From an uncultured Oceanisphaera sp. (GTDB taxonomy: Bacteria; Pseudomonadota; Gammaproteobacteria; Enterobacterales; Aeromonadaceae): a stretch of DNA of 64,000 nt. The stretch covers positions 1-64,000 of the forward strand of contig NZ_CANLZU010000011.1 in the NCBI RefSeq assembly GCF_947495715.1, read 5' to 3'. Of this stretch, positions 1 to 64,000 are shown in pieces. Below the pieces are notes generated by a model. The model made no database searches. It was not told where the DNA came from and saw only the letters and a program-made list of their open reading frames with translations. Position 1 is the first letter of the stretch; each line of letters opens with the position of its first letter. The translations under genes were made by a program, and so were the position numbers.

Positions 1-1
1 T

Positions 2-77
2 TGGAGCGGGAAACGAGATTCGAACTCGCGACCCCAACCTTGGCAAGGTTGTGCTCTACCAGCTGAGCTATTCCCGC
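2..77 (-). tRNA. tRNA-Gly (anticodon GCC)
   Basis: Read on the minus strand, the 76 nt fold as a complete cloverleaf. The acceptor GCGGGAA pairs with TTCCCGC, the D-arm is AGCTCAGCTGGTAGAGC, the anticodon loop holds GCC within a CAACC/GGTTG stem, and the T-arm carries GTTCGAATC. The 3' CCA is encoded at positions 4-2. It decodes GGC/GGU glycine codons. It lies downstream of a strong promoter and of a decayed copy of itself, in the place where E. coli has the glyV-glyX-glyY array next to orn. Further copies may lie outside the window to the left. Confidence 0.97.
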
Positions 78-108
78 AGTAATCTTTAACTCTGTGCATG
101 GGGCCGCG

Positions 109-164
109 TCGCGACCCTCATCAACTTCAGCAAGGTTAAGCTCTATCAGCTGAGCTATTCCCGC
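109..164 (-). pseudogene. Decayed tRNA-Gly copy
   Basis: The 5' half (acceptor GCGGGAA, then TAGCTCAGCTGATAGAGC) is nearly identical to the intact tRNA-Gly at 2-77. The anticodon arm reads AACCTTGCTGAAGTT, so the stem is mismatched and the GCC anticodon is lost. The variable/T region stops after GGGTCGCGA with no 3' acceptor strand and no CCA. It is co-transcribed ahead of the intact tRNA. The simplest reading is a degenerate member of a former tandem tRNA-Gly array. Confidence 0.8.
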
Positions 165-228
165 ACTCTGGTATAACCTGTAGTAATCAGCGGCTTGCTT
201 CACAATTGCGACTGGCTACGGGAGGCGA

Positions 229-256
229 ATTATACGAGCCGATTGATCGAATGCAA
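229..256 (-). promoter_or_regulatory. Sigma-70 promoter of the tRNA-Gly unit
   Basis: On the minus strand a -35 TTGCAT and a perfect -10 TATAAT are separated by 16 bp. They are followed by a GC-rich stretch (TCGCCTCCCG), as is typical of stringently controlled stable-RNA promoters. It would start transcription near 222 and read through the decayed tRNA and then the intact one. Confidence 0.8.
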
Positions 257-315
257 GAGTTTTTTCTTTCCTGCATTCTGTTTGGCTAAAACATCGACAC
301 AAGCACAAAAAGCAC

Positions 316-861
316 TCAGATCTTGAACACCGTTTCCCGATAGAACTGCAATTCGGCGATGGACTCGCGAATATCATCCAGTGCCTGGTGGCTACCTTTC
401 TTGGTGAATTGCTCCAGCAATGCCGGTTGCCAGCGACGTACCAGCTCCTTGACGGTGCTGACATCCACATTGCGGTAATGGAAGAAGGCCTCCAGCACCG
501 GCATGTGCCGCACCAGAAAACGCCGATCCTGACCGATGGAGTTGCCACACAGCGGCGACGCCTGCTCCGGTACCCATTCACGCAAGAACGCCAGCGTCTG
601 CGCTACCGCATCGTCCTCGCTGACGGTACTGGACTGAACCCGCGCCACCAGCCCGGAGCCGGTATGAGTACGCACGTTCCACTCATCCATCTTGGCCAGT
701 TCGGCCTCGCTTTGATGAATAGCCAACACCGGCCCTTCGGCCAGCACATTCAGCTCTTTGTCGGTGATGATGCTGGCGATTTCGATGATCTTGTGTTCAT
801 CCGGCTCCAGGCCGGTCATCTCCAGATCAATCCAGACCAGGTTTTCTGCGTTTTGGCTCAT
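316..861 (-). CDS. orn: Oligoribonuclease
   Basis: A 3'-5' exoribonuclease of the DEDDh family that degrades 2-5 nt RNA fragments, including pGpG from c-di-GMP breakdown. All active-site motifs are visible: WIDLEMTGL near residue 8, [11 protein letters not shown] in the middle, and [10 protein letters not shown] near the C-terminus. The 181-aa protein starting [10 protein letters not shown] has the normal family length. A longer frame upstream (to 975) would add 38 residues unlike the family and run into rsgA, so the ATG at 861 is chosen. It is divergent from rsgA, as in E. coli. Because Orn removes pGpG, it also supports turnover of the c-di-GMP used by the cellulose genes in this window. 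Confidence 0.97.
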
Positions 862-949
862 GTTATCTCTCGAAGCTCGGTGGCAATAGGGACAAGTTCT
901 AGCGGGAAAGTGTATCATAGCCGGCAATGAAAGCAGGTTCGAGGATATC

Positions 950-1984
950 GTGACCAAGAGAAGAAAACTCAGCAAAGGCCAGTCTCGACGGGTCAGTGAT
1001 AATCACAGTCGCCGCCTGAAGCGCAAGCCGGCCGACACCATCGACGACAGCCAGCTCGGCCCCCAGCAGGATGGGCTGGTGATCAGCCGCTTTGGTCAGC
1101 ATGCGGATATTGAAGACAGTGAACAACAGGTTCACCGCTGTAACATGCGGCGCACCCTGTCGTCGCTGGTCACCGGCGACCGTGTGGTATGGCGCCCGGG
1201 TCTCGATACCACTCAGGGCATCAGCGGCGTGGTGGAAGCAGTACACCCCCGGCAAACCGTGCTGACGCGTCCAGACTTCTACGACGGCATCAAGCCGGTC
1301 GCCGCCAATATCAGTCAGATAGTGCTGGTGTCCTCGGTGCTGCCCGAACTGAGCTGTCACGTCATCGATCGTTACCTGGTTGCGGCCGAAGACGTCGAAA
1401 TGCCGCCGATGATAGTACTGAACAAGGTCGACCTGCTCAGTGCGGAACAGCGTCAACAGGCCGAGCAGGCACTGCAGCGTTATCGCGATATCGGTTATCA
1501 GGTGTTGCTGGTCAGTTGCGATACCGGCGAAGGGCTGGAAGAGCTCAAAAATGCCTTTAAAGATCACACCAGTATCTTCGTCGGTCAGTCCGGGGTAGGT
1601 AAATCGTCGCTGGTCAATGCGGTGATGCCCGAAGTAGAGGCCGTGACCGGCGCCGTGTCCGACAACTCGGGGCTGGGCCAGCACACCACCACCACCGCTC
1701 GTCTCTATCATTTTCCGTCCGGCGGCTCGCTGATCGACTCACCCGGCATTCGCGAGTTCTCGCTGTGGCATCTGGATCCGGAGCGGGTGGCCTGGTGTTT
1801 CCGCGAGTTTCGAGACTACCTTGGTGGCTGCCGCTTTCGTGACTGCAAGCACCGCACCGATCCCGGTTGCCTGTTGCAGCAAGCGAAAGAAGAGGGACGC
1901 ATTCATCCCGAGCGCTTCGAAAGCTACATTCGCATCATGGACGCCATGGCCGACAAGCCCACGCGCCATCATCCTACCGCCTGA
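950..1984 (+). CDS. rsgA: Ribosome small subunit-dependent GTPase RsgA
   Basis: A circularly permuted GTPase that acts in late 30S subunit maturation. The 344-aa protein starts at GTG with GAGG a few bases upstream. Its N-terminus [10 protein letters not shown] is the family signature and is followed by an OB fold. The G motifs appear in permuted order: NKVD near residue 158, GQSGVGKSS near 212, then DSPG. A C-terminal zinc-binding segment [15 protein letters not shown] follows. Length and sequence agree closely with E. coli RsgA. It is followed after 27 nt by psd, the conserved pair. Confidence 0.97.
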
Positions 1985-2011
1985 TTATCACCGTCATTTT
2001 TCGGAATCACC

Positions 2012-2872
2012 ATGACAGACCATTTGAAAATTCTGCTGCAATACCTGCTTCCCAAGCATCTGTTGTCCCGCCTCATCGGCCGACTGGCCGCGATGGAAGG
2101 CGGCAAGCTGACCCAGTGGCTGATCCGGCGTTTCATTCGCCAGTATCGGGTGGACATGAGCGAGGCCCGGCATGAAAACCCGGCCCACTATGCCAGCTTC
2201 AACGATTTTTTTACCCGCGCGCTGAAAGAAGACGCCCGCCCGCTGGTGGCCGATGACGAGGTGCTGGCCATGCCGGTAGACGGCGCCATCAGCCAGCTCG
2301 CGCCCATCGAGCAGGGCCGTATCATTCAGGCCAAGGGCCACGATTACAGCGCCCGCGCCTTGCTGGGCGGCGACAAGACGCTGGCCGAGCCCTTCATGGG
2401 CGGCGACTTCGCCACCATCTATCTGGCACCGAAGGATTATCACCGCATTCATATGCCGGTCGACGGCGTGCTGAAAACCATGATTTACGTACCCGGCGAG
2501 CTGTTCTCGGTCAATCCGCTGACCGCTTCCCGCGTGCCGGAACTGTTTGCCCGCAACGAGCGGGTGGTGTGTATTTTCGATACTCCCGCCGGCCCCATGG
2601 CGCTGGTGCTGGTGGGCGCGACTATCGTGGCCAGCATAGAAACCGTCTGGGCCGGCACAGTGACACCGCCCGCCGGCAAGCGGATTCAGCGCTGGGATTA
2701 CGATCCGGCTACCGCCCCCCGCCTGGCCAAGGGCGACGAAATGGGCCGCTTCAAACTGGGCAGTACCGTGGTCTGTCTGTTTGCGCCCGGCAAGGTTACA
2801 CTGTCCGAACAACTGCTGCCCGGCACGCCCACTCGCATGGGAACCGAGTTTGGCACCCTGAATCGGGATTAA
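2012..2872 (+). CDS. psd: Phosphatidylserine decarboxylase proenzyme
   Basis: Converts phosphatidylserine to phosphatidylethanolamine at the inner membrane. The 286-aa proenzyme carries the self-cleavage motif LGST at residues 249-252; Ser251 would become the pyruvoyl group of the small alpha chain. The conserved segment [20 protein letters not shown] is also present. Length matches the short gammaproteobacterial class. It lies between rsgA and mscM as in E. coli. Its product PE is the phosphoethanolamine donor used by BcsG-type enzymes, one of which is encoded in this window. Confidence 0.97.
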
Positions 2873-2880
2873 CCCGAATA

Positions 2881-2927
2881 GCCGCGGCCCGAATTGATGG
2901 CCGCGGCCTGAACTTTCTTTTTGTCGA
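2881..2927 (+). terminator. GC-rich hairpin between psd and mscM
   Basis: A perfect 9-bp stem, GCCGCGGCC (2881-2889) and GGCCGCGGC (2899-2907), is followed by CTGAACTTTCTTTTTG. The T-rich run starts a few bases beyond the stem, so it may be a partial terminator or attenuator within an otherwise continuous rsgA-psd-mscM unit. Confidence 0.45.
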
Positions 2928-2936
2928 GAGCCAACC

Positions 2937-5900
2937 GTGTTTGCCCCCATCCTGTTGTTGTTAGCGTTACTGCTCCCCTCCCCGCTGTTGGCCGATCAAA
3001 GCGTGGCCGATATCGAGGCCCTGCTGTCGGAAGTGCCCGAGGGTGATAAACCCGAACTGAAAAAGCTGCGCGACGATTATAACCAGGCCCTGCAGCTGGT
3101 GCGCGAAGGCGATCGTTATCAACAGCAGGCCAAAGACCTGAAGAAATTCATGGATGACTATCCGGTCGAGCTCAAGAAGCTGGAACGAAAGCAGGCCGGG
3201 CTCAAGCCGACCGACACCAGCCATATTCCCCAACTGGATGAAGAAGCGGTGCAGCAGGAGCTGGTGGATGTGCAGGCCCGGCGGCTGGAACTGCGGCGTC
3301 AGCGGGAAGAATTGACCAATGCTCTCAACCTGCAGGAGCTGAGCAACAGCGGCCTGCACGACCTGCTCGACGATCTGCGCCAGCAACTGCGCAACACCCA
3401 GCAATCACTGGAGAAGCTGCAATTTTCCGAGACTCAGGGCCAGCAGGAAACTGCCACTCGCATCCTCGCCATGGCGCGGGAACAGAGCCTGCAACGCCGA
3501 ATCCAGACGCTGGAGCTGGAGCAGCTGTCTTCCGGTAACAGAGACAGCATCAACCGGCTGAAACTGGACATACTGCAACGCCAGATACAGGATCTGGACG
3601 TCACCATAGACGCCCTGCAAAACCGCCAGAACGAATTGCGGCGCGCCACCACGGAAGCGGCCATTGCCGAAAGTGATCGCTTGCTGGATGAAGTGGAAAC
3701 CGACTCCCTGCTGCTGGCCGAACAACAGGCGGCCAACCAGCGGCTGTCCGGGCTGCTGAGTGAAAAAAGCCGGGAAGTGGAATCGCTGCAGCTGGAGTAT
3801 CAGGCGGTGGAGCGGGCCGCCTCCGAGCTGGCGGACATGAAGGTCAATCTCAAGGAGCAACTGGAGTGGTTGCAGGTCAGCCGTGGTTTCGGTGAAAACC
3901 TGCGTAATCGCCTGAGCGACTTGCCCGCCCCCTATTCCCTGCCCCAGCTCGAAGCCCGTATCGTACAAAGCCGGGTCGACAAATATGGCTATCAGGAGTC
4001 GCTCGATAACCTGCGCAACAACAGCTATCGCACCGAATTATTGCTGAGCGACAAGGCCAGGGGGATCACCCAGCAACAACGAATGCAGATCGACGAACTA
4101 CTGGCCACCCAGCGGCGACTGCTGGAACGACTGATCAGCGCCACCGACAATCAAATTCATGAGCAGACCCGGCTGAAAGTCGCCTACAGCCGGCAGAACA
4201 GCCAGCTACAGGAGATTCGCGCCCTGACCGACGAGCGTCTGTTCTGGCTGCCGGATTTGCGCCCCATCGGCAGCCAGTTTCCGGCGGCACTGATGGAAAC
4301 CCTGGGCTGGCTGCTGACCCTGTCAACCTGGACCGCCCTGCCCCAGACGCTGCTGCAGCAAAGCGGCGCCAGCCTGACCCTCTACGGTCTCAGCTCGCTG
4401 CTGGTGGTCTATCTGTGGATCCTGAGTCGTCGCAGCCTGCGCGCCTATCTGGACAAAATCAGCCCGCATATCGGCAACGTGACTCAGGACAGATACGACT
4501 ACACCTTTAATACCCTGCTGCTCAGCCTGCTGACCGCCATGCCGATACCGGCCCTGCTGTCGCTGCTCGGCAATGCCATCGACTCGCCCTGGGCGCCGCA
4601 GGTGGTAATCGCCCTGGCGGATGCCCTGCATCAACTGATGCTGCCGGTGTTTATTCTGCTGTTGGTCGGCAACCTGATGATGAGCAAGGGACTGCTGGTG
4701 GTGCACTTCAACCTGCCCCACGATCGAGTGCGCCGGATCTGGCGCCAGTTTCAGACCCTGATGCTGGCTCTGCTGCCCGCCTTGCTGCTGTTTTATGTCG
4801 CCGATGAATACCGGGAATTCTCTCTGTACGACACCCTGGGCCGACTCAGCTTTGTGGTGATTTGCCTGCTGACCAGCCTGTTTTCCTGGCGATTGTACCG
4901 GGAAGATTTGCCGCTGCTGGTCTCTCCGCCCCGCCAGGAACAACTGACTCTGATGAACCATATGCTGTGGGGGCTGCTGATCATATCGCCCCTGCTGGCA
5001 CTGGTTGCCACCATCATGGGCTACCTGTTCACCGCCCATACTCTGCTGCGCCAGCTGGAAGTCTCGGTGCTGATGGGCATGGGCTTTCTGATATTCTACT
5101 ACCTGGTGCGCCGCTGGATGCTGATCCAACGCCGGCGGCTGGCATTTGAGCGGGCCAAGGCCCGGCGGGCCGAGATACTGGCCCAGCGCAAGGAAAAGGA
5201 AGACACCATCGAGCATACCACCAGCCCCGAGGCGGAAGCCGCCGCCGTGGCCGAAGTGGATCTGGATACCATCAGCGCCCAGTCGCTGGGGCTGCTGCGC
5301 TCGGCGCTGATGCTGGGCTACATTCTCGGCCTGATGCTGCTGTGGTCCGAGATCAACAACGCCTTCAGTTTCCTCGACAGCATAGAGGTATGGCAGGTTT
5401 CCAGCTCTCTGGCCGGAGAAGACACCCTGGTGCCGATCTCGCTCAAGGATCTGGTGATCGCCGTGCTTCTGGTGGTGCTGACCCTGATCACCGCCCGCAA
5501 CCTGCCCGGCCTGATGGAGCTGAGCCTGTTACAGCATCTGAACCTGTCACCGGGCACCGGCTTTGCCATTACCACCATCTCCAAGTATCTGGTGCTGATG
5601 ATCGGCGCCTTCACCACTTTCGCCATGCTCGGCATCGACTGGTCCAAGCTGCAGTGGCTAGTGGCGGCGCTGTCGGTGGGCCTGGGCTTTGGTCTGCAGG
5701 AAATCTTCGCCAACTTCGTCTCCGGCCTGATCATCCTGTTTGAAAAACCGATCCGCATCGGCGACACCGTCACCATCCGCGAGCTCACCGGCACCGTGTC
5801 CAAAATCAAGACCCGCGCCACCACCATAGTGGACTGGGACCGACGCGAGATCATAGTGCCCAACAAGGCCTTTATCACCGAGCAGTTCGTCAACTGGTCG

Positions 5901-6269
5901 CTGTCCGATGCCATCACCCGGGTTAAACTGCTGGTGCGGGTGCGGCTCGACGCCGATGTCGATCTGGTACAGCGCCTCACCCACGAGGCCATTCAAGAAT
6001 GCGGCCGCATTCTGGATAATCCGGTACCGGAGGTATTTCTGGTGGAGCTGACCGACTCGGCACTGGTCTATGAAGTCCGGGTCTATGTGGAAGACATGAG
6101 CCACCGCATGCCCATGACGCACGAGCTGCACAACCTGCTGCTGGCCCGGCTGCGCCAGCACGACATCAAGATACCGCACCAGCAGGTCGATATTCGCCTG
6201 CTGGGCGAACAACCCATGTCGTCCGCCCAGCGCGGTACCGGTGCAAGCAAAGAGCAGCCTGAGGCATAA
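2937..6269 (+). CDS. mscM: Large MscS-family mechanosensitive channel (MscM/YjeP type)
   Basis: A 1110-aa inner-membrane channel that opens under membrane tension to release osmolytes. It has a GTG start, then a signal peptide (hydrophobic core from residue 3 to about 18, cleavage near LLADQ). A long periplasmic coiled-coil region rich in Q, E, L and R runs to about residue 450. Many membrane segments follow, and the C-terminal MscS domain contains LGFGLQEIFANFVSGL near residue 915 and FEKPIRIGDTV. Size, architecture and position next to psd match E. coli MscM (YjeP). MscK has a similar architecture, and the synteny favours MscM. Confidence 0.93.
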   Translation: MFAPILLLLALLLPSPLLADQSVADIEALLSEVPEGDKPELKKLRDDYNQALQLVREGDRYQQQAKDLKKFMDDYPVELKKLERKQAGLKPTDTSHIPQLDEEAVQQELVDVQARRLELRRQREELTNALNLQELSNSGLHDLLDDLRQQLRNTQQSLEKLQFSETQGQQETATRILAMAREQSLQRRIQTLELEQLSSGNRDSINRLKLDILQRQIQDLDVTIDALQNRQNELRRATTEAAIAESDRLLDEVETDSLLLAEQQAANQRLSGLLSEKSREVESLQLEYQAVERAASELADMKVNLKEQLEWLQVSRGFGENLRNRLSDLPAPYSLPQLEARIVQSRVDKYGYQESLDNLRNNSYRTELLLSDKARGITQQQRMQIDELLATQRRLLERLISATDNQIHEQTRLKVAYSRQNSQLQEIRALTDERLFWLPDLRPIGSQFPAALMETLGWLLTLSTWTALPQTLLQQSGASLTLYGLSSLLVVYLWILSRRSLRAYLDKISPHIGNVTQDRYDYTFNTLLLSLLTAMPIPALLSLLGNAIDSPWAPQVVIALADALHQLMLPVFILLLVGNLMMSKGLLVVHFNLPHDRVRRIWRQFQTLMLALLPALLLFYVADEYREFSLYDTLGRLSFVVICLLTSLFSWRLYREDLPLLVSPPRQEQLTLMNHMLWGLLIISPLLALVATIMGYLFTAHTLLRQLEVSVLMGMGFLIFYYLVRRWMLIQRRRLAFERAKARRAEILAQRKEKEDTIEHTTSPEAEAAAVAEVDLDTISAQSLGLLRSALMLGYILGLMLLWSEINNAFSFLDSIEVWQVSSSLAGEDTLVPISLKDLVIAVLLVVLTLITARNLPGLMELSLLQHLNLSPGTGFAITTISKYLVLMIGAFTTFAMLGIDWSKLQWLVAALSVGLGFGLQEIFANFVSGLIILFEKPIRIGDTVTIRELTGTVSKIKTRATTIVDWDRREIIVPNKAFITEQFVNWSLSDAITRVKLLVRVRLDADVDLVQRLTHEAIQECGRILDNPVPEVFLVELTDSALVYEVRVYVEDMSHRMPMTHELHNLLLARLRQHDIKIPHQQVDIRLLGEQPMSSAQRGTGASKEQPEA

Positions 6270-6355
6270 CGGCGGCTGAACTCCCTGATGCCAGACCTGG
6301 AGGCGGCTAGCGAGGAGTTCACCACGTCCGCCCTCGGATCCGCTGTTGATTTTAT

Positions 6356-6404
6356 GAGCAGAACAGGTGTAAATAACCCATCACTCCCGCTTGGAGTTCT
6401 GCTC
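6356..6404 (+). promoter_or_regulatory. Inverted repeat abutting the start of the lipoprotein gene
   Basis: A perfect 9-bp inverted repeat, GAGCAGAAC (6356-6364) and GTTCTGCTC (6396-6404), ends exactly one base before the ATG at 6405. The TTGGAG ribosome binding site (6391-6396) touches the right arm. In RNA the hairpin could limit access to the start; in DNA it could be an operator. Its function is unknown. Confidence 0.45.
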
Positions 6405-6923
6405 ATGTTTACCTTGCGCCTGTTCGTCCTGACACTGCTGCTAAGTGGCTGCGCCGCCCCCTACGACTATGCCGAAGACGTCAATTTTCGTACTTTTACC
6501 AGCGTGGCGCTGGCACCATCGAGCGATGTCAACTCGCTCGATGGTGCCCGCATCGGTGCCGCGGCCGAGGCCATGCTGCCGGCCCGCGGCCTGCGCCTGA
6601 CCACGCCGGATCAGGCCTCGCTATGGCTGCATTATCGCTTGCTGCAGGAAACCAAACTGCTGACTACCATGCCAAGCATGTTTTCTCGTCACGGGAGCGT
6701 CTGGGACGATGAAGAACGGGTCTATGGCGCCGTGCGCCAGCAAAGACTGGAACTGTGGCTGACGGAGCCGCAAAACGGCAAGGTACTATGGCGCAGCAAA
6801 CACCCCAAGGCCTTTCCCGCCGACAATATCAACGGCATGGCGCGCAGTCGGCGCATCGAACAGCAGGTCGCGGAGCTACTGAGCAACTATCCGCCCCGAC
6901 CACGACACGCCACTGATAAATGA
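6405..6923 (+). CDS. DUF4136-type lipoprotein
   Basis: A 172-aa predicted lipoprotein. The signal sequence ends in the lipobox LLSGC with Cys16 as the lipidation site. Pattern features such as FRTFTSVALAP near the start, GARIGAAAEAMLPARGLRL, and the C-terminal RSRRIEQQVAELLSNYPP resemble DUF4136 proteins. The role of this family is unknown. The ATG at 6405 is chosen because it follows TTGGAG and begins the signal peptide; a longer frame to 6288 adds residues with no family likeness. No aspartate follows the Cys at +2 (it is Ala), so outer-membrane sorting is likely. Confidence 0.75.
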   Translation: MFTLRLFVLTLLLSGCAAPYDYAEDVNFRTFTSVALAPSSDVNSLDGARIGAAAEAMLPARGLRLTTPDQASLWLHYRLLQETKLLTTMPSMFSRHGSVWDDEERVYGAVRQQRLELWLTEPQNGKVLWRSKHPKAFPADNINGMARSRRIEQQVAELLSNYPPRPRHATDK

Positions 6924-7107
6924 CACTCACCGTTTCAGCCTGCTGCGAACATTCACTGGATGTTCGGTCAGACTGCAACCGTTCGTCACGGCGAGACAAG
7001 CTCACCCCCTGGGCTCGGAAATGCCCCTGGCGGTCAGATGTCATGTGCTAAACATCACATGGGTTTGTGCAGCGGGTCGGCGGAGCGCAACCGCGCTGCG
7101 GCCTCGC
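6924..7107. other. Convergent intergenic spacer
   Basis: Separates the 3' ends of the DUF4136 gene and bcsC. It holds two small dyads, GAACAT/ATGTTC (about 6948-6965) and CATGTG/CACATG (about 7042-7062). Neither has a T-run, so no clear intrinsic terminator is visible. No gene is supported. Confidence 0.5.
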
Positions 7108-10100
7108 TTAGCGCCATTCCGAATAGGGTGTCAGCGGTGTCACCGGCATATCCAGATCGCCCAGCCAGGGTGCAAAATGATAGCGCAGGTACAAAAAGCC
7201 GTGTCCTGGGGCATAATCATCGCTCAACTGCCAGTTCAGGCCGCCCCCGACTATCCAGTGCTCATTCAGCCGGTATTCTCCCCGGGCCGCCAGGCTGATG
7301 CTCGGGCCGTCGCCGCTGTCCGAGTCGTTGGTTCGAGCCGCATTAGGCCGCAGCGGTTTGCCGCTGGCTTCAATGGCCGACCACTGCCCCGGATAAAGAT
7401 CGTCGCCTTCAGAGCGGGACCAGGACCAGCCCGGTGATGCCTCAAGCACACCAGACCAATGCTCGCTACGACGGGTATAGCGCACCGGAAACCCCAGCGA
7501 CACATAACGCTGGGGGCTGTAATAACCGCCCTGGCCCAGGGTGTCTTCGCTCAGATCTTTCTGGTACTGAAAATACAGCAGAGAGGCGCCTGCGCGCAGC
7601 TGTTCGTGAGGTTGCCTGATCAAGCGGTAGTAATAGCCGGTCATGGCGCTTAAACGCTGATTGCTTTCTACCCGCTCGCCATCCAGTGAGTGTGCCCCAA
7701 GACTACCCCAGACGCCGTGATCCTCTCCCTGATCGTGGCTAACACCCATAGTCAGGCCGGTAGCGGTCACCCCGCCCCAGCTCAAGCCGGTCACCGGATC
7801 CACCGCTCCGGCATAGGATACCAGTGAGTTGCTCATGGGCCGGCGCGACAGGGTCAGGCTGTAGCCCAGTCTGTTCCAGTCGCCATTGTAGTTCAGCCCA
7901 CCCAGCCAGTTGCTCACTTCAAAGCCAAATGGAGAATGTCCCAGATCCCAGCTCCAGTGCTCACTCTGCCAGCCCACCGCCAAGCCGGTGCCGGCGGTAT
8001 CGAGCGAGCCGAAGGTGCAGCCGCCAATCACCGTATTGCAGCCACCAAAGCGCTCATCGGCGTCGGGCGTGCCCGCATTCAGGCCCACCCGCTCGGCCTG
8101 CAGCCAGGCACGGCCGTTTACCCAGGGCCACTCGGCCCGCAGCTGGGTGGTGTTCAGGGTGAGGTCACTCACCCCTGTTGGGTTGTTATCAGTACGCCAT
8201 CCCAGATCATGCTGCAGTTGCAGCGTCATATTTTGCCGGCGATAAAGGTCGGCGCTTTCACGCTTCAGGCTACGCTGCAGCCAGTCGTCTTCCGCTCTGG
8301 CCCGGCTGGCCTGGGTCAGTGCCGCGCCGTCGAGGGGAGACAGCGCATCGTGGGGAAGCTCACCTGACGCCACCAGGCCTCGCCCGTAGAGCCGCAGGGC
8401 CTGTTCTGGCATTGGTTGCAACCGGGCTGCATCGCGCAACAACAAGGGATCCGTCGGCGCCCTGGCCACCAGAACGGCCATTTGTTGCTCCGCCTGTTGC
8501 GACTCGCCAATACCGGCCAGCAGGTTAATATACCGGCGGCGCTGGTTAACGCTGGCATTATCCGGCAGCGATTGGGTCTGTAACCATTGCCGGGTCTGCT
8601 TCGGCTGTTTCAGCGCCAACCGGCTTTCCGCCACGCCCAGCCAGGCATCGATACTATCGGGGACCTCATTATAAAGCTGCTCATAGGCACTCTGTGCCTG
8701 CCGGTGTTTCCCCCGCTCCGTCAACCAGCCGGCCAGCAGCAGGCGATTTTCCACCGTGCCCGACTGCTGCAACAAGGCTCGAGCCTGCTCCTCACGGCCC
8801 TGTTCACGCAGCTGCACTGCCTCGGATCGGCGCAGACTGTCTTCAAGCCGGCTGGCAAGCACACTCATGTCCTCTGACCAGCGTTCGGGAGCAATCTGTT
8901 GAAGACTGGCAAGGGCAGCTTTGCCGTTATTGCGTGAAGCCAGAAACTGGGCATGGGCATGACGGACTTGTGGATCGTTTCCATGGTTGCGCAACAGGGG
9001 CGCAAACACCTCTGCCGCGGCTGTGTCTTGCCCTTGCTCCTGCAGCAGGGTCGCCAGACGGTAGCTCAGCCAGGGTTGCGGCGACACAGACCGCGGTGCC
9101 TTTTGCAGCAGAGCAATAGCTTTCTCTGGCATCTCCCGATAATAATCGACCAGGGCATAGAGCACTCGGGCATCACTTGGGGCCTGCTTTCGGGCTTGCA
9201 GCAAGCGGCGCTCGGCCTCGGCGTCATGACCCAAGGCAAGGGCGGCATCAGCCAGGCCCAGCAAAGGCAATGCATCGCCGGGCCTCAGGTGCCGGGCCCG
9301 TTCAAAAGCACCCTGCGCCCGCGCCGGATCTTCACTGGCCAACGCCTGTCGGCCACGCTCATACCACACCAGGCTTTGCGCATATTGATGCAAGTCCTGC
9401 CACTTCGAGATGACCCGCCCACTCTGCTCCAGTCGTACCGCCCGGGCCAGAGCGGCTTCTGCCTCTTTGTAGCGCTCTAGCTGGATCAGCGCCTGACCAT
9501 GTGCACCGTGCAGTCCGGCATCTTGCGGATACTGTTTCAGTGCCCGGCGAAGCCGGGGCAGAGCCTGGTTGTAACGGCTCTGTTTCACCAGGGCGATACC
9601 CCGTTGTCCGGCCCGCCAGGCAGGATCCTTCAGCAAAGCCTGTTGTTGCTGCCACTCTCGCCGACCGCCCGTCTCGTAACTACTGCCTTCATAACGACGA
9701 AGAAAACGTTGCCACAAGGCTTCACTCTGATCCGATACCGGCAGCTCGATAAGGTAGTTGTATTCCAACTCGGCGGCCCGGCTAAGCGCCGACGGGTTAC
9801 TGGCCAGTTCCCCCAGCAGCGCCAGCGCTCGCTGTGGCTGGTTTTCCGACAGCCAGAGCCGGGCCAGCAGCAAACGCAGATCGGGGCTGCCCGGGTAACG
9901 CTCATCCAGTTGCTGTAGCCGCTCTAGGGCTAGGGCGCGCTGGCCATCCACTCGGGCCTGGGTGCGCCAGTGCTCTAGCCCCAGGTTCAGGCCGGGCGGC
10001 GTATCTCCCCACAACCGCAGGTATAGGACCATGGCCTTCTCGGGCTGGCCACTGGCTGCCAGCAACTGCGCCTGCTGCCGTAGCGCCCGGCCTTCGTCCT

Positions 10101-10428
10101 GGTGGGCTTTGACCATGGCCCGGGCCTGTCGCAGCAACTGCGGATCTCCCCCTGTCTGTATCAGGTTCTGCAGGCTGGCCCTGGCCTGCTCCATATCATT
10201 CTGACTCAGGCTGAACTCAATCTCTGCCAGCAGTACCTCCGCGTCCCGGGGGGCCAGTAACGCCAGCCGCCTCAGGGCGTTTTCAACCATGTCATCCCGG
10301 TACAGCGCCTGCCCCGCACGCATCTGTTCCAGCAACAGGACGCGCTGTTCGGCGGTACTGCCCGGCTCGGCCAAGGCGGCCGGAACAGCCATTAACAGGC
10401 AGACACTGGATAAAATACCTATTCGCAT
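7108..10428 (-). CDS. bcsC: Cellulose synthase outer-membrane export protein BcsC
   Basis: Exports the nascent glucan across the periplasm and outer membrane. The protein is 1106 aa, against about 1157 in E. coli. A signal peptide (IGILSSVCLLMAVPAALA) is followed by some 750 residues of TPR-like helical repeats (for example QGALERARHLRPGDALPLLG-like units). The C-terminal 300 residues are rich in alternating aromatic and polar residues, ending ...FLYLRYHFAPWLGDL, a porin-like barrel. ATG 10428 follows GGGAGG; an in-frame ATG at 10440 is the alternative. It overlaps the bcsZ stop by 10 nt and is the last gene of the operon. Confidence 0.95.
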   Translation of the reverse strand: MRIGILSSVCLLMAVPAALAEPGSTAEQRVLLLEQMRAGQALYRDDMVENALRRLALLAPRDAEVLLAEIEFSLSQNDMEQARASLQNLIQTGGDPQLLRQARAMVKAHQDEGRALRQQAQLLAASGQPEKAMVLYLRLWGDTPPGLNLGLEHWRTQARVDGQRALALERLQQLDERYPGSPDLRLLLARLWLSENQPQRALALLGELASNPSALSRAAELEYNYLIELPVSDQSEALWQRFLRRYEGSSYETGGRREWQQQQALLKDPAWRAGQRGIALVKQSRYNQALPRLRRALKQYPQDAGLHGAHGQALIQLERYKEAEAALARAVRLEQSGRVISKWQDLHQYAQSLVWYERGRQALASEDPARAQGAFERARHLRPGDALPLLGLADAALALGHDAEAERRLLQARKQAPSDARVLYALVDYYREMPEKAIALLQKAPRSVSPQPWLSYRLATLLQEQGQDTAAAEVFAPLLRNHGNDPQVRHAHAQFLASRNNGKAALASLQQIAPERWSEDMSVLASRLEDSLRRSEAVQLREQGREEQARALLQQSGTVENRLLLAGWLTERGKHRQAQSAYEQLYNEVPDSIDAWLGVAESRLALKQPKQTRQWLQTQSLPDNASVNQRRRYINLLAGIGESQQAEQQMAVLVARAPTDPLLLRDAARLQPMPEQALRLYGRGLVASGELPHDALSPLDGAALTQASRARAEDDWLQRSLKRESADLYRRQNMTLQLQHDLGWRTDNNPTGVSDLTLNTTQLRAEWPWVNGRAWLQAERVGLNAGTPDADERFGGCNTVIGGCTFGSLDTAGTGLAVGWQSEHWSWDLGHSPFGFEVSNWLGGLNYNGDWNRLGYSLTLSRRPMSNSLVSYAGAVDPVTGLSWGGVTATGLTMGVSHDQGEDHGVWGSLGAHSLDGERVESNQRLSAMTGYYYRLIRQPHEQLRAGASLLYFQYQKDLSEDTLGQGGYYSPQRYVSLGFPVRYTRRSEHWSGVLEASPGWSWSRSEGDDLYPGQWSAIEASGKPLRPNAARTNDSDSGDGPSISLAARGEYRLNEHWIVGGGLNWQLSDDYAPGHGFLYLRYHFAPWLGDLDMPVTPLTPYSEWR

Positions 10429-11510
10429 GAATCCTCCCATGGCACGAGTAATCGGCCTTTTTTATCGAAACGATAACGTTGCTCCTCCCAGCCAAGCCCA
10501 AACAACAGCAGGGAGCGATCATAGTAGGCTTCGGGCGCGGGAGGGCGGGTACGCAGCCGCTCCCGCTGACGCGCCTGTTCCGCCTCGAATCCGGGAATAG
10601 CCGCCAGCATGGGCAGCAGAGCGGCAGAGAACCCCGCCGGACCGACCCCCTCGGTGTGTCCGGTCACCGCATTGACCCGCTCCGGCGGCACGCCGGCTTG
10701 CCGGGTCATCGCCAGCATGGGGGTGTAGTGCGCCAGCAGCTCATCCCGCCCCGGTGTGTCCGGCGCCGACAGCCCCAGCCACAAATACACGCGAATCGCA
10801 TCATAACTGCCGATCTCCCCCAAGCCGGACTGTCCGTCGACAGACCACATGACCCAGTCTGGTGCCAGCCCGGCCGGTGCCGTATTCAGCAACAGCCGTC
10901 GGGTACTGATGGCCAGGTCTTGCCACACCGCCGCCTCGCCACCAAAGCGAGCCAGCAACGGCAAGGGCAGGTAACTGGGGTTAAGCATCCAGCCCCGGGG
11001 TTTGTCAAAACCCGTGTTACCGGGCAACAGTCCCAGCCCCAGCCCGGGCATCATGCGCAGGCTCTGGGCCGCCGAGCGCCACAACAGTTCTCGCCCCAGG
11101 CGCCTGTACTCGGGCTGCTGCCAAAGCCGGCCCGCTTCCAGCAGGCTGTAGGCTATCCACAAATCCGAGTCGGCGGCATTGTTGCCATCCAGTATGCGCC
11201 AATCGCCATCTTCTCCCTGCCCCCATTGCCAGGCCGGCAGCCGGGTACTCAGATCACCGCCGGCAAGGTTATTTTGAGTCCAGCGCAACACGCGTTCAAA
11301 GGCGGCTTTGTCGTTGGCCACCAGAGCAAAGAACAGGGCATAGCTCTGCCCTTCCGAGGTGGTGATGGCCTGCGGCGACGAGTAATCAATAATGCGACCG
11401 TCTTTGCTCATCATGGCTGCCTTGTATTGCTGCCACAGCGGCCAGTCACAGTCCGGCCAGGCCGGCAGGGGCAACAGCAACCACAACAGCACCATCAGGG
11501 GCGCTTTCAT
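10419..11510 (-). CDS. bcsZ: Periplasmic endo-1,4-beta-glucanase BcsZ (GH8)
   Basis: Cleaves disordered or misassembled glucan in the periplasm during cellulose export. The 363-aa protein has a signal peptide (MKAPLMVLLWLLLPLPAWP) and the glycoside hydrolase family 8 motifs. The general acid is Glu53 in TSEGQSYALFFA, and LDGNNAADSDLWIAYSLLEA is typical of the family. Family length is about 360. It starts 3 nt after bcsB ends and overlaps bcsC by 10 nt, showing translational coupling. Confidence 0.96.
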   Translation of the reverse strand: MKAPLMVLLWLLLPLPAWPDCDWPLWQQYKAAMMSKDGRIIDYSSPQAITTSEGQSYALFFALVANDKAAFERVLRWTQNNLAGGDLSTRLPAWQWGQGEDGDWRILDGNNAADSDLWIAYSLLEAGRLWQQPEYRRLGRELLWRSAAQSLRMMPGLGLGLLPGNTGFDKPRGWMLNPSYLPLPLLARFGGEAAVWQDLAISTRRLLLNTAPAGLAPDWVMWSVDGQSGLGEIGSYDAIRVYLWLGLSAPDTPGRDELLAHYTPMLAMTRQAGVPPERVNAVTGHTEGVGPAGFSAALLPMLAAIPGFEAEQARQRERLRTRPPAPEAYYDRSLLLFGLGWEEQRYRFDKKGRLLVPWEDSCE

Positions 11511-11513
11511 GGC

Positions 11514-13775
11514 TCAGTCCTCGTTGCCCGGATTACGCCGGTGGGCCAGCCAGCGCAGGCTGCGCCACAACAACACCGCCAGCAGCAAGGCACTCAGCGC
11601 CGACAACAGCGCCAGCCATACCGGGTGGGGTGCCAGCAGGTACCATAGCTTCAGCCACCAGGGCAAGTAGCCAACAAAGTACTGCTCCCCCACCAGCTGG
11701 CTGCTGACCCCGCTGTCCCGGAACAGGGCTATAGAGCCAAACACATTGCTCATGCTGCCCTCATCGTGAAGAGCCTGCCGCAATAACGCGTAGTCCTGGT
11801 CGTTATTACCCAGCAATGCCACCAGGCTGCGTCCGGAGACATAGGGTGACTCCATGCCGATCAACGCCGCCAGTGGCCCTGTCGCCGATACCGCCACCCG
11901 GGATCCGGCGGAAAAGCTATCCTGGCTCAGCCGTTGTGGTGCACTGGCCTGTACCGGTGCAGCATTGGCGGCTTGCAGCAACCAGTTCGAAGCCGGCTCA
12001 AGATGGGCACCCGCCGCCTGTTCCAGGCCAGCCGGCAACCGGCCTAATACCAGCAAATCCATATCGCGCTCGCCGGCCTGTTCCGGGTCATGGGTCACCT
12101 GCAGCGCCATGGCCGGATAGCCGGTCTGGGCCGAAATCCGGGCCAGAGTGTCCAGCATCAGCCCGGTCAGCTGGGAAGAAGGTGTTGCGGGCATCAGTAC
12201 CATGGTTTCTGACAGATCCGCCATACGGCTGAATGGAAAGCCGCTGTGTACAAAGGCCGTCAGATCCGGCATGGCCTTGAAGTGATAAAAGCCGGAGAAG
12301 TCGATGCTCGAGTCCTCGTCGATCACCGCCTGACTGTCTACCGCCAGGGTGGTCTGGCACTGCCCGGGCTGGGCACTGCCAAAGGTGGTGGCAAAGCTGA
12401 AATCGTAACGAAGGGTATTGCGGGCGCCGATCTTTATCGACGGCACCATCAGCCGGTCATGGGCATTGGCGGTTTCATTGGAGGTCATCGCCAGGCGCAG
12501 CTTTTCCAACTGCCCGGCCTCCCCGCCGGCAAGCGGCAGGCTGCCGATAAACTCGCCATTGATACTGATATTGAGCCGGGAGTCATCCTTCGCCGAGGGC
12601 GTGGTATAACGGTAACGGGTTTGCAGCGGAATACCCTCGTTTCGCCAGACGAACAGATCCGGTGGCAGGCGAACCGCCAGCTCGATGGGGTCAGGAATCA
12701 GTCCGCTGGCCTGAAGCTGGCCCGGGTATTCCACCAGCTCGGCAAAGCGTACCGGCCTGTCGGTAGGCGTCCAGTTGGGTGCATCATAGGGTTTGCGCGG
12801 CGCCAGGGGCTGTACCTCGTCGATCACGACCCGTTCCCCCCGCAACAGTTTGCCACCCAGCGCCAGGGCCCGCACCGCCCGGGCAAGGTGCTCGCTGTTC
12901 TCCCCCTGTACCAGCAGCAATTTGGTATAGGGGTCGTCCGGGTGGCCCATCAGCCGTACTTCGGCTCCCTCGACCGGTGGAAAGCGGCCGTTATCACGCA
13001 TAAAGGCGGGCCTGTGTTCATTGGTGGCCAGCACCAGAATGCGGCCAGGTGGCTGCCGCCGTACCACAGGTGGCAGGCTGTCGTAACTCACGTCAAACCC
13101 GGCACCGCGCCAGCCCGCCAGGCTGCCGAAATAGGAAGCCAGCACTCCCGCCGCCTGCAGCTCGGCGGGTCCGGGATCCTTTGCCAGCACCATATCAAGC
13201 CGCAATGGCTGATTATCATGACGATCAAAAAAAGGTAACGGGAAATGGGACAAATCATTGCTCAGCGCCAAAGCCTGCTCGGTCAGCTCCACCCGGCTGT
13301 TCTGGGCCAGGTTGAGCCAGAGGGAGCTGTGGGCGGGGTCTTCGCAAATGTCCTTGTAATGACCCACGAACTCGATGCGCAGCTGGTTGAAATCGGTGAT
13401 CAGACGCGGATCCAGCCGAACACTTTTCTCGACCAGCCGGCCCGGCTCGCCTCGCTTGATCACCAGGGTATCCATCAATACTTCATTCAGATAGACCCGC
13501 AAATGTGACAACTCCGGCAGCAGGACCGGTGACGGCGTGTAGGACAGTTTCAATGCTGCCTCACTGGCCAGCCGATCCCGCCGCAGGGCAAAGGTGATTT
13601 GCTGAGTGTTTTTCACCCCTCTCAGCAGCATGTCCCTGTTTTGGGTCAGCTGACCAAAACTGTGACTCTCCGTCCAGGTGGGCAAACGGCCATTACCAGA
13701 CGGTATTTGGGCAAGGGCGGCTGTCGCCCACAGCATAACAAGGCTGGCAATCAGCAGGCTCGACAATCGGCTCAT
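11514..13775 (-). CDS. bcsB: Cellulose synthase periplasmic subunit BcsB
   Basis: A periplasmic carbohydrate-binding partner that BcsA needs for activity, anchored by a C-terminal helix. The protein is 753 aa with an N-terminal signal peptide. It has two repeated carbohydrate-binding/ferredoxin-like modules and a C-terminal membrane helix (LALLSALSALLLAVLLW) followed by a short basic tail. ATG 13775 overlaps the bcsA stop as TGATG and sits behind a GGAGTG site; the longer frame to 13787 begins at GTG. Length is near the E. coli 779. Confidence 0.96.
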   Translation of the reverse strand: MSRLSSLLIASLVMLWATAALAQIPSGNGRLPTWTESHSFGQLTQNRDMLLRGVKNTQQITFALRRDRLASEAALKLSYTPSPVLLPELSHLRVYLNEVLMDTLVIKRGEPGRLVEKSVRLDPRLITDFNQLRIEFVGHYKDICEDPAHSSLWLNLAQNSRVELTEQALALSNDLSHFPLPFFDRHDNQPLRLDMVLAKDPGPAELQAAGVLASYFGSLAGWRGAGFDVSYDSLPPVVRRQPPGRILVLATNEHRPAFMRDNGRFPPVEGAEVRLMGHPDDPYTKLLLVQGENSEHLARAVRALALGGKLLRGERVVIDEVQPLAPRKPYDAPNWTPTDRPVRFAELVEYPGQLQASGLIPDPIELAVRLPPDLFVWRNEGIPLQTRYRYTTPSAKDDSRLNISINGEFIGSLPLAGGEAGQLEKLRLAMTSNETANAHDRLMVPSIKIGARNTLRYDFSFATTFGSAQPGQCQTTLAVDSQAVIDEDSSIDFSGFYHFKAMPDLTAFVHSGFPFSRMADLSETMVLMPATPSSQLTGLMLDTLARISAQTGYPAMALQVTHDPEQAGERDMDLLVLGRLPAGLEQAAGAHLEPASNWLLQAANAAPVQASAPQRLSQDSFSAGSRVAVSATGPLAALIGMESPYVSGRSLVALLGNNDQDYALLRQALHDEGSMSNVFGSIALFRDSGVSSQLVGEQYFVGYLPWWLKLWYLLAPHPVWLALLSALSALLLAVLLWRSLRWLAHRRNPGNED

Positions 13776-16363
13776 CAGGTGGTCCACTCCCGTTTTTCTG
13801 AATCGACACTAGCCTGGGGCCAGCGCGGCAAAAAGGTGCCCAACCAGTGCAACAACGCCTGCAAGGGCTCACACAGCAAACGCAGCCAGCGGGGCATAAA
13901 CTGCCACAGTCGGACATAGCCACGGATGCCAATGGCAAACACCTCCAGCAGGCTCTGCAAGGGTCGCTCCCGCCCTCGCGGCTCCAGCCAGTTCATCCAG
14001 GCATCGGCCCGGGCAAAGGTGCACTGCACAAAATCAATGCGTTGCTCCCGGCTGAGCCTGGCAAGATGAATGACCAGAACATTGTCATGGGAACGGCAGA
14101 CCACACCTGGAAAGACATGCTCCCGCTCGCCACGCCGCAGCAACAGGGACACTTCGCAGCCCATCGCCAGCGACGCGACACCGGGCACCCGAATGGCGAC
14201 CCCGTCATCGGAATAGTCCAGTAGCACACCGGAATAAAGGTGCCCGCCGGGCAGTCGCAGGGTAGCCGGCAAACGAGTACTGACTCTGGGACTGTGCCGC
14301 ACCTGACGGGCCTCGGCAGCGATAGCCACGGCGGCCCCGATGATCAGCAGGTTGTACAGCACCCACAGACTGGTCACCACCACCGTGCCCTGCTCGGCGG
14401 CGGGACCATGAATAAAGCGCCATACCCCCACTCCCAGGCCGGCCAGGTTAAGCAATGCCAGCACCAGATAAGGCCGGGCTATGCGCCAGTCGAACTGGGT
14501 CTGCTCCACCAGTCCACCCTTGGCGGTGACGTTGAACTTGCCCCTGGACGGTGCCAGCAGCGCCACCATGGTGGGACGGGCGATATACCAGGCCAGTACG
14601 GTTTCATAAACTTCACCCCAGAAGGTTTTGCGGTAGCGACCCTGCATGCGCGCCGCGGTCAGACTGGAATGCATCATGTGCGGCAGCACATAGAGAAGCA
14701 GCAGGGTGGCCGGCGCATAGATGATGTAGGCATGCAGCAGCAAAAAGGCCAGCGGCGCCAGCAAAAATACCAGCCGGGGCACTCCGGCCAGAAAGTGCAG
14801 CATGGCGTTGGCATAGCACAGCCGCTGAAACAGGGTCAGGCCCTTGCCCAGCAGAGGGTTGTCGATACGAAATATTTGTGCCATGCCCCGGGCCCAGCGA
14901 ATACGCTGGCCCACATGGGCCGACAGACTTTCTGTGGCCAGCCCCGCCGCCTGGGGAATGCGCATATAGGCCGAGTTCCAGCCCCGGCGGTGCAGACGCA
15001 GGGCGGTATGGGCATCTTCGGTTACCGTGTCCACGGCTATGCCGCCCACTTCTTCCAGGGCGCTGCGCCGCAGCAGGGCGCAGGAGCCACAAAAGAAGGT
15101 GGCGTTCCACATGTCGTTGCCATCCTGCACCAGGCCATAGAACAGCTCCCCTTCGTTGGGCGTGCGCCGGAACAGCCCCAGGTTGCGCTCTACCGGATCC
15201 GGCGAAAAAAAGTGGTGGGGAGTTTGCACCAGTGCCAGCCTGGGATCCTGCAGAAAACCGCCGGCAGTAAGCTGTAAAAAGGAGCGCACCGGTACATGAT
15301 CGCAGTCAAAAATCGCCACCAGTTCACCACTGGTCTGCTTCAGGGCATGGTTGAGGTTGCCGGCCTTGGCGTGATGGTGCTCGATACGGGCAATGTAACC
15401 GACCCCCGCCTCGTCGGCGAAACGGCGAAACTCCATGCGTCCGCCATCATCCAGTATGTAGATATTCAGTTTGTCCGCCGGCCAGTCGATGCCCAGGGCC
15501 GCATATACGGTGGTGCGCACCACCGACAGGGGTTCGTCATAGGTAGGAATCATCAGATCCACCGACGGCCACAACCGGGTATCTTGGGGCAATGGCACCG
15601 GCTGTCGTTTAAGCGGCCAACAGGTTTGTACATAGCCCAACAGCAGGATCAGCCAGGAGTAGGTTTCCGCAGCCAGCAAAATCAGCCCCAGGGTCAGATC
15701 CAGGCTGTCGTTCCAGTTAAGGGTCGAGCTGTAACGCCACCACAGGTAGCGGCAGGAGATCAACACCGATAACGCTATCATCAGCAGTATGGGAAAACGC
15801 CCGGAAAGACGACGTACCACCATGGCCAGCGACCACAGCAGCAGAACAAAAAACAGCTGTGCTGTGTAATCAAAAGGCTGGGTAACCCCCAGCAGGGCCA
15901 GTAACAAGGCCAGTACCAGTATCAGCCAGATGGTCAGGCGGCGCTTGCTTCGGCCTCGCTGGCGCCACCAGGTTCTGCCTCTCACCGCCCGAGGTACTGT
16001 TACCCTGTCTACCAGGGGGCGAAAAAGCCGGCGGTGCAACCAGCTCTGGAGTTGCTCCTGCTGCAGCCGAAGCCAGGCCAGGCTCTCAAGCAGCCACGCC
16101 TTAACACCGGTGCGACGTTCGGGCCTGGGCCTGAACAGCAGCAGCCAGCACCCCTGAATGAGGTAACGCAGTGGATCTCCCGGTCGTGGCGGCTGGCATT
16201 CAAGATGCGACACCCCCCGTGCTTTCAGCAGTCGGTGCCAGTTCGCCTGCTCCAGAGGCAATATCAACCAGGCCATCAACTGCCAGCCGGTCAGCCACAA
16301 GGCGGTGACCCGGCCGGCCCCGCGCCGGCGCAGTGCGGCATAGGCAAACGCCGGACTCAGCAT
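13775..16363 (-). CDS. bcsA: Cellulose synthase catalytic subunit BcsA
   Basis: Polymerises UDP-glucose into beta-1,4-glucan and threads it through the inner membrane. The protein is 862 aa with the long N-terminal extension seen in enterobacterial BcsA. GT2 motifs are present: DDG near residue 305, DCD near 353, TED near 448 and QRIRW near 487-491. The C-terminal PilZ domain has RHSPR (RxxxR, near 689) and DYSDDG (DxSxxG, near 715), so both c-di-GMP-binding motifs are intact. ATG 16363 follows GGGAGGCGGC and overlaps the bcsQ stop by 7 nt; an in-frame GTG at 16390 is an alternative. Confidence 0.97.
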   Translation of the reverse strand: MLSPAFAYAALRRRGAGRVTALWLTGWQLMAWLILPLEQANWHRLLKARGVSHLECQPPRPGDPLRYLIQGCWLLLFRPRPERRTGVKAWLLESLAWLRLQQEQLQSWLHRRLFRPLVDRVTVPRAVRGRTWWRQRGRSKRRLTIWLILVLALLLALLGVTQPFDYTAQLFFVLLLWSLAMVVRRLSGRFPILLMIALSVLISCRYLWWRYSSTLNWNDSLDLTLGLILLAAETYSWLILLLGYVQTCWPLKRQPVPLPQDTRLWPSVDLMIPTYDEPLSVVRTTVYAALGIDWPADKLNIYILDDGGRMEFRRFADEAGVGYIARIEHHHAKAGNLNHALKQTSGELVAIFDCDHVPVRSFLQLTAGGFLQDPRLALVQTPHHFFSPDPVERNLGLFRRTPNEGELFYGLVQDGNDMWNATFFCGSCALLRRSALEEVGGIAVDTVTEDAHTALRLHRRGWNSAYMRIPQAAGLATESLSAHVGQRIRWARGMAQIFRIDNPLLGKGLTLFQRLCYANAMLHFLAGVPRLVFLLAPLAFLLLHAYIIYAPATLLLLYVLPHMMHSSLTAARMQGRYRKTFWGEVYETVLAWYIARPTMVALLAPSRGKFNVTAKGGLVEQTQFDWRIARPYLVLALLNLAGLGVGVWRFIHGPAAEQGTVVVTSLWVLYNLLIIGAAVAIAAEARQVRHSPRVSTRLPATLRLPGGHLYSGVLLDYSDDGVAIRVPGVASLAMGCEVSLLLRRGEREHVFPGVVCRSHDNVLVIHLARLSREQRIDFVQCTFARADAWMNWLEPRGRERPLQSLLEVFAIGIRGYVRLWQFMPRWLRLLCEPLQALLHWLGTFLPRWPQASVDSEKREWTT

Positions 16364-17064
16364 GCCGCCTCCCGTTTGCCCATACACCACACCGCCAGAC
16401 TGTGAATGCGTTCGGCGGTTTCACTCTGGGGGGCATAGACCCCCAGGGGAAGCTTGTACGCCAGCGCTTCGGCCATGGCTTCGTCCTGATGCAGCACCAA
16501 CGGCAGCAAACAATCGGCAAACTGCTGGCGCCACAACAGCAACAAATCCTGCTGCAGCCGGCTGACGGGATCATGGCCGTTTATCAGCAACCACTCCGGT
16601 TCGGGCTGCTGCTGCAGCAACACCTGACAGGCCACGTCGGGACGGATCAGCCGCAAATCCAGATCGGGCTCCAGGCTTTCCGCATGTCCGGGCAGGGCCT
16701 GAGGCGTATCAAACAACACCCAGTCAAAATCATCCCTGAGCCCCGACAAACGCCGGTTCCATTCACCAGGGCGGTTTCTGAACCACAGCTCGAGGCGCTC
16801 CTGCTCTTCACGGACCAGTCTTCCATAGGGCAACAGACACAGGCCAGGCTGCAATTCCAGGGCTTTTTCCCGCCAGCTTTCCCCCTGCGCCCAGCCGTCG
16901 GCATGGGTAAAAGGCAGCTCAAAATGCAGGCCCAGCATATTGCCGGGAGACAGATCCACCATCAATACCCGCTGGCCGAGCCGGTGCAGTGCCTGCGCGA
17001 GTGCCGCCAGCACCGATGTCACCCCCACTCCGCCACGAATACCACTCAGACGAAGCAGGGTCAT
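16357..17064 (-). CDS. bcsQ: Cellulose biosynthesis MinD-like protein BcsQ
   Basis: A ParA/MinD-family ATPase-like protein of the BcsRQ complex that supports assembly and polar placement of the cellulose machine. It is 235 aa. The N-terminal nucleotide-binding loop reads IRGGVGVTSV, so the second lysine of a standard GKT Walker A is replaced by Val-Thr. E. coli BcsQ also deviates here (as I recall, GGVGTTT). A Walker A' aspartate region MVDLSPGN follows. It overlaps bcsR by 4 nt (ATGA) and bcsA by 7 nt. Confidence 0.92.
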   Translation of the reverse strand: MTLLRLSGIRGGVGVTSVLAALAQALHRLGQRVLMVDLSPGNMLGLHFELPFTHADGWAQGESWREKALELQPGLCLLPYGRLVREEQERLELWFRNRPGEWNRRLSGLRDDFDWVLFDTPQALPGHAESLEPDLDLRLIRPDVACQVLLQQQPEPEWLLINGHDPVSRLQQDLLLLWRQQFADCLLPLVLHQDEAMAEALAYKLPLGVYAPQSETAERIHSLAVWCMGKREAAC

Positions 17065-17264
17065 GAACCGGCCTCCTCCTGCTGCTGTACTTCCGCTTCG
17101 GCAAAAACAAGCTCGGCCAGCAGCGGCCAGCGCTGCAACGCCTGCTCAAGGCGCTGTTGCTCGGCGATATCCCTGTGCTGCCACCGGCCGAACTGCCGGC
17201 GCAGATACAGGGTATCGTCCGCCGGCCTTACCGTTTCCTTTACCTTGTCGTGTAGGTTAACCAA
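17061..17264 (-). CDS. bcsR: Cellulose biosynthesis protein BcsR
   Basis: A 67-aa protein that partners BcsQ and regulates the synthase complex. The core ALQRWPLLAEL matches the LKRWPLLAEF core I recall for E. coli BcsR (62 aa). The start is TTG, supported by AAGGAG eight bases upstream. It overlaps the bcsG end by 25 nt and bcsQ by 4 nt. Confidence 0.87.
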   Translation of the reverse strand: MVNLHDKVKETVRPADDTLYLRRQFGRWQHRDIAEQQRLEQALQRWPLLAELVFAEAEVQQQEEAGS

Positions 17265-18823
17265 TCGCTGTTCTCCTTCAGCCTGATATAAGTCGCATCC
17301 TGCTCCTTCACCACCAAACTACCCGCATTTTCCGCCACCCAGGACGTGACGGGAAGCTCCTCGATCAGCCGGGAAAGCTCCACCTTTCCGCCCTCGGTCA
17401 CCTGCTGACGATGCAGCCGAGCCACCAGCTCGCTCAGAGCCGAATAGCTGCTGTCCTGTGTCACATGCAATGGGCCGGCGGCATAGCTGCCCATGCCGAA
17501 CAACCTGACCCCCACCGGCACATGGGTAATGGCGGGAACGGGCAGCTCGCGCATGCCCGGGATCTGCATGCGGTCACCACGCAAATTGGCCCCGTGCTCC
17601 GGCACCAGCACCACCATCACGGGCCGGCCGCTTTGCTCCAGTTGATCAAAGAGCTGCTCGATATCATTAAACAGCTGCCTGGCCCGCTCCCGGTAACTGG
17701 CCGGCTGGGTGCCACCGTCCGCCATGACCCGACGATTGCCGTCATGCAAGGAGATGGAGTTGTAATACAGTGCCCTGGCCTGTCCGCCCTGTTGCAGACG
17801 GTGCTGCCACCAGCGGCCAAGTACTTCCCCATCCCGTCGAATGGGAGCACCGTCAAAACCAATCAGGTAGCGCGACAGTCCCTGCTGCTCTACCACTGGC
17901 TGTGCCAGCCCGCCCTGACGCTGTACCTCGCCCAGAAAGTCGTCGAACTGTCCGTTGTGGTTAAGGGCCAGATCGGTGCCAAAGCCCAGATTGCGCAAAT
18001 TATCCATCAACATGCACTGCTGTGGTGCCGATTCAAACAGACTGGCATGACTGCCCTGGCCGCAACCGGCACGCAACAGGCGAATGGCCGCTGGCCCACT
18101 GTAGGAGGTTGCCGCGTTGAAACGATCAAAAATCACATCCAGGCGTTCAAACAAGGGGTGGGATCTCAGCCCTACGGCGTCGAGATCATCCCAGCCAAGG
18201 GAACAAATATTGAGCAACAGCAAATCAAAGGGCGCCGGCGTGCTCGTCGAGGCCGGAAAGTCCGTCTTCAGCGCTTGCTGGGTACGATAAAAGTACTGCA
18301 GTTTTTCATCCAGCGTCTGCGCTGATGAGCCGGCCGGTATGACCGTTCCGGACGATGCCATCGGCAGAGGCGCTACCATGCCTGTAGACTGCAGCGTCAG
18401 CCAGGCCAGGCCGGCCAGAGTAAAGGTCGTAAAACGAACCCAGGTATGCAGATAAACGTAGGCAACTGCCGTAGCCAGCAAGAGGCCACATAACTGCCAG
18501 TTGACGAAACGACCTGCCAGCTCCATCAGATAGGCCCAGGTGAAATCGGTAACACCGGGCTGGGCCAACAAACGGGAGAAAGGGGGCAGCCAGCTGTCCT
18601 GGTACAACAATGCCAACGCCAGTGGCAGAACCAGCAGCAGGCGCAGACGATGGGGCCACCGCCCCGGCAGGGGAAGCAACAATAAGGCCGCCAACGCCAG
18701 GTTGGGCAGCGGTTGCAGATTCAGGTACCCCAGCCACAGCAGCAGCAGCTTGCTCAGAAAATACAGGTTCCAGTGCCCCAGGCCTCGCCATGCCGACCCG
18801 GATTCAGCCTTCACTCCGCTCAT
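17240..18823 (-). CDS. bcsG: Cellulose phosphoethanolamine transferase BcsG
   Basis: Transfers phosphoethanolamine from phosphatidylethanolamine to cellulose in the periplasm. The protein is 527 aa. About five N-terminal membrane helices are followed by a periplasmic alkaline-phosphatase-like domain. The nucleophile region ATSYSGPAAIRLLRAGCGQ and the metal-binding segment LVPEHGANLRGD are present. In E. coli bcsEFG is divergent from bcsRQABZC; here it is upstream in the same operon. It overlaps bcsF by 20 nt. Confidence 0.94.
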   Translation of the reverse strand: MSGVKAESGSAWRGLGHWNLYFLSKLLLLWLGYLNLQPLPNLALAALLLLPLPGRWPHRLRLLLVLPLALALLYQDSWLPPFSRLLAQPGVTDFTWAYLMELAGRFVNWQLCGLLLATAVAYVYLHTWVRFTTFTLAGLAWLTLQSTGMVAPLPMASSGTVIPAGSSAQTLDEKLQYFYRTQQALKTDFPASTSTPAPFDLLLLNICSLGWDDLDAVGLRSHPLFERLDVIFDRFNAATSYSGPAAIRLLRAGCGQGSHASLFESAPQQCMLMDNLRNLGFGTDLALNHNGQFDDFLGEVQRQGGLAQPVVEQQGLSRYLIGFDGAPIRRDGEVLGRWWQHRLQQGGQARALYYNSISLHDGNRRVMADGGTQPASYRERARQLFNDIEQLFDQLEQSGRPVMVVLVPEHGANLRGDRMQIPGMRELPVPAITHVPVGVRLFGMGSYAAGPLHVTQDSSYSALSELVARLHRQQVTEGGKVELSRLIEELPVTSWVAENAGSLVVKEQDATYIRLKENSDWLTYTTR

Positions 18824-18995
18824 GTCCGGTCTCCCTTCCCTTCGCCCGCCGCACGCCCCTGTGCCTGAGATAACGGTTGGGCCGGCACCGCCTCAACAGG
18901 GCGAGCAGCTCACGTCCACAACAAGCCAGTGCCCACCACAGGAGCAGCGTCAAGGCGGCATTCACCAAAAACAATAACCACAGATCCGAATACAT
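18804..18995 (-). CDS. bcsF: Cellulose biosynthesis membrane protein BcsF
   Basis: A 63-aa single-pass membrane protein with a hydrophobic segment at about residues 5-25 and a basic C-terminal tail (RRCRPNRYLRHRGVRRAK). BcsF recruits BcsE to the membrane and works with BcsG. Sequence conservation is weak in such a short protein. The call rests on length (63 aa in E. coli), topology and placement between bcsE and bcsG. Its ATG directly follows the bcsE stop (TAAATG). Confidence 0.85.
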   Translation of the reverse strand: MYSDLWLLFLVNAALTLLLWWALACCGRELLALLRRCRPNRYLRHRGVRRAKGRETGHERSEG

Positions 18996-20498
18996 TTACT
19001 GCTCCCGGACGTTAAGGTGAAACGGACGCCGGCCAAAATGACGCTGCCTGGAGGCAAAAGCCGGCTCCGATGGCGTTTCATACGCCAGAGCCGGTCTCTG
19101 CTGGTCCTGCTCGAACCGCTGCCTGGGCAGCATTTTCGTATCGAACAAGGGGCGACACTCGCTGAACAGCTCCTGCCAGGGCAAATGAAAGGCATTGGCC
19201 AGGGCTGCCTCCCTTGCCTCGTCCGGACAGGAAAACAAAAACAGATAACAGCAGTCGTCCAGCAAACAGGCCAGATCGCCCTGCCGGCGCAGATTGAGCT
19301 GGCTCAGGCATAATTCTGCATTCAGGCCCAGGCGCAGGGGAAAGGCCAGCAACTGATGGGGGATTTCTCCACTGGCAGCCCGGAACACCCCATCGACGTA
19401 ACGGTAAAACTCCCTCGGGCTCAGCAAGCCGCTGGCAGCCGGGGGCTGATAACGTCGCAATAATTGCTCGATATCACCGACCGGTGGCCGTTGCCAGCGT
19501 TGCCCCGGCAGGCAACGCAGCAAAGACAGAAACTGGGCATGAGACACCCCGGAAGGGATCACCAGGTTGGCACCACACTGCAACAGCAGCTCCTGCTCCA
19601 CCTCCCGCAGGCAGGGGTGCAGTTTGCGTATCGCCAGCCTGAGCCCGGGGCCGCGAAAACGGCGCAGGGAATGAATGCGCTGGGACAGAACAGTCAACTC
19701 TTCGTTGCTTTCGACCGCAGCCACCAGAGTGCCTTCGCTCGCTGTCATGGCCTGCAGCCAAAAATCCTCTTCTGGCTCCATTATCTGCCAGTCGGCCGCC
19801 GGTGCCGGCATATGCTCCAGTGCCGCACGCTGAATCAACACGCCTTTTTCGTTATGAGCGGAGTCATGCTGCGCCACGCTGGCAGGGCGCACGGCAAACC
19901 GGTCGTCCTTCAGCAGGAGTTCATAATCGACACCGGCCAGCAACCCGAGGGCATTACGCCAGCCATCAACCCGCAACTGGATGCTGTTATCATTTCGCTC
20001 GAGTCGCAACAAACCATTCACCTGTCCGGCCAGCGTGGCCGGCAATACCTGCTCCTGGCCATGGCACAACACCAGCATGGTGAGTCCGTGCCGGCTGGCC
20101 CAGGCCTGCAATGACAGCGCCCACGCCTTCTTCCTGCCCTCCTTCATCTGTACCCGGGTTGCAGGCAGCAACAGCAACAGCACCCCTGTGTTTACACCAC
20201 TTCGCCCCAGCTCGGCAGTCAGCCATTTCAGATCGGCGCCACGCCGGCCCGGAGCCAAAGAAAAGAGAGATATCTGATCAGGACCAGCCTCATCCGGGAC
20301 CATGGCCAGCAATTCATCCTGCTCGTCATCGGCACACACCAGCGTGGTTTTCAGGTTTGCAGGCAGCGCCGTTAGCAGGCTGGCGGCCAGCAGCAACATA
20401 TCGTCCCGCCTGGTAAACGACAGCCAGTACAGACCCGGCTCACTTAATAGGGCTGCTTCTCGTGGCAGATGTTCTACAGCAAGGGCAAGAGACAGCAT
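18996..20498 (-). CDS. bcsE: c-di-GMP-binding protein BcsE
   Basis: A cytosolic c-di-GMP receptor that boosts cellulose synthesis. The 500-aa protein has a degenerate receiver-like/NTPase-like N-terminal part, then segments close to E. coli BcsE such as IHSLRRFRGPGLRLAIRK and LLLQCGANLVIPSG. The C-terminal GIL domain contains the c-di-GMP motif RQGD (RxGD) within LNLRRQGDLACLLDD. ATG 20498 follows GAGGGGAA; a GTG at 20537 gives 13 more residues. It is the first gene of the single-direction cellulose operon. Confidence 0.93.
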   Translation of the reverse strand: MLSLALAVEHLPREAALLSEPGLYWLSFTRRDDMLLLAASLLTALPANLKTTLVCADDEQDELLAMVPDEAGPDQISLFSLAPGRRGADLKWLTAELGRSGVNTGVLLLLLPATRVQMKEGRKKAWALSLQAWASRHGLTMLVLCHGQEQVLPATLAGQVNGLLRLERNDNSIQLRVDGWRNALGLLAGVDYELLLKDDRFAVRPASVAQHDSAHNEKGVLIQRAALEHMPAPAADWQIMEPEEDFWLQAMTASEGTLVAAVESNEELTVLSQRIHSLRRFRGPGLRLAIRKLHPCLREVEQELLLQCGANLVIPSGVSHAQFLSLLRCLPGQRWQRPPVGDIEQLLRRYQPPAASGLLSPREFYRYVDGVFRAASGEIPHQLLAFPLRLGLNAELCLSQLNLRRQGDLACLLDDCCYLFLFSCPDEAREAALANAFHLPWQELFSECRPLFDTKMLPRQRFEQDQQRPALAYETPSEPAFASRQRHFGRRPFHLNVREQ

Positions 20499-20601
20499 AA
20501 GGTGTAAGTTCCCCTCGAGCGATGACGCAGGGTGCACAGAAAAGGATACGTTCGAAACTTAAATCTAGACCCCGACGCCATATGCGTCCAATCGCCTTTA
20601 G

Positions 20602-20630
20602 ATATCTTTCATCGTATTGAAAAGAGGCAA
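20602..20630 (-). promoter_or_regulatory. Candidate bcs operon promoter
   Basis: On the minus strand TTGCCT (20630-20625) and AGATAT (20607-20602) are separated by 17 bp. The -35 is good and the -10 is poor. It would leave a leader of roughly 100 nt before the bcsE ATG. No other stronger pair was found in the gap. Confidence 0.3.
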
Positions 20631-20654
20631 CTAGAGAACAGAACCCACGACCGT

Positions 20655-20698
20655 GAAATGCCAAAGCCGGAAAATGCTCCTGCCGTTTCGGCATTCCC
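20655..20698. repeat. Overlapping palindromes upstream of bcsE
   Basis: AATGCC (20657-20662) pairs with GGCATT (20690-20695), while TGCCG (20681-20685) pairs with CGGCA (20689-20693). These two pairings exclude each other. The element lies upstream of the candidate promoter, so it could be a protein-binding site rather than a leader structure. Confidence 0.4.
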
Positions 20699-20823
20699 AC
20701 CATCTCTGGCGGTCAGACAGCATGCCCGAGCCTACATATATGTACTCAACTCGTGTCGTGGGAGGCGGCTGCGTTGCCTCTCAGCTCGGGGTTAAAATGA
20801 TCAGATGCTTCTTCAAATTGGTA

Positions 20824-21924
20824 TCACTCGCCAAATCGTTGCAACTGCATCTCCTGCAAGCGGCTGAGGGTGCGACGAAAGGGAAAGGCCAATGCGCCCT
20901 CGGTGTATAACTCCTGCAGCGGCACCGCCGCGTCGATATAAAGCGGAATACCGCGGTCGTAGCATTCGTCGACCAGGGCGATAAAACGGCGCACGCCGTC
21001 GTCTTGCTGGGTCAACATGGGTAGCTGGCGATCTCCCGCCGCCACCTGCTTGATGCCATCTTCGGTACCACGCGCGATATTCGCCTTCAGGCCGCTGCCG
21101 GTGAGTTTGGGCACCTCGCCCAGCAGAATATGGTGAAAGCGGTCGCACAATTCGATGAAGTCCGGCGCCGCCAGCGGTTGTTCACACAAATCGTGATAAC
21201 GACACCAGAGCACCTCACCACCGCGATTCACCACGCGTATCTGCCGATGGCCCAGCAGCAATGGCTCGGCACTGCATTCACCCGCGGCCAGCTCGGCAAA
21301 CACCGCCGCCAGCGCCTGCGGCTGCTTTATCCAGTAGCGCTGTTGTTGTTGCCCCGGATGCAGCCGGTGATCTTCACCGCCGTTCACACTCACCAGTTGC
21401 ATATGATGATGGATGGCCGCCACCGCCGGCAGAAAGCGCTCGCGATTGAAACCTTCCGCATAGAGGCCGTCGGGCGGCTGATTGGAGGTGGTCACCAGCA
21501 CCAGACCCTGCTCGAACAGCTGTTGCAGCAGGCGGCCCAGCAACATGGCATCGCCGATATCGCTGACAAACAGCTCGTCCAGACACAACACCCTTACCTC
21601 GGCCGCCAGCTCCTGCGCCAGCAAGATGAGAGGGTCTTCCTGTCCGGTCAGTTGAAACAGCCGCTTGTGTACCCAGCGCATGAAATGATGAAAATGCTGT
21701 CGTTTCGCCGGCACGGTCAGACTCTGGTAGAAACTGTCCATCAGCCAGGTCTTGCCTCGTCCCACCGGCCCCCACAAATAGACGCCGGAAATATTCGACT
21801 CACCGGCCTGCAACTGCCGGTAGCAGCGTTCCAGGCACTCGGCGGCGCCGTGCTGGGCCACGTCATTCTTAAAACCGGATTCAATGGCCTGCCGATAGGC
21901 GGCATAGGGAGACAAGAGCGACAT
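20824..21924 (-). CDS. zapE: Cell division ATPase ZapE (AFG1 family)
   Basis: An AAA-like ATPase that associates with the division ring. The protein is 366 aa (E. coli 375). Walker A is GPVGRGKT near residue 52 and the Walker B segment is VLCLDELFVSDIGDA. VTTSNQPPDGLYAEGFNRERFLP is typical of AFG1/ZapE. ATG 21924 is preceded by AGAGGATCTG. A frame open to 21987 adds 21 residues without family likeness. It is monocistronic, between the bcs operon and a DUF2750 gene. Confidence 0.92.
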   Translation of the reverse strand: MSLLSPYAAYRQAIESGFKNDVAQHGAAECLERCYRQLQAGESNISGVYLWGPVGRGKTWLMDSFYQSLTVPAKRQHFHHFMRWVHKRLFQLTGQEDPLILLAQELAAEVRVLCLDELFVSDIGDAMLLGRLLQQLFEQGLVLVTTSNQPPDGLYAEGFNRERFLPAVAAIHHHMQLVSVNGGEDHRLHPGQQQQRYWIKQPQALAAVFAELAAGECSAEPLLLGHRQIRVVNRGGEVLWCRYHDLCEQPLAAPDFIELCDRFHHILLGEVPKLTGSGLKANIARGTEDGIKQVAAGDRQLPMLTQQDDGVRRFIALVDECYDRGIPLYIDAAVPLQELYTEGALAFPFRRTLSRLQEMQLQRFGE

Positions 21925-22006
21925 CAGATCCTCTATCTGAACGGGTATCAGCTGACTATTAAGCCAGATTCTGCGACAGACTGACAATCCGGGTGGCGGC
22001 AGAAAT

Positions 22007-22041
22007 AAAAACGGCCTGCCCGACAGCGCCGGGCAGGCCGT
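22007..22041 (-). terminator. Intrinsic terminator of the DUF2750 gene
   Basis: On the minus strand ACGGCCTGCCCG pairs with CGGGCAGGCCGT and is followed by TTTTATTTC. It lies just past the DUF2750 stop at 22062 and ahead of zapE. Confidence 0.9.
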
Positions 22042-22061
22042 TAACCCAAGGGGTATTTCAA

Positions 22062-22403
22062 TCAGGCCAGCGCTTTCACCAGCTCCAGCACGTCCAGCTC
22101 GATGCCATCCAGCTCGGCGTCCCAGTTGGGACCAATGCGTACACCGTCTTCCGACATGTCTTCTACCCAGACTTCAAGAAACTCGGGCAGGGTGATTTCA
22201 AAGGGTTCGTACTCGGCCCATTCGTCTACACACTGCACTTTTGCTTCATTCTCGGTAGACCACACCGGCATGACTTCGGTATCTTCAAACTCGGACGAGT
22301 CGCAAACGACCCACTCATCGCCGAAGCGCAGCCCCCACATCACCCGGTTGGCTGTGACTTCATCGAGAAAACGCTGGTAATTTTGCTGGTGGCTATCGCT
22401 CAT
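22062..22403 (-). CDS. DUF2750 protein
   Basis: A 113-aa acidic cytosolic protein of unknown function. It resembles DUF2750: an N-terminal YQRFLDEVTANRVMWGL helix, a strand with DEWVVCDSSEFEDTEVMPVWS, and a C-terminal acidic stretch. ATG 22403 has AAAGGTG upstream; the frame continues to 22535, but that extension is not family-like. It has its own terminator and is divergent from pncA. Confidence 0.8.
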   Translation of the reverse strand: MSDSHQQNYQRFLDEVTANRVMWGLRFGDEWVVCDSSEFEDTEVMPVWSTENEAKVQCVDEWAEYEPFEITLPEFLEVWVEDMSEDGVRIGPNWDAELDGIELDVLELVKALA

Positions 22404-22547
22404 GTTGTTCACCTTTGGGCTGATAACGGGGAAGATACCCCAGATGGGGCGATACTGAACCAAATTCCCCCTAGACTCAATCAAAAACAATACTAATACA
22501 GCGCGCCACAAGGGCCAAAGGTCCACACTTAACATAGGAGGTGGTGT

Positions 22548-23195
22548 ATGAAATTACCCGCCAAAAACCGGGTCGCCAGCCTGGATGTAGACGCTCAATA
22601 TACCTTTACCCCCAGCTGCCCGGACGAGCTGCCGGTCCCCGGCGGCGATACCATTGCCGATGAGCTTAATCGCCAGGCCGCCTTTGCCGACCGGCGCCTG
22701 GGTTCCAAGGATGCCCACTCGCCCCGGGCGCTGTGGGTCAGTAGCGACAAGCAACCGCCGTTCAGCCCCATAGAGGGCGCCAACATGGACATTCGCTGGC
22801 CCCGTCATGCGGTGCCCGGCACCCGCGGTTTTGAACTGCTGGACGGCCTGCCCCACCCGGCCGATTATGACTTTTTCGTGTGGAAAGGTGTGGAGCCGGA
22901 CATGCATCCCTACGGCGCCTGTTATCACGACTTGGCCGGAAACATGAGTACCGGCATGATTGAATATCTGCGCGATCGAGAGATCAATACCGTGCTGGTG
23001 GGTGGCTTGGCCACCGACTACTGCGTGCGTCATACCGTGCTGCAGCTGCTGGATGCCGGCTTCAACGTGGTGGTCAACCGCTCCGCCATTCGCGGCGTGG
23101 CCGACGAGTCCAGCCGCCACGCCATTGCCGAGATGATACAACACGGTGCCCACTTCGTGCACGACAGCCGTCAGCTGGAGCAAGCCGATGACTGA
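22548..23195 (+). CDS. pncA: Nicotinamidase
   Basis: Hydrolyses nicotinamide to nicotinate in NAD salvage. The 215-aa isochorismatase-fold protein carries the expected triad elements: Asp13 in ASLDVDAQYTF, a lysine in FFVWKGVEPDMHPY, and the nucleophilic Cys in GLATDYCVRHTV. The strong site AGGAGGTGGTGT precedes ATG 22548. It overlaps pncB by 8 nt, so nicotinate passes directly to the next enzyme of the pathway. Confidence 0.94.
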   Translation: MKLPAKNRVASLDVDAQYTFTPSCPDELPVPGGDTIADELNRQAAFADRRLGSKDAHSPRALWVSSDKQPPFSPIEGANMDIRWPRHAVPGTRGFELLDGLPHPADYDFFVWKGVEPDMHPYGACYHDLAGNMSTGMIEYLRDREINTVLVGGLATDYCVRHTVLQLLDAGFNVVVNRSAIRGVADESSRHAIAEMIQHGAHFVHDSRQLEQADD

Positions 23196-24378
23196 GCCCG
23201 TGATTCGCTCGCTGCTCGACACCGATCTGTACAAGTTCACCATGATGCAGACGGTGTTGCATCAGTATCCGGCTGCCGAGGTGGAATACCGCTTTCGCAG
23301 CCGTAATGCCGACCTCGATTTCGGCGACTGCGTCGAAGAGATAGCAGCCGAAATCGAGCATCTTTGTCAGTTGCGGCTGACCGAAGACGAGCTCGCCTAT
23401 CTGGGCCGGCTCGACTACATCAAGTCCGATTTCATTCACTTTCTGCGCCTGTTCCGGCTGGATCGGCGCTTTATCCAGTTGAGTTGCCATCAGGGTGAGC
23501 TGGAATTGAGCATCAAGGGACCCTGGCTGCACACCATACTGTTTGAGGTGCCGCTGCTGGCGATCATCAGCGAGGTCTATTGCCGGCGCCATGCTGCCGG
23601 CACCGACCTGGCGGCAGCCAGAGCGCGACTGCAGGATAAAATCAGCCTGGTGCAAGACGGCAGCGATAACGACGATTTCCGCTTTTCCGACTTCGGTACC
23701 CGCCGCCGCTATTCCCGCGCCTGGCAACAAGAGGTGGTGACACAACTCGCCCGGCAGTTACCGCTGCAGTTTGCCGGCACCAGCAACCTGGATCTGGCCC
23801 GGCGACTGGGGCTCAAGCCGGTCGGCACCCTGGCCCATGAGTTCATGCAAGCCTTTCAGGCGCTGGGGCCGCGGCTTATCGACAGTCAGAAGATGGCACT
23901 GGAAGCCTGGGTGCACGAATACCGGGGCCGGCTCGGCATTGCCCTGACCGATGTGGTGGGCATGGACGCCTTTCTGCGCGACTTCGATCTTTACTTCGCC
24001 AAGCTGTTCGATGGCCTGCGCCAGGACTCGGGCGACCCGGTGGAATGGACCGAAAAAGCGCTGGCCCACTATCGCCGCATGAACATAGACCCGCGCAGCA
24101 AAACCCTGGTCTACAGCGATGGCCTGACCATGCACAGCGCCCTGGATCTGTACCGGCGTTTTCGGCATCAGTGTCGTCCGGCCTTCGGTATCGGTACTCA
24201 CCTGACCAACGATCTCATGAGTCATTCGCCCATCAACATGGTGATCAAGATGATCAGCTGTAACGGTCAGGCGGTGGCCAAACTGTCGGACAGCCCGGGC
24301 AAGGCCATGTGCGAAGATCCCGGCTATCTGGCCTACCTGGCGCAGGTGTTCGACGTCGATCTGGCCACAGTCAAATAG
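23188..24378 (+). CDS. pncB: Nicotinate phosphoribosyltransferase
   Basis: Makes nicotinate mononucleotide from nicotinate and PRPP with ATP. The 396-aa protein begins MTEPVIRSLLDTDLYKFTMMQ, a family hallmark. It contains the FSDFGTRRRYSRAWQ segment with the autophosphorylated-histidine region and the FDGLRQDSGDPVEW, VYSDGL and FGIGTHLTNDL blocks. ATG 23188 lies inside pncA, so the two genes are coupled; the frame open to 23146 is not used. Confidence 0.96.
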   Translation: MTEPVIRSLLDTDLYKFTMMQTVLHQYPAAEVEYRFRSRNADLDFGDCVEEIAAEIEHLCQLRLTEDELAYLGRLDYIKSDFIHFLRLFRLDRRFIQLSCHQGELELSIKGPWLHTILFEVPLLAIISEVYCRRHAAGTDLAAARARLQDKISLVQDGSDNDDFRFSDFGTRRRYSRAWQQEVVTQLARQLPLQFAGTSNLDLARRLGLKPVGTLAHEFMQAFQALGPRLIDSQKMALEAWVHEYRGRLGIALTDVVGMDAFLRDFDLYFAKLFDGLRQDSGDPVEWTEKALAHYRRMNIDPRSKTLVYSDGLTMHSALDLYRRFRHQCRPAFGIGTHLTNDLMSHSPINMVIKMISCNGQAVAKLSDSPGKAMCEDPGYLAYLAQVFDVDLATVK

Positions 24379-24748
24379 TCACATACTGTAACGCTGTCTG
24401 TTGGTCACAAACCCGAGCCTGTGTATTCAGCTAAAGCGACACCTCGGCCAAAGGGCCCGCTCCGCCGACTCGCTGTAGACCCATCCATGGGCGCTCTCTG
24501 TTTCATCCCTGAAACAGAAGGTCGGCTGAGCAGATCCCTTTGTCTTCCTTGATGCTCCGGCGTCGCCTGTTTGTGATGTCAACAGCTAATTCGGACGTCA
24601 ATAAGAGGCAGCAGGAATTGCCTCAGCCGACCGTCAAATGCAGGGATGGCATTTGCTGAGCGTCACAAGGATGTGCTTGCAGCGTGTCGGAGGAGGCAAC
24701 CCTGTTGCCGCTTTATTCCATACGTTTATTTATGACCCATAAGCAAAC
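24379..24748. other. Intergenic region pncB-phhA, upstream part
   Basis: About 370 bases with no supported gene and no clear terminator for pncB. Short palindromes occur, such as TGTTTCATCCCTGAAACA (about 24500-24517) and TCGGCTGAG...CTCAGCCGA arms (about 24522 and 24622). The latter suggest a larger fold or a remnant of a repeated element. Confidence 0.4.
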
Positions 24749-24766
24749 CGTAAACTTATAATTACA
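24749..24766 (+). promoter_or_regulatory. TyrR/PhhR-type operator upstream of phhA
   Basis: CGTAAACTTATAATTACA matches the TyrR box TGTAAA-N6-TTTACA at 10 of 12 fixed positions and lies 95 bp before the phhA ATG. PhhR/TyrR proteins are the known aromatic-responsive regulators of phh genes. A further half-site CTGTAAAC follows at 24771. Confidence 0.6.
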
Positions 24767-24799
24767 TCAACTGTAAACCCGGCCCGGGTGCTGCCCTTC

Positions 24800-24840
24800 T
24801 CAATCGTTCGCCGTCTCTCTACATTAGAGACTGAGATTGA
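24800..24840 (+). promoter_or_regulatory. Nested inverted repeat in the phhA leader
   Basis: TCAATC (24800-24805) pairs with GATTGA (24835-24840), and inside it GTCTCT (24813-24818) pairs with AGAGAC (24826-24831). It ends just before the ribosome binding site AAAGGTGGGA. It may be an mRNA hairpin or an operator. Confidence 0.45.
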
Positions 24841-24860
24841 TTGAAAGGTGGGAATGCCCG

Positions 24861-25655
24861 ATGAATGCGACCCAGTATGTGGCCCGCAAACCGGACGCTG
24901 ATGGTGTTATCCATTACAGCGACGAAGAAAATGCCATCTGGCATACTCTGATCGCACGCCAGCTGGCGTGCGTGGAGGGCCGGGCCTGCGACGAATACGT
25001 GGCCGGTCTGGCCCGGCTGGCACTGCCTCATGACCGCATTCCCCAGCTGGACGACATTAACCGGGTGCTGAGCCCAGCCACCGGCTGGCAGGTGAGCCGG
25101 GTGCCGGCGCTGATCTCCTTCGATCGCTTCTTCGAACTGCTGGCCAACCGGCGTTTCCCGGTGGCCACCTTTATTCGCAGCCGGAAAGAGCTGGACTACC
25201 TACAGGAGCCGGATATCTTTCACGAGCTGTTCGGCCACTGCGCCCTGCTCACCAACCCGGCCTTTGCCCGCTTCACCCATATCTACGGCCAACTGGGGCG
25301 CGATGCCAGCCCCCGGGATAGAGGGTTTCTGGCACGCTTGTACTGGTTTACCGTGGAATTCGGCCTGCTCAACACCCCGAGCGGACGCCGTATCTACGGC
25401 GGCGGCATCCTGTCTTCGCCGGGTGAAACCCGTCATGTGTTCGAATCGGACATTCCCGAATTCCGCCCCTTCGAGATACTGGATGTGCTGCGCACCCCTT
25501 ACCGTATCGATATCATGCAACCCATCTATTATGTACTCGACTCCATCGACGATCTCTTTGCCATCGCCGAGATGGATATCATGGCCGAAGTGAAAAAAGC
25601 CCGCCGTCTGGGGCTGTTTGCCCCCACTTTTGCCGCCAAACAAAACGCCAGCTAA
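24861..25655 (+). CDS. phhA: Phenylalanine-4-hydroxylase
   Basis: Converts phenylalanine to tyrosine with tetrahydropterin and oxygen. The 264-aa bacterial-type enzyme has the iron ligands: two His in [13 protein letters not shown] and a Glu in [13 protein letters not shown] 24861 follows AAAGGTGGG; a TTG at 24837 would extend it by 8 residues. It is followed after 10 nt by phhB, which recycles the pterin. hpd, for the next part of tyrosine catabolism, lies about 21 kb further on. Confidence 0.96.
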
Positions 25656-25665
25656 AGGAGTAAAC

Positions 25666-26004
25666 ATGACCGAACTTGCCCAACAACACTGCGAAGCCTG
25701 CCGGGCCGATGCCCCCAAGGTCAGCGACGCCGAACTGGCCGAGCTGATGCAAAAGCTGCCGGACTGGGCACCCATGGCCCGTGACGGCGTGCTGCAACTG
25801 GAGCGGGAATTCAAATTCAAGAATTTCAAACTGGCCTGGGCCTTTGCCGACAAGGTGGCCGAGCTGGCCGAAACCGAGTTTCATCACCCCACCATCACCC
25901 TGGAATGGGGCAAGGTCACCGTCACCTGGTGGACTCACGCCATCAAGGGCCTGCACCGTAACGACTTCATCATGGCGGCCAGAACCGATTTGCTGCTGAA
26001 TTGA
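25666..26004 (+). CDS. phhB: Pterin-4a-carbinolamine dehydratase
   Basis: Dehydrates the carbinolamine formed by PhhA so the pterin cofactor can be reduced again. The 112-aa protein shows the family block [21 protein letters not shown] followed by GLHRNDF. AAAGGAG precedes ATG 25666. It has a short cysteine-containing N-terminal extension (EACRADAPK), usual for gammaproteobacterial PhhB. It forms one operon with phhA. Confidence 0.95.
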
Positions 26005-26077
26005 TATTTGCTCAAACGACTCGGCATCTGGATCTCACTGTGCTGCCGGATTGCGCCGCATGAATGGGCGCCGATGG

Positions 26078-26145
26078 TAGGGTCGAATTTATTCGACCGA
26101 TGTAGCTGCGGTGCCAGGCTCGTTGGTCGAATAAATTCGACCCTA
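26078..26145. repeat. Long inverted repeat (REP/MITE-like)
   Basis: A 21-bp arm (26078-26098) is repeated exactly as its reverse complement at 26125-26145 around a 26-base loop. Each arm is itself almost palindromic (GGTCGAA TTTA TTCGACC). It sits between phhB and the phh terminator. Its form is that of a mobile palindromic repeat family. Confidence 0.8.
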
Positions 26146-26183
26146 CGACATCTTTAGTCACGAGGACTGCACAAACGACAAAC

Positions 26184-26214
26184 AAAAACGCCCGGCGCAA
26201 GGCCGGGCGTTTTT
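26184..26214. terminator. Bidirectional terminator between phhB and the META lipoprotein gene
   Basis: ACGCCCGGC (26189-26197) pairs with GCCGGGCGT (26202-26210). It is flanked by AAAAA on the left and TTTTT on the right, so it serves both convergent genes. Confidence 0.92.
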
Positions 26215-26234
26215 GGTCGGGAAGCCAGTCGCTG

Positions 26235-26981
26235 TCAATTGGCAGTCAGGGCGCGACCGTCGGCGGCGAAGATCAGCAGAGTACCATCACCCTGCTGCTC
26301 GACACGCCGGCTCTGACCCAGAATATCCAGCATGATGCGCTCCCGCTCCATTTGTTTCGGGGTACACAGCATCATGGTGCTGGCCAGATCGCCGACGCTG
26401 AGCTGATCCCTCTGCAATTGGTAACTGCCGTTGAAACTGTTGCAGAAGGCCTGCCCATACAGGCGGCCATCATCACCAAAATTCAGGCTCGCCCTGGACG
26501 AGGCAGGAACGGCCACGCCGTTGAGGTTACGCACCTGCCACTCACTGCCCGGCAGCGGCGTAACCGCGCCCTGCTCGCTCACCTGACGCAATACCAGATT
26601 ACCCAGCTCGGTCATGCCCGCTTCAGCACTCACTCCAACCGGTGCACTGCGCCAGTTTGTCTCGCCGTCTTCCATGATAACGGCGCTCAGGCTGTAGGCC
26701 CCGCCGTTCATGTCTTGGGTATTCACTGCCAGGGTAAAGGGAATCGGCAGTGGTTGGCCGTCGAGGTCGATACGCTGCTCGCCGATAACGGCACCGTCGG
26801 CCACCGAGCTATCACGCACCGTGACCACCGCCACGCTGTTCGGCGACAAGGCAATACGGGACAGATAAGACAGGGACCCGGTCAGTTGATGCTGCTGGGT
26901 CACTTGCTGTTGTGCAGCACAGCCGCTGAGCGCGGTCACGGCAACCACGGAAGTCAATGTGATGGAAGTCAGTCGGTTCAT
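26235..26981 (-). CDS. Lipoprotein with YscW-like and META domains
   Basis: A 248-aa lipoprotein. The signal sequence ends in the lipobox ALSGC. The N-terminal half (residues about 30-125: LTGSLSYLSRIALSPNSVAVVTVRDSS) looks like the YscW/YbaY family. The C-terminal half (about 140-245) is a META domain as in HslJ, with SEWQVRNLNGV and GQAFCNSFNGSYQL. META proteins are often linked to heat or antibiotic stress, but the function here is unknown. ATG 26981 follows GAGGCG. The terminator at 26184-26214 follows the gene. Confidence 0.8.
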   Translation of the reverse strand: MNRLTSITLTSVVAVTALSGCAAQQQVTQQHQLTGSLSYLSRIALSPNSVAVVTVRDSSVADGAVIGEQRIDLDGQPLPIPFTLAVNTQDMNGGAYSLSAVIMEDGETNWRSAPVGVSAEAGMTELGNLVLRQVSEQGAVTPLPGSEWQVRNLNGVAVPASSRASLNFGDDGRLYGQAFCNSFNGSYQLQRDQLSVGDLASTMMLCTPKQMERERIMLDILGQSRRVEQQGDGTLLIFAADGRALTAN

Positions 26982-27182
26982 CAAAACGCCTCATTCAAAA
27001 GAGAAACGTCGTCCCTGAGCAAAGGGGTGCATCCGATTGCGACCCACGAATTAGAGTAAAAACGTGAATACTGTAACGACTTTCAGCCACAAATGCGTCT
27101 TCTATTACTCGGTGCAGCAGATAACCCGGATGACACCGCCTGTACGCGACATGATGTGACTCTGTGTGTGACAGGCGACTCT
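26982..27182. other. Intergenic spacer
   Basis: Holds the presumed promoter of the META lipoprotein gene (reading left) and the downstream end of the puu operon. I see no clear terminator, small gene or repeat in it. Confidence 0.4.
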
Positions 27183-28457
27183 TCACACGCCCAGCTTGTC
27201 GCGCAGGCTGTAGTAGGCGGCTCCCATGGCAGTGAACGGCACCTGAAAGCGGCGTCCGCCGAAGAAGGGCAGATGCGGCAGCCTGGCGAAGGCTTCGAAC
27301 CGCTCGGCCTGCCCCTTGAGCACTTCTGCCAGCAATCGGCCCGCCAGGTGGGTACAGGTTACCCCGTGGCCGCTGTAACCCTGCATGTAATAGACGTTGG
27401 GCTCCAGCCGCCCGAACTGGGGCAGGCGCGACAGGGTCAGCAGGAAGTTGCCGCTCCAGCGATAGTCGATCTTCACCCCCTTCAGTTGGGGGAAGGTTTG
27501 CAGCAACTTGGGCACTACCAATCGCTCTATGTCATCCGGATCCCGGGCGCCGTACACCACGCCACCGCCGTAGATCAGCCGGCGATCGCCGCTGAGGCGA
27601 AAGTAATCCAGCAGGTAGTTACAGTCTTCCACACAGTAATTATTGGGGATCAGGCTGGACGCCTGCGCTTCGCTCAGCGGCTCTGTGGTGATCACCTGAC
27701 TGCCACAGGGCATGGCCTTGGCCGCCAGTTTCGGATCCAGATTACCGAGGTAGGCGTTGCCCGCCATCACCACGAAGTTGGCTTCAACTCTTCCCTTGGC
27801 GGTCACTACCGTCGCCGGATCTCCGTGTTTGATGTCGACGGCCGCCGACTGTTCGAAGATGCGCCCGCCAAGCTTGCGAATCGCTTCGGCTTCGCCCAGC
27901 GCCAGGTTGAGCGGATGAATATGACCACCTCGGTGATCGAGCAGCGCGCCCTCATAGGCTTGAGTGTCTATTTCTTTGCGCACCTGTTCGGTATCCAGCA
28001 GCTCCAGATCCTGATGGCCGTAACGCTCCCAGTCGGCTTTTTGCGCCCGCAGCGCTTCCAGCTGCCGCTTGTTGAGAGCGGCGAAGATGCCGCCGGGGCG
28101 AAAATCGCAATCGATCTGGTACTGCTCGATGCGGCTGCGAATGATGTCGCCCCCTTCGAACATCATGCTGCCCAGCATGCGGGCGGTATCCTGGCCATAA
28201 CGGGATTCGATCACCCCGATATCCCGACTATAGGAATTGACGATTTGGCCGCCGTTACGGCCACTGGCGCCATAGCCGATGCGACTGGCTTCCAGCAGCA
28301 CCACGTCGAACCCGGCCTCGACCAGAAACAGGGCGGTAGAAAGCCCGGTGTAACCGCCGCCGACCACACACACATCGCAGCGAATGTCGTCGGTCAGTTG
28401 CGGCCAGGGCGCATGCTGGTTGGCCGAGGCGGCGTAATAGCTGTTTACATGCTGCAT
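27183..28457 (-). CDS. puuB: Gamma-glutamylputrescine oxidoreductase
   Basis: An FAD-dependent DAO-family oxidase that turns gamma-glutamylputrescine into gamma-glutamyl-aminobutyraldehyde. The 424-aa protein has the dinucleotide loop VCVVGGGYTGLSTAL near residue 30, the GYGASGRNGGQ block, and the C-terminal FAD segment YYMQGYSGHGVTCTHLAG. ATG 28457 follows AGGAGGAATTTGTAC. It is the last gene of puuD-puuC-puuB. A general glycine/amine oxidase is less likely given its neighbours. Confidence 0.92.
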   Translation of the reverse strand: MQHVNSYYAASANQHAPWPQLTDDIRCDVCVVGGGYTGLSTALFLVEAGFDVVLLEASRIGYGASGRNGGQIVNSYSRDIGVIESRYGQDTARMLGSMMFEGGDIIRSRIEQYQIDCDFRPGGIFAALNKRQLEALRAQKADWERYGHQDLELLDTEQVRKEIDTQAYEGALLDHRGGHIHPLNLALGEAEAIRKLGGRIFEQSAAVDIKHGDPATVVTAKGRVEANFVVMAGNAYLGNLDPKLAAKAMPCGSQVITTEPLSEAQASSLIPNNYCVEDCNYLLDYFRLSGDRRLIYGGGVVYGARDPDDIERLVVPKLLQTFPQLKGVKIDYRWSGNFLLTLSRLPQFGRLEPNVYYMQGYSGHGVTCTHLAGRLLAEVLKGQAERFEAFARLPHLPFFGGRRFQVPFTAMGAAYYSLRDKLGV

Positions 28458-28498
28458 GTACAAATTCCTCCTGTGTCTACCTCAGTATCCATCACGGG

Positions 28499-28560
28499 GT
28501 CATACCGGGCTTGACCCGGTATCTTTCTGCAAGAAGATCCTGGCTTTCGTCAGGATGACG
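28499..28560. repeat. Double-hairpin palindromic repeat between puuC and puuB
   Basis: ATACCGGG/CCCGGTAT forms an 8-bp stem around CTTGA, and ATCCTG/CAGGAT forms a second stem. Both are enclosed by GTCAT...ATGAC ends. This has the form of a widespread intergenic repeat family in Proteobacteria. It lies within the operon. Confidence 0.7.
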
Positions 28561-28570
28561 CTCTGAGGGC

Positions 28571-30055
28571 TTAATCCAGCGACAGCCAGGTGGTCTTGAG
28601 TTCGGTGAATTTTTCCAGCGCGTGCAACGATTTGTCCCGGCCATTACCGCTTTGCTTGACGCCGCCGAAGGGCACCGTCATGTCGCCGTCGTTGTAGTTA
28701 TTGATGAATACAGATCCGGCCTTGAGCTTGCGGGACAACCGATGCGCACGACGCAGATCCGAGGTCCAGACCCCGGCGCCCAGGCCGTATTTGCTGTCGT
28801 TGGCCAGCCGCAGCGCTTCTTCCTCATCGGTGAAGGTGGTGACCGCCAGTACCGGGCCGAAGATTTCTTCCTTCGCCACCGTCATGTGCGGATTAACCTG
28901 CTCCAGCACGGTCGGTCCCATGAAGTTACCGTTCTGACTGCGACCGTCCAGGCTCAGCACGGCACCGGCGTCCAGCCCTTCGGTGATGTAACGGCACACG
29001 CTGCCATGATGTTCGGCGTCGATAAGTGTGCCCATTATCGATTCGGGATCGAGCGGATCCATCGGCTTGAAGGCGGCGGCGGCTTTCTTCAGCTCGGCCA
29101 TGAAGGCGTCCTTGATGCTTTCCTCCACCAGCAGCCGGGTGCCGGCGATACACACCTGCCCCTGGTTGTAGAAGATACCGGCGGCGGAAGCCTTGGCCGC
29201 CCTGGCCAGATCCGGACAATCGGCAAACACCAGGTTGGCGCTCTTGCCGCCGGCTTCAAGCCAGATGCGTTTCATGTTCGACTGACCGGCATACTCCATC
29301 AGCAGCCGCCCCACCCCGGTAGAGCCGGTAAAGGTCAGGCAGTCCACATCCTGATGCAGCGCCAGCGCCTTGCCCGCCTCGTGCCCCAGGCCGGGCAGCA
29401 CGTTGAGCACGCCGTCGGGCAGGCCGGCTTCTTTGGCCAGGGCGCCGAGACGAATGGCGGTGAGCGGTGATTTTTCCGAGGGCTTGAGGATCACCGAGTT
29501 GCCCGTCGCCAGCGCCGGGCCCAGTTTCCAGCAGGCCAGCAACAGCGGGAAGTTCCACGGCACTATGGCCGCCACCACGCCGATGGGCTCGCGGCTGATC
29601 AGCGCCAGGGCGCCGGGGTCGGTAGGGGCGATTTCGCCGTAGACCTTGTCCACCGCTTCCGCATACCAGCGAATGGCGCGGGCGGCACCGGGAATATCAT
29701 CGCGCAGGCTGTGGCGAATCGGCTTGCCGGTGTCCAGGGTTTCCAGCAGCGCCAGCTCTTCTTTGTGCTCGTCCATCAGCTCGGCCAGGCGCAGCAATAC
29801 CGCCTTGCGCCGGCTCGGGGCCGACTCGGACCAGACGCCGGACTCGAAGCTGAGACGCGCCACCGCCACGGCGGCGTCCACATCCGCCTGCTGAGCCCGG
29901 CTCACTTCGGCCAACGGCCGCTCGGTGGCCGGATTGATGCGGCTAAAGGTTTCACCGCCCCGGGCTTGCTGATATTCGCCGGCAATAAACAAGCGGTGCT
30001 CTATGGTCAGCGCTTTCGCCTGTGCCTGCCAATAGGCCTTGTTTCTGTGTTCCAT
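28571..30055 (-). CDS. puuC: Gamma-glutamyl-gamma-aminobutyraldehyde dehydrogenase
   Basis: An NAD(P)-dependent aldehyde dehydrogenase acting third in the Puu putrescine pathway. The protein is 494 aa. The active-site Cys is in NQGQVCIAGTR and the general-base Glu in LEAGGKSANLVF. VPWNFPLLLACWKLGPAL and FTGSTGVGRLL are also family motifs. ATG 30055 follows GGGGAGATCGTT. It lies 39 nt after puuD and is separated from puuB by a palindromic repeat. Confidence 0.94.
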   Translation of the reverse strand: MEHRNKAYWQAQAKALTIEHRLFIAGEYQQARGGETFSRINPATERPLAEVSRAQQADVDAAVAVARLSFESGVWSESAPSRRKAVLLRLAELMDEHKEELALLETLDTGKPIRHSLRDDIPGAARAIRWYAEAVDKVYGEIAPTDPGALALISREPIGVVAAIVPWNFPLLLACWKLGPALATGNSVILKPSEKSPLTAIRLGALAKEAGLPDGVLNVLPGLGHEAGKALALHQDVDCLTFTGSTGVGRLLMEYAGQSNMKRIWLEAGGKSANLVFADCPDLARAAKASAAGIFYNQGQVCIAGTRLLVEESIKDAFMAELKKAAAAFKPMDPLDPESIMGTLIDAEHHGSVCRYITEGLDAGAVLSLDGRSQNGNFMGPTVLEQVNPHMTVAKEEIFGPVLAVTTFTDEEEALRLANDSKYGLGAGVWTSDLRRAHRLSRKLKAGSVFINNYNDGDMTVPFGGVKQSGNGRDKSLHALEKFTELKTTWLSLD

Positions 30056-30094
30056 AACGATCTCCCCGTTTCGTTGCAGCAAGCGACCTCGGCA

Positions 30095-30865
30095 CTAGCG
30101 CCGATCCTTACCCTTGCCGGCATGATACCGGCGACAGGCCGCAATAAAGCCATCAAACAAGGCGCGAGACAGGGAGTTATTCCGGCTCTGCCACTCCGGA
30201 TGCCACTGCACCCCCAGGGCGAAGGGATGATCGAGCAGGCTGATGGCTTCCACCAGACCGTCGGGCGCCGTGGCCTCGACCCGGGCACCTTCCCCCACCT
30301 GTTTCGTGCCCTGCATGTGTAACGAGTTAACCTGCTGTGTCTCCGAACCTGCCAGCCGACTCAATAGGCCGCCGTCACTCGGTATTATGTTGTGCGCAGG
30401 GCCGTATTGCTGTTCCAGAGTCAAAGTCTTGTCTTCCCGGTGTTCCTCGAACAGATTTGTCTCGTGCAGCCGACGATGCAGGCGGCCCCCGCTGGCCACC
30501 ACCATTTCCTGAAAGCCCCGGCAGATGCCGAGCAGCGGCATCTGCCGCGCTTGTGACGCCGCTATTAGTTGCAGGCTGAGTCGATCCCGACCAGGATCTG
30601 TGTGGGGCTCATCGCCACTTTCACCGTAATGATGCGGCTCCATGTTACTGTAGCTGCCGGTGAGCAGCAGGCCGTCGAGCATGGTCAGCGCCTGGGTCAG
30701 ACTCTGTTCGTCTTCTACCAATCCATGCGCCAGCGGAAACGGCAGCGCACCGGCAGCCAACAGGGCATCAAGGTATTTCTGCTGCAGCGTCATCGCCGGG
30801 TGCGGCCCCAGCTGTTGCCGACACATCACCACACCAATCAGCGGTCTGTACGCTGCTTTCACCAT
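30095..30865 (-). CDS. puuD: Gamma-glutamyl-GABA hydrolase
   Basis: A class I glutamine amidotransferase-like hydrolase that releases GABA and glutamate in the last Puu step. The 256-aa protein has the nucleophile Cys in LGICRGFQEMVVA and the catalytic His-x-Glu in GVQWHPEWQS. GESGDEPHTDPGRD is characteristic of PuuD. ATG 30865 (GTG 30868 is an alternative) follows GAGGGAAG. puuA and puuP are not in this window, so the cluster is partial. Confidence 0.94.
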   Translation of the reverse strand: MVKAAYRPLIGVVMCRQQLGPHPAMTLQQKYLDALLAAGALPFPLAHGLVEDEQSLTQALTMLDGLLLTGSYSNMEPHHYGESGDEPHTDPGRDRLSLQLIAASQARQMPLLGICRGFQEMVVASGGRLHRRLHETNLFEEHREDKTLTLEQQYGPAHNIIPSDGGLLSRLAGSETQQVNSLHMQGTKQVGEGARVEATAPDGLVEAISLLDHPFALGVQWHPEWQSRNNSLSRALFDGFIAACRRYHAGKGKDRR

Positions 30866-30912
30866 CACACTTCCCTCTCAGAGATGCTATCCAGTGCTCA
30901 TTTTGACCATAA

Positions 30913-30941
30913 AATATCCGCTGGTAACAGACTTATATCAA
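30913..30941 (-). promoter_or_regulatory. Candidate promoter of puuDCB
   Basis: On the minus strand TTGATA (30941-30936) and GATATT (30918-30913) are 17 bp apart, about 40 bases upstream of the puuD start. It starts only a few bases from the 3' end of the EAL-regulator gene. Confidence 0.4.
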
Positions 30942-30944
30942 AAA

Positions 30945-32687
30945 TCACCTCATGGCATTGTGCTGTTGGGTATAGGCAATAAACGCCGCCGGCTTCAGCG
31001 GCGGAGAATACCAGTAGCCTTGCACCAGGGTGCAGCCCATGCCCCTGAGCAAGTCGATATGTTCGACCCGCTCCACGCCTTCCGCCACCGTGACGCAGCC
31101 CAGGTTACGGGCCATGTTGATCACCGTTTCCACCAGCCGCCGGTCCTGGCAATCGGTATCCATCTCGTCGATAAAGGCGCGGTCGATCTTCAACACAGAT
31201 ACCGGCATTAATTTGAGGTAGGCCAGCGAAGAATAACCGGTACCAAAGTCATCGATGGCAATCGAAATGCCCTGCTCCGCCAATTGCTGCAACTGACTCA
31301 GTGCCAGCTCCATGTTCTGCATCAGACCCGACTCGGTCACCTCCACTTCCAGCGCCCCTCTGGGCAGGCGGCTTTGCTGAAGCCGGGTGATCAACTGGTC
31401 GGCAAAGCCGGGCTGCATCAGCTGCAATGCCGCCACATTCACCGCGACCTTGAAGTCCGCTGCCACCGATTCCTGCTCCAGCCAGCATTCCAGCTGACGG
31501 ATGGCGGTGTCGATCACCCAGTCTCCCAGCCGCAGAATATCTCCACTGGCTTCGGCAATGGGAATGAAGTCCACCGGTGAGATAAAACCCAGCTCGGGAT
31601 GAACCCAGCGCAGCAGGGCTTCGGCGCCGGTTACCCGACCGCTGTGCAGGTTCACCTTGGGCTGATAAACCAGAAACAGTTCTTGATTATCTATCGCGGC
31701 ATGCAGCGCCTGGCGGCGACGGTTAATAGCCAGCAGATCCTGCTCCAGTACCGGCTGATAGCATTGCCAGCAATTATGCTCGGTCGGCAGCGCCATCGAG
31801 GCCAGTCGCACCAGGTGCTCGGGTGACCGATGAGCAAAACCGCTGTGACTGACCCCGATGCGGACTTTCAGGTACAACAGCAGATGCTCGACTTCAAACG
31901 CCAGGCTGACCACCGCCACCAGTTCATTCGCTCGCCGAGCGATGTCCTGCTCGCCGATGCCGTCAAACTCCAGCAGCAGCCATTCGTTGCCGCCCCACAC
32001 CCCCAGTTGCCGACGCAGCGATCCCGGTAGCCGCTGCAGGCGCTCCCCCACCGCTCGGCTCAGGGCTTCTGCTATCCCGTAACCGTGCACCCGGGCAATG
32101 TCGTCCATTCCCTCCAGCACAATAAAGTACACCACCGCCTCGCGGCCCTGCTGCAGCCACTCGAGCAGGCCACGGCGGTTGGGGAGTTCGGTCTGCGGGT
32201 CGGTCAGCGACAAACGATGCAGGTCGGCGGTACGCTGCTTCACCAGCTCTTCCAGCAGCTCGGCCCGACTGCTGCGCTCACGCAACAGAAAATGCAGCTC
32301 CAGGGTATTGTGAATGCGCTGCAGCACCTCGAAACGGTCGAAGGGCTTGGGCAAAAAATCCCGCGCCCCCAGATTCAGCGCCTGCAGACGTGTATCGGGA
32401 TCGGTCTGGGCACTGAGCACAATCACCGGCGGCGCCTGATTTTTCCAGTGGGTCTTCAACCGCTCCAGCACCTGATAGCCGTTGATATGGGGCATGTGAA
32501 TATCGAGCAGCAACAGGTCGGGCATGCCGGCTTCCAGCAGCGCCTCGAGTCGGCGTGGGTCGGTTTCGCCCCGTACGCCCCGATAGCCATAGTCTTCCAG
32601 CTGCTGGACCAACAATTCGACGTTAATCGGGTTGTCGTCGAGCACCAGAATATCGGCATCTTTGTAAACCAGAGGAATTTTTGGCAT
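30945..32687 (-). CDS. Response regulator with degenerate GGDEF and intact EAL domain
   Basis: A predicted c-di-GMP phosphodiesterase under two-component control. It is 580 aa. The receiver domain (about 10-125) has the phospho-acceptor Asp in LLLLDIHMPHINGY and the lysine in DFLPKPFD. The GGDEF-like domain (about 165-310) reads GGNEW at the active loop, so cyclase activity is unlikely. The EAL domain (about 325-570) has AEALLRW, the metal-binding DDFGTGYSS and KIDRAFI intact. It overlaps the hybrid kinase stop by 1 nt and is probably its partner. Lowering c-di-GMP would oppose the cellulose system of this window (inference). Confidence 0.9.
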   Translation of the reverse strand: MPKIPLVYKDADILVLDDNPINVELLVQQLEDYGYRGVRGETDPRRLEALLEAGMPDLLLLDIHMPHINGYQVLERLKTHWKNQAPPVIVLSAQTDPDTRLQALNLGARDFLPKPFDRFEVLQRIHNTLELHFLLRERSSRAELLEELVKQRTADLHRLSLTDPQTELPNRRGLLEWLQQGREAVVYFIVLEGMDDIARVHGYGIAEALSRAVGERLQRLPGSLRRQLGVWGGNEWLLLEFDGIGEQDIARRANELVAVVSLAFEVEHLLLYLKVRIGVSHSGFAHRSPEHLVRLASMALPTEHNCWQCYQPVLEQDLLAINRRRQALHAAIDNQELFLVYQPKVNLHSGRVTGAEALLRWVHPELGFISPVDFIPIAEASGDILRLGDWVIDTAIRQLECWLEQESVAADFKVAVNVAALQLMQPGFADQLITRLQQSRLPRGALEVEVTESGLMQNMELALSQLQQLAEQGISIAIDDFGTGYSSLAYLKLMPVSVLKIDRAFIDEMDTDCQDRRLVETVINMARNLGCVTVAEGVERVEHIDLLRGMGCTLVQGYWYSPPLKPAAFIAYTQQHNAMR

Positions 32688-35335
32688 CAGTCCACAGGCT
32701 CCAGCAAGTCATCCAGCACCTTCAGCAGCCGGAGTATATCGATGGGTTTGGTCAGATAATCCCGAAATCCGGCCTTGCTCGCACGCTTGATGTCTTCCGG
32801 CATGGCATTGGCCGACAGGGCGACGATGGGAATGGTACGGGTCAGCGGATGGCGCCCGAACAGCCCGGCCGCTTCAATCCCGCTCATGCCCGGCAGGCTG
32901 ATGTCCATCAGGATCAAATCCGGCGGGTTCGAGCAGGCTATTTCAAAGGCCAGCTCGGCCGAGTGCACGCACTCGAGTTGCATGCCTGGCCGCTCTTCAA
33001 ATACTTCAGCCATCAGCCGCTGGTTGGCCGGGTTGTCTTCCACATAGAGCACGGTGCGCCGCGCCCCTGCAACCGGTTCGGCCTGGGGTTCCTGGTACAG
33101 ATCAGCCACCGCCTTTCGCGAAGAAGACACCGCCAACGGCAGGCAGAACCAGAACTCGCACCCTTCACCATGATGATTATCGACCCCGATACGTCCTCCC
33201 ATCTGTTCGAGAATACTCTTGGTCAGTGCCAGCCCGACACCGGTGCCTTCAATGGCGCCATTTTCCGCCCCCAGTCGATTGAAGGGCTGAAACAGCTGTT
33301 CCAGATACAGGGGATCTATGCCCGGCCCCGTGTCTCGTACCGAGACCCGCAATAGGTCGGCGTGCTGACGGCAACCAATATAGACCTTCCCCTCGGAACG
33401 GTTATATTTGATAGCATTGGAAATCAGGTTGATCATTACCTGTTTCAGCCGGGTGTAGTCGGCCAGCACCGCCGGCATGCGGTTCAGCGCCGCATCAATA
33501 TGCAGCGCCACCCCCTGTTGCCGGGCGATGGGCATCAGGGTGTCACAGGCATCATCAATCACTTCGCGCGGCTGTATCGCTTCGAGCGACATATTGATGC
33601 GACCGGCTTCGATGCGCGCCAGATCCAGCACTTCGTTAATCAGATTGAGCAGATGGCTGCCACTCTTGTAAATCTGCTCCACCTGTCGCAACTGCCGTTC
33701 GTCAAGCGACGCGCGTTTATTGCTCTGCAGCAGCTGGGCAAAGCCCATGATGGCATTAAGCGGTGTGCGCAGCTCGTGGCTCATGGATGACAGAAAATCG
33801 GTCTTGGCGCGGCTGGCCTGCTCGGCCTGATCGCGCGCCTGACGCAATTGCTCGGTAAATTGCTCACGTTCGTTTAGCTGGCGATACAACTTGATCAGCA
33901 GGGCGCAAGTGGAGGTAAAGGGCTCCAGCCAGGACACCAGATCCTGATCATAGTCTTCACCGCCATTGGCGATGGCATACATACCGATGACGGTGCCCTC
34001 GTCGAGAATGGGGACACCCAGATAATTATGCAACGGCGGATGACCCGGTGGAAAACCACCCCGGCGCTCGTCACTGTCCATGCCGTTGCTGAGTACGGTA
34101 TTGCCCTGGGCAAACACCTGGCCCAGCATGCTGTGCGGGTTGGTCAGCTTCATCTCGCCCGCCTGCAGTTTCTGCATCAACTGGCGCGATTCCTCGTTCC
34201 AGGACAAGTCAGTAATAGCGTGAATTTTCAGCTCGGGTTGCCCCTGTTCCGACAAGACTTCGCCAATCAGCGAATAGTCACTGTCGGTCAGCTCGCGCAG
34301 GGCTTCCTGCAGAAAGCTCCACAAGCGGTTGCCGGACATCAGCGCATGGTAGTCGGTCAGTCCCTTGTGCAACACGCTCAGCAGGCGCTGCTGCTTTTGC
34401 AGCTGGCGGGCCGCGCTCCGCTCGCGCTGTTCCGCCTCATGCATTTCGGTCAGATCGGTCAGAATGCCGATAAACTCCATTTGCCGAGGCTGATGCGAAT
34501 CGACCACCCGACCCACCGCCAGATGCACCGGCACCTGATGACCGCTCTTGTGCAACGCCGACACTCGACGTCCCTTGCCGATCACCTTGGGCTGCCCGCT
34601 CTCGATATAATTGTGCAAATACTGATCGTGATGGGCGGACCACTGTTCCGGCATCAGAGCACTGACATTTTTTTCCAGTAATTCCGCTCGCCGATAGCCG
34701 AGCAGGCTCAGGGCATAATCGTTGATTTCCTGAATGATTCCTCGACCGTCAATCCGCACTATGCCGGCTGCCGCCCCCTGGGTAATGGCTTCGTAACGCG
34801 CCAGCCGATGATCGCTGACCATGCACTGGTTGCCGAGCAGCTGCCGTTGCTGATGCAGCTGAATCAATTGCTCGGTCTGTTTTGCCAGCAATTGCAGTTG
34901 TCGCCATTCATCCTCATCGAGACGGCGCGACCGAGTATCGATGACACACAGGGTTCCCAGACTCATCCCGGATTCCAGCACCAAGGGAATACCGGCATAA
35001 AAGCGAATATGTGGCGCACCGGTTACCAGCGGATTATCGGCAAAACGGGGGTCCAGCGTGGCATCTTCCACCACCAGCGGCTCGCCATCGGCCACCACAT
35101 GACCACAAAATGAAATATCCCGCCCGGTTTCACAGCTGTCCACGCCGACTCGGGCCTTGAACCACTGTCGATCTTTATCCACCAGTGACACCAATGCTAT
35201 CGGAACCTTCAACAGCAGCGCCGTCAGCTCGACCAGCTGTTCAAAAGCAGGTTCGGACGGCGAGTCCAGCAACTGCAACTCATGAAGTTGAGCCAACCTG
35301 GCTGCTTCGTTTTCGGGAAACTGGGGAGTGATCAT
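32687..35335 (-). CDS. Hybrid sensor histidine kinase (GAF-PAS-GAF-HisKA-HATPase-REC)
   Basis: A soluble sensor kinase of 882 aa with no membrane helix. An N-terminal GAF domain (about 20-165, with ISFCGHVVADGEPLVV) is followed by a PAS domain (about 185-300), a second GAF-like domain (about 330-480), and a coiled coil. The HisKA phospho-His lies in MSHELRTPLNAIMGF. The HATPase has INLISNAIKYN and GTGVGLALTKSIL. A C-terminal receiver follows with Asp in LILMDISLPGMSG. ATG 35335 is chosen because the GAF domain begins at once; upstream ATG codons to 35467 lack a good binding site. It is paired with the EAL regulator downstream. Confidence 0.88.
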   Translation of the reverse strand: MITPQFPENEAARLAQLHELQLLDSPSEPAFEQLVELTALLLKVPIALVSLVDKDRQWFKARVGVDSCETGRDISFCGHVVADGEPLVVEDATLDPRFADNPLVTGAPHIRFYAGIPLVLESGMSLGTLCVIDTRSRRLDEDEWRQLQLLAKQTEQLIQLHQQRQLLGNQCMVSDHRLARYEAITQGAAAGIVRIDGRGIIQEINDYALSLLGYRRAELLEKNVSALMPEQWSAHHDQYLHNYIESGQPKVIGKGRRVSALHKSGHQVPVHLAVGRVVDSHQPRQMEFIGILTDLTEMHEAEQRERSAARQLQKQQRLLSVLHKGLTDYHALMSGNRLWSFLQEALRELTDSDYSLIGEVLSEQGQPELKIHAITDLSWNEESRQLMQKLQAGEMKLTNPHSMLGQVFAQGNTVLSNGMDSDERRGGFPPGHPPLHNYLGVPILDEGTVIGMYAIANGGEDYDQDLVSWLEPFTSTCALLIKLYRQLNEREQFTEQLRQARDQAEQASRAKTDFLSSMSHELRTPLNAIMGFAQLLQSNKRASLDERQLRQVEQIYKSGSHLLNLINEVLDLARIEAGRINMSLEAIQPREVIDDACDTLMPIARQQGVALHIDAALNRMPAVLADYTRLKQVMINLISNAIKYNRSEGKVYIGCRQHADLLRVSVRDTGPGIDPLYLEQLFQPFNRLGAENGAIEGTGVGLALTKSILEQMGGRIGVDNHHGEGCEFWFCLPLAVSSSRKAVADLYQEPQAEPVAGARRTVLYVEDNPANQRLMAEVFEERPGMQLECVHSAELAFEIACSNPPDLILMDISLPGMSGIEAAGLFGRHPLTRTIPIVALSANAMPEDIKRASKAGFRDYLTKPIDILRLLKVLDDLLEPVD

Positions 35336-35471
35336 AAAAATCCGGCAATATGGAGGCGAAATGGAACCCGTTGTAAGCGGCACTGATTGGGGACTGTAAC
35401 CGTTTATAAGCTCCATGTGGAGCATGTTTAGACCTTTTATTGATCTTGAACCGCGTCGGTCACCCACAATG

Positions 35472-35498
35472 AAAAAGGCTCCCGAAGGAGCCTTTTTT
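35472..35498 (-). terminator. Terminator of the cytochrome bd operon
   Basis: AAAAAGGCTCC pairs with GGAGCCTTTTTT around CGAA. It lies two bases beyond the stop of the last small gene of the oxidase operon. The A- and T-runs on both sides would also work in the other orientation. Confidence 0.93.
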
Positions 35499-35499
35499 A

Positions 35500-35607
35500 T
35501 CAGATGCCGAGGGCCAGTTTAATGGCCATGCCTACCAGAGTCACGGCCAGCACACCGGCCAGATAAAGCACGGCAAACCAGAGCCAGCTCTTTTTACGAT
35601 TCGCCAT
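35500..35607 (-). CDS. DUF2474/CioZ-like small subunit of cytochrome bd
   Basis: A 35-aa peptide: short basic N-terminus (MANRKKSW), then one membrane helix (LWFAVLYLAGVLAVTLVGMAI). Small single-helix proteins of the DUF2474 type are encoded after cydB in CIO-type oxidase operons and take the place that CydX has in E. coli. ATG 35607 overlaps the cydB stop as TGATG. The basis is size, topology and position rather than strong sequence identity. Confidence 0.8.
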   Translation of the reverse strand: MANRKKSWLWFAVLYLAGVLAVTLVGMAIKLALGI

Positions 35608-36596
35608 CAGTAACCCTCTTCGAAATCCTCGACCTTGCCGGAGAAAATGCGATAGCCCCACAGGGTATAGGCGCAGATCAGCGGCAGAAAGATAAGAATG
35701 CCCGGCAGCAGAAATTTGAGGCTGGAATCCGGCGCGCTGGCCTGCCACAGGGTCAGTTGATGGGGAATAAGATAAGGGAACAGTCCCACCACCAGACCGG
35801 CAAAACCGAGCACGAACAGTCCGACCGCCAGCCAGAAGGGCCGGGTCTCGTGGGGTTCACCATCCAGATCCCGATACAGTAACCAGCCGAGCAAAGCGCT
35901 GAGCAAGGGCAGCGGCAGCAACAGCAGGAAATTGATGCCATCCAGCCAGCGCGCCCTTACCTCGGTGTTGGCGTACAGGGTCCACAGGCTGACGATCACC
36001 AGAATCGCCATGATGGTCAGCACCAGCTTGCGCCCCAAATGAGCAGAGCGCGCCATGATCGGCCCCCGGCTTTTCATCACCAGATAGCAGCAGGCCAGCA
36101 GCGCATAGGCCACCATCAGCGCAAAACCGGTGAACACGCTGAACGGTGTCAGCCAGTCCAGCGCGCCCTGCTGACCCGCTTCCACGCCCTGCACCACGGC
36201 GCCGAGAATGGCGCCCTGGCAGAAGGTGGCTACGGTAGAGCCGAGAAAGAAGGACTTGTCCCACCAGGGCTTGGAGCGGTGCGACTTGAAGCGGTATTCA
36301 AACGCCACACCCCGAAAGATAAGCCCGATCAGCATGATGATGATCGGCGTATACATGGTGGAAAGAATACCCGCGTAAGCGGCGGGAAAGGCGGCAAACA
36401 GCACCACGCCGCCAAAGACCAACCAGGTTTCGTTACCGTCCCACACGTGGGAGATGGAGCGCATCATGTGATCGCGCTCGCCTTCGCTCCTGAACCAGGG
36501 GTAGAGGATGCCGAGGCCGAGGTCGAAACCGTCCAGCACCACGTACATCAGCACCGCAAAGCCCAGCAATAAATAATAAAACAGCGCCAGATCCAT
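35607..36596 (-). CDS. cydB: Cytochrome bd (CIO-type) quinol oxidase subunit II
   Basis: The 329-aa membrane subunit of the bd oxidase. DGFDLGLGILYPW near the N-terminus, GNETWLVFGGVVLFAAFP and FRGVAFEYRFK are family hallmarks, and about eight helices can be counted. Its length is closer to CioB (about 335) than to E. coli CydB (379). ATG 36596 sits one base after the cydA stop; a longer frame to 36617 overlaps cydA without need. Confidence 0.95.
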   Translation of the reverse strand: MDLALFYYLLLGFAVLMYVVLDGFDLGLGILYPWFRSEGERDHMMRSISHVWDGNETWLVFGGVVLFAAFPAAYAGILSTMYTPIIIMLIGLIFRGVAFEYRFKSHRSKPWWDKSFFLGSTVATFCQGAILGAVVQGVEAGQQGALDWLTPFSVFTGFALMVAYALLACCYLVMKSRGPIMARSAHLGRKLVLTIMAILVIVSLWTLYANTEVRARWLDGINFLLLLPLPLLSALLGWLLYRDLDGEPHETRPFWLAVGLFVLGFAGLVVGLFPYLIPHQLTLWQASAPDSSLKFLLPGILIFLPLICAYTLWGYRIFSGKVEDFEEGY

Positions 36597-36597
36597 G

Positions 36598-38004
36598 TTA
36601 ATTCTCCACCACGTCACGTTGCAGTTTCTTCACCCAGGCCAGGGCAAAGCCGGGCGCATTGACACCAATCATGTGCTGTTCCAGCCGCGTCATGTCCGGC
36701 GGCCCCTTGCGGATCAGCTTGGCCATGAAATAGAGATAGACACACAGCAGCAGACTGTAGGTCAGCACAAACAGCGTCAGCGAGAACAACACCCGCTCGG
36801 CCGGCAGCGGCGTCACCACTTCCATGGTGCGTACCAGGCCGTGCACCAGCCAGGGCTGACGGCCCACTTCCGCCACATACCAGCCGGCCAGAGTAGAGAT
36901 AACGCCCGACGGGATCAGCAGCGTCATCAGCAGCAGAAAGGGTTTGCTCTCGAAACGACTCCCCCGGCGACGCAACCACAAGCCCCACAGGGCGGCACCG
37001 ATCATCAGCACCCCCAGCCCCACCATGACGCGGAAGGAATAGAACACCAGCGGCACATAGGGTCTTTCGTCGGCAGGCACCGATTTCAGTCCCTGCAACT
37101 CGCCATCCGGCTCGTGGGTCAGGATCAGCGAGGCCAGCTTGGGGATCCTGATTTCAAAATGGTTGGTCTCGTTTTCCATGTCGGGCACCGCAAACAACAG
37201 CAGCGGGGCACCGGCTTCCGTCTCGGGCCAGATACCTTCCATCGCCGCCACCTTGACTGGCTGATGCTCTTTCACGTTGAGGCCGTGAAAATCACCCACC
37301 ACCGCCTGCAGCGGCGCCAGCACCAGAGCCGCCCACAACGCCATCGACAGTCCCTTGCGGGCAAAGGCGAGATCCCGGTTCTTGCGCAGATACCAGGCAC
37401 TGACGCCGCCAATCACGAAGGTGGCAGTGAGCATGGCCGCCAGCAGCATGTGCACCAGCCGATACGGCATGGAGGGGTTGAAGATCACTTCCATCCAGCT
37501 GGCCACCTCGAAGCGGCCATCGACGATCTCGTAGCCTGCCGGGGTCTGCATCCAGGAATTGGCAACGATAATCCAGAACGACGAAATCCAGGTGCCCACC
37601 GCCACCACACAGGTGGCGAAATAGTGCAGCTTTTCCCCTACCCGTTGCCAGCCGAACAGCATGACCCCGAGAAAACCGGCTTCCAGGAAGAAGGCGGTCA
37701 ACACTTCGTAGGCCAGCAGAGGCCCCAGTACCGGGCCGACCAGTTCGGAGAAACGAGAAAAGTTGGTGCCGAATTCGTACGACAGCACTATGCCACTGAC
37801 CACGCCCATACCGAAGGTAATGGCGAAGGGCTTGATCCAGAATTTGGCCAGTTGAAAGTAGACCGGATTCCGGGTTTTCAGCCACAGCCCTTCCCAGATG
37901 GCGATGGCGGTTGCCAGACCTATGGTGATAGCCGGAAAGATAATGTGAAAACTGACGGTAAAGGCGAATTGGATCCGCGACAGTATGGCAGCATCAAGTT
38001 CCAT
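36598..38004 (-). CDS. cydA: Cytochrome bd (CIO-type) quinol oxidase subunit I
   Basis: The heme-bearing subunit that oxidises quinol and reduces oxygen to water. The 468-aa protein is shorter than E. coli CydA (522) because the periplasmic Q-loop is short, as in cyanide-insensitive CIO oxidases. An axial-ligand His20 lies in FAFTVSFHIIFPA. GWYVAEVGRQPW is the conserved CydA block, and YRLVHMLLAA holds another ligand-type His. A small peptide gene lies 9 nt upstream with AAGGGAAC as binding site. A sigma-54 promoter precedes both. Confidence 0.95.
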   Translation of the reverse strand: MELDAAILSRIQFAFTVSFHIIFPAITIGLATAIAIWEGLWLKTRNPVYFQLAKFWIKPFAITFGMGVVSGIVLSYEFGTNFSRFSELVGPVLGPLLAYEVLTAFFLEAGFLGVMLFGWQRVGEKLHYFATCVVAVGTWISSFWIIVANSWMQTPAGYEIVDGRFEVASWMEVIFNPSMPYRLVHMLLAAMLTATFVIGGVSAWYLRKNRDLAFARKGLSMALWAALVLAPLQAVVGDFHGLNVKEHQPVKVAAMEGIWPETEAGAPLLLFAVPDMENETNHFEIRIPKLASLILTHEPDGELQGLKSVPADERPYVPLVFYSFRVMVGLGVLMIGAALWGLWLRRRGSRFESKPFLLLMTLLIPSGVISTLAGWYVAEVGRQPWLVHGLVRTMEVVTPLPAERVLFSLTLFVLTYSLLLCVYLYFMAKLIRKGPPDMTRLEQHMIGVNAPGFALAWVKKLQRDVVEN

Positions 38005-38013
38005 CTTGTTCCC

Positions 38014-38112
38014 TTAACGAGATTGAAAGCGGTTTACTACCGCCGGCAGGATAGCCAGCAGCAGAACAATAAAAATGGCAGAAAATTCCAGTACCAAAGT
38101 AGTCATGTTCAT
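38014..38112 (-). CDS. 32-aa membrane peptide at the head of the cytochrome bd operon
   Basis: ATG 38112 follows CTGGAGAAACG and opens 32 codons ending in TAA at 38014, nine bases before the cydA ATG. The product has a short N-terminus (MNMTTLVLEF), one clear membrane helix (SAIFIVLLLAILPAVV) and a basic end (NRFQSR). I do not recognise it: it resembles neither CydX nor the DUF2474 peptide that follows cydB. A bd-type oxidase with small peptides at both ends of its operon is unusual. It could be an extra subunit or a leader peptide for cydA translation. Confidence 0.7.
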   Translation of the reverse strand: MNMTTLVLEFSAIFIVLLLAILPAVVNRFQSR

Positions 38113-38181
38113 AAAACGTTTCTCCAGGGTGGACTCAATCCGGTTGGTTTACTCGAGGGTGAACCTGCTGTCGCTAGATAA

Positions 38182-38197
38182 AGCACGATGCATGCCA
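38182..38197 (-). promoter_or_regulatory. Sigma-54 promoter of the cytochrome bd operon
   Basis: On the minus strand TGGCATGCATCGTGCT fits the sigma-54 consensus TGGCACG-N4-TTGCW with two mismatches. The essential GG (38196-38195) and GC (38184-38183) are kept with the required 10-bp spacing. Transcription would start near 38172, some 60 nt before the small peptide gene. An NtrC-family activator is encoded just across the divergent region. Confidence 0.7.
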
Positions 38198-38221
38198 CAA
38201 ATAGGAAAACCTGCACCCGCC

Positions 38222-38235
38222 TTGGCCTGGATCAA
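38222..38235. promoter_or_regulatory. FNR/ANR-like site
   Basis: TTGGCCTGGATCAA matches TTGAT-N4-ATCAA at 8 of 10 fixed positions, with one perfect half-site. It is centred about 56 bp upstream of the predicted sigma-54 start of the oxidase operon. Confidence 0.35.
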
Positions 38236-38260
38236 AAAAACGATGAATACTTGCCCCGGG

Positions 38261-38277
38261 TGACAACCAGGTTTACA
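38261..38277. promoter_or_regulatory. Dyad site A (putative activator binding site)
   Basis: TGACAACCAGGTTTACA is a 17-bp dyad of form TGWCAAC-N3-GTTTACA with one imperfect position pair. It is centred about 97 bp upstream of the predicted sigma-54 start, and a near copy lies 34 bp away. Confidence 0.6.
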
Positions 38278-38294
38278 GTCTTTCCCCGTTAAAG

Positions 38295-38311
38295 TGTCAA
38301 CGATGTTTACA
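38295..38311. promoter_or_regulatory. Dyad site B (putative activator binding site)
   Basis: TGTCAACGATGTTTACA is a fully symmetric dyad (TGTnAAC-N3-GTTnACA). The surrounding 19 bases match those of site A at 15 positions. It is centred about 131 bp upstream of the oxidase start and 24 bp before the kinase ATG, so it could also control the kinase-regulator genes themselves. Confidence 0.62.
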
Positions 38312-38326
38312 TGACGGGAACCCAGC

Positions 38327-40195
38327 ATGGCGTTGGATCTGGCTTTTGAATTGATGATGTTGCTCACCGGCGGCTGTGCCCTGCTGGTGTCGGCCTGGCT
38401 GTTCTGGCGCGCGCGCCGCCAACGCAGCATGAAGGCGCTGGCCGGTTTCGGCATCATGATGGCGCTGTGGTGCAGTGGCCATGTCTCGGTGTTTTATGGC
38501 TGGGAACGGCTGGGCAAGATGCTGATCCTGGCCAACCCGCTGATGCCCACCTTCTTCCTCGACTTCGCCATCGGCTTCGTCAATCAGGGGCCGGGCCGAC
38601 GACCCTGGCTGGATAATCTGGCCCGCCGGCGTGGCCTCTTCTATTCGGCGGCCCTGCTGGTGCTCGGCATCAGCCTGGCGCTGGGCGGCGGCGACATCAT
38701 CTCGTTCGGTCCCTTCAGTCATTACTTCGTGTTCAGCGGGGCCGGCTGGTTCAACATCATTTATACCATCGTCATCGGAATACTGGCGCACGCCCTGCTG
38801 TTGTGGGGCTGGCGTATCCATCGCGGTAACCGCCGCCGCTCCATCGCCGCCATGTTTGCCGCCGGCGCCTGGGGGCTTTGGCTTGCCACCAGCTTTATTT
38901 TCCCTTCACTCGGTCTGTACTGGTATCCCTGGCCCATGCTGCTGCTGCCCACCTATGTGGTTTTGCTGGTGTATGGCGTGGTGCGCTACCAGATGCTGGA
39001 AGTCAACGCTTGGGCCAACCGCGCCCTGTTGTGGATACTGATGACGGCACTGGTGATGGGCCTGATTGCCCTGCTCAGCTCCATGGCCGGTCCGTTCGGC
39101 ATGCAGGCGCTGGCCAATGTGCCCGAATGGCAGCTGTGGCTCTATTCCATGCTGTTGCTGATGCTGGCACTGGCACTGTATCAACCGGTCAGCAAACTGG
39201 TAGAGCGGCTGATTTATCCCGGCAGCCGGCTTGGCGAGCAACTGCTGGATACCTGGCTCAATCGCCTGGCCGAGCCCAGTCACTGGGCCGGGCTGAGCGC
39301 GGTGGCCGAGCAGTTGCTGTCCCATCAGATGGGGCAGCCGGTGCAGGTACGGCTGTTACCGAACGAACAGCGGCCCCCTGTCGTCGAAGGTCCCTGCATT
39401 ATCTGTCGCCACCAGAATCCGGGCTGGCAATCCCGGCTGCAGGGCTTTGAGGACGTCACCCCCGGGCTGCGGCTGGCGGCAGAAGTGTTTGCCTCGCTGC
39501 TGACCACGCGCTGCAGCCTGCTGGAACGGTCGCTGCAACTGGCGGAAGCCGAGCGCAAGCGGCTGTCGGAGCAGCATCTGGTGGAGCTGGGCGGCCTGTC
39601 GGCGGCCATGGCGCACGAGCTGCGCAACCCGCTCAATATCATCTCCATGGCCTCCGCCGGGCTGGAGCCTGAACGCAAGGCGATGATCCAGACCCAGCTC
39701 AAGCGCGCCGACCGCCTGATCTCGGACATGCTCGCCTACTCCGGTAACATCGGCGTGCAGCGTCAATCGGTACCATTGCTCGCCATGCTGAACAGCCTGC
39801 GCCCCCAGTTCGACTGGCAGCACACCCGCTTCGAGTGTGCCCTGTCCGACGAGGTTCGCCTGAGTGCCGATGCCTATCGACTGCAACAGGTGCTGGTCAA
39901 CCTGATCGACAATGCCCTGGCCTTCGTGCGCAATCAGCCGAATGGCGTGATCCGCATCGAGGCCGGTGACAGACCCGGCATAGTCCGGGTGCACAACAAC
40001 GGCCCGGCGGTTCCCGAAGACATGCTTAATCACCTGTTTCGTCCCTTCGTCGGCAAGCGCAGCGGCGGCAGTGGCCTGGGACTGTCTATCGTGCGCCGCA
40101 TCATGGATGCCCACGGCGGCCGCATTCAACACCGCAGCGATATGGGCTGGCCGGTGACCTTTGAACTCTTTTTCCCCGAGGACAGATCATGTTGA
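38327..40195 (+). CDS. Membrane-bound sensor histidine kinase, divergent from cytochrome bd
   Basis: A sensor kinase of 622 aa. The N-terminal 300 residues hold about eight to nine membrane helices, like the 7TM-type kinase input domain found in PrsK-like kinases. A weakly conserved GAF-like region follows (about 305-405). Then come HisKA with phospho-His430 in MAHELRNPLNIIS and HATPase with LVNLIDNALAF, VHNNGPAVPEDM and GSGLGLSIVRRI. There is no large periplasmic domain, so it probably senses within or at the membrane, for example quinone or redox state (inference). It overlaps the response regulator by 7 nt. Confidence 0.9.
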   Translation: MALDLAFELMMLLTGGCALLVSAWLFWRARRQRSMKALAGFGIMMALWCSGHVSVFYGWERLGKMLILANPLMPTFFLDFAIGFVNQGPGRRPWLDNLARRRGLFYSAALLVLGISLALGGGDIISFGPFSHYFVFSGAGWFNIIYTIVIGILAHALLLWGWRIHRGNRRRSIAAMFAAGAWGLWLATSFIFPSLGLYWYPWPMLLLPTYVVLLVYGVVRYQMLEVNAWANRALLWILMTALVMGLIALLSSMAGPFGMQALANVPEWQLWLYSMLLLMLALALYQPVSKLVERLIYPGSRLGEQLLDTWLNRLAEPSHWAGLSAVAEQLLSHQMGQPVQVRLLPNEQRPPVVEGPCIICRHQNPGWQSRLQGFEDVTPGLRLAAEVFASLLTTRCSLLERSLQLAEAERKRLSEQHLVELGGLSAAMAHELRNPLNIISMASAGLEPERKAMIQTQLKRADRLISDMLAYSGNIGVQRQSVPLLAMLNSLRPQFDWQHTRFECALSDEVRLSADAYRLQQVLVNLIDNALAFVRNQPNGVIRIEAGDRPGIVRVHNNGPAVPEDMLNHLFRPFVGKRSGGSGLGLSIVRRIMDAHGGRIQHRSDMGWPVTFELFFPEDRSC

Positions 40196-41553
40196 ACCCA
40201 CCCCGTATCCTGCTGATTGACGACGAGCCCGCCTTTCGCACCCTGAGTGCCCAGTGGTTGACCTCGGAAGGCTATGAGGTCAACACCGGCGCCAGCCTGG
40301 ACGAACTGAGCGCCAAGCTGCCGCACTTCGACGCAGACTTGATCCTGCTCGATCTGTCGCTGCCGCCGCACTTCGATCCCCAGCATACCCTGGCGGCACT
40401 GCCCAACTTCATCGATCGACCGGTGATCATCCTCACCGGTCACGGCGAGCGCGAGCTGGCGCTGGAAGCGCTGCGCCAGGGTGCCTGGGATTTTCTGGCC
40501 AAGCCCATCGATCCCGACATGCTGGCGGTGGTGGTCAAGCGCGCCCTGACCAAACACCAGCTGGTGCGCGAGCTCAACAACCTCAAACACCAACAGGTCG
40601 ATCAGCAGGGGCTGGATACGCTGATTGGCGCCTCGCCGTCGATGAACAGCATTCGCGCCCTGGTCGGACGCATCGCCCCCACCGATGTGCGGGTGCTGGT
40701 GACCGGCCCCTCGGGCACCGGCAAGGAGGTGATCTCGAAGGCGGTGCACGCCCTCAGTGCCCGCGCCGGCGGCCCCTTTATTTCGGTGCATTGCGGTGCC
40801 ATTCCCGCCGAATTGCTGGAAAGCGAGCTGTTCGGCCACACCAAAGGCGCCTTTACCGGTGCCGACAAGGCCCGCGACGGCCTGCTCAAGCTGGCCGACG
40901 GCGGTACCCTGTTTCTGGACGAGATCGGCGACATGCCGCTGGCGATGCAGGTCAAACTGTTGCGGGTGCTGCAGGAAGGCAGCTATTACCCGGTGGGCGG
41001 TCGTGTCCTTGAAACCATCGATGTACGGCTGGTGTCGGCCACCAACGCGGACTTGCCCGAAAAGGTGAAAACCGGGGAGTTTCGGGAAGATCTCTACTAC
41101 CGCATCAAGGGCGTGAACATCGAAACCCGGCCTTTGGACGAGCGGCCCGAAGATATTCCGCTGCTGATCACCCACTTTCTGGGGCTGCCGGCCCGGGGGG
41201 ACAACCGGGCGCCGCTGCATCCGGATACCGCCGCCTTCAACTGGTTTATTCAACGCCGCTGGCCGGGCAATGTGCGCGAGCTGAAAAGCGCCCTCGACAG
41301 CGTGGCCGCCATCGCCAGAAACGGCATCATTACCCTGGAAGACATTGCCCTGCTCTACCCGGACGCCCAGGCCGGCAGCGAACACGCCACAGCCCGGCCC
41401 GGCGACAGCCTGGAAGCCCAGGTGCGGGCGCTGGAAATTTCACTGATAAGCCAGGCGCTGGCCAGATTCGACCACAACCGCACCCACGCCGCCCAGGCTC
41501 TGGGCCTGTCTCGTCAGGGGTTATTGAAAAAAATAGAGCGCTACGGACTGTGA
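40189..41553 (+). CDS. NtrC-family sigma-54 response regulator
   Basis: An enhancer-binding activator of 454 aa. The receiver domain has the acidic pair Asp11-Asp12 and phospho-acceptor Asp55 in LILLDLSLP, with Lys in LAKPIDP. The AAA+ domain (about 145-375) has Walker A GPSGTGKE, the sigma-54 contact loop GAFTGA, and FLDEIGDMPL. A Fis-type helix-turn-helix closes the protein (HNRTHAAQALGLSRQGLLKK). It resembles PrsR-type regulators. Its likely target is the divergent cytochrome bd operon, which carries a sigma-54 promoter and paired dyads. Confidence 0.93.
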   Translation: MLNPPRILLIDDEPAFRTLSAQWLTSEGYEVNTGASLDELSAKLPHFDADLILLDLSLPPHFDPQHTLAALPNFIDRPVIILTGHGERELALEALRQGAWDFLAKPIDPDMLAVVVKRALTKHQLVRELNNLKHQQVDQQGLDTLIGASPSMNSIRALVGRIAPTDVRVLVTGPSGTGKEVISKAVHALSARAGGPFISVHCGAIPAELLESELFGHTKGAFTGADKARDGLLKLADGGTLFLDEIGDMPLAMQVKLLRVLQEGSYYPVGGRVLETIDVRLVSATNADLPEKVKTGEFREDLYYRIKGVNIETRPLDERPEDIPLLITHFLGLPARGDNRAPLHPDTAAFNWFIQRRWPGNVRELKSALDSVAAIARNGIITLEDIALLYPDAQAGSEHATARPGDSLEAQVRALEISLISQALARFDHNRTHAAQALGLSRQGLLKKIERYGL

Positions 41554-41626
41554 ATACGGCGGCAAGCCGTTGCCATGTTCCGGCTGAGCCCCCTGATGAA
41601 AGACGCAAATAAATAGCCATTCAGAA

Positions 41627-41655
41627 CCCTCTCCCTCGGCCTAATCGGCAGAGGG
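41627..41655 (+). terminator. Weak hairpin after the sigma-54 regulator gene
   Basis: CCCTCT (41627-41632) and AGAGGG (41650-41655) can pair around a 17-base loop, followed by GATTTGGTTG. It is a poor terminator at best. The remaining gap up to the chemoreceptor start shows no other feature I can support. Confidence 0.3.
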
Positions 41656-41784
41656 GATTTGGTTGAATCTTGCACGTCGGCTTATCCTTCCTTAACGATC
41701 CTTCTATTGATCTTTCGCAAACAATACCCGGGATGGCGCGACTATTATCGGCGCCAATTCACACCCCCTTTCCAAGGTATGGCT

Positions 41785-43407
41785 ATGCTGCGACAACTCA
41801 AAATCGGACCCCGCTCCATTATTTCCTTCGGCCTGCTGGGAGCCATTACCCTGCTGTTGGGAATCATGGCCATGGTGCAGTTTGGCAACATAGGGCGAGA
41901 AGTTGATGTCATGGCCCACAAACGCATGCCCGCCGCGATTAAAATCGGCGAGATACGGCGTGACTTTCTGCTGATCCGCCTTTACACCCTCAACGCCCTC
42001 TACGCAGACAACCAGCAACGTCGCCGCGATGCCGTCAACCGCCTTAAAAGTCTGGAAGACAGTTTTCTGACCAACGTTCAGGAGATGAAGGCCTATGTAG
42101 AATCGAACGAAGGCAAGCAGCTGCTTGGCAGCATTATTCAGAGTAAAGCCAACTACGATACCGTTAATAACCGCCTGCTGAGCATGATCAACAGCGGCCA
42201 ACAGACCCAGGCCGAGCAGTTTCGCCATCAGGGGCTTAACGAGCTGGGCATCAAGGTGACCACCGATCTGAATAACCTGGGCAGTTACCAGAAACAAAGA
42301 GCCGATGAGGTATCGGTTTCAGTCGATGACATTATCTCGACCTCCAATCTCATCATGGTGCTGGCCATTGTTCTGGCCATGCTGCTGGTGGTGACGCTGG
42401 CCCTGCTGTTCAGCCGCAGCCTGCTGCTGCCGATTCGCAAGGCGCTGGAGGTCAGCAATATCATTGCCTCCGGCAATCTGACCTCGGAATTCGGTGACGA
42501 CGCCAAGGATGAAGCCGCCGACATGATTCGCGCCCTGGCCCAGATGCAGCAAAAACTCAAACAGACCATTTTCGATATCAATGACTCTGCAACCCAACTG
42601 GCGTCGACCGCCGAACAGCTGAGTGTGGTGACCGACCAGTCTACCCGCACCCTGCAGCAGCAAAGCGACGAGCTGGAGCAGGCCGCCACCGCCGTGAACG
42701 AAATGACGGTGGCGGTGGAAGAAGTGGCCCGCAACGCCGCCTCCACTTCGCAAAATTCCGACATGGCCGACGACAAGGCCCGCACCGGCCGTACCAGAGT
42801 CACCAACACCATCAATACCGTGACCGAGCTTGAACATGAAATTACCAATACCAAGCAAGGAGTAGAAAGCCTGGCCAATCGGGTACGCGATATCGGTACC
42901 GTGCTGGACGTGATTCGCTCCATTGCCGAACAAACCAACCTGCTGGCGCTGAACGCCGCCATTGAAGCCGCCCGCGCCGGCGAGTCGGGCCGCGGATTTG
43001 CGGTGGTGGCCGACGAGGTACGGGCACTGGCTCACCGCACTCAGGAGTCGACCAAGGAAATCGAAGCCATGATGCACGCCATTCAAAGCGACACCAGCAG
43101 CACCGTTAACGCCATTCAGATGAGCACCGATCGCACCATGCAAACCCGTCAGGTCGCCCAGGAAGCCGGCGAAGCGCTGGAGCTGATTACCGAGGCCATC
43201 ATGCAGATCAACCAACAGAACCAGACCATTGCCAGCGCCGCCGAAGAGCAGGCCACGGTGGCCAGAGAGGTAGACAAAAACCTGATCAACATTCGGGATC
43301 TGTCGGTGCAGACTTCGGCCGGCGCCAACGAAACCAGCGCTTCCAGCAACGATCTGGCCCGCCTGGCCGAACGCCTCAACGAGATGGTGGGCCGGTTCCG
43401 GATATAA
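41785..43407 (+). CDS. Methyl-accepting chemotaxis protein
   Basis: A transmembrane chemoreceptor of 540 aa. TM1 is at about residues 12-32. A periplasmic four-helix-bundle ligand domain follows (about 35-190), TM2 at about 192-215, HAMP at about 216-270, and a long cytoplasmic coiled coil. The signalling tip [23 protein letters not shown] is conserved. ATG 41785 has AAGG eight bases upstream; ATG 41779 is too close to that site, and the frame open to 41659 lacks family likeness. It has no C-terminal CheR-binding pentapeptide. The ligand is unknown. Confidence 0.93.
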
Positions 43408-43427
43408 CTACCACTCTCCCCTTGGTT

Positions 43428-43461
43428 CGGCGCCTGCACATAGACTCGTGTGCTGGCGCCG
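43428..43461 (+). repeat. Strong hairpin after the chemoreceptor gene
   Basis: CGGCGCC-T-GCACA pairs with TGTGC-T-GGCGCCG: 12 pairs and one T-T mismatch around an 8-base loop. No T-run follows, so it is more likely an mRNA 3'-end stabiliser, a Rho-associated end or a protein site than an intrinsic terminator. Confidence 0.6.
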
Positions 43462-43591
43462 AGCTTCTCGAATGCGCAGGCCTGTCGCGCCCGCAAACAG
43501 GGATAATGGTCGTTCGGCTCATATTCCAGCTCGAAACCGCAACCTCATTGCTGCTATATTGCGCCATCCTCCCATATTCAAGAGCACCACG

Positions 43592-44203
43592 ATGGCACTG
43601 GACACCTGGCTTGTTTATCTGGCGGCCATGATTGGTCTGTCGCTGACTCCCGGCCCCAACAGCCTGCTGGCCCTGAGTCACGGCGCCCTTTATGGCCGGC
43701 GCAAGACCCTGTTTACCGTGGCCGGTGGTGCCGTCGGCTTTGCCATGGTCATAGCGCTGTCGCTGTTTGGTATCGGTGCCCTGTTGCAGGCCTCCACCAG
43801 CCTGTTTATGGCGCTGAAGATTGTCGGGGGCGCCTATCTCGTCTGGCTCGGCATTCAGCTGTGGCGAGCCCCCGCCCCCAGTGCCGATTTACATCAGCAG
43901 GCCGGTTCCCGTAGCGGCGGATCCCTGTTTCGCCAGGGGCTGCTGTCGGCGCTGACCAACCCCAAGGCGGTGCTGTTTTTCGCCGCCTTTCTGCCCCAGT
44001 TCATCGACCCGGAGCGCGAGCTGTTTATCCAGTTTGTGGTGATGGCGGCGACCTTCGCGCTGACCGAATTTGTCACCGAAGTTTTTATTGCCAGCTTTGC
44101 CCAGCGCACCCGCGCCTGGCTGGCCCGCAGCGGAAAGCGCTTCAACCGCATTTGCGCCGGCCTGTTCGTACTGCTCGGCGGCTGGCTGCCGCTGGCCCGT
44201 TAA
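43592..44203 (+). CDS. LysE/RhtB-family amino acid exporter
   Basis: A predicted inner-membrane exporter of amino acids or related metabolites. The 203-aa protein has about six helices. LSLTPGPNSLLALSHGALYG near the N-terminus is the family signature, and GGAYLVWLGIQLWR and SALTNPKAVLFFAAFLPQF are also typical. ATG 43592 is chosen from the start of the first helix; the ribosome binding site is weak. The substrate cannot be read from sequence. Confidence 0.9.
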   Translation: MALDTWLVYLAAMIGLSLTPGPNSLLALSHGALYGRRKTLFTVAGGAVGFAMVIALSLFGIGALLQASTSLFMALKIVGGAYLVWLGIQLWRAPAPSADLHQQAGSRSGGSLFRQGLLSALTNPKAVLFFAAFLPQFIDPERELFIQFVVMAATFALTEFVTEVFIASFAQRTRAWLARSGKRFNRICAGLFVLLGGWLPLAR

Positions 44204-44229
44204 GCCACCCGCCCATAAACACGAAACCC

Positions 44230-44310
44230 TGTAGAAGCCTGCTTCAGCTGGCTGGTAGCGCGCAAGCGGTACGTCAAAAAACAAATCGCGCAGCTGAAGC
44301 AGCGCCTACA
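44230..44310. repeat. Palindromic repeat, copy 1
   Basis: About 81 bases beginning TGTAGAAGCCTGCTTCAGCT and ending in GCTGAAGCAGCGCCTACA. The ends are reverse complements (CTTCAGCTG/CAGCTGAAG; TGTAG/CTACA). It is followed 14 bases later by a second copy. Confidence 0.75.
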
Positions 44311-44324
44311 AGGCCGGAGTCATT

Positions 44325-44402
44325 TGTAGACGCCTGCATCAGCTGGCTGGTGGCACGCAGCGGTACCTCAAAAAACACACCGCGCAGCTGAAGCAGCGCC
44401 TG
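44325..44402. repeat. Palindromic repeat, copy 2
   Basis: About 78 bases clearly homologous to the repeat at 44230-44310, with scattered substitutions and small indels. Its CATCAGCTG and CAGCTGAAG arms still pair. The two copies form a tandem pair between the LysE and NSS genes. Confidence 0.75.
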
Positions 44403-44422
44403 AACATAAAATGCCGCTCATA

Positions 44423-44460
44423 AAAAAACCGGCTGGCTCTGTCGAGCCAGCCGGTTTTTT
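44423..44460. terminator. Bidirectional terminator between LysE and NSS genes
   Basis: AAAAAACCGGCTGGCT pairs perfectly with AGCCAGCCGGTTTTTT around CTGTCG, giving strong intrinsic termination for both convergent genes. Confidence 0.95.
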
Positions 44461-44480
44461 GGCTTGCCGAGCTGTCTTGC

Positions 44481-45848
44481 TTATTTCAGATTGAAATAGA
44501 ACACGATTAACAGCGCGATAGGTGACAGGTAGCGGACCACCGGAAACCAGACCCGGTGCCAGCCGCCCAGCTCGCTGGCGGAGTGTTCCGGCTTCATCTT
44601 CCAGCCCACGAAGATGGCGGTAAACAGGGCGCCGAGCGGCATCATGATGTTGGCGGTCAGGTAATCGTACAGGTCAAACAGGGTCTTGCCTTCGAAGCGC
44701 GCAAACATGTCGAGCGGGGTGAAGCCGGACCATTCGTTGAGCGACAGCACGGTCGTTATGCCTACCAGCCAGGCCACCAGACCACCGCCGATGGCGGCCT
44801 TGACCCGGCTCACGCCCTTTTCGTTCAGGTAGCTGACCAGCGACTCCAGCATGGAGATGGACGAGGTCCAGGCCGCAAACAGCAGCAACACGAAGAACAG
44901 AGAAGCGAAGAAGCTGCCGCCGGGCATCTGGCCAAAAGCCACCGGCAGGGTCACGAAAATCAGCCCCGGGCCCGCCCCCGGCTCCAGCCCATTGGCGAAC
45001 ACGATGGGAAAAATGGCCAGCCCCGCCAGCAGCGCTACACCGGTATCCATAATGGCCACTACCACCGAAGTGCGGGCGATGGACACGTCTTTTTTCAGGT
45101 AGGCGCCATACGCCATCATGGCGCCGCTGGCCAGACTCAGGGTAAAGAAGGCATGGCCCAGCGCCACCAATACCGCCTCGGCGGTGAGTGCGGAAAAGTC
45201 GGGCGTGAACAAAAAGCCGACCGCCTCGCCGAAATGGCCGGTGGTCATGGCATAACCCACCAGGATCAACAGCAGCACAAACAGCGCCGGCATCAGCTTG
45301 GTGACCGCTCGCTCAAGACCGTGGCGTACGCCACCGGCCGACACCAGCACCGTCAGCCCCATGAAGATGGAATGCCACAACAGCAGCTCGCCCGGCGAGG
45401 CCAGCAGGCCACCAAACAGGGCACCGGACTCTTCCGCCGCTATGCCGCTGAAGTCACCGCTGACCGCCGAAACGATGTAGGGCATGGTCCAGCCGGCGAT
45501 GACGCTGTAAAAGGAGAGGATCAGAAACGCCGCCAGGGTCGCCATGATGCCGATACCGCCCCAGCCCTTGCTGCGCCCCTCGGTGGCCGCCACCCGTTCC
45601 ATGGTGCCGATGGGACTCTTGCCGCCACGGCGGCCCAGCATGACTTCGGCCATCATCAACGGCAGACCGATAACGGCGATACAGGCCAGATACACCAGCA
45701 CGAAGGCGCCGCCGCCGTTTTCACCGGTGATATAGGGAAACTTCCAGATATTTCCCAGACCTACCGCCGACCCCACCGCCGCCATGATAAAGGCAAAACG
45801 GCTGGACCACTGGGCCGGGTTGCCAGCCTGCTGATTGTTCTCCGCCAC
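44481..45848 (-). CDS. Sodium-dependent (NSS-family) amino acid transporter
   Basis: A sodium symporter of 455 aa. The TM1 signature AAVGSAVGLGNIWKFPYITGENGGG is intact except for length limits, and about eleven helices follow. The GTG start at 45848 follows ACAGGAG; a TTG at 45878 would add 10 residues. It lies downstream of hpd on the same strand, with a terminator-like element and a TyrR-like box between them. An aromatic amino acid substrate is therefore plausible (inference). Family members also carry other neutral amino acids. Confidence 0.88.
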   Translation of the reverse strand: MAENNQQAGNPAQWSSRFAFIMAAVGSAVGLGNIWKFPYITGENGGGAFVLVYLACIAVIGLPLMMAEVMLGRRGGKSPIGTMERVAATEGRSKGWGGIGIMATLAAFLILSFYSVIAGWTMPYIVSAVSGDFSGIAAEESGALFGGLLASPGELLLWHSIFMGLTVLVSAGGVRHGLERAVTKLMPALFVLLLILVGYAMTTGHFGEAVGFLFTPDFSALTAEAVLVALGHAFFTLSLASGAMMAYGAYLKKDVSIARTSVVVAIMDTGVALLAGLAIFPIVFANGLEPGAGPGLIFVTLPVAFGQMPGGSFFASLFFVLLLFAAWTSSISMLESLVSYLNEKGVSRVKAAIGGGLVAWLVGITTVLSLNEWSGFTPLDMFARFEGKTLFDLYDYLTANIMMPLGALFTAIFVGWKMKPEHSASELGGWHRVWFPVVRYLSPIALLIVFYFNLK

Positions 45849-45876
45849 GGGTACTGCCACTCCTGTTACTGGACAC

Positions 45877-45923
45877 AAAAAATGTCAGTCACACTCCACA
45901 ACAGGTGTAAAGAATGACTGACA
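45877..45923 (-). terminator. Hairpin plus T-run upstream of the NSS gene, overlapping a TyrR-like box
   Basis: On the minus strand TGTCAGTCA pairs with TGACTGACA across a 23-base loop and is followed by TTTTTT, only about 17 bases before the NSS ribosome binding site. The same DNA contains TGTAAAGAATGACTGACA (45906-45923, plus strand), a 10-of-12 match to the TyrR box. It could end hpd transcription, attenuate NSS expression, or bind TyrR. Confidence 0.5.
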
Positions 45924-46021
45924 GTATGTCCTGCTAGTTTGCCATCAATGGCTAAGATAAAAAATGGCCCGTAGTAGAAAATTCAGTTTTATGCCAATTT
46001 CATCACTTAATCGGGGGTAGC

Positions 46022-47113
46022 TCACTCTCGTTTCAGTACCCCACGTCGGATCTGGTCTTCCTCAATCGACTCGAACAGCGCCTGAAAGTTACCCTCACCG
46101 AAGCCTTCGTTGCCCTTGCGCTGGATAATTTCGAAGAAAATCGGCCCTATCACCGTATCGGTGAAGATCTGCAGCAACAGGCCCTGCCCCTGTGTGGGGG
46201 CACCGTCCAGCAGAATGTGATTTTTCCGCAGGCGGGCCAGATCCTCGCCGTGCCCAGGCAAGCGGGCATCGAGCTTCTCATAATAGGTGTCGGGTGTAAC
46301 CATGAAGCTCATGCCCCCGTCACGCAAGGTTTCCACCGTATGGAAGATATCGTCGGTGCCGAGGGCGATATGCTGGATACCCTCGCCTTTGTACTGCTGC
46401 AGAAATTCCTCGATCTGGCTCTTCTTGTCCGCCGATTCGTTGATCGGAATGCGAATCTTGCCGCAGGGGCTGGTCATGGCCCGGGAACGCAGTCCGGTGA
46501 GCTTGCCTTCGATGTCGAAGTAGCGGATTTCACGAAAGTTGAAATACTGCTCGTAGAAACCGGCCCACAGATCCATATGGCCCATTTCCACGTTGTGAGT
46601 GAGGTGGTCGATGTAGGTCAGGTCCACGCCTTTGGGGTGCTGATCCACGCCGGGCAGGCGCCGAAAGTCCACATCATAGATGCTTTGTTCCCCGTAGCGA
46701 TCCACCAGATAAATCAGCGAGCCGCCGATGCCCTCAATGGCCGGGATCTGCAATTCCATCGGGCCGGCACCGGACGCCACCACGGTCGCACCCTGCGCCG
46801 CCAGTTGCCGAATGGCGGCGGCCGCGTCTTTGACCCGAAAGGCCATGGCATTGGCGCCGGGACCGTGCAGGTGGGAGAACTCCGCGGCCTGGCTGTCGGG
46901 TTCGGCATTAAGGATAAAATTGATGTCGCCCTGGCGATACAAAGTTACGTCTTTGCTGCGATGGCGGGCAATGGCCACGAAGCCCAGCCGCTCGAACAGC
47001 GCTGCCAACTGCGCCGGCTGGCTGGAGGCATATTCCACAAACTCGAAGCCATCGGTTCCCATCGGATTGTCCCAGATAGCCGGTGTGTCGGTATGACCGG
47101 TTTTAGACACCAT
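46022..47113 (-). CDS. hpd: 4-hydroxyphenylpyruvate dioxygenase
   Basis: Converts 4-hydroxyphenylpyruvate to homogentisate in tyrosine breakdown. The 363-aa vicinal-oxygen-chelate protein has the iron ligands His in YIDHLTHNV, His in GIQHIALGTDD and Glu in IFFEIIQRKG. ATG 47113 follows GAAGGAGGGGC, a strong site. It complements phhA-phhB, which make tyrosine. The remaining homogentisate genes are not in the window. Confidence 0.96.
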   Translation of the reverse strand: MVSKTGHTDTPAIWDNPMGTDGFEFVEYASSQPAQLAALFERLGFVAIARHRSKDVTLYRQGDINFILNAEPDSQAAEFSHLHGPGANAMAFRVKDAAAAIRQLAAQGATVVASGAGPMELQIPAIEGIGGSLIYLVDRYGEQSIYDVDFRRLPGVDQHPKGVDLTYIDHLTHNVEMGHMDLWAGFYEQYFNFREIRYFDIEGKLTGLRSRAMTSPCGKIRIPINESADKKSQIEEFLQQYKGEGIQHIALGTDDIFHTVETLRDGGMSFMVTPDTYYEKLDARLPGHGEDLARLRKNHILLDGAPTQGQGLLLQIFTDTVIGPIFFEIIQRKGNEGFGEGNFQALFESIEEDQIRRGVLKRE

Positions 47114-47252
47114 GATGCCCCTCCTTCATCCATCGCAACAAAATAACGGTTCAGGTGATGCTGCCAGCCCTAAGTCTAGTTTTTAACCGCCAGCTTGCGT
47201 ATTTGAAGGAGCATTACCGGCAGCCATCGGCGGCCGGGGTGAGGACGAAAGT

Positions 47253-47289
47253 AAAAACCATGGCGCCGGCCAATCAGCCGGCGCTATGG
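47253..47289 (-). terminator. Terminator of the MFS gene
   Basis: On the minus strand CCATAGCGCCGGC pairs with GCCGGCGCCATGG (one mismatch) around TGATTG, followed by TTTTTAC. It lies 14 bases past the MFS stop. Confidence 0.85.
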
Positions 47290-47302
47290 TGACGGCGATG
47301 AA

Positions 47303-48520
47303 TCAACCGGCCTGCTTGTCGATAGTAGAGCGAGCCGCCTTGTTCACCAGCGGGCCGGCCTTGGGTTCCAGCAGGCAGATCAGTGCCACCAGTCCCAGGC
47401 TGGGCAACATCACCAGATTGAGCCCTTCCCAGCCAAAGGTGGTCAGTACCTTGCCGGAGAAAAGTCCGCACACCGCCACCACCATGAAGACGCAGAAATC
47501 GTTGAACGACTGTACGCGCGCCGCCTCATCGGGTTGGTAAAAACGGGTCAGCCAGCTGGTGGCACTGACGAACATCAGGCTCCAGGCCACGCCCACCAGC
47601 AGCAGGCCACTCAGGTAATGCCAGAATGACATGCCCTGCAGGTTGATGATGATCGCCAGCATAAACACACTAATGCCGGCCAGGATCAATCGTTTGGGAC
47701 CATGGCGTTTGAGAAAGGGGCCGATAAAGAGCCCGGGCAGAAACATGCCCAGCGAATGAAACTGCACCACCGTATTGGAATCGCTGACATGAAAATGGGC
47801 ATGGCTCATCGACAAGGGCGTGGCGATCATCACAAAGGACATCATCGCAAAAGAGACCGCTGCCGCGACCATTGGCCGCCAGGCCCCCGCTTTCAGTATC
47901 TGGCCGAGAGAGCGCCCTCCGCCGGTGGTGGCTGTTGCTTGCCGCGCCGGAGGACGCAAAAACAACACCCCGGTCATCACCAGCAAACACAGCGGAATAA
48001 TGGCGGCGAAGCTGCCCACAAAAGGCACGCCGTAGCCGAAGGACTCACCCCAGGTCGACAATCCGGGCCCGACGATGGATGCCACTACCGCCGCCCCGAT
48101 CACCAAAGAAACCGCCTGTTCCTTCATCGATGCAGGCACCAGTTCGGCGGCGGCAAAGCGGATTTGCTGGGTCAGGCTGAAATAGATGCCGAACAGCACG
48201 CAGGCGGCAATCAGCAGCCAGAACTGGGACATCATCAGCGCCGCCACCGTCAAGCTGGCGCCTCCCATGCCGAACAACTGGCCCAGCACTATGCCCCACT
48301 TGCGGCCCAGCCAGGCCATCAGATAGGCCACGGGAAAACTGGCCAGGGCTGAAAATACCGACTGAATAGCAAACGGCAGGGTAGCCAGCGCCGGTGACGG
48401 CGCAAGCTGAAAACCGACCATGGAGATCAGACTCAGGTAAATCAGCATGCCCGACTGTGACAGTGCCATTCCATAAGACAGAAGGCCGACATTGAGCCAA
48501 TGCCGTGAAGGTGCAGACAT
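47303..48520 (-). CDS. MFS transporter
   Basis: A major-facilitator protein of 405 aa with about twelve helices. The loop 2-3 motif is visible as AYLMAWLGRKWGI and the central loop is basic and glycine-rich. ATG 48520 follows CCGGAG. It stands alone between the terminator of the ABC importer operon and its own terminator. The substrate is unknown; it is not obviously a drug exporter or a sugar symporter. Confidence 0.85.
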   Translation of the reverse strand: MSAPSRHWLNVGLLSYGMALSQSGMLIYLSLISMVGFQLAPSPALATLPFAIQSVFSALASFPVAYLMAWLGRKWGIVLGQLFGMGGASLTVAALMMSQFWLLIAACVLFGIYFSLTQQIRFAAAELVPASMKEQAVSLVIGAAVVASIVGPGLSTWGESFGYGVPFVGSFAAIIPLCLLVMTGVLFLRPPARQATATTGGGRSLGQILKAGAWRPMVAAAVSFAMMSFVMIATPLSMSHAHFHVSDSNTVVQFHSLGMFLPGLFIGPFLKRHGPKRLILAGISVFMLAIIINLQGMSFWHYLSGLLLVGVAWSLMFVSATSWLTRFYQPDEAARVQSFNDFCVFMVVAVCGLFSGKVLTTFGWEGLNLVMLPSLGLVALICLLEPKAGPLVNKAARSTIDKQAG

Positions 48521-48566
48521 AACAAACTCCGGGCCCGATCAGGCCATTGCAGCAATAAGGGAAAGG

Positions 48567-48611
48567 AAAAAACAAATCGCCTCGCCACCATGAGTGGTGG
48601 AGAGACGATTT
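48567..48611 (-). terminator. Terminator of the ABC importer operon
   Basis: On the minus strand AAATCG-T-CTC-T-CCACC pairs with GGTGG-C-GAG-G-CGATTT (15 pairs, two mismatches) around ACTCAT, then GTTTTTT. It lies about 65 bases after the last ABC gene. Confidence 0.85.
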
Positions 48612-48675
48612 ATAATAAATGTTGGGGTCAAATGCTACCCAATCCGACCACAACACCGCCGGGCTGGCTGCTTGC

Positions 48676-49683
48676 TCAGTCGAGAGACAGAGGGTAGTGA
48701 CAGGCTACCTGCTGGGTGGCACTCATGTCCTGCACTGCCGGTGTGGCCTGTTTGCACTGGTCGGTAGCAAAGGCACAGCGAGGGTGAAACGCACAGCCGG
48801 AAGGTGGCGAGATGGGGTTTGGCACTTCACCGGTAACCGGGGTTCGTTCTTTATGAATCACGTCCATGCTGGGGATCGCATCCATCAGCATGCGGGTATA
48901 AGGGTGACGAGGCCGGTTGAACACCTCCTCTACCGTACCCACTTCCACCAGTCGTCCCAGATACATGATGCCGACCCGATCCGAGAAGTGGGACACTACC
49001 GACATGTCGTGACTGATAAACAGATAGGTCAGCCCCAGCTCGTCCTGCAGATCCTTCATCAGGTTGAGCACCTGGGCCTGCACCGACACATCCAGCGCCG
49101 AGGTCGGTTCATCACAGATCAGGAATTCCGGCTCGCCGGCCAATGCCCGCGCGATGGAAATACGTTGACGCTGGCCGCCCGAAAATTCATGGGGAAACTT
49201 GTCCATGTCCGACGCCGCCAGCCCCACCTGCTCCAGCAGCTTGCCGACCCGCTGACGACCTTCATCCCGGTTGTTGATCATGCCAAACAGCACCAGGGGT
49301 TCGGCAACGATACGTTCCACTTTCCAGCGCGGATTCAGGCTGGCGAAGGGATCCTGAAAGATCATCTGGCAGCGACGGCGAATATGCTGGCGCTGCTCAC
49401 GTGTCGCTTCGGCCAGCATGGTGCCCTGATAACTGATGTCGCCGTCGGTCGGCTGATACAGACCAGACAGCAGCCGCGCAACCGTCGACTTGCCACAGCC
49501 GGACTCCCCCACCAGACTGAAGGTCTCGCCCTTGCGGATGCTGAAATCGATGCCGCGAACCGCATGCACATAGGTTTTTTCCGCCCGGTTCAGCAGCCGA
49601 TGAATAAACGGCTTGGAGATATCGAACTTGATATGCAGGTTACGGACTTCCAGCAAGCCACGATCTTCTATCATCTCGCTCAT
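48676..49683 (-). CDS. Peptide-type ABC importer ATPase (DppF/OppF-like)
   Basis: The second ATPase of a nickel/peptide/opine-family importer. The 335-aa protein has Walker [10 protein letters not shown], signature FSGGQRQR, Walker [12 protein letters not shown] and the H-loop SHDMSV. The C-terminal oligopeptide-type tail [15 protein letters not shown] carries the cysteines that bind an Fe-S cluster in some relatives. ATG 49683 overlaps the preceding gene's stop (TGATG) with GAGGAG upstream. Confidence 0.94.
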
Positions 49684-50681
49684 CACACCAGCTCCTCTTG
49701 CATCACTTTCAGACAGGCAACCCGGGAGTCACCGACGGTTTTCAGCTCAGGCTCATGCTGCCGGCATTCGGCACTGCTGTTAGGGCAGCGCGGATTAAAG
49801 GCGCAACCCTGGGGAATAGCGTTGAGCCGGGGCATGGATCCCGGGATCTGGGACAAGCGCGGCTCGCGCACCCCAATGCGCGGAATCGACCCCATCAGCC
49901 CCACCGTATAGGGGTGGCTCGGCGACTTGAGCACCGCCTCGACCGGGCCTATTTCCACCAGCCGCCCGGCATACATCACCGCTACCCGATCGCAGATCTC
50001 GGCAATGACCCCCATGTCGTGGGTCACCAGCATCACAGATGCGTCGTGCTGCTTGCACAGCCGCCGCAGCAACTGCAGCACCTGGGCCTGTACCGACACA
50101 TCCAGTGCCGTGGTCGGCTCGTCGGCGATAATCACCTTGGGCTCGACACAGAGCGCCAGGGCGATCACGATGCGCTGGCGCATACCGCCGGAAAACTGGT
50201 GCGGGTATTGATCGATGCGTTGCTCCGCCGCCGGAATGCCGACTTCCTTCATCAGATCCAGCGCCTTCTGCCGGGCCTGGCCATGGGACAGGGGAAGATG
50301 GGTCTGAATGGTTTCTATCAGTTGCCGGCCAACGGTCAGCACCGGATTAAGGCTGGTCAGCGGATCCTGGAAGATGGCACCGATCTCCTTGCCGCGCAGC
50401 AGGCGGCGCTGATCTTCTGCCAGGTTGTCGATCCGTTCGCCATAGAGGCGGATCTCGCCGCCGGCAATGAAGCCCGGCGCCTCCAGCAGACCGGTGATTG
50501 CCGAGCCGGTCAGCGACTTGCCGGCGCCCGACTCGCCCACCACGCCGAGGATCTCGCCCTTGCGCATCTCGAACGACACATGCTGTATTGCCTTCAGGTT
50601 GCCCTTGCGATGGGCAAACTCGATACACAGATCATCGGCTTCCAGCACCACCTCACCGCGGTTGTTGCTTGCATTTTTCAT
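49683..50681 (-). CDS. Peptide-type ABC importer ATPase (DppD/OppD-like)
   Basis: The first ATPase of the importer. The 332-aa protein has Walker A GESGAGKSL, signature FSGGMRQR, Walker B IIADEPTTALD, the H-loop THDMGV and the C-terminal cysteine segment GCAFNPRCPNSSAEC. It starts 12 nt after the permease gene and overlaps the second ATPase gene by 1 nt. Confidence 0.94.
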   Translation of the reverse strand: MKNASNNRGEVVLEADDLCIEFAHRKGNLKAIQHVSFEMRKGEILGVVGESGAGKSLTGSAITGLLEAPGFIAGGEIRLYGERIDNLAEDQRRLLRGKEIGAIFQDPLTSLNPVLTVGRQLIETIQTHLPLSHGQARQKALDLMKEVGIPAAEQRIDQYPHQFSGGMRQRIVIALALCVEPKVIIADEPTTALDVSVQAQVLQLLRRLCKQHDASVMLVTHDMGVIAEICDRVAVMYAGRLVEIGPVEAVLKSPSHPYTVGLMGSIPRIGVREPRLSQIPGSMPRLNAIPQGCAFNPRCPNSSAECRQHEPELKTVGDSRVACLKVMQEELV

Positions 50682-50693
50682 ATGTCTTGCTCC

Positions 50694-51677
50694 TTAACGC
50701 AGTTTGGGGTTGAGGGCATCGCGCAGCCAGTCACCCACCAGGTTGACCGACAGGGCCAGGATCACCAGTACCAGGGAGGGGAACAGCACCACCCACCACT
50801 GACCGGAGAACAGGTATCGGTTGCCTTCGTTGATCAGGGTACCGAGCGAGGGCTGATGCGGCGGCATGCCAACCCCAAGAAACGACAGGGTCGCCTCGGT
50901 CAGTACCGCCAGCGCCAGGTGCAGGGTGGCCAGCACCATGACCGGGCTGAGCACATTGGGCAGGATATGCTGGAACATGATGCGCATATTATTACTGCCC
51001 ATCACCTTGGCGGCCTGCACATATTCCTTGTTGCCTTCCAGCAGGGTACAGCCGCGCACGGTGCGGGCATACTGCATCCAGCCGGTCAGGGTGATGGAGA
51101 TAACGATGATGTACACCGCCATCTGATCGTGCATTTCCTGGGGCAGCAGACCTCGCGCCGCACCGCTCACCAGCAGTGCAAACATGATGGTCGGGAAGCT
51201 GAGCATGGCATCGGCCAGACGCATGATCAGAGCGTCGATCATGCCGCCGAAATAACCGCTGATCACCCCCAGAGTCACCCCAAGCGCCATGGCACAGAGC
51301 ACACTGATAAAACCGACAATCAACGATACCTGCAGACCATGGAGGATCAGCGAATAGACATCCCGCCCCTGAATATCGGTGCCCAGCCAGAAGCGAGCCT
51401 CGCCTCCTTCAACCCAAAAGGGCGGCAGCTCGGAGTCCATCAGATCGAAAGCCGCCATATCGAAGGGGTCATAGTGCGACAGCAGGGAGGCACCGATGCC
51501 GGAAAACAGCAGCAGGGCCAGCACTGCGGTGGCAAACATCGTCAGCCGGGAGGTTCGGAAGTTATAGGCGATGTCGCTGTCGTAAGCCGCCAGCAGCTGT
51601 TGCCATATCTTTTTCAGCCCCCCGGGCCGAGGACTGTTCTGGCCGGTCAGGGCCGCTTTAGTAGTATTGATAGCCAT
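50694..51677 (-). CDS. Peptide-type ABC importer permease (DppC-like)
   Basis: An inner-membrane permease of 327 aa. About six helices and the cytoplasmic EAA-type loop (YVQAAKVMGSNNMRIMFQHILPN) that docks on the ATPases are visible. LGTDIQGRDVYSLILHG is the conserved OppC-type segment. It lies 27 nt after the DppB-like gene in the operon. Confidence 0.93.
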   Translation of the reverse strand: MAINTTKAALTGQNSPRPGGLKKIWQQLLAAYDSDIAYNFRTSRLTMFATAVLALLLFSGIGASLLSHYDPFDMAAFDLMDSELPPFWVEGGEARFWLGTDIQGRDVYSLILHGLQVSLIVGFISVLCAMALGVTLGVISGYFGGMIDALIMRLADAMLSFPTIMFALLVSGAARGLLPQEMHDQMAVYIIVISITLTGWMQYARTVRGCTLLEGNKEYVQAAKVMGSNNMRIMFQHILPNVLSPVMVLATLHLALAVLTEATLSFLGVGMPPHQPSLGTLINEGNRYLFSGQWWVVLFPSLVLVILALSVNLVGDWLRDALNPKLR

Positions 51678-51704
51678 ACGTTACCTCGTCCTTGTGCTTA
51701 ACGT

Positions 51705-52673
51705 TCAAGCGGTTTTCAAGCGCGGATCGATCACCCGGTAGAGAATATCGACCAGGGTGTTGATGCAGATAAAGATCAGGGAGATAAACACCAGATAAGC
51801 GGAAATAACCGGTATATCGACGTAGTTCACCGCCTGGATAAACAGCAGTCCCATCCCGGGCCACTGAAAGACCGTCTCGGTGACTACCGCGAAGGCGATC
51901 AGGCCGCCGATTTGCAGGCCTATGATGGTGATCACCGGCAGCAGGGAGTTGCGCAGCGCATGGGTGTAGTTGATGCTGCGCTGCCTGATACCCCTGGCCT
52001 TGGCAAACTTGATGTAATCGGTGCGCAGCACCTCTTTCATCTCGCTGCGTACCAGGCGCATGATCATGGTGATCATGAACAGGGCCAGCGACAGCGCCGG
52101 CAATATGATGGAAGCCCAGCCCGTCTTGCTGAACAGGCCACTGCTCCACCAACCGAACTCCACTATGTCGCCCCGGCCGTGGGAAGGCAGCCAGCCCAGC
52201 CAGACCGAAAACACGATGATCAGCACGATACCAGCGATAAAGCTGGGCAGAGACACACCAATCAGGGAAATGGTCTGTACCAGGCTGGTCAGCCACTTGT
52301 TGCGCGACAACGAGACCCAGACCCCCGCCGGCAGGCCCACCAGCAGCGAGATGATCACCGCCACGAACACCAGCTCCAGGGTGGCGGGCAGCCGCTCCAT
52401 GATCAGGTTGAGCACATCCATCTTGTTGTAGTAGGAAATGCCGAAATCGCCCTGGGCGATATTGCCGACGAAGCGCCCGTACTGGGTGATGACACTGTCG
52501 TTCAGGCCCAGCTTTTCACGCAGTTCGTCCCGTTCAAACTGGGTCGCGCTTTCCGGCAGCATGCCGTCGATAGGATCGCCGACAAACTGGAACATGGTAA
52601 AGGCGATCAACGCCACCGTCAGCATCAGGCCGCAGGCCTGGATCAGCCGCTGTATGATAAAAGCCAACATCAT
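51705..52673 (-). CDS. Peptide-type ABC importer permease (DppB-like)
   Basis: The partner permease of 322 aa, beginning with the typical FIIQRLIQACGLMLTVALIAF helix. The conserved GQ/DFGISYYNKMDVL region after the first periplasmic part is present, as is the EAA loop (YIKFAKARGIRQRSINYTHALRN). ATG 52673 and ATG 52670 are both possible. It follows the first solute-binding gene by about 50 nt. Confidence 0.93.
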   Translation of the reverse strand: MMLAFIIQRLIQACGLMLTVALIAFTMFQFVGDPIDGMLPESATQFERDELREKLGLNDSVITQYGRFVGNIAQGDFGISYYNKMDVLNLIMERLPATLELVFVAVIISLLVGLPAGVWVSLSRNKWLTSLVQTISLIGVSLPSFIAGIVLIIVFSVWLGWLPSHGRGDIVEFGWWSSGLFSKTGWASIILPALSLALFMITMIMRLVRSEMKEVLRTDYIKFAKARGIRQRSINYTHALRNSLLPVITIIGLQIGGLIAFAVVTETVFQWPGMGLLFIQAVNYVDIPVISAYLVFISLIFICINTLVDILYRVIDPRLKTA

Positions 52674-52724
52674 TCACTCCTTTGAATCGCAATAACGGAT
52701 TAGGGGCTATCGGGCCCCTGTTTG

Positions 52725-54314
52725 CTAGTTCAGGCTGGCGTACCAGAGCCGTACCACGTTGTCGGAATTCTGGGTAATGTTCAGCTTGTCTGAGGTCACC
52801 CAGGCCACCGGTTCGAAGTGCAGCGGAATAAACGGCAGATCCTGCTGGGCCATGGCCAGGGCATCGCTCATCAGCTGTACCCGGGTCGACTTGTCCAGCT
52901 CGGACACCGACTGTTCAATCAACGCGTCCACCTTGTCGTTCTGGTAACGGGGAATATTGAAGGCACCGAAGATGCCGCCGTCCTTGGAGTGGAGCAACTG
53001 CTGGTTGATGCTGTAGGCGTCATAGAGCGGCAGGTTGGCCCAGCCCAGTACCGCCACATCGGTGCGGCCGTTGTCGCGGATCTGGGAATAGACACTGCGG
53101 CTATGCACGTTCAGGTTGGTTTTTACGCCAATCTTGGACCAATAACGCTGCACCGCCTGACACCACTGCTCTGCATTCAGGTAAGCACCCTGTACGCAGT
53201 CAAAGGCCAGTGTGAAGCCATCGGGATAACCGGCTTCGGCCAGCAAGGCCTTGGCCCGTTTGGGGTCATAATCAAGCTCGATGGCGCGCTCGGCGTCATA
53301 ACCGGCAATGTCGGGGGCTACATAGGTGTTGGCTACCTCGGTCATGCCGCGCATGATCTTCTTGACGATCGCTTCACGATCGATGGCCATATGCAGGGCC
53401 TGGCGTACCTTCTGTTCCTTGAGCGGGTTCTTGCCATCTACATTACCCGCGTTCAGCTCATCCGCCATGTTCAGCGACAGGTAGTCAACCCGCAACGAGG
53501 GCCGGACCTTGACGTCTATGTCTTTTTCCCTTTCCAGCCGGGGCAGGTCCTGCAACGGCACATCGTTCACCAGGTCAAACTCGCCGGACAACATGCCCGC
53601 CAGACGGGTTGAATCGGACGACACCGGCTGGAAGATGATGCGGTCGATATTGTGCCTGGACTGCTCTGCCTGCCACCAGTTGTCGTTCTTGACCAGCACC
53701 ATTTCCGCATCGCGCCGCCGGCTTTCCAACTTGAAGGGGCCGGTGCCGTTGGTGTGGTTGGTGGCATAGCCCTCGGTGCCCTTGCTCATGCTGGTGGGTT
53801 CGGTGGCCTTGTGTTCTTCCAGCCATTCCCGGTCCATCATCAGCACCCCGGACAATTCATTAAGCGCCATGGGCGACTTGCCATTCAGACGGATATCGAC
53901 CGTGTAGTCATCTACCTTGACCGCGTCCTTGAGCGAGGAAGCATTGCCGCGAATGCCCGAGTCCGGGTGGGTCACCCGATTGATGGAGGCCACCACATCA
54001 TCGGCGGTGAAATCATTGCCGTTGTGAAACTTGATACCTTTATTCAGATAAAAGCGGAGACTGGTGTCATCCAACTGCTCCCAGTGCGTGGCCAGAGTCG
54101 GCTCCAGCTGCAGGCTGTTATTCCATTGCACCAGACCTTCGTAAATATGATTTTGAAAGCTCAGGGCATGGGTTGAGGCGAAGGCGTAAGGATCCAGGGT
54201 GGGAATGTCCGCCTGCTGGGCCCAGCGCACCACGTTTTCGGCCTGGGCCTGCTGGGTGATCAGGCCACAACTGGCAAGCACCAAACAGGCCGATATCGTC
54301 TTTAATTTCATCAT
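52725..54314 (-). CDS. Periplasmic solute-binding protein, family 5, copy 1
   Basis: The substrate receptor of the importer, 529 aa. A signal peptide is cleaved after QQAQA, giving ENVVRWAQQ. (A lipobox-like LASC also occurs inside it, but the A-Q-A site and the paralogue favour ordinary secretion.) Family 5 hallmarks are IPTLDPYAFAS, IYEGLVQW and LNKGIKFHNGNDFTADDVV. It is a near duplicate of the protein encoded at 54463-56058. The ligand is unknown. Confidence 0.93.
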   Translation of the reverse strand: MMKLKTISACLVLASCGLITQQAQAENVVRWAQQADIPTLDPYAFASTHALSFQNHIYEGLVQWNNSLQLEPTLATHWEQLDDTSLRFYLNKGIKFHNGNDFTADDVVASINRVTHPDSGIRGNASSLKDAVKVDDYTVDIRLNGKSPMALNELSGVLMMDREWLEEHKATEPTSMSKGTEGYATNHTNGTGPFKLESRRRDAEMVLVKNDNWWQAEQSRHNIDRIIFQPVSSDSTRLAGMLSGEFDLVNDVPLQDLPRLEREKDIDVKVRPSLRVDYLSLNMADELNAGNVDGKNPLKEQKVRQALHMAIDREAIVKKIMRGMTEVANTYVAPDIAGYDAERAIELDYDPKRAKALLAEAGYPDGFTLAFDCVQGAYLNAEQWCQAVQRYWSKIGVKTNLNVHSRSVYSQIRDNGRTDVAVLGWANLPLYDAYSINQQLLHSKDGGIFGAFNIPRYQNDKVDALIEQSVSELDKSTRVQLMSDALAMAQQDLPFIPLHFEPVAWVTSDKLNITQNSDNVVRLWYASLN

Positions 54315-54430
54315 TCATCATTCCTTTGGGTGAACAAACTGATGGTTGATTACGGCTTTGTTATTCAGAACAGGTTCTGCTGCCTGTCGACGATTCTCCT
54401 CGGGTTTCGCATTCACTCTTTGCGTATTGA

Positions 54431-54452
54431 GGCCACCACTCCTCGGGTGGCC
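54431..54452 (-). repeat. Hairpin between the two solute-binding genes
   Basis: GGCCACC (54431-54437) pairs with GGTGGCC (54446-54452). There is no T-run. It lies just after the stop of the upstream binding-protein gene, where mRNA-stabilising or partial-termination hairpins are common in binding-protein operons. Confidence 0.5.
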
Positions 54453-54462
54453 CCTTGCCCAA

Positions 54463-56058
54463 TCAACCCTGCTTCATGCTGGCGTACCAGAGGCGTACCA
54501 CGTTGTCGGGGTTCTGGGTGATTTCCAGCTTGTCGGAGGTTGCCCAGGCCATCGGCTCAAAATGCAGAGGCAGGAAGGGCAGGTCTTGATGCGCCATCGC
54601 CAGCACATCTTCCATCTGCTGGGTACGGATTGCCGAGTCCAGTTCGAACGAAGACTGTTCGATCAGGGTATCGATGGTGCCATTCTGATAGCGGGGAATA
54701 TTGAAGGCGCCGTAGATGCCACCGTCTTTGGAATGCAGCAACTGCTGGTTGATGCTGTAGGCATCATAGAGCGGCAGGTTGGCCCAGCCCAGTACCGCCA
54801 CATCGGTGCGGCCATTGTCGCGAATTTGGGAATAGACGCTGCGGGTGTGCATGTTCAGGTTGGACTGGACTCCCACCTTGGACCAGTAACGCTGCACCGC
54901 CTGACACCATTGCTCCGCGTTCAGGTAGTAACCCTGCTCGCAGTCGAACGCCAGCTTGAAGCCATCGGGGTAGCCGGCCTCGGCCAGCAGCGCCTTGGCC
55001 TGCTTGGGGTCGTAGCTGGTGGTCACGCCTCGCTCGGCGTCAAAGCCGGCGATGGCGGGAGCCACATAGGTGTTGGCCACCTCGGTCATGCCCCGCATGA
55101 TTTTCTTGACGATGGCTTCACGATCGATGGCCATGTGCAGGGCCTGACGTACCTTCTGATCTTTAAGTGGATTCTTGCCATCCACATTGCCCGCATTCAG
55201 CTCGTCATTCATGTTCAGGGTCAGAAACATGACGCGTAAAGAAGGCCGGACTTTTACCTCTATGCCCTTTTCCCTTTCCAGGCGGGGCAGATCCTGCAGA
55301 GGCACATCGCTCACCAAATCAAATTCGCCGGCCAGAATGCCCGCCAGACGCGTAGATTCGGATGCCACCGGTTGAAACACGATGCGATCAATATTGTGCT
55401 TGGCCTGATCGGCCTGCCACCAACCGTCATTCTTTACCAGCACCATCTCGGCGTCGCGGCGTCGGCTTTCCAGCTTGAAGGGGCCGGTGCCGTTGGTGTG
55501 ATTGGTGGCATAGCCTTCGGTTCCCTTGGTCATGCTGGTGGGCTCGGTGGCCTGGTGCTCTTCAAGCCACTCCTTGTCCATCATCAAAATACCGCTGAGC
55601 TCGTTGAGGGCGATCGGTGATTTGCCACTGAGCCGAATATCGACCGTGTAGTCGTCCACTTTTACCGCATCCTTGATCGAGGAAGCGTTACCGCGAATGC
55701 CCGAGTCCGGGTGGGTAACACGAGCAATGGAAGCGACTACGTCGTCGGCATTGAAGCCGTTGCCGTTGTGGAACTTGATACCTTTATGCAGGTAAAAACG
55801 GATGGTGGTATCGTCCAGTTGCTCCCAGTGGGTAGCCAGGGCCGGCGACATTTCCAACTGCTCATTCCACTGCACCAGACCTTCATAGATATGGTTCTGA
55901 AATGCCAGCGCCGGCGTAGAGGCAAATGCATACGGATCCAGCGTTGGAATATCCCCTTGCTGAGCCCAACGCACTACATTTTCAGCCAGCGCCTGCTGCG
56001 TCACCAGACTGCAGGAAGCGGCCACCAAACAAGCGGTTATCGTCTTTAGTTTCATCAT
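54463..56058 (-). CDS. Periplasmic solute-binding protein, family 5, copy 2
   Basis: A paralogue of the neighbouring receptor, 531 aa. The signal peptide (MMKLKTITACLVAASCSLVTQ) and most of the mature protein are alignable without large gaps. Differences concentrate in scattered positions (for example ADIPTLDPYAFASTHALS against GDIPTLDPYAFASTPALA) and a KQG C-terminal extension. It is the first gene of the importer operon and is divergent from the first amidohydrolase. Duplication may widen or shift ligand range. Confidence 0.93.
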   Translation of the reverse strand: MMKLKTITACLVAASCSLVTQQALAENVVRWAQQGDIPTLDPYAFASTPALAFQNHIYEGLVQWNEQLEMSPALATHWEQLDDTTIRFYLHKGIKFHNGNGFNADDVVASIARVTHPDSGIRGNASSIKDAVKVDDYTVDIRLSGKSPIALNELSGILMMDKEWLEEHQATEPTSMTKGTEGYATNHTNGTGPFKLESRRRDAEMVLVKNDGWWQADQAKHNIDRIVFQPVASESTRLAGILAGEFDLVSDVPLQDLPRLEREKGIEVKVRPSLRVMFLTLNMNDELNAGNVDGKNPLKDQKVRQALHMAIDREAIVKKIMRGMTEVANTYVAPAIAGFDAERGVTTSYDPKQAKALLAEAGYPDGFKLAFDCEQGYYLNAEQWCQAVQRYWSKVGVQSNLNMHTRSVYSQIRDNGRTDVAVLGWANLPLYDAYSINQQLLHSKDGGIYGAFNIPRYQNGTIDTLIEQSSFELDSAIRTQQMEDVLAMAHQDLPFLPLHFEPMAWATSDKLEITQNPDNVVRLWYASMKQG

Positions 56059-56345
56059 TCATCGTCCCTGTGAGTGAAAACATAACGGCCTGGTTATGAC
56101 GACCGTTGCTGGAGCTGATTATCAATCAACCGCGCCAACAGTTAACATCGTAGATTCAAAGTGATAATAAAAACAAAACAAAGTGCTAACAATTGGTTTG
56201 TTTGTGATGGCAACCACAAAACACAAATTCAACTCTGGGTAGGATGATCGGCAAGTTATGGCGCGGATCGTTACGACGTCCCTTGCCATCGTTAACACAG
56301 TCGAGCACAAGCCATTCGGGGTTAATAGGACCAAAGGGAGCAATC
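56059..56345. other. Divergent control region of the importer and amidohydrolase genes
   Basis: This 287-base AT-rich region contains GTTAAC at 56141-56146 and 56291-56296 and GCTAAC at 56185-56190. GTTAACAAATGCTAAC also occurs at 59993-60008 in front of the GntR gene, so these are candidate operators. No gene is supported inside. Confidence 0.45.
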
Positions 56346-57536
56346 ATGGTAGCCACATTGATCAGACAAGTTCGTCTTGCACCACAGCAGGGAAGCCAGG
56401 ATGTATTGATTGAGCAGGGCCGAATCGTGCGTATCGAGCCGAATATATCGTTACCACACGGCGCAATACTGCAGGAAGGGCACCACCGCCTGGCCCTGCC
56501 CGGGTTTATCGACGGCCATGCGCATATCGACAAATCCCTGTGGGGCATGGACTGGTATGAAAACCAGGTTCCCAGAGAGCTGCCCGCCATTATCGAAAAC
56601 GAACGTCATTTTCGGCGCCAGCATGAATTTGACGCACAGCAACAATCCGAACGCATTACCCGTCAGGCTATCAGCAAGGGCACGACTCATATCCGTACTC
56701 ATATCGATGTGGATACCGAAATTGGCCTGCAACATATGGAAGGTGTGCTGGCTACCAAGGCCAAGCTGGCCAAGCAGATTTATATCGAGACGGTGTGTTT
56801 TCCCCAGAGTGGCCTGCTCGGTAGGCCCGGTACCCGGGCGCTGATGGAAGAGGCGCTCAAGCTGGGTGCCGATTACGTCGGCGGTATCGACCCTTCATCT
56901 TTTGAGCGCGATCCGGTGGCCCATATCGACGCGGTATTCGACATGGCCGTTAAGTACGGCAAGGGCGTCGATCTGCACCTGCACGAAGCGGGCGAGCTCG
57001 GCGCCTTTTCGGTCGAGCTGATAATCGAACGTACCCTGGCGCTGGGTCTGCAGGGCAAGGTAACCATCAGCCATGCCTTTTGCCTGGGTGAAATAGACCC
57101 GGCCTATCAGGATCGGCTGATCGACGGGCTGGCCCGGGCCGATATTGCCATTGCGACTACCGCCCCGGCCAATCGTAATGTACCGCCCTATGAAAAACTG
57201 CGTGCCGCCGGCATCAAGGTCACCGCCGGTAACGACGGCATTCGCGACACCTGGAGCCCTTATGGTAATGGCGACATGCTGCAGCGGGCCATGCTGATGG
57301 GGCTCAAATATCGCTGGCGCCAGGACAAGGAGCTGGAACAGGCGCTTCATGCCATTACCCGGGGCGGCGCCGAGGTGATGGGGCTGACCGACTATGGTCT
57401 GGCGGTGGGTTGCCAGGCCGATCTGGTGCTGCTTGATGCCCGGACACTGGCCGAAGCCATTGTCGAACCGCCTCAGGCTCGCACCGTGTTCAAGGCCGGC
57501 ACTTTGGTCGCTGACCAGGGCGAATGTTTATTCTGA
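56346..57536 (+). CDS. Cytosine deaminase-like amidohydrolase
   Basis: A metal-dependent hydrolase of the CodA/AtzC-like group, 396 aa. Metal-binding motifs are His58-x-His60 in GFIDGHAHIDK, HLHEAGE near residue 217, a further His in VTISHAFCLG, and Asp in TAGNDGIRDTWSPYGNGDML near residue 300. The last is typical of cytosine deaminase and N-isopropylammelide hydrolase. ATG 56346 follows AAAGGGAGC; the frame open to 56244 is not used. The substrate is probably what the divergent importer brings in: a small cyclic amide, amidine or pyrimidine-like compound (inference). Confidence 0.88.
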   Translation: MVATLIRQVRLAPQQGSQDVLIEQGRIVRIEPNISLPHGAILQEGHHRLALPGFIDGHAHIDKSLWGMDWYENQVPRELPAIIENERHFRRQHEFDAQQQSERITRQAISKGTTHIRTHIDVDTEIGLQHMEGVLATKAKLAKQIYIETVCFPQSGLLGRPGTRALMEEALKLGADYVGGIDPSSFERDPVAHIDAVFDMAVKYGKGVDLHLHEAGELGAFSVELIIERTLALGLQGKVTISHAFCLGEIDPAYQDRLIDGLARADIAIATTAPANRNVPPYEKLRAAGIKVTAGNDGIRDTWSPYGNGDMLQRAMLMGLKYRWRQDKELEQALHAITRGGAEVMGLTDYGLAVGCQADLVLLDARTLAEAIVEPPQARTVFKAGTLVADQGECLF

Positions 57537-57708
57537 GCAGACACATTCGTTAGCAATCACGCCATTGAATGGCGCACAAGAGCAGGACGAGACACCCTCA
57601 CACCGACTCGCCGCAGCCCCCATTTTGGGGTTGGATCGACGGCACCAACGGTTGGCGCAGAGGATCTCCCCATCCTTCTTCATCAGACACTGACGGAGCC
57701 CCACTTAC
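57537..57708. other. Spacer between the two amidohydrolase genes
   Basis: Contains small hairpins CGCCAT/ATGGCG (about 57561-57575) and CCCCATTTTGGGG, but no intrinsic terminator. A shared transcript with the upstream gene is possible. No gene is supported. Confidence 0.4.
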
Positions 57709-59175
57709 ATGAAAACCACCAAAATCACCGCCAAATACGTTATCGGCTTCAAGGACGGTGGCCACCATATCTACGAGCAGGGTGAGCTGGTCTATCGCGG
57801 CGACACCGTACTGTTTGTCGGCCACGGCTATCAGGGCCAGGTCGACGAAACCCTGGCCATGGGCAACGCCCTGGTCGGCCCCGGCTTTATCGACCTGGAT
57901 GCGGTGGCCGATCTGGACTCCACCGTGCTCGCCTTCGACCATCAGCCAGGCTGGAAAAAAGGCCGCCTGCCCGCCAGCGACTGGCAACGGCGCGAAACCT
58001 ACAGCGACGCCGAACTGGACTTCAACAAGCGCTATGCCTTCAGCCAGCTGCTACTAAACGGCATCACCACCATAGCGCCGATCACCTCCATTCTTTACCG
58101 GGAGTGGGCCGAAACCGCCGACGAGTTCCGGCGTGCCGCCGAGATTGCCGCCAGCCTGGGGGTGCGCGCCTATCTGGGCCCCGCCTACATGTCGGGATAT
58201 GGCGTGGTGAACCCGGATACCCGTGTCGAAATGCGCTTCGATGAACAGCGTGGGCTGAAGGGGCTGGAAGAAGCGGTGCGCTATGTGGAGCAGCTTCACC
58301 AGTACGGCGATACTATCCAGGGCATGCTGGCCCCGGACCGCATCGAAGGCTGCACCCCCGAGCTGCTGCGCCAGACTGCTAAAGCCATGCGTGCGCTGGA
58401 CTGTCCGGTGCGGCTGCACAGCTGCCAGGGCGAGTTTGAAGTGGACATGATTCACGAGCTGTACCACGGCATGTCGTCGGTGGAGTTCATGGCCGAACAT
58501 GATCTGCTCGACTCTCGTTTGCTGCTACCCCATCTGCAACTGCTGGGCGGCAAGCAACCCAGTCCGGAGAAAATACAACGAGAGCTGGCTCTGCTTGGCC
58601 AAAGTGGTGCCAGCGCCGTTATCTGTCCGCTGGTGGCCGGCCGCCATGCCAAATACTTCAACGGCGTCAGCCGTTTCCGTGAAGCCGGCATCAATATCAG
58701 CCTGGGCACCGACACCTACCCACCAGACATGATCCAGAACATGCACGTCGGCGCCATGCTCAGCCGGGTCACGACCGGCAATATCACCGAGGCCTCCGCG
58801 GCGGATTATTACAATATGGCCACTCTGGGCGGCGCCAGGGCTCTGGGCCGGGAAGATATCGGCCGCCTCTGTGCGGGCGCCAAGGCGGACATTATGGTGT
58901 TCGACTTTGACGGCATTCATACCGGCCAGGTATTCGACCCCATCACCAACCTGGTGATCAACGGCAACGGTCGCGACATCAAGGGAGTCATCGTCAATGG
59001 AGACAAGGTGGTGTGGGACGGACGACTGGTGAAGCCGGGTCTGGATCTGCAGCAACTGCATCATCAAGCCCAGCAACAATTCGACGGCTTTATTGCCAGC
59101 TATCCGGAACGCAGCCACCGGCATCCGCCGTTAGCAGAGATTTTTCCGCCTTCCTTTCCCACCAGCCGACCTTAA
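57709..59175 (+). CDS. Amidohydrolase-superfamily protein with altered metal motif
   Basis: A 488-aa protein with the TrzA/AtzB-like amidohydrolase layout: N- and C-terminal beta-sandwich parts (ITAKYVIGFKDGGHH; IVNGDKVVWDGRLV) around a barrel. The usual HxH after GFID is missing: it reads PGFIDLDAVADLDS. The next metal/substrate motif is HSCQGEFE rather than HxxE, while the late Asp is kept in SLGTDTYPPDMIQNMHVG. It may bind metal differently, bind one metal ion, or have changed chemistry. Together with the upstream deaminase-like enzyme and importer it likely forms a catabolic route. Confidence 0.82.
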   Translation: MKTTKITAKYVIGFKDGGHHIYEQGELVYRGDTVLFVGHGYQGQVDETLAMGNALVGPGFIDLDAVADLDSTVLAFDHQPGWKKGRLPASDWQRRETYSDAELDFNKRYAFSQLLLNGITTIAPITSILYREWAETADEFRRAAEIAASLGVRAYLGPAYMSGYGVVNPDTRVEMRFDEQRGLKGLEEAVRYVEQLHQYGDTIQGMLAPDRIEGCTPELLRQTAKAMRALDCPVRLHSCQGEFEVDMIHELYHGMSSVEFMAEHDLLDSRLLLPHLQLLGGKQPSPEKIQRELALLGQSGASAVICPLVAGRHAKYFNGVSRFREAGINISLGTDTYPPDMIQNMHVGAMLSRVTTGNITEASAADYYNMATLGGARALGREDIGRLCAGAKADIMVFDFDGIHTGQVFDPITNLVINGNGRDIKGVIVNGDKVVWDGRLVKPGLDLQQLHHQAQQQFDGFIASYPERSHRHPPLAEIFPPSFPTSRP

Positions 59176-59180
59176 CGAAA

Positions 59181-59208
59181 ACGCCGACCGGTATGAACCG
59201 GTCGGCGT
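59181..59208. terminator. Terminator between the amidohydrolase and GntR genes
   Basis: ACGCCGACCGGT pairs perfectly with ACCGGTCGGCGT around ATGA. AAAA precedes it on the plus strand, so the T-run favours termination of the minus-strand GntR gene. It is weaker for the plus strand. Confidence 0.75.
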
Positions 59209-59247
59209 ATTGACATAGCCCAGACTGATGCGCCAGACATCATTAAT

Positions 59248-59946
59248 CTATTCAGTGGGTACACTATCGGCAAACAAGGCAACAAAATCGGTAACCTGCT
59301 CTTCTTCCTGGGTCAGATCCAGGCTCGACTCCAGATTGTCCAGGTGCTGGCGCATCGACAATACAGCCGTGTCCACATCACCGGCAGCCAGCAACTCAAC
59401 CAGCTGAGTGTGTTCGTCACAATGACATTCATGGCTTCGGCTGTCTTTCTGATACATGCTGACTATCAGCGAACAACGCCCCAGCAACCGCTCCAGCATA
59501 TCCGACAGCACCTGATTACCCGCTATTCGCGCCAGCTCGATATGAAAGCGAGCCGCCAATTTTACCGCTGCTGGCCTCCTGCCCTCTTCCACCGCCTGTC
59601 TTTCCTCTTCAATCAACTTGCGAAGCGCGGCCAGGTCAGTGTCTTCTATCCGTTCAGCCGCAAGTACCATCGCTTCGGCTTCCAGCAAACGGCGCACCAC
59701 GAACACATCAGCCGCCTCCTGCTGGCTGGGACAGGCCACCATGGCGCCCTTGTTGATGGTAATGCTGACCAACCCCTGATGACTCAACTCCAGCAAGGCA
59801 GCCCGTATATGGTTACGGTTAGCACCAAGAGCATCGACCAGTTTCAGCTCTACCAAGCGAGTACCCGGCACCAGTCGTTGCTCGACAATGGCACGACCGA
59901 TGGCCTCGACAATACGCCGGATTTCCTTTTTCTTTGCAGTAGACAA
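59248..59946 (-). CDS. GntR-family regulator with FCD ligand domain
   Basis: A transcription regulator of about 232 aa. The N-terminal winged helix (IGRAIVEQRLVPGTRLVELKLVDAL, then NRNHIRAALLELSHQGLV) is of the FadR subfamily. The FCD domain has likely metal ligands in AARFHIELARIAGN and HECHCDEHTQLVELLAAGD. No ATG occurs near the N-terminus. TTG 59946 is chosen because GGAG lies six bases upstream; GTG 59961 is an alternative. It lies downstream of the amidohydrolases in convergent orientation and probably controls them and the importer. Confidence 0.83.
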   Translation of the reverse strand: MSTAKKKEIRRIVEAIGRAIVEQRLVPGTRLVELKLVDALGANRNHIRAALLELSHQGLVSITINKGAMVACPSQQEAADVFVVRRLLEAEAMVLAAERIEDTDLAALRKLIEEERQAVEEGRRPAAVKLAARFHIELARIAGNQVLSDMLERLLGRCSLIVSMYQKDSRSHECHCDEHTQLVELLAAGDVDTAVLSMRQHLDNLESSLDLTQEEEQVTDFVALFADSVPTE

Positions 59947-60029
59947 GGGCTGCTCCAACACGCCAAAACAGTACAACGGATAGGGCAGTAATGTTAACAA
60001 ATGCTAACCTGCTCAACCAGAACAAGCTC

Positions 60030-62048
60030 TCAGCCCCAGCCCCAGCGGCTGACGCCCGGATAGCCGCCTTCGAGCAGTTCCTTGATGAAAACAGAGGGGA
60101 TTTGCCGGTCGGCCAGCAGAAAGACCTGATGCCGGGCGCGGGTCAGGCCAACGTAGAACAGCCGGCGCTCTTCCGCATGGGGGAAGGCTTCGGCGTCCGG
60201 CAGCAGCAATTCCAACAGGGCGGCGCCGTTCTTATCGGGCGGAAAGCCGTACTTGCCCCGGCACAACCCCAGCATGATCACGTGATCCGCCTCCTTGCCC
60301 TTGGCCCCGTGCAGGGTCTGAACCTCCAGCTTGAGCTCGGGAAAGCGTCGGCGCCAGCCGGCCAGCTGTGATTCGTCCGGCAGGCTGAAACGAAAGCGGG
60401 CCAGCAGATACACCGAGGCATCCGCCTGCTCGGCGGCAATCAGCCCAAGCAGTCGGGTCACAGTATCCATCTGGCTGTCGCTGGCCACCGGCAGCACATG
60501 CACGCACGGCCCGTCACTATGGTGATGAGTGGTTAGCGTTTTCGGCAGTTGCGCCGGGTTGCGGGTCACGAACCGGCTGGCCACCTTTTCAATCTGATTG
60601 TTGAATCGAAAGGTCTTGTCGAGACGGGTCATGCGGCTGACACCAAAGTATTCGCCAAAGCGGGTGGTCAGCGACACATCGGCGCCGCTGAAGCGATAGA
60701 TCGCCTGCCAGTCATCGCCTACGCAAAACAGCGACAACCCGGGAGCGGCATCGCGCAAAGCCTGCAACAGGGCGGCCCGGGGAGCGGAAATATCCTGAAA
60801 TTCGTCCACCAGAATATAGCGCCAGGGCACCTCGAAGCGGCCACGCCGCACCAGCTCGGTGGCCTGCTCTATCATGTCGTCGAAGTCGATCTCGCCCTGC
60901 TCGGCCAGATGTTGCTGGTAGCGCTGCAACAGCGGGCGCACCAGATCCAGTTGCTCAACCAGCGCCGGCGTCAGCTCATTCGGCTCTGGCTCGCCGTAGA
61001 GCTTGAGTGCCGCCACCAGCGGTGCCCAGTCGCGTGCCAACCGCCGGTAATCCGGCTGGGGCAGTACCTGAAAACGATGCCGCCGCAGCCAGTCATGCAG
61101 CCGATTGCCGTAGTCCTCGTCCAGCTGACAGTTCTGCTCCAGCCAATGGGCGAAAATATTGATGCGAGCACTTTCCTGCTGGGCCAGCGGGCTGAGTGAC
61201 GGGCTTCTGCCGGCTACCCGCGCCAGAATCATCAAGCCCAGGGCATGAAAGGTGCTGGCCTTCACGGTTGCGGTGCTCGGCTGGCGCGCCAGCCGCTCAC
61301 TCATTTCCGTGGCTGCCTCGTTACCGAAGGCCAGCAACAGTACTTCATCGGCCCGGGCCTGACGTGATGCCAGCAAGAAGGCCGCCCGCGCCGCCATGAC
61401 ACTGGTTTTGCCACAACCGGCACCGGCCAGCACCAGGTTGTGATCTTCATCCACCACGCAGGCCAGCCGCTGGGCCTCGGTCAGCGGGTGCGCCTCAATA
61501 CTGTCAAACAGGGCGCCGTATTCGGCCAGCGCCTGGGTGCAGTAATCCTGACAGCATTGCTCGCGCCAATGCTCATCCGCCGCCGTCAGGGTCGCCACCA
61601 GCTCGAAGGCCGCCCGCGCTCTGTCGCTCAGCGCCTCGGGCGGCGCATGCTGACGCCAGTCTATCGACTCTTGTCGCAACAGCTGCTTCAGTTGTTGCCA
61701 GCGGGAATGGCGCAAATAGCCCAATTCCAGCAATGCCAGGCAGGATTCGGCCAAGGGCACCACCCGAGTGGCATGGTGTTGATACCAGCCCAGGGTAATG
61801 GCGTCGCACAGCGGCTCGGCCACCGTTTTCGGCAACCAGCCCAGCTCGATATCCCCCTGAGTGCAAAACAGCCGCAACCGATACAGCCACCGTGCCTGCT
61901 CCAGACTGGGCGGTGCACTCAGCTCGGTCCAGTGCAGGGCGTGGCGTTCCCGCCGCAGGTGCAGCACCAGGCCTTCCACCGTGGGTTCGGTGGCAAGAAA
62001 GGGATGATTGAACCAGGGCGCCAGCCAGTGCGCCCGAAAGATCTGCAT
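60030..62048 (-). CDS. helD: DNA helicase IV
   Basis: A UvrD/Rep-like superfamily 1 helicase of 672 aa (E. coli HelD 684). Walker A is LAGAGCGKTSV near residue 208 and Walker B is LVDEFQDISAPRAALL. Later motifs FCVGDDWQAIYRFSGAD, TLHGAKGKEADHVI and EERRLFYVGLTRARH are intact. The divergent N-terminal 190 residues are specific to HelD. The Walker A Cys (GAGCGKT) replaces a Ser found in E. coli. It lies 9 nt after the Lrp-like gene on the same strand. Confidence 0.93.
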   Translation of the reverse strand: MQIFRAHWLAPWFNHPFLATEPTVEGLVLHLRRERHALHWTELSAPPSLEQARWLYRLRLFCTQGDIELGWLPKTVAEPLCDAITLGWYQHHATRVVPLAESCLALLELGYLRHSRWQQLKQLLRQESIDWRQHAPPEALSDRARAAFELVATLTAADEHWREQCCQDYCTQALAEYGALFDSIEAHPLTEAQRLACVVDEDHNLVLAGAGCGKTSVMAARAAFLLASRQARADEVLLLAFGNEAATEMSERLARQPSTATVKASTFHALGLMILARVAGRSPSLSPLAQQESARINIFAHWLEQNCQLDEDYGNRLHDWLRRHRFQVLPQPDYRRLARDWAPLVAALKLYGEPEPNELTPALVEQLDLVRPLLQRYQQHLAEQGEIDFDDMIEQATELVRRGRFEVPWRYILVDEFQDISAPRAALLQALRDAAPGLSLFCVGDDWQAIYRFSGADVSLTTRFGEYFGVSRMTRLDKTFRFNNQIEKVASRFVTRNPAQLPKTLTTHHHSDGPCVHVLPVASDSQMDTVTRLLGLIAAEQADASVYLLARFRFSLPDESQLAGWRRRFPELKLEVQTLHGAKGKEADHVIMLGLCRGKYGFPPDKNGAALLELLLPDAEAFPHAEERRLFYVGLTRARHQVFLLADRQIPSVFIKELLEGGYPGVSRWGWG

Positions 62049-62057
62049 GCCGCCGCC

Positions 62058-62483
62058 TCAGGAAAGGGTGTTGATTACCTCACCCAGTATCATGTGCGTG
62101 CGCACCGTCTTGATATGGGGGGTGTGTTCAATGATGTGACGAATGGCGTCCAGCCGCTCCATGGAGGCAGCCTCCACATAAACCAGCATGTCGGTTTCGC
62201 CGCTGATGGTATAGCAGAGTTTAACCTCGGGCACGGCACGCAGCGCCTCGGCATATTGCTCGCACTGGCGCACGTGATAGCAGAGGGCGAAATAGGCGCG
62301 CACCAGGGCGTGTGTGTTGCCGAGCCGGGCGTGATAACCACGAATAACACCACGCTCTTCCAGACTCTTGATGCGTTCGGATACCGCCGAGCGGGACAGA
62401 TTCACCTCGCGGGCAATACTGGCCACCGCCAGACGGGCGTTTTCCGTCAGCAGGGAGACGATTTTTTGATCAAACTTGTCCAC
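62058..62483 (-). CDS. Lrp/AsnC-family regulator
   Basis: A 141-aa regulator. The N-terminal helix-turn-helix (LLTENARLAVASIAREVNLSRSAVSERIKSLEERGVI) is followed by a RAM ligand domain (FALCYHVRQCEQYAEALRAV, YTISGETDMLVYVEAASM). The GTG start at 62483 follows AAAGAGGG; a TTG at 62513 is a weaker alternative. It is divergent from a YjeH-type exporter, the usual arrangement of an Lrp-like regulator and its amino acid exporter. Confidence 0.9.
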   Translation of the reverse strand: MDKFDQKIVSLLTENARLAVASIAREVNLSRSAVSERIKSLEERGVIRGYHARLGNTHALVRAYFALCYHVRQCEQYAEALRAVPEVKLCYTISGETDMLVYVEAASMERLDAIRHIIEHTPHIKTVRTHMILGEVINTLS

Positions 62484-62512
62484 TGCACCCTCTTTTTCTA
62501 CGTCCCCGACCA

Positions 62513-62534
62513 AACGTCGGCCAAAAGCGACGTT
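62513..62534. promoter_or_regulatory. Inverted repeat in the Lrp-exporter divergent region
   Basis: AACGTCG (62513-62519) and CGACGTT (62528-62534) form a perfect 7-bp dyad, 15 bases start to start, about 30 bases upstream of the regulator start. A second small palindrome, AGAATTCT, lies at about 62595-62602 near the exporter start. Either may be an operator. Confidence 0.45.
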
Positions 62535-62623
62535 TCGCCGTGCTCAAGCAGCAAAGTGCCAGGCCTTATTATTGTTAGCAGGCGTTAATATATCAGAATT
62601 CTTGCATACGGATTTGAAACAAC

Positions 62624-63898
62624 ATGGGGCGTTTAAATAAAGAACTGGGGCTGGGCTACGGCACCGGCATGATGGCCACTTCTCTGCTGGGCAGCGGCAT
62701 CTTCGTGGTACCGGCGGTGGCCGCCAGCCTGGCGGGTGCCGACTCTCTGTGGGCCTGGCTGATATTGATGGTGCTGGTGCTGCCGGTAGCCTTTACCTTC
62801 GCTCGCCTGGGGCGCGCCTTTCCCCATGCCGGTGGTGCCCCGCACCTGATTGGCCGGGCGCTGGGAGTGCCGATGGAAAAGCTGGCGGCCTTTTTGTTTC
62901 TGGCGGTGCTGCCGGTGGGTCTGCCCGCCATGCTGACCCTGACCGCCGGCTTCTGGCATGCGCTGTTTCCATTGACGGATAATGGCGACCTGCTGGTGCA
63001 GCTAGGCACCCTGGGCCTAGTGCTGGTGCTGGGCAGCCGCAAGAGCGGCGCCTCGGGTCTGATCCAGCTGCTGATTGCCCTGGCCATTATCGGGCTGCTG
63101 ACTCAGGTGTGGATCAGTGGCGATCTTCTCCACGAGCCGCTGGCCATATTACCACCGGTCGAACAGGTGCAGTGGACGGCACTGCCGGCCGTGCTGGCGG
63201 TGATGTTCTGGTGTTTCGTAGGGCTGGAAGCCTTTACCCACATGGGCGAGGAATTCAAAAATCCGGAGCGCGATTTTCCGTTGGCGCTGCTGTTTGGCGT
63301 GCTGCTGGCCGGTTTCATCTATCTGGCCTGCGCCATGGCGGTGATCAAGTTCGGGGTATTCGGTGACGAACTGACCAACACCACTTCTTTTCCGGTGCTG
63401 GTGGCCGCGCTATTGGGAGAAAAGGGCCGCTGGGCTGCGGCCTTGGTGGGGTATCTGGCCTGCTTTGCCAGCCTCAACCTCTATGTACAGGGCTTTGCCC
63501 GCCTGCTGTGGAGCATGGCCGACGAGGGTAAACTGCCCGCCGCCCTGGCGCAACTTAACCGCAACGGTGCGCCCTTTCGCGCCCTGAGCTGGGTGGTGGC
63601 GGCCTGCGCCCTCTGCACCCTGGCGGCCTGGCTGTTCAAGCTGCCGCTGGAGGTACTGATCCGCTATGCCAACGGCAACTTTATTCTGGTTTATTGGCTT
63701 GCGATGGTGGCGGGGGTAAAACTGCTGCACGGCGGCTGGCGCTGGCTGGCACTGCTGGCCAGCCTGCTGTGTCTGGGGGTGTTTGTCTCGCTGGGGCTGG
63801 AAGCCGGCTATGCACTGGTACTGGGCGCCGCCTTTATCGGCTGGCGCCAATGGCGTAAACGCAAAGCCGGGCGCAGCGCTAGTCCAGTCGCTTTCTGA
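62624..63898 (+). CDS. yjeH: YjeH-like amino acid exporter (APC family)
   Basis: An inner-membrane exporter of 424 aa with about twelve helices. E. coli YjeH exports L-methionine and branched-chain amino acids. Strong matches include TSLLGSGIFVVPAVAA near the N-terminus, VMFWCFVGLEAFTHMGEEFK in the middle, and GYLACFASLNLYVQGFARL. ATG 62624 begins the conserved MGRLNKELGLGYGTG. It is divergent from the Lrp-like regulator and its 3' end overlaps the convergent permease gene by 20 nt. Confidence 0.92.
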   Translation: MGRLNKELGLGYGTGMMATSLLGSGIFVVPAVAASLAGADSLWAWLILMVLVLPVAFTFARLGRAFPHAGGAPHLIGRALGVPMEKLAAFLFLAVLPVGLPAMLTLTAGFWHALFPLTDNGDLLVQLGTLGLVLVLGSRKSGASGLIQLLIALAIIGLLTQVWISGDLLHEPLAILPPVEQVQWTALPAVLAVMFWCFVGLEAFTHMGEEFKNPERDFPLALLFGVLLAGFIYLACAMAVIKFGVFGDELTNTTSFPVLVAALLGEKGRWAAALVGYLACFASLNLYVQGFARLLWSMADEGKLPAALAQLNRNGAPFRALSWVVAACALCTLAAWLFKLPLEVLIRYANGNFILVYWLAMVAGVKLLHGGWRWLALLASLLCLGVFVSLGLEAGYALVLGAAFIGWRQWRKRKAGRSASPVAF

Positions 63899-64000
63899 AG
63901 CGCCGGGCCGCCAGGGCCAGGCCGAGCAGAGTAAAGGCGGCCAGCCAGAGTGCGTCGGGTGCCAGCGCCAGCAGGTCGGCATCGCGCAGCAGTATGCCCC
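63879..64000 (-). CDS. ABC-2 type permease, C-terminal end (partial)
   Basis: The minus-strand frame ending in TAG at 63879-63881 runs to the window edge. It gives 40 residues: a hydrophobic helix (ALWLAAFTLLGLALAA) followed by the basic end RRFRKRLD, typical of ABC-2 permeases of the YbhR/YhhJ kind. The rest lies beyond position 64000. It overlaps the exporter gene by 20 nt tail to tail. Confidence 0.65.
   Translation of the reverse strand, partial: GILLRDADLLALAPDALWLAAFTLLGLALAARRFRKRLD

Follow-up and report, generated by a model that had tools for sequence, protein, structure and literature searches.

Bacteria with cytochrome bd oxidases can respire in the presence of cyanide, sulfide and nitric oxide, and these enzymes are under study as drug targets; the factors known to control them are FNR/Anr, ArcA, RoxSR and Crp-type regulators. 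The locus analysed here raises the question of whether such an oxidase can be governed by a sigma-54 circuit of its own, a type of circuit that stays off as long as no activator spends ATP. The window (the whole stretch of DNA that was analysed, 64 kb) covers positions 1 to 64,000 of contig NZ_CANLZU010000011.1 from an uncultured Oceanisphaera sp. (Aeromonadaceae). An earlier note had proposed a sigma-54 two-component switch dedicated to the bd oxidase, and both the genetic linkage and the conserved promoter element support the proposal. Judged from sequence comparison, the locus very probably encodes a two-component switch that acts through sigma-54 and is dedicated to a single terminal oxidase, probably a poison-tolerant bd of the CIO type.

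The kinase, the activator and the divergent oxidase operon

The oxidase genes lie on the minus strand. cydA/cioA (36598..38004; subunit I, 468 aa; PF01654, 2e-172) and cydB/cioB (35607..36617; subunit II, 336 aa; PF02322, 5.9e-94) place Cyt_bd_oxida_I and _II side by side, identifying a cytochrome bd oxidase. It is probably of the CIO type, a label derived from the CydA length, from scores far under the cut-offs of the E. coli-type bd-I/bd-II equivalog models and from general knowledge. cydA is the sole PF01654 match in the window's genome, which makes this the only bd oxidase there; the same genome has four matches to the heme-copper family PF00115 and encodes RpoN. A 35-aa ORF that encodes a single helix (35500..35607, minus strand) overlaps the stop codon of cydB. 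It occupies the position of the CydX/DUF2474 third subunit and is a CydX-like candidate by position only: no Pfam family matched at cut-off, where short profiles have low power, and the sole match up to E 10 was to an unrelated family (E 0.03). The first gene of the operon is a 32-aa single-helix ORF, MNMTTLVLEFSAIFIVLLLAILPAVVNRFQSR (38014..38112, minus strand), with a GGAGAA ribosome site and without a match at cut-off in Pfam and NCBIfam (E up to 10). This small membrane ORF, the enhancer dyad pair and the FNR-type box were missing from the earlier note.

Divergent from cydA and cydB, on the plus strand, are a 622-aa histidine kinase (HK; 38327..40195) and a 454-aa NtrC-type response regulator (RR; 40189..41553), whose ORFs overlap by 7 nt. 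ORF map and Pfam agree here with the claim of an oxidase operon divergent from a multi-helix kinase and an NtrC-family activator. RR has the full layout of an NtrC-type activator (bEBP), with a receiver (Response_reg, D55), a sigma-54 AAA+ domain (Sigma54_activat, 4.2e-68) containing Walker A/B and GAFTGA, and a Fis-type HTH (HTH_8). The GAFTGA loop, described previously as intact, is found at residues 220-225 and is kept in 80/81 aligned RRs, the remaining one having GTFTGA; D55, T83, K105 and Walker A are present in 81/81.

HK contains HisKA (1.7e-9; H430) and HATPase_c (7.8e-22) domains. AlphaFold2 models of HK predicted nine membrane helices arranged 7+2 (residues 3-28, 33-56, 60-85, 102-118, 140-164, 168-195, 203-222, 224-254 and 267-296), with a pLDDT of 78.9 for HK and 84.0 for the sensor modelled alone. 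Residues 12-226 gave a HisKA_7TM (PF16927) match of 8.8e-6 and 26.2 bits against a cut-off of 28.6. The helix-strand region between the helices and HisKA (304-372) looks GAF-like, and Pfam GAF did not match it. The sensor had no match by sequence among solved structures; against known folds it gave weak matches, the best being to rhodopsin/GPCR at E 2.1e-3 and none reaching 1e-3. Across 81 aligned HKs, 44 of which were included in the structure alignments, the sensor residues H155 and R220 are conserved in 81/81, H52 in 80/81 and C49 in 77/81. Two ligands were considered and dropped: a heme held by a bis-histidine site (H52/H155), because the helix limits put the two residues at seemingly different membrane depths, and retinal, because helix 7 of the window HK (203-222) is devoid of lysine and the matches to rhodopsin/GPCR folds are weak.

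Linkage, inheritance and the small ORF

HK was present in 18 of 23 genus genomes and RR in the identical 18; HK adjoins cydA in all of these and in 4 more distant genomes. Among named genomes 85 HK relatives were found and 80 kept, and the pair is divergent to cydA and cydB in every one of these 80 loci, spanning at least 13 genera, which bears out the co-occurrence that had been put forward as a check. HK identity across the 80 loci is 40-98%. The five genus genomes without HK are also devoid of RR (genome-wide, at ortholog level) and, at cydA, of dyads and promoter element; the next matched gene in 5/5 is an NSS transporter, which in the window follows MCP and lysE. Of 369 genomes drawn evenly from the class, 94 had CydA and a single one, the window's own, had HK (E <= 1e-100), so the system is restricted to certain lineages. 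No HK or RR relatives (E 1e-6) were found in the flanks (about 1.5 kb, shorter at contig ends) of 29 drawn CydA loci besides the window's own. In a quick CydA tree with long branches (131 rows read, two short sequences of 228 and 311 aa dropped, L054 omitted), the pair-bearing CydAs and four without the pair formed one clade (SH-aLRT 99). HK and CydA distances were correlated (r = 0.90; 0/500 permutations; 78 of the 80 loci).

The small ORF that leads the operon (mostly 31-40 residues) accompanies the pair in 77/80 loci. We give about even chances to its lying outside the switch, as a further structural subunit of the oxidases in this clade and an N-terminal equivalent of CydX: it stands first in the operon, is single-helix like CydX and has a distribution confounded with the CydA clade, and CydP, encoded before cydA, is a proposed subunit in Burkholderiales (available text of PMC9104464). 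Against a subunit role, the ORF was found at 0/29 bd loci without the pair (searched at E 0.1; two with short upstream DNA of 230 and 414 nt), and in the five pair-less genus genomes it is decayed or unrecognisable, with remnants only, despite a retained cydA whose product is 85-91% identical over the main matches (75% over a second piece in G012). It is possible, if doubtful, that the small protein instead belongs to the switch. Made from the same sigma-54 transcript, the peptide might meet the nine-helix kinase in the membrane, or bridge kinase and oxidase, and report or limit oxidase production. Kinase, activator, peptide and oxidase would then form a closed sigma-54 feedback loop, a circuit sensing its own enzyme, preserved in several families of the Gammaproteobacteria and, where missing, lost as one unit.

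The intergenic region and the proposed circuit

Facing the oxidase operon is the -24/-12 element TGGCATGCATCGTGCT (38182..38197), which occurs once, on the minus strand, with GG-N10-GC spacing; transcription is predicted to start near 38171. Sigma-54 promoters follow a consensus of the TGGCAYR-N4-TTGCW type, and the conserved GG-N10-GC falls within it. The window by itself was not accepted as proof of the element: chance predicts about 10 matches to TGGCAYGNNNNNTGCW with one mismatch in 64 kb, against 4 observed. Because chance matches are common, the element by itself is weak evidence, and it is conservation that makes it significant. TGGCA(C/T)-N6-TGC or a similar sequence was found in 18/18 genus genomes with HK and 0/5 without. 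Two of the five pair-less genomes contain bare GG-N10-GC by chance (five times in L051, twice in L054); a looser pattern matched L054 three times, every match being 1 base too long and elsewhere. Counting related species as separate loci rather than independent events, GG-N10-GC stands at a locked distance (76-90 nt from dyad B, see below) in 75/80 named-genome loci, as compared with a mean of 4.1 and a maximum of 8 in shuffled loci; L132 has TGGCCCAACAATCGCA at +79 in this test. The five exceptions are Zooshikella (2) and Algicola, with GT at -12, and two Oleispira loci with no such element at the position. The sigma-54 promoter that had been read as facing the oxidase with GG/GC spacing is thus a sound -24/-12 element, and its conservation, proposed as a further check, holds outside the genus.

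Upstream of the element are two tandem dyads of the TGTAAAC-N3-GTTKACA type, a candidate enhancer. Dyad A, TGTAAACATCGTTGACA (38295..38311, minus strand), ends 15 nt ahead of the HK start codon, a distance that is approximate in the 80 loci, where HK start codons were extrapolated from tblastn matches; dyad B, TGTAAACCTGGTTGTCA (38261..38277, minus strand), lies 34 nt from dyad A. With related species again counted separately, the A-B spacing is 33-36 nt in 76/80 loci, the dyads stand 76-80 nt upstream of the -24/-12 element in 73/80, and the pair has at most 4 mismatches in 79/80, with at most 5 in 0/4000 dinucleotide shuffles. These counts come from a pattern refined on the same loci. A cleaner test used a pattern built from Aeromonadaceae only: among 67 loci outside the family, 57 had at most 6 pair mismatches versus 0/1340 simple shuffles, and 58 had GG-N10-GC at 76-81 nt, where about 2% is expected. 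Near-consensus dyads (at most 1 mismatch) occur in the window's 3.65 Mb genome at this locus only, in a search that weaker sites escape; the reversed pattern, used as a control, matched six times, so chance matches are not rare, and the forward pattern matched nowhere else. In this genome, then, the word "dedicated" is supported. The dyad-B pattern was found once in 17 and twice in one (G004) of the 18 genus genomes with the pair.

It is very unlikely that the pair regulates other genes, that its adjacency to cydAB is inherited hitch-hiking and that the dyads serve another regulator. Gene order is shared by descent among related species and the CydAs concerned form one clade, so the 80 loci do not amount to as many independent events. 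Yet the linkage persists to 40% HK and 51% RR identity across those 13 or more genera, the near-consensus dyads are unique to the locus in the window's genome, dyad B is missing in 5/5 pair-less genus genomes, and in most loci the dyad-element spacing varies by no more than a few nt, whereas the remaining intergenic DNA has diverged.

Between enhancer and promoter lies a degenerate FNR-type box, TTGATCCAGGCCAA (38222..38235, minus strand), with two mismatches to TTGAT-N4-ATCAA and centred near -57, provided that the -24/-12 element sets the start. Boxes with 0 or 1 mismatch were found in 55/80 named-genome loci (shuffles 1.4%); genomes of the window's genus carry it in degenerate form, and 25/80 loci have no box at that threshold. 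The location between enhancer and promoter is shared by Aeromonadaceae and many Rheinheimera. In most Marinomonas the box is just past the start, beginning 30-34 nt past the TGG, at about +5 to +22 from the sigma-54 start, which on this sequence-derived numbering is a repressor position. That an ordinary sigma-70/FNR promoter drives cydAB, with the -24/-12 match decorative or minor, would accord with these boxes and with the well-known FNR/ANR control of bd oxidases, but is highly improbable given that genomes without the pair are also without the -24/-12 element, that the Marinomonas boxes sit where a repressor would, and that in L073 (one locus) a class II FNR start is estimated at or beyond the small-ORF start.

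For the dedicated sigma-54 switch we infer the following circuit. The nine-helix kinase would respond to a respiratory state, sensed within or at the membrane, by phosphorylating D55 of the regulator, which would bind the two tandem dyads beside the kinase gene. Its GAFTGA loop would contact closed RNA polymerase-sigma-54 at -24/-12, about 80 nt away, and transcription of small ORF-cydA-cydB-(cydX-like) would begin. With dyad A lying against the start codon of the kinase gene, the bound regulator would probably also damp its own operon. When oxygen is absent, the FNR-type box would probably silence the oxidase operon, and expression would then follow the rule "signal AND oxygen". The most likely signal would be a quinol chain that is blocked or over-reduced, for instance by cyanide, sulfide or NO. 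If this is correct, the bd oxidase is strictly on demand and bd respiration joins the sigma-54 repertoire. Sister species with or without the pair, cydA being kept in both, constitute a natural experiment; the locus offers a candidate enhancer, a sensor family with near-invariant H52, H155 and R220, and a small membrane protein not described before, whereby the signal and the role of the peptide become open to testing in marine bacteria that are not known to be pathogens.

Relation to known systems

The earlier note had not recognised the system as described, and in keeping with this we found no description of sigma-54/NtrC-type control of cydAB/cioAB in the open-licence full-text literature, as far as its available text extends. 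Term searches within the available text of PMC2725144, PMC4641369, PMC12316311 and PMC3162934 (sigma-54 regulons) and of PMC4626219, PMC3916325 and PMC12194929 gave no such control of cydAB; there, cydAB appears in PMC4626219 only as the neighbour of an RNA gene and, in Azotobacter, under an Fnr-like repressor (PMC3916325).

Several systems share parts of the design, according to the portions of the cited articles available. PrsK/PrsR, the XrtA/PEP-CTERM regulatory pair, likewise combines a membrane kinase with an NtrC-type regulator and an upstream motif paired with -24/-12 at its targets (PMC1569441). Our pair missed the cut-offs of the PrsK/PrsR models (RR 358.9 bits vs 502.6 for TIGR02915; HK 59.4 vs 300 for TIGR02916), has a dyad of its own kind, and has as putative target the neighbouring bd oxidase operon. 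NmpRSTU of Myxococcus xanthus, likened by description, is a multi-component system in which an NtrC-like regulator controls a terminal oxidase (cbb3 cluster); it differs in its heme-copper cbb3 target, wider regulon and greater number of parts (PMC11841059). NifA of Azoarcus BH72, a sigma-54-type activator, has a positive effect on the cbb3 cco genes, but is a nitrogen-fixation regulator without a dedicated pair, and the oxidase is cbb3 instead of bd (PMC3916325). FisR (Acinetobacter/Cupriavidus) is a sigma-54 activator divergent from a detoxification operon, and sulfide induces cydAB in the FisR organism as well; it targets sqr/pdo, and the available text mentions no partner kinase and does not state that cydAB is under FisR (PMC7315123). 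CydP, reportedly limited to Burkholderiales, is a small membrane protein encoded directly before cydA, and its likeness to the 32-aa ORF is one of position and small size (PMC9104464).

Closest in physiology is the control of cioAB by RoxSR/RegBA. The RoxSR/RegBA regulator is not known to be an AAA+ sigma-54 activator. In both cases a membrane kinase and a regulator are set, here putatively, over a bd oxidase, cyanide-insensitive (cioAB) in the RoxSR/RegBA systems (available text of PMC9104464 and PMC13024080), and for B. cenocepacia and P. aeruginosa both Anr and RoxS/RoxR come under discussion (PMC9104464). Unlike in RoxSR/RegBA, the receiver here is fused to Sigma54_activat (4.2e-68) and a Fis HTH, and the genes of the pair adjoin those of the oxidase.

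Locus anatomy, the kinase and linkage to cydAB

The bd oxidase operon lies on the minus strand of the window, with cydA at 36598-38004, cydB at 35607-36617 and an open reading frame (ORF) for a 35-residue single-helix protein (35500-35607, minus strand) that overlaps the cydB stop. The histidine kinase (38327-40195) and the NtrC-type response regulator (40189-41553) are divergent from this operon, as the earlier note had claimed and as both the gene coordinates in the window and 80 of 80 loci from named genomes bear out. Directly downstream of the oxidase operon lies a gene for a GAF-PAS-GAF hybrid histidine kinase with a C-terminal receiver (32687-35467, minus strand), separated from it by a terminator-like hairpin recognized by eye. 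Directly behind the regulator is a gene for a methyl-accepting chemotaxis protein (MCP) with a 4HB_MCP_1 sensor (41659-43407, plus strand), through which chemotaxis could conceivably be tied to the same signal. The genome (3.65 Mb on 82 contigs) contains one copy of CydA, that of this locus. It also has rpoN, four PF00115 (heme-copper oxidase family) matches and a Crp-type HTH in three proteins.

The closest relatives of the kinase are found in an unnamed gammaproteobacterial MAG (98%) and in Oceanisphaera arctica (91%). An AlphaFold2 model of the kinase (pLDDT 78.9 overall, 84.0 for the sensor alone) shows nine membrane helices and a hairpin that separates the fourth from the fifth. Its kinase core has matches among solved kinases, ZraS for one; the membrane part of the sensor has no match by sequence and weak fold matches to seven-helix receptors and rhodopsins (best E 2.1e-3). 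Among 81 kinases, His-155 and Arg-220 are invariant, His-52 is present in 80 and Cys-49 in 77.

Of the 23 genomes that the tool assigns to the genus, 18 have a full-length kinase relative, and the same 18 carry the regulator; relatives of about 50% identity occur in another four genomes from the order. In all 22, cydA adjoins the kinase divergently. Scanning named genomes with the sensor alignment gave 85 kinase relatives. The 80 that were kept, a set in which several of the genus genomes are counted again, represent 13 named genera (Oceanisphaera, Zobellella, Oceanimonas, Pokkaliibacter, Marinomonas, Oceanobacter, Oceanospirillum, Rheinheimera, Mangrovitalea, Zooshikella, Hahella, Oleispira and Algicola) and some unclassified MAGs. 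The co-occurrence of the pair with cydAB, which the earlier note had proposed as a check, is complete in these 80 loci: behind the kinase comes the regulator, and upstream, in divergent orientation, are cydA and cydB. In two Marinomonas loci (L080 and L084) tblastn recovers only part of CydA, perhaps because of a frameshift or a sequencing error, and a contig end cuts the regulator in one locus (L134). No module without the oxidase was found among the 80. In 369 genomes drawn evenly from the class, CydA (E ≤ 1e-100) was detected in 94 and the kinase solely in the window's own genome, indicating that the pair system is not general. For 29 further CydA loci from these 94 genomes (the window's own not counted), flanking DNA of up to about 1.5 kb was available, and it contains no relative of the kinase or the regulator.

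Tandem dyads, the -24/-12 element and the small membrane protein

The -24/-12 element facing the oxidase, named in the earlier note, holds as a sequence feature at 38182-38197 (minus strand). Its pattern, TGGCA(C/T)...TGC(A/T), lies 157-195 nt before cydA in 18/18 genus genomes with the kinase and in 0/5 of those without it, so that the conservation check also came out in favor of the element. Upstream of it, all 18 genomes carry two dyads of the TGTAAAC-N3-GTTKACA type (dyads A and B, putative enhancer sites), 34 nt apart from start to start, the TGG of the element following 79-80 nt after the second. At ≤1 mismatch the dyad has no occurrence in the genome of the window other than these two; the pattern read backwards gives 6 matches, and single dyad matches are thus not rare by chance. 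Of the 18 pair-bearing genus genomes, 17 contain the dyad-B pattern once and one contains it twice; the five without the pair have none.

The best dyad pair has ≤4 mismatches in 79/80 named-genome loci (dinucleotide shuffles: mean 10.9; 0/4000 at ≤5), with a pattern that had been refined on those same loci. The dyads are 33-36 nt apart in 76/80 loci; 75/80 have GG-N10-GC at 76-90 nt beyond the second dyad (shuffles: mean 4.1, maximum 8 of 80), and the element lies at 76-80 nt in 73/80. Because of that refinement, a pattern derived from Aeromonadaceae only was tried on the 67 other loci; it gave a pair at ≤6 mismatches in 57/67 (0/1340 simple shuffles) and GG-N10-GC at 76-81 nt in 58/67 (about 2% expected). 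The five loci of the 80 without the element at the expected place belong to Zooshikella (2) and Algicola, which have GT at -12, and to Oleispira (2). In 68/80 loci, dyad A and the kinase start are separated by 0-17 nt. In Oceanisphaera pacifica 806 nt separate kinase and cydA; the extra DNA sits between dyad A and the kinase start, and the distances of the dyads, the element and the small ORF from cydA are the usual ones.

An FNR-type box (TTGAT-N4-ATCAA, ≤1 mismatch) is present in 55/80 loci, compared with 1.4% in shuffles. It lies upstream of the element in 20 loci (36-38 nt before the TGG in 19), downstream in 32 (30-44 nt after the TGG in 31, mainly Marinomonas and Oceanospirillum) and in 3 loci that lack the element. 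In the window's genus the box is degenerate, its position unchanged. A box just past the start fits repression, by which FNR would shut the oxidase operon off without oxygen.

Between the element and cydA is a 32-codon ORF with a ribosome site (38014-38112, minus strand). Its relatives encode a single-helix protein, in most cases 31-40 residues long; Zooshikella has 48, and starts further upstream lengthen it in a few loci. A profile built on 16 seeds, which were taken from the 80 loci and therefore match by construction, detects it in 75/80 loci at E 1e-3 and 77/80 at 0.1, missing one Hahella and two Oleispira loci. None of the 29 bd loci without the pair, two of which have short upstream DNA, matches at E 0.1 (best 0.69), and searches of Pfam and NCBIfam returned no family at cut-off. 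CydP of Burkholderiales, which has been proposed as a subunit, is likewise a small protein encoded ahead of cydA (PMC9104464).

Joint absence of the module and descent of CydA

The five genus genomes that lack the pair have no ortholog-level match to kinase or regulator anywhere, the dyads and element are missing at cydA, and no intact small ORF is seen; the profile detects decayed remnants with an internal stop in two. Going upstream from cydA, the first gene matched in all five is that of an NSS transporter, some 220-680 nt away with no MCP gene in that interval; in the window, the same transporter is located past the MCP and LysE genes. CydA is retained at 85-91% identity (main matches) in all five, being split over two contig ends in G012 (second piece at 75%), and cydB is found in the other four, those that this check covered. 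The oxidase can thus do without the module.

At the cydA loci of these five genomes, bare GG-N10-GC occurs by chance in L051 and L054, and a looser pattern has three matches in L054, all at the wrong spacing. One change shared by four of the five (L043, L044, L051 and L052), and absent from L054, both stops the small ORF and creates a TGTAAT hexamer. This resembles a -10 hexamer; a sigma-70 promoter possibly arose in the dead ORF and replaced the sigma-54 one, the alternative being chance. Two imperfect palindromic element copies lie between lysE and the NSS transporter in the window (44230-44401), as direct repeats of 43 and 35 nt at a spacing of 94-95; their core pattern is found nowhere else in the genome at ≤2 mismatches, and a string near cydA in L043 resembles them by eye.

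In a quick tree with long branches, CydAs with the pair and four from genomes without it form one clade (SH-aLRT 99), outside which the 29 CydAs without the pair fall. Kinase and CydA distances correlate (r = 0.90; 0/500 permutations; 78/80 loci). Pair presence requires three changes on this tree, consistent with a single gain and two losses. O. pacifica keeps the pair, yet is placed among the losers with weak support (80-81), and a single loss is therefore possible.

Proposed mechanism and relation to known systems

Anatomy, linkage, near-fixed spacing, rarity of the dyads in the genome and joint absence are established at the sequence level, and the main interpretation of the earlier note, a sigma-54 two-component switch for the bd oxidase, stands. 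We propose that the kinase would respond to a signal and phosphorylate the regulator, which would bind the putative dyad sites; transcription of the oxidase operon would use sigma-54, and the regulator at dyad A would autoregulate the pair. The small protein may be a part of the switch or a subunit of the oxidase.

The earlier note did not recognise the system as described, and a full-text literature search, confined largely to open-licence papers, likewise returned no account of it. As far as we found, the parts are of known kinds, and their combination, the enhancer and the small protein are undescribed. PrsK/PrsR is alike in layout (PMC1569441), but the pair here scores below both curated cut-offs. 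RoxSR has a like target, whereas the regulator here is of another class. The closest precedents of sigma-54 type for control of a terminal oxidase are NmpRSTU of Myxococcus (PMC11841059) and NifA in Azoarcus (PMC3916325); in both cases the oxidase is of the cbb3 type.
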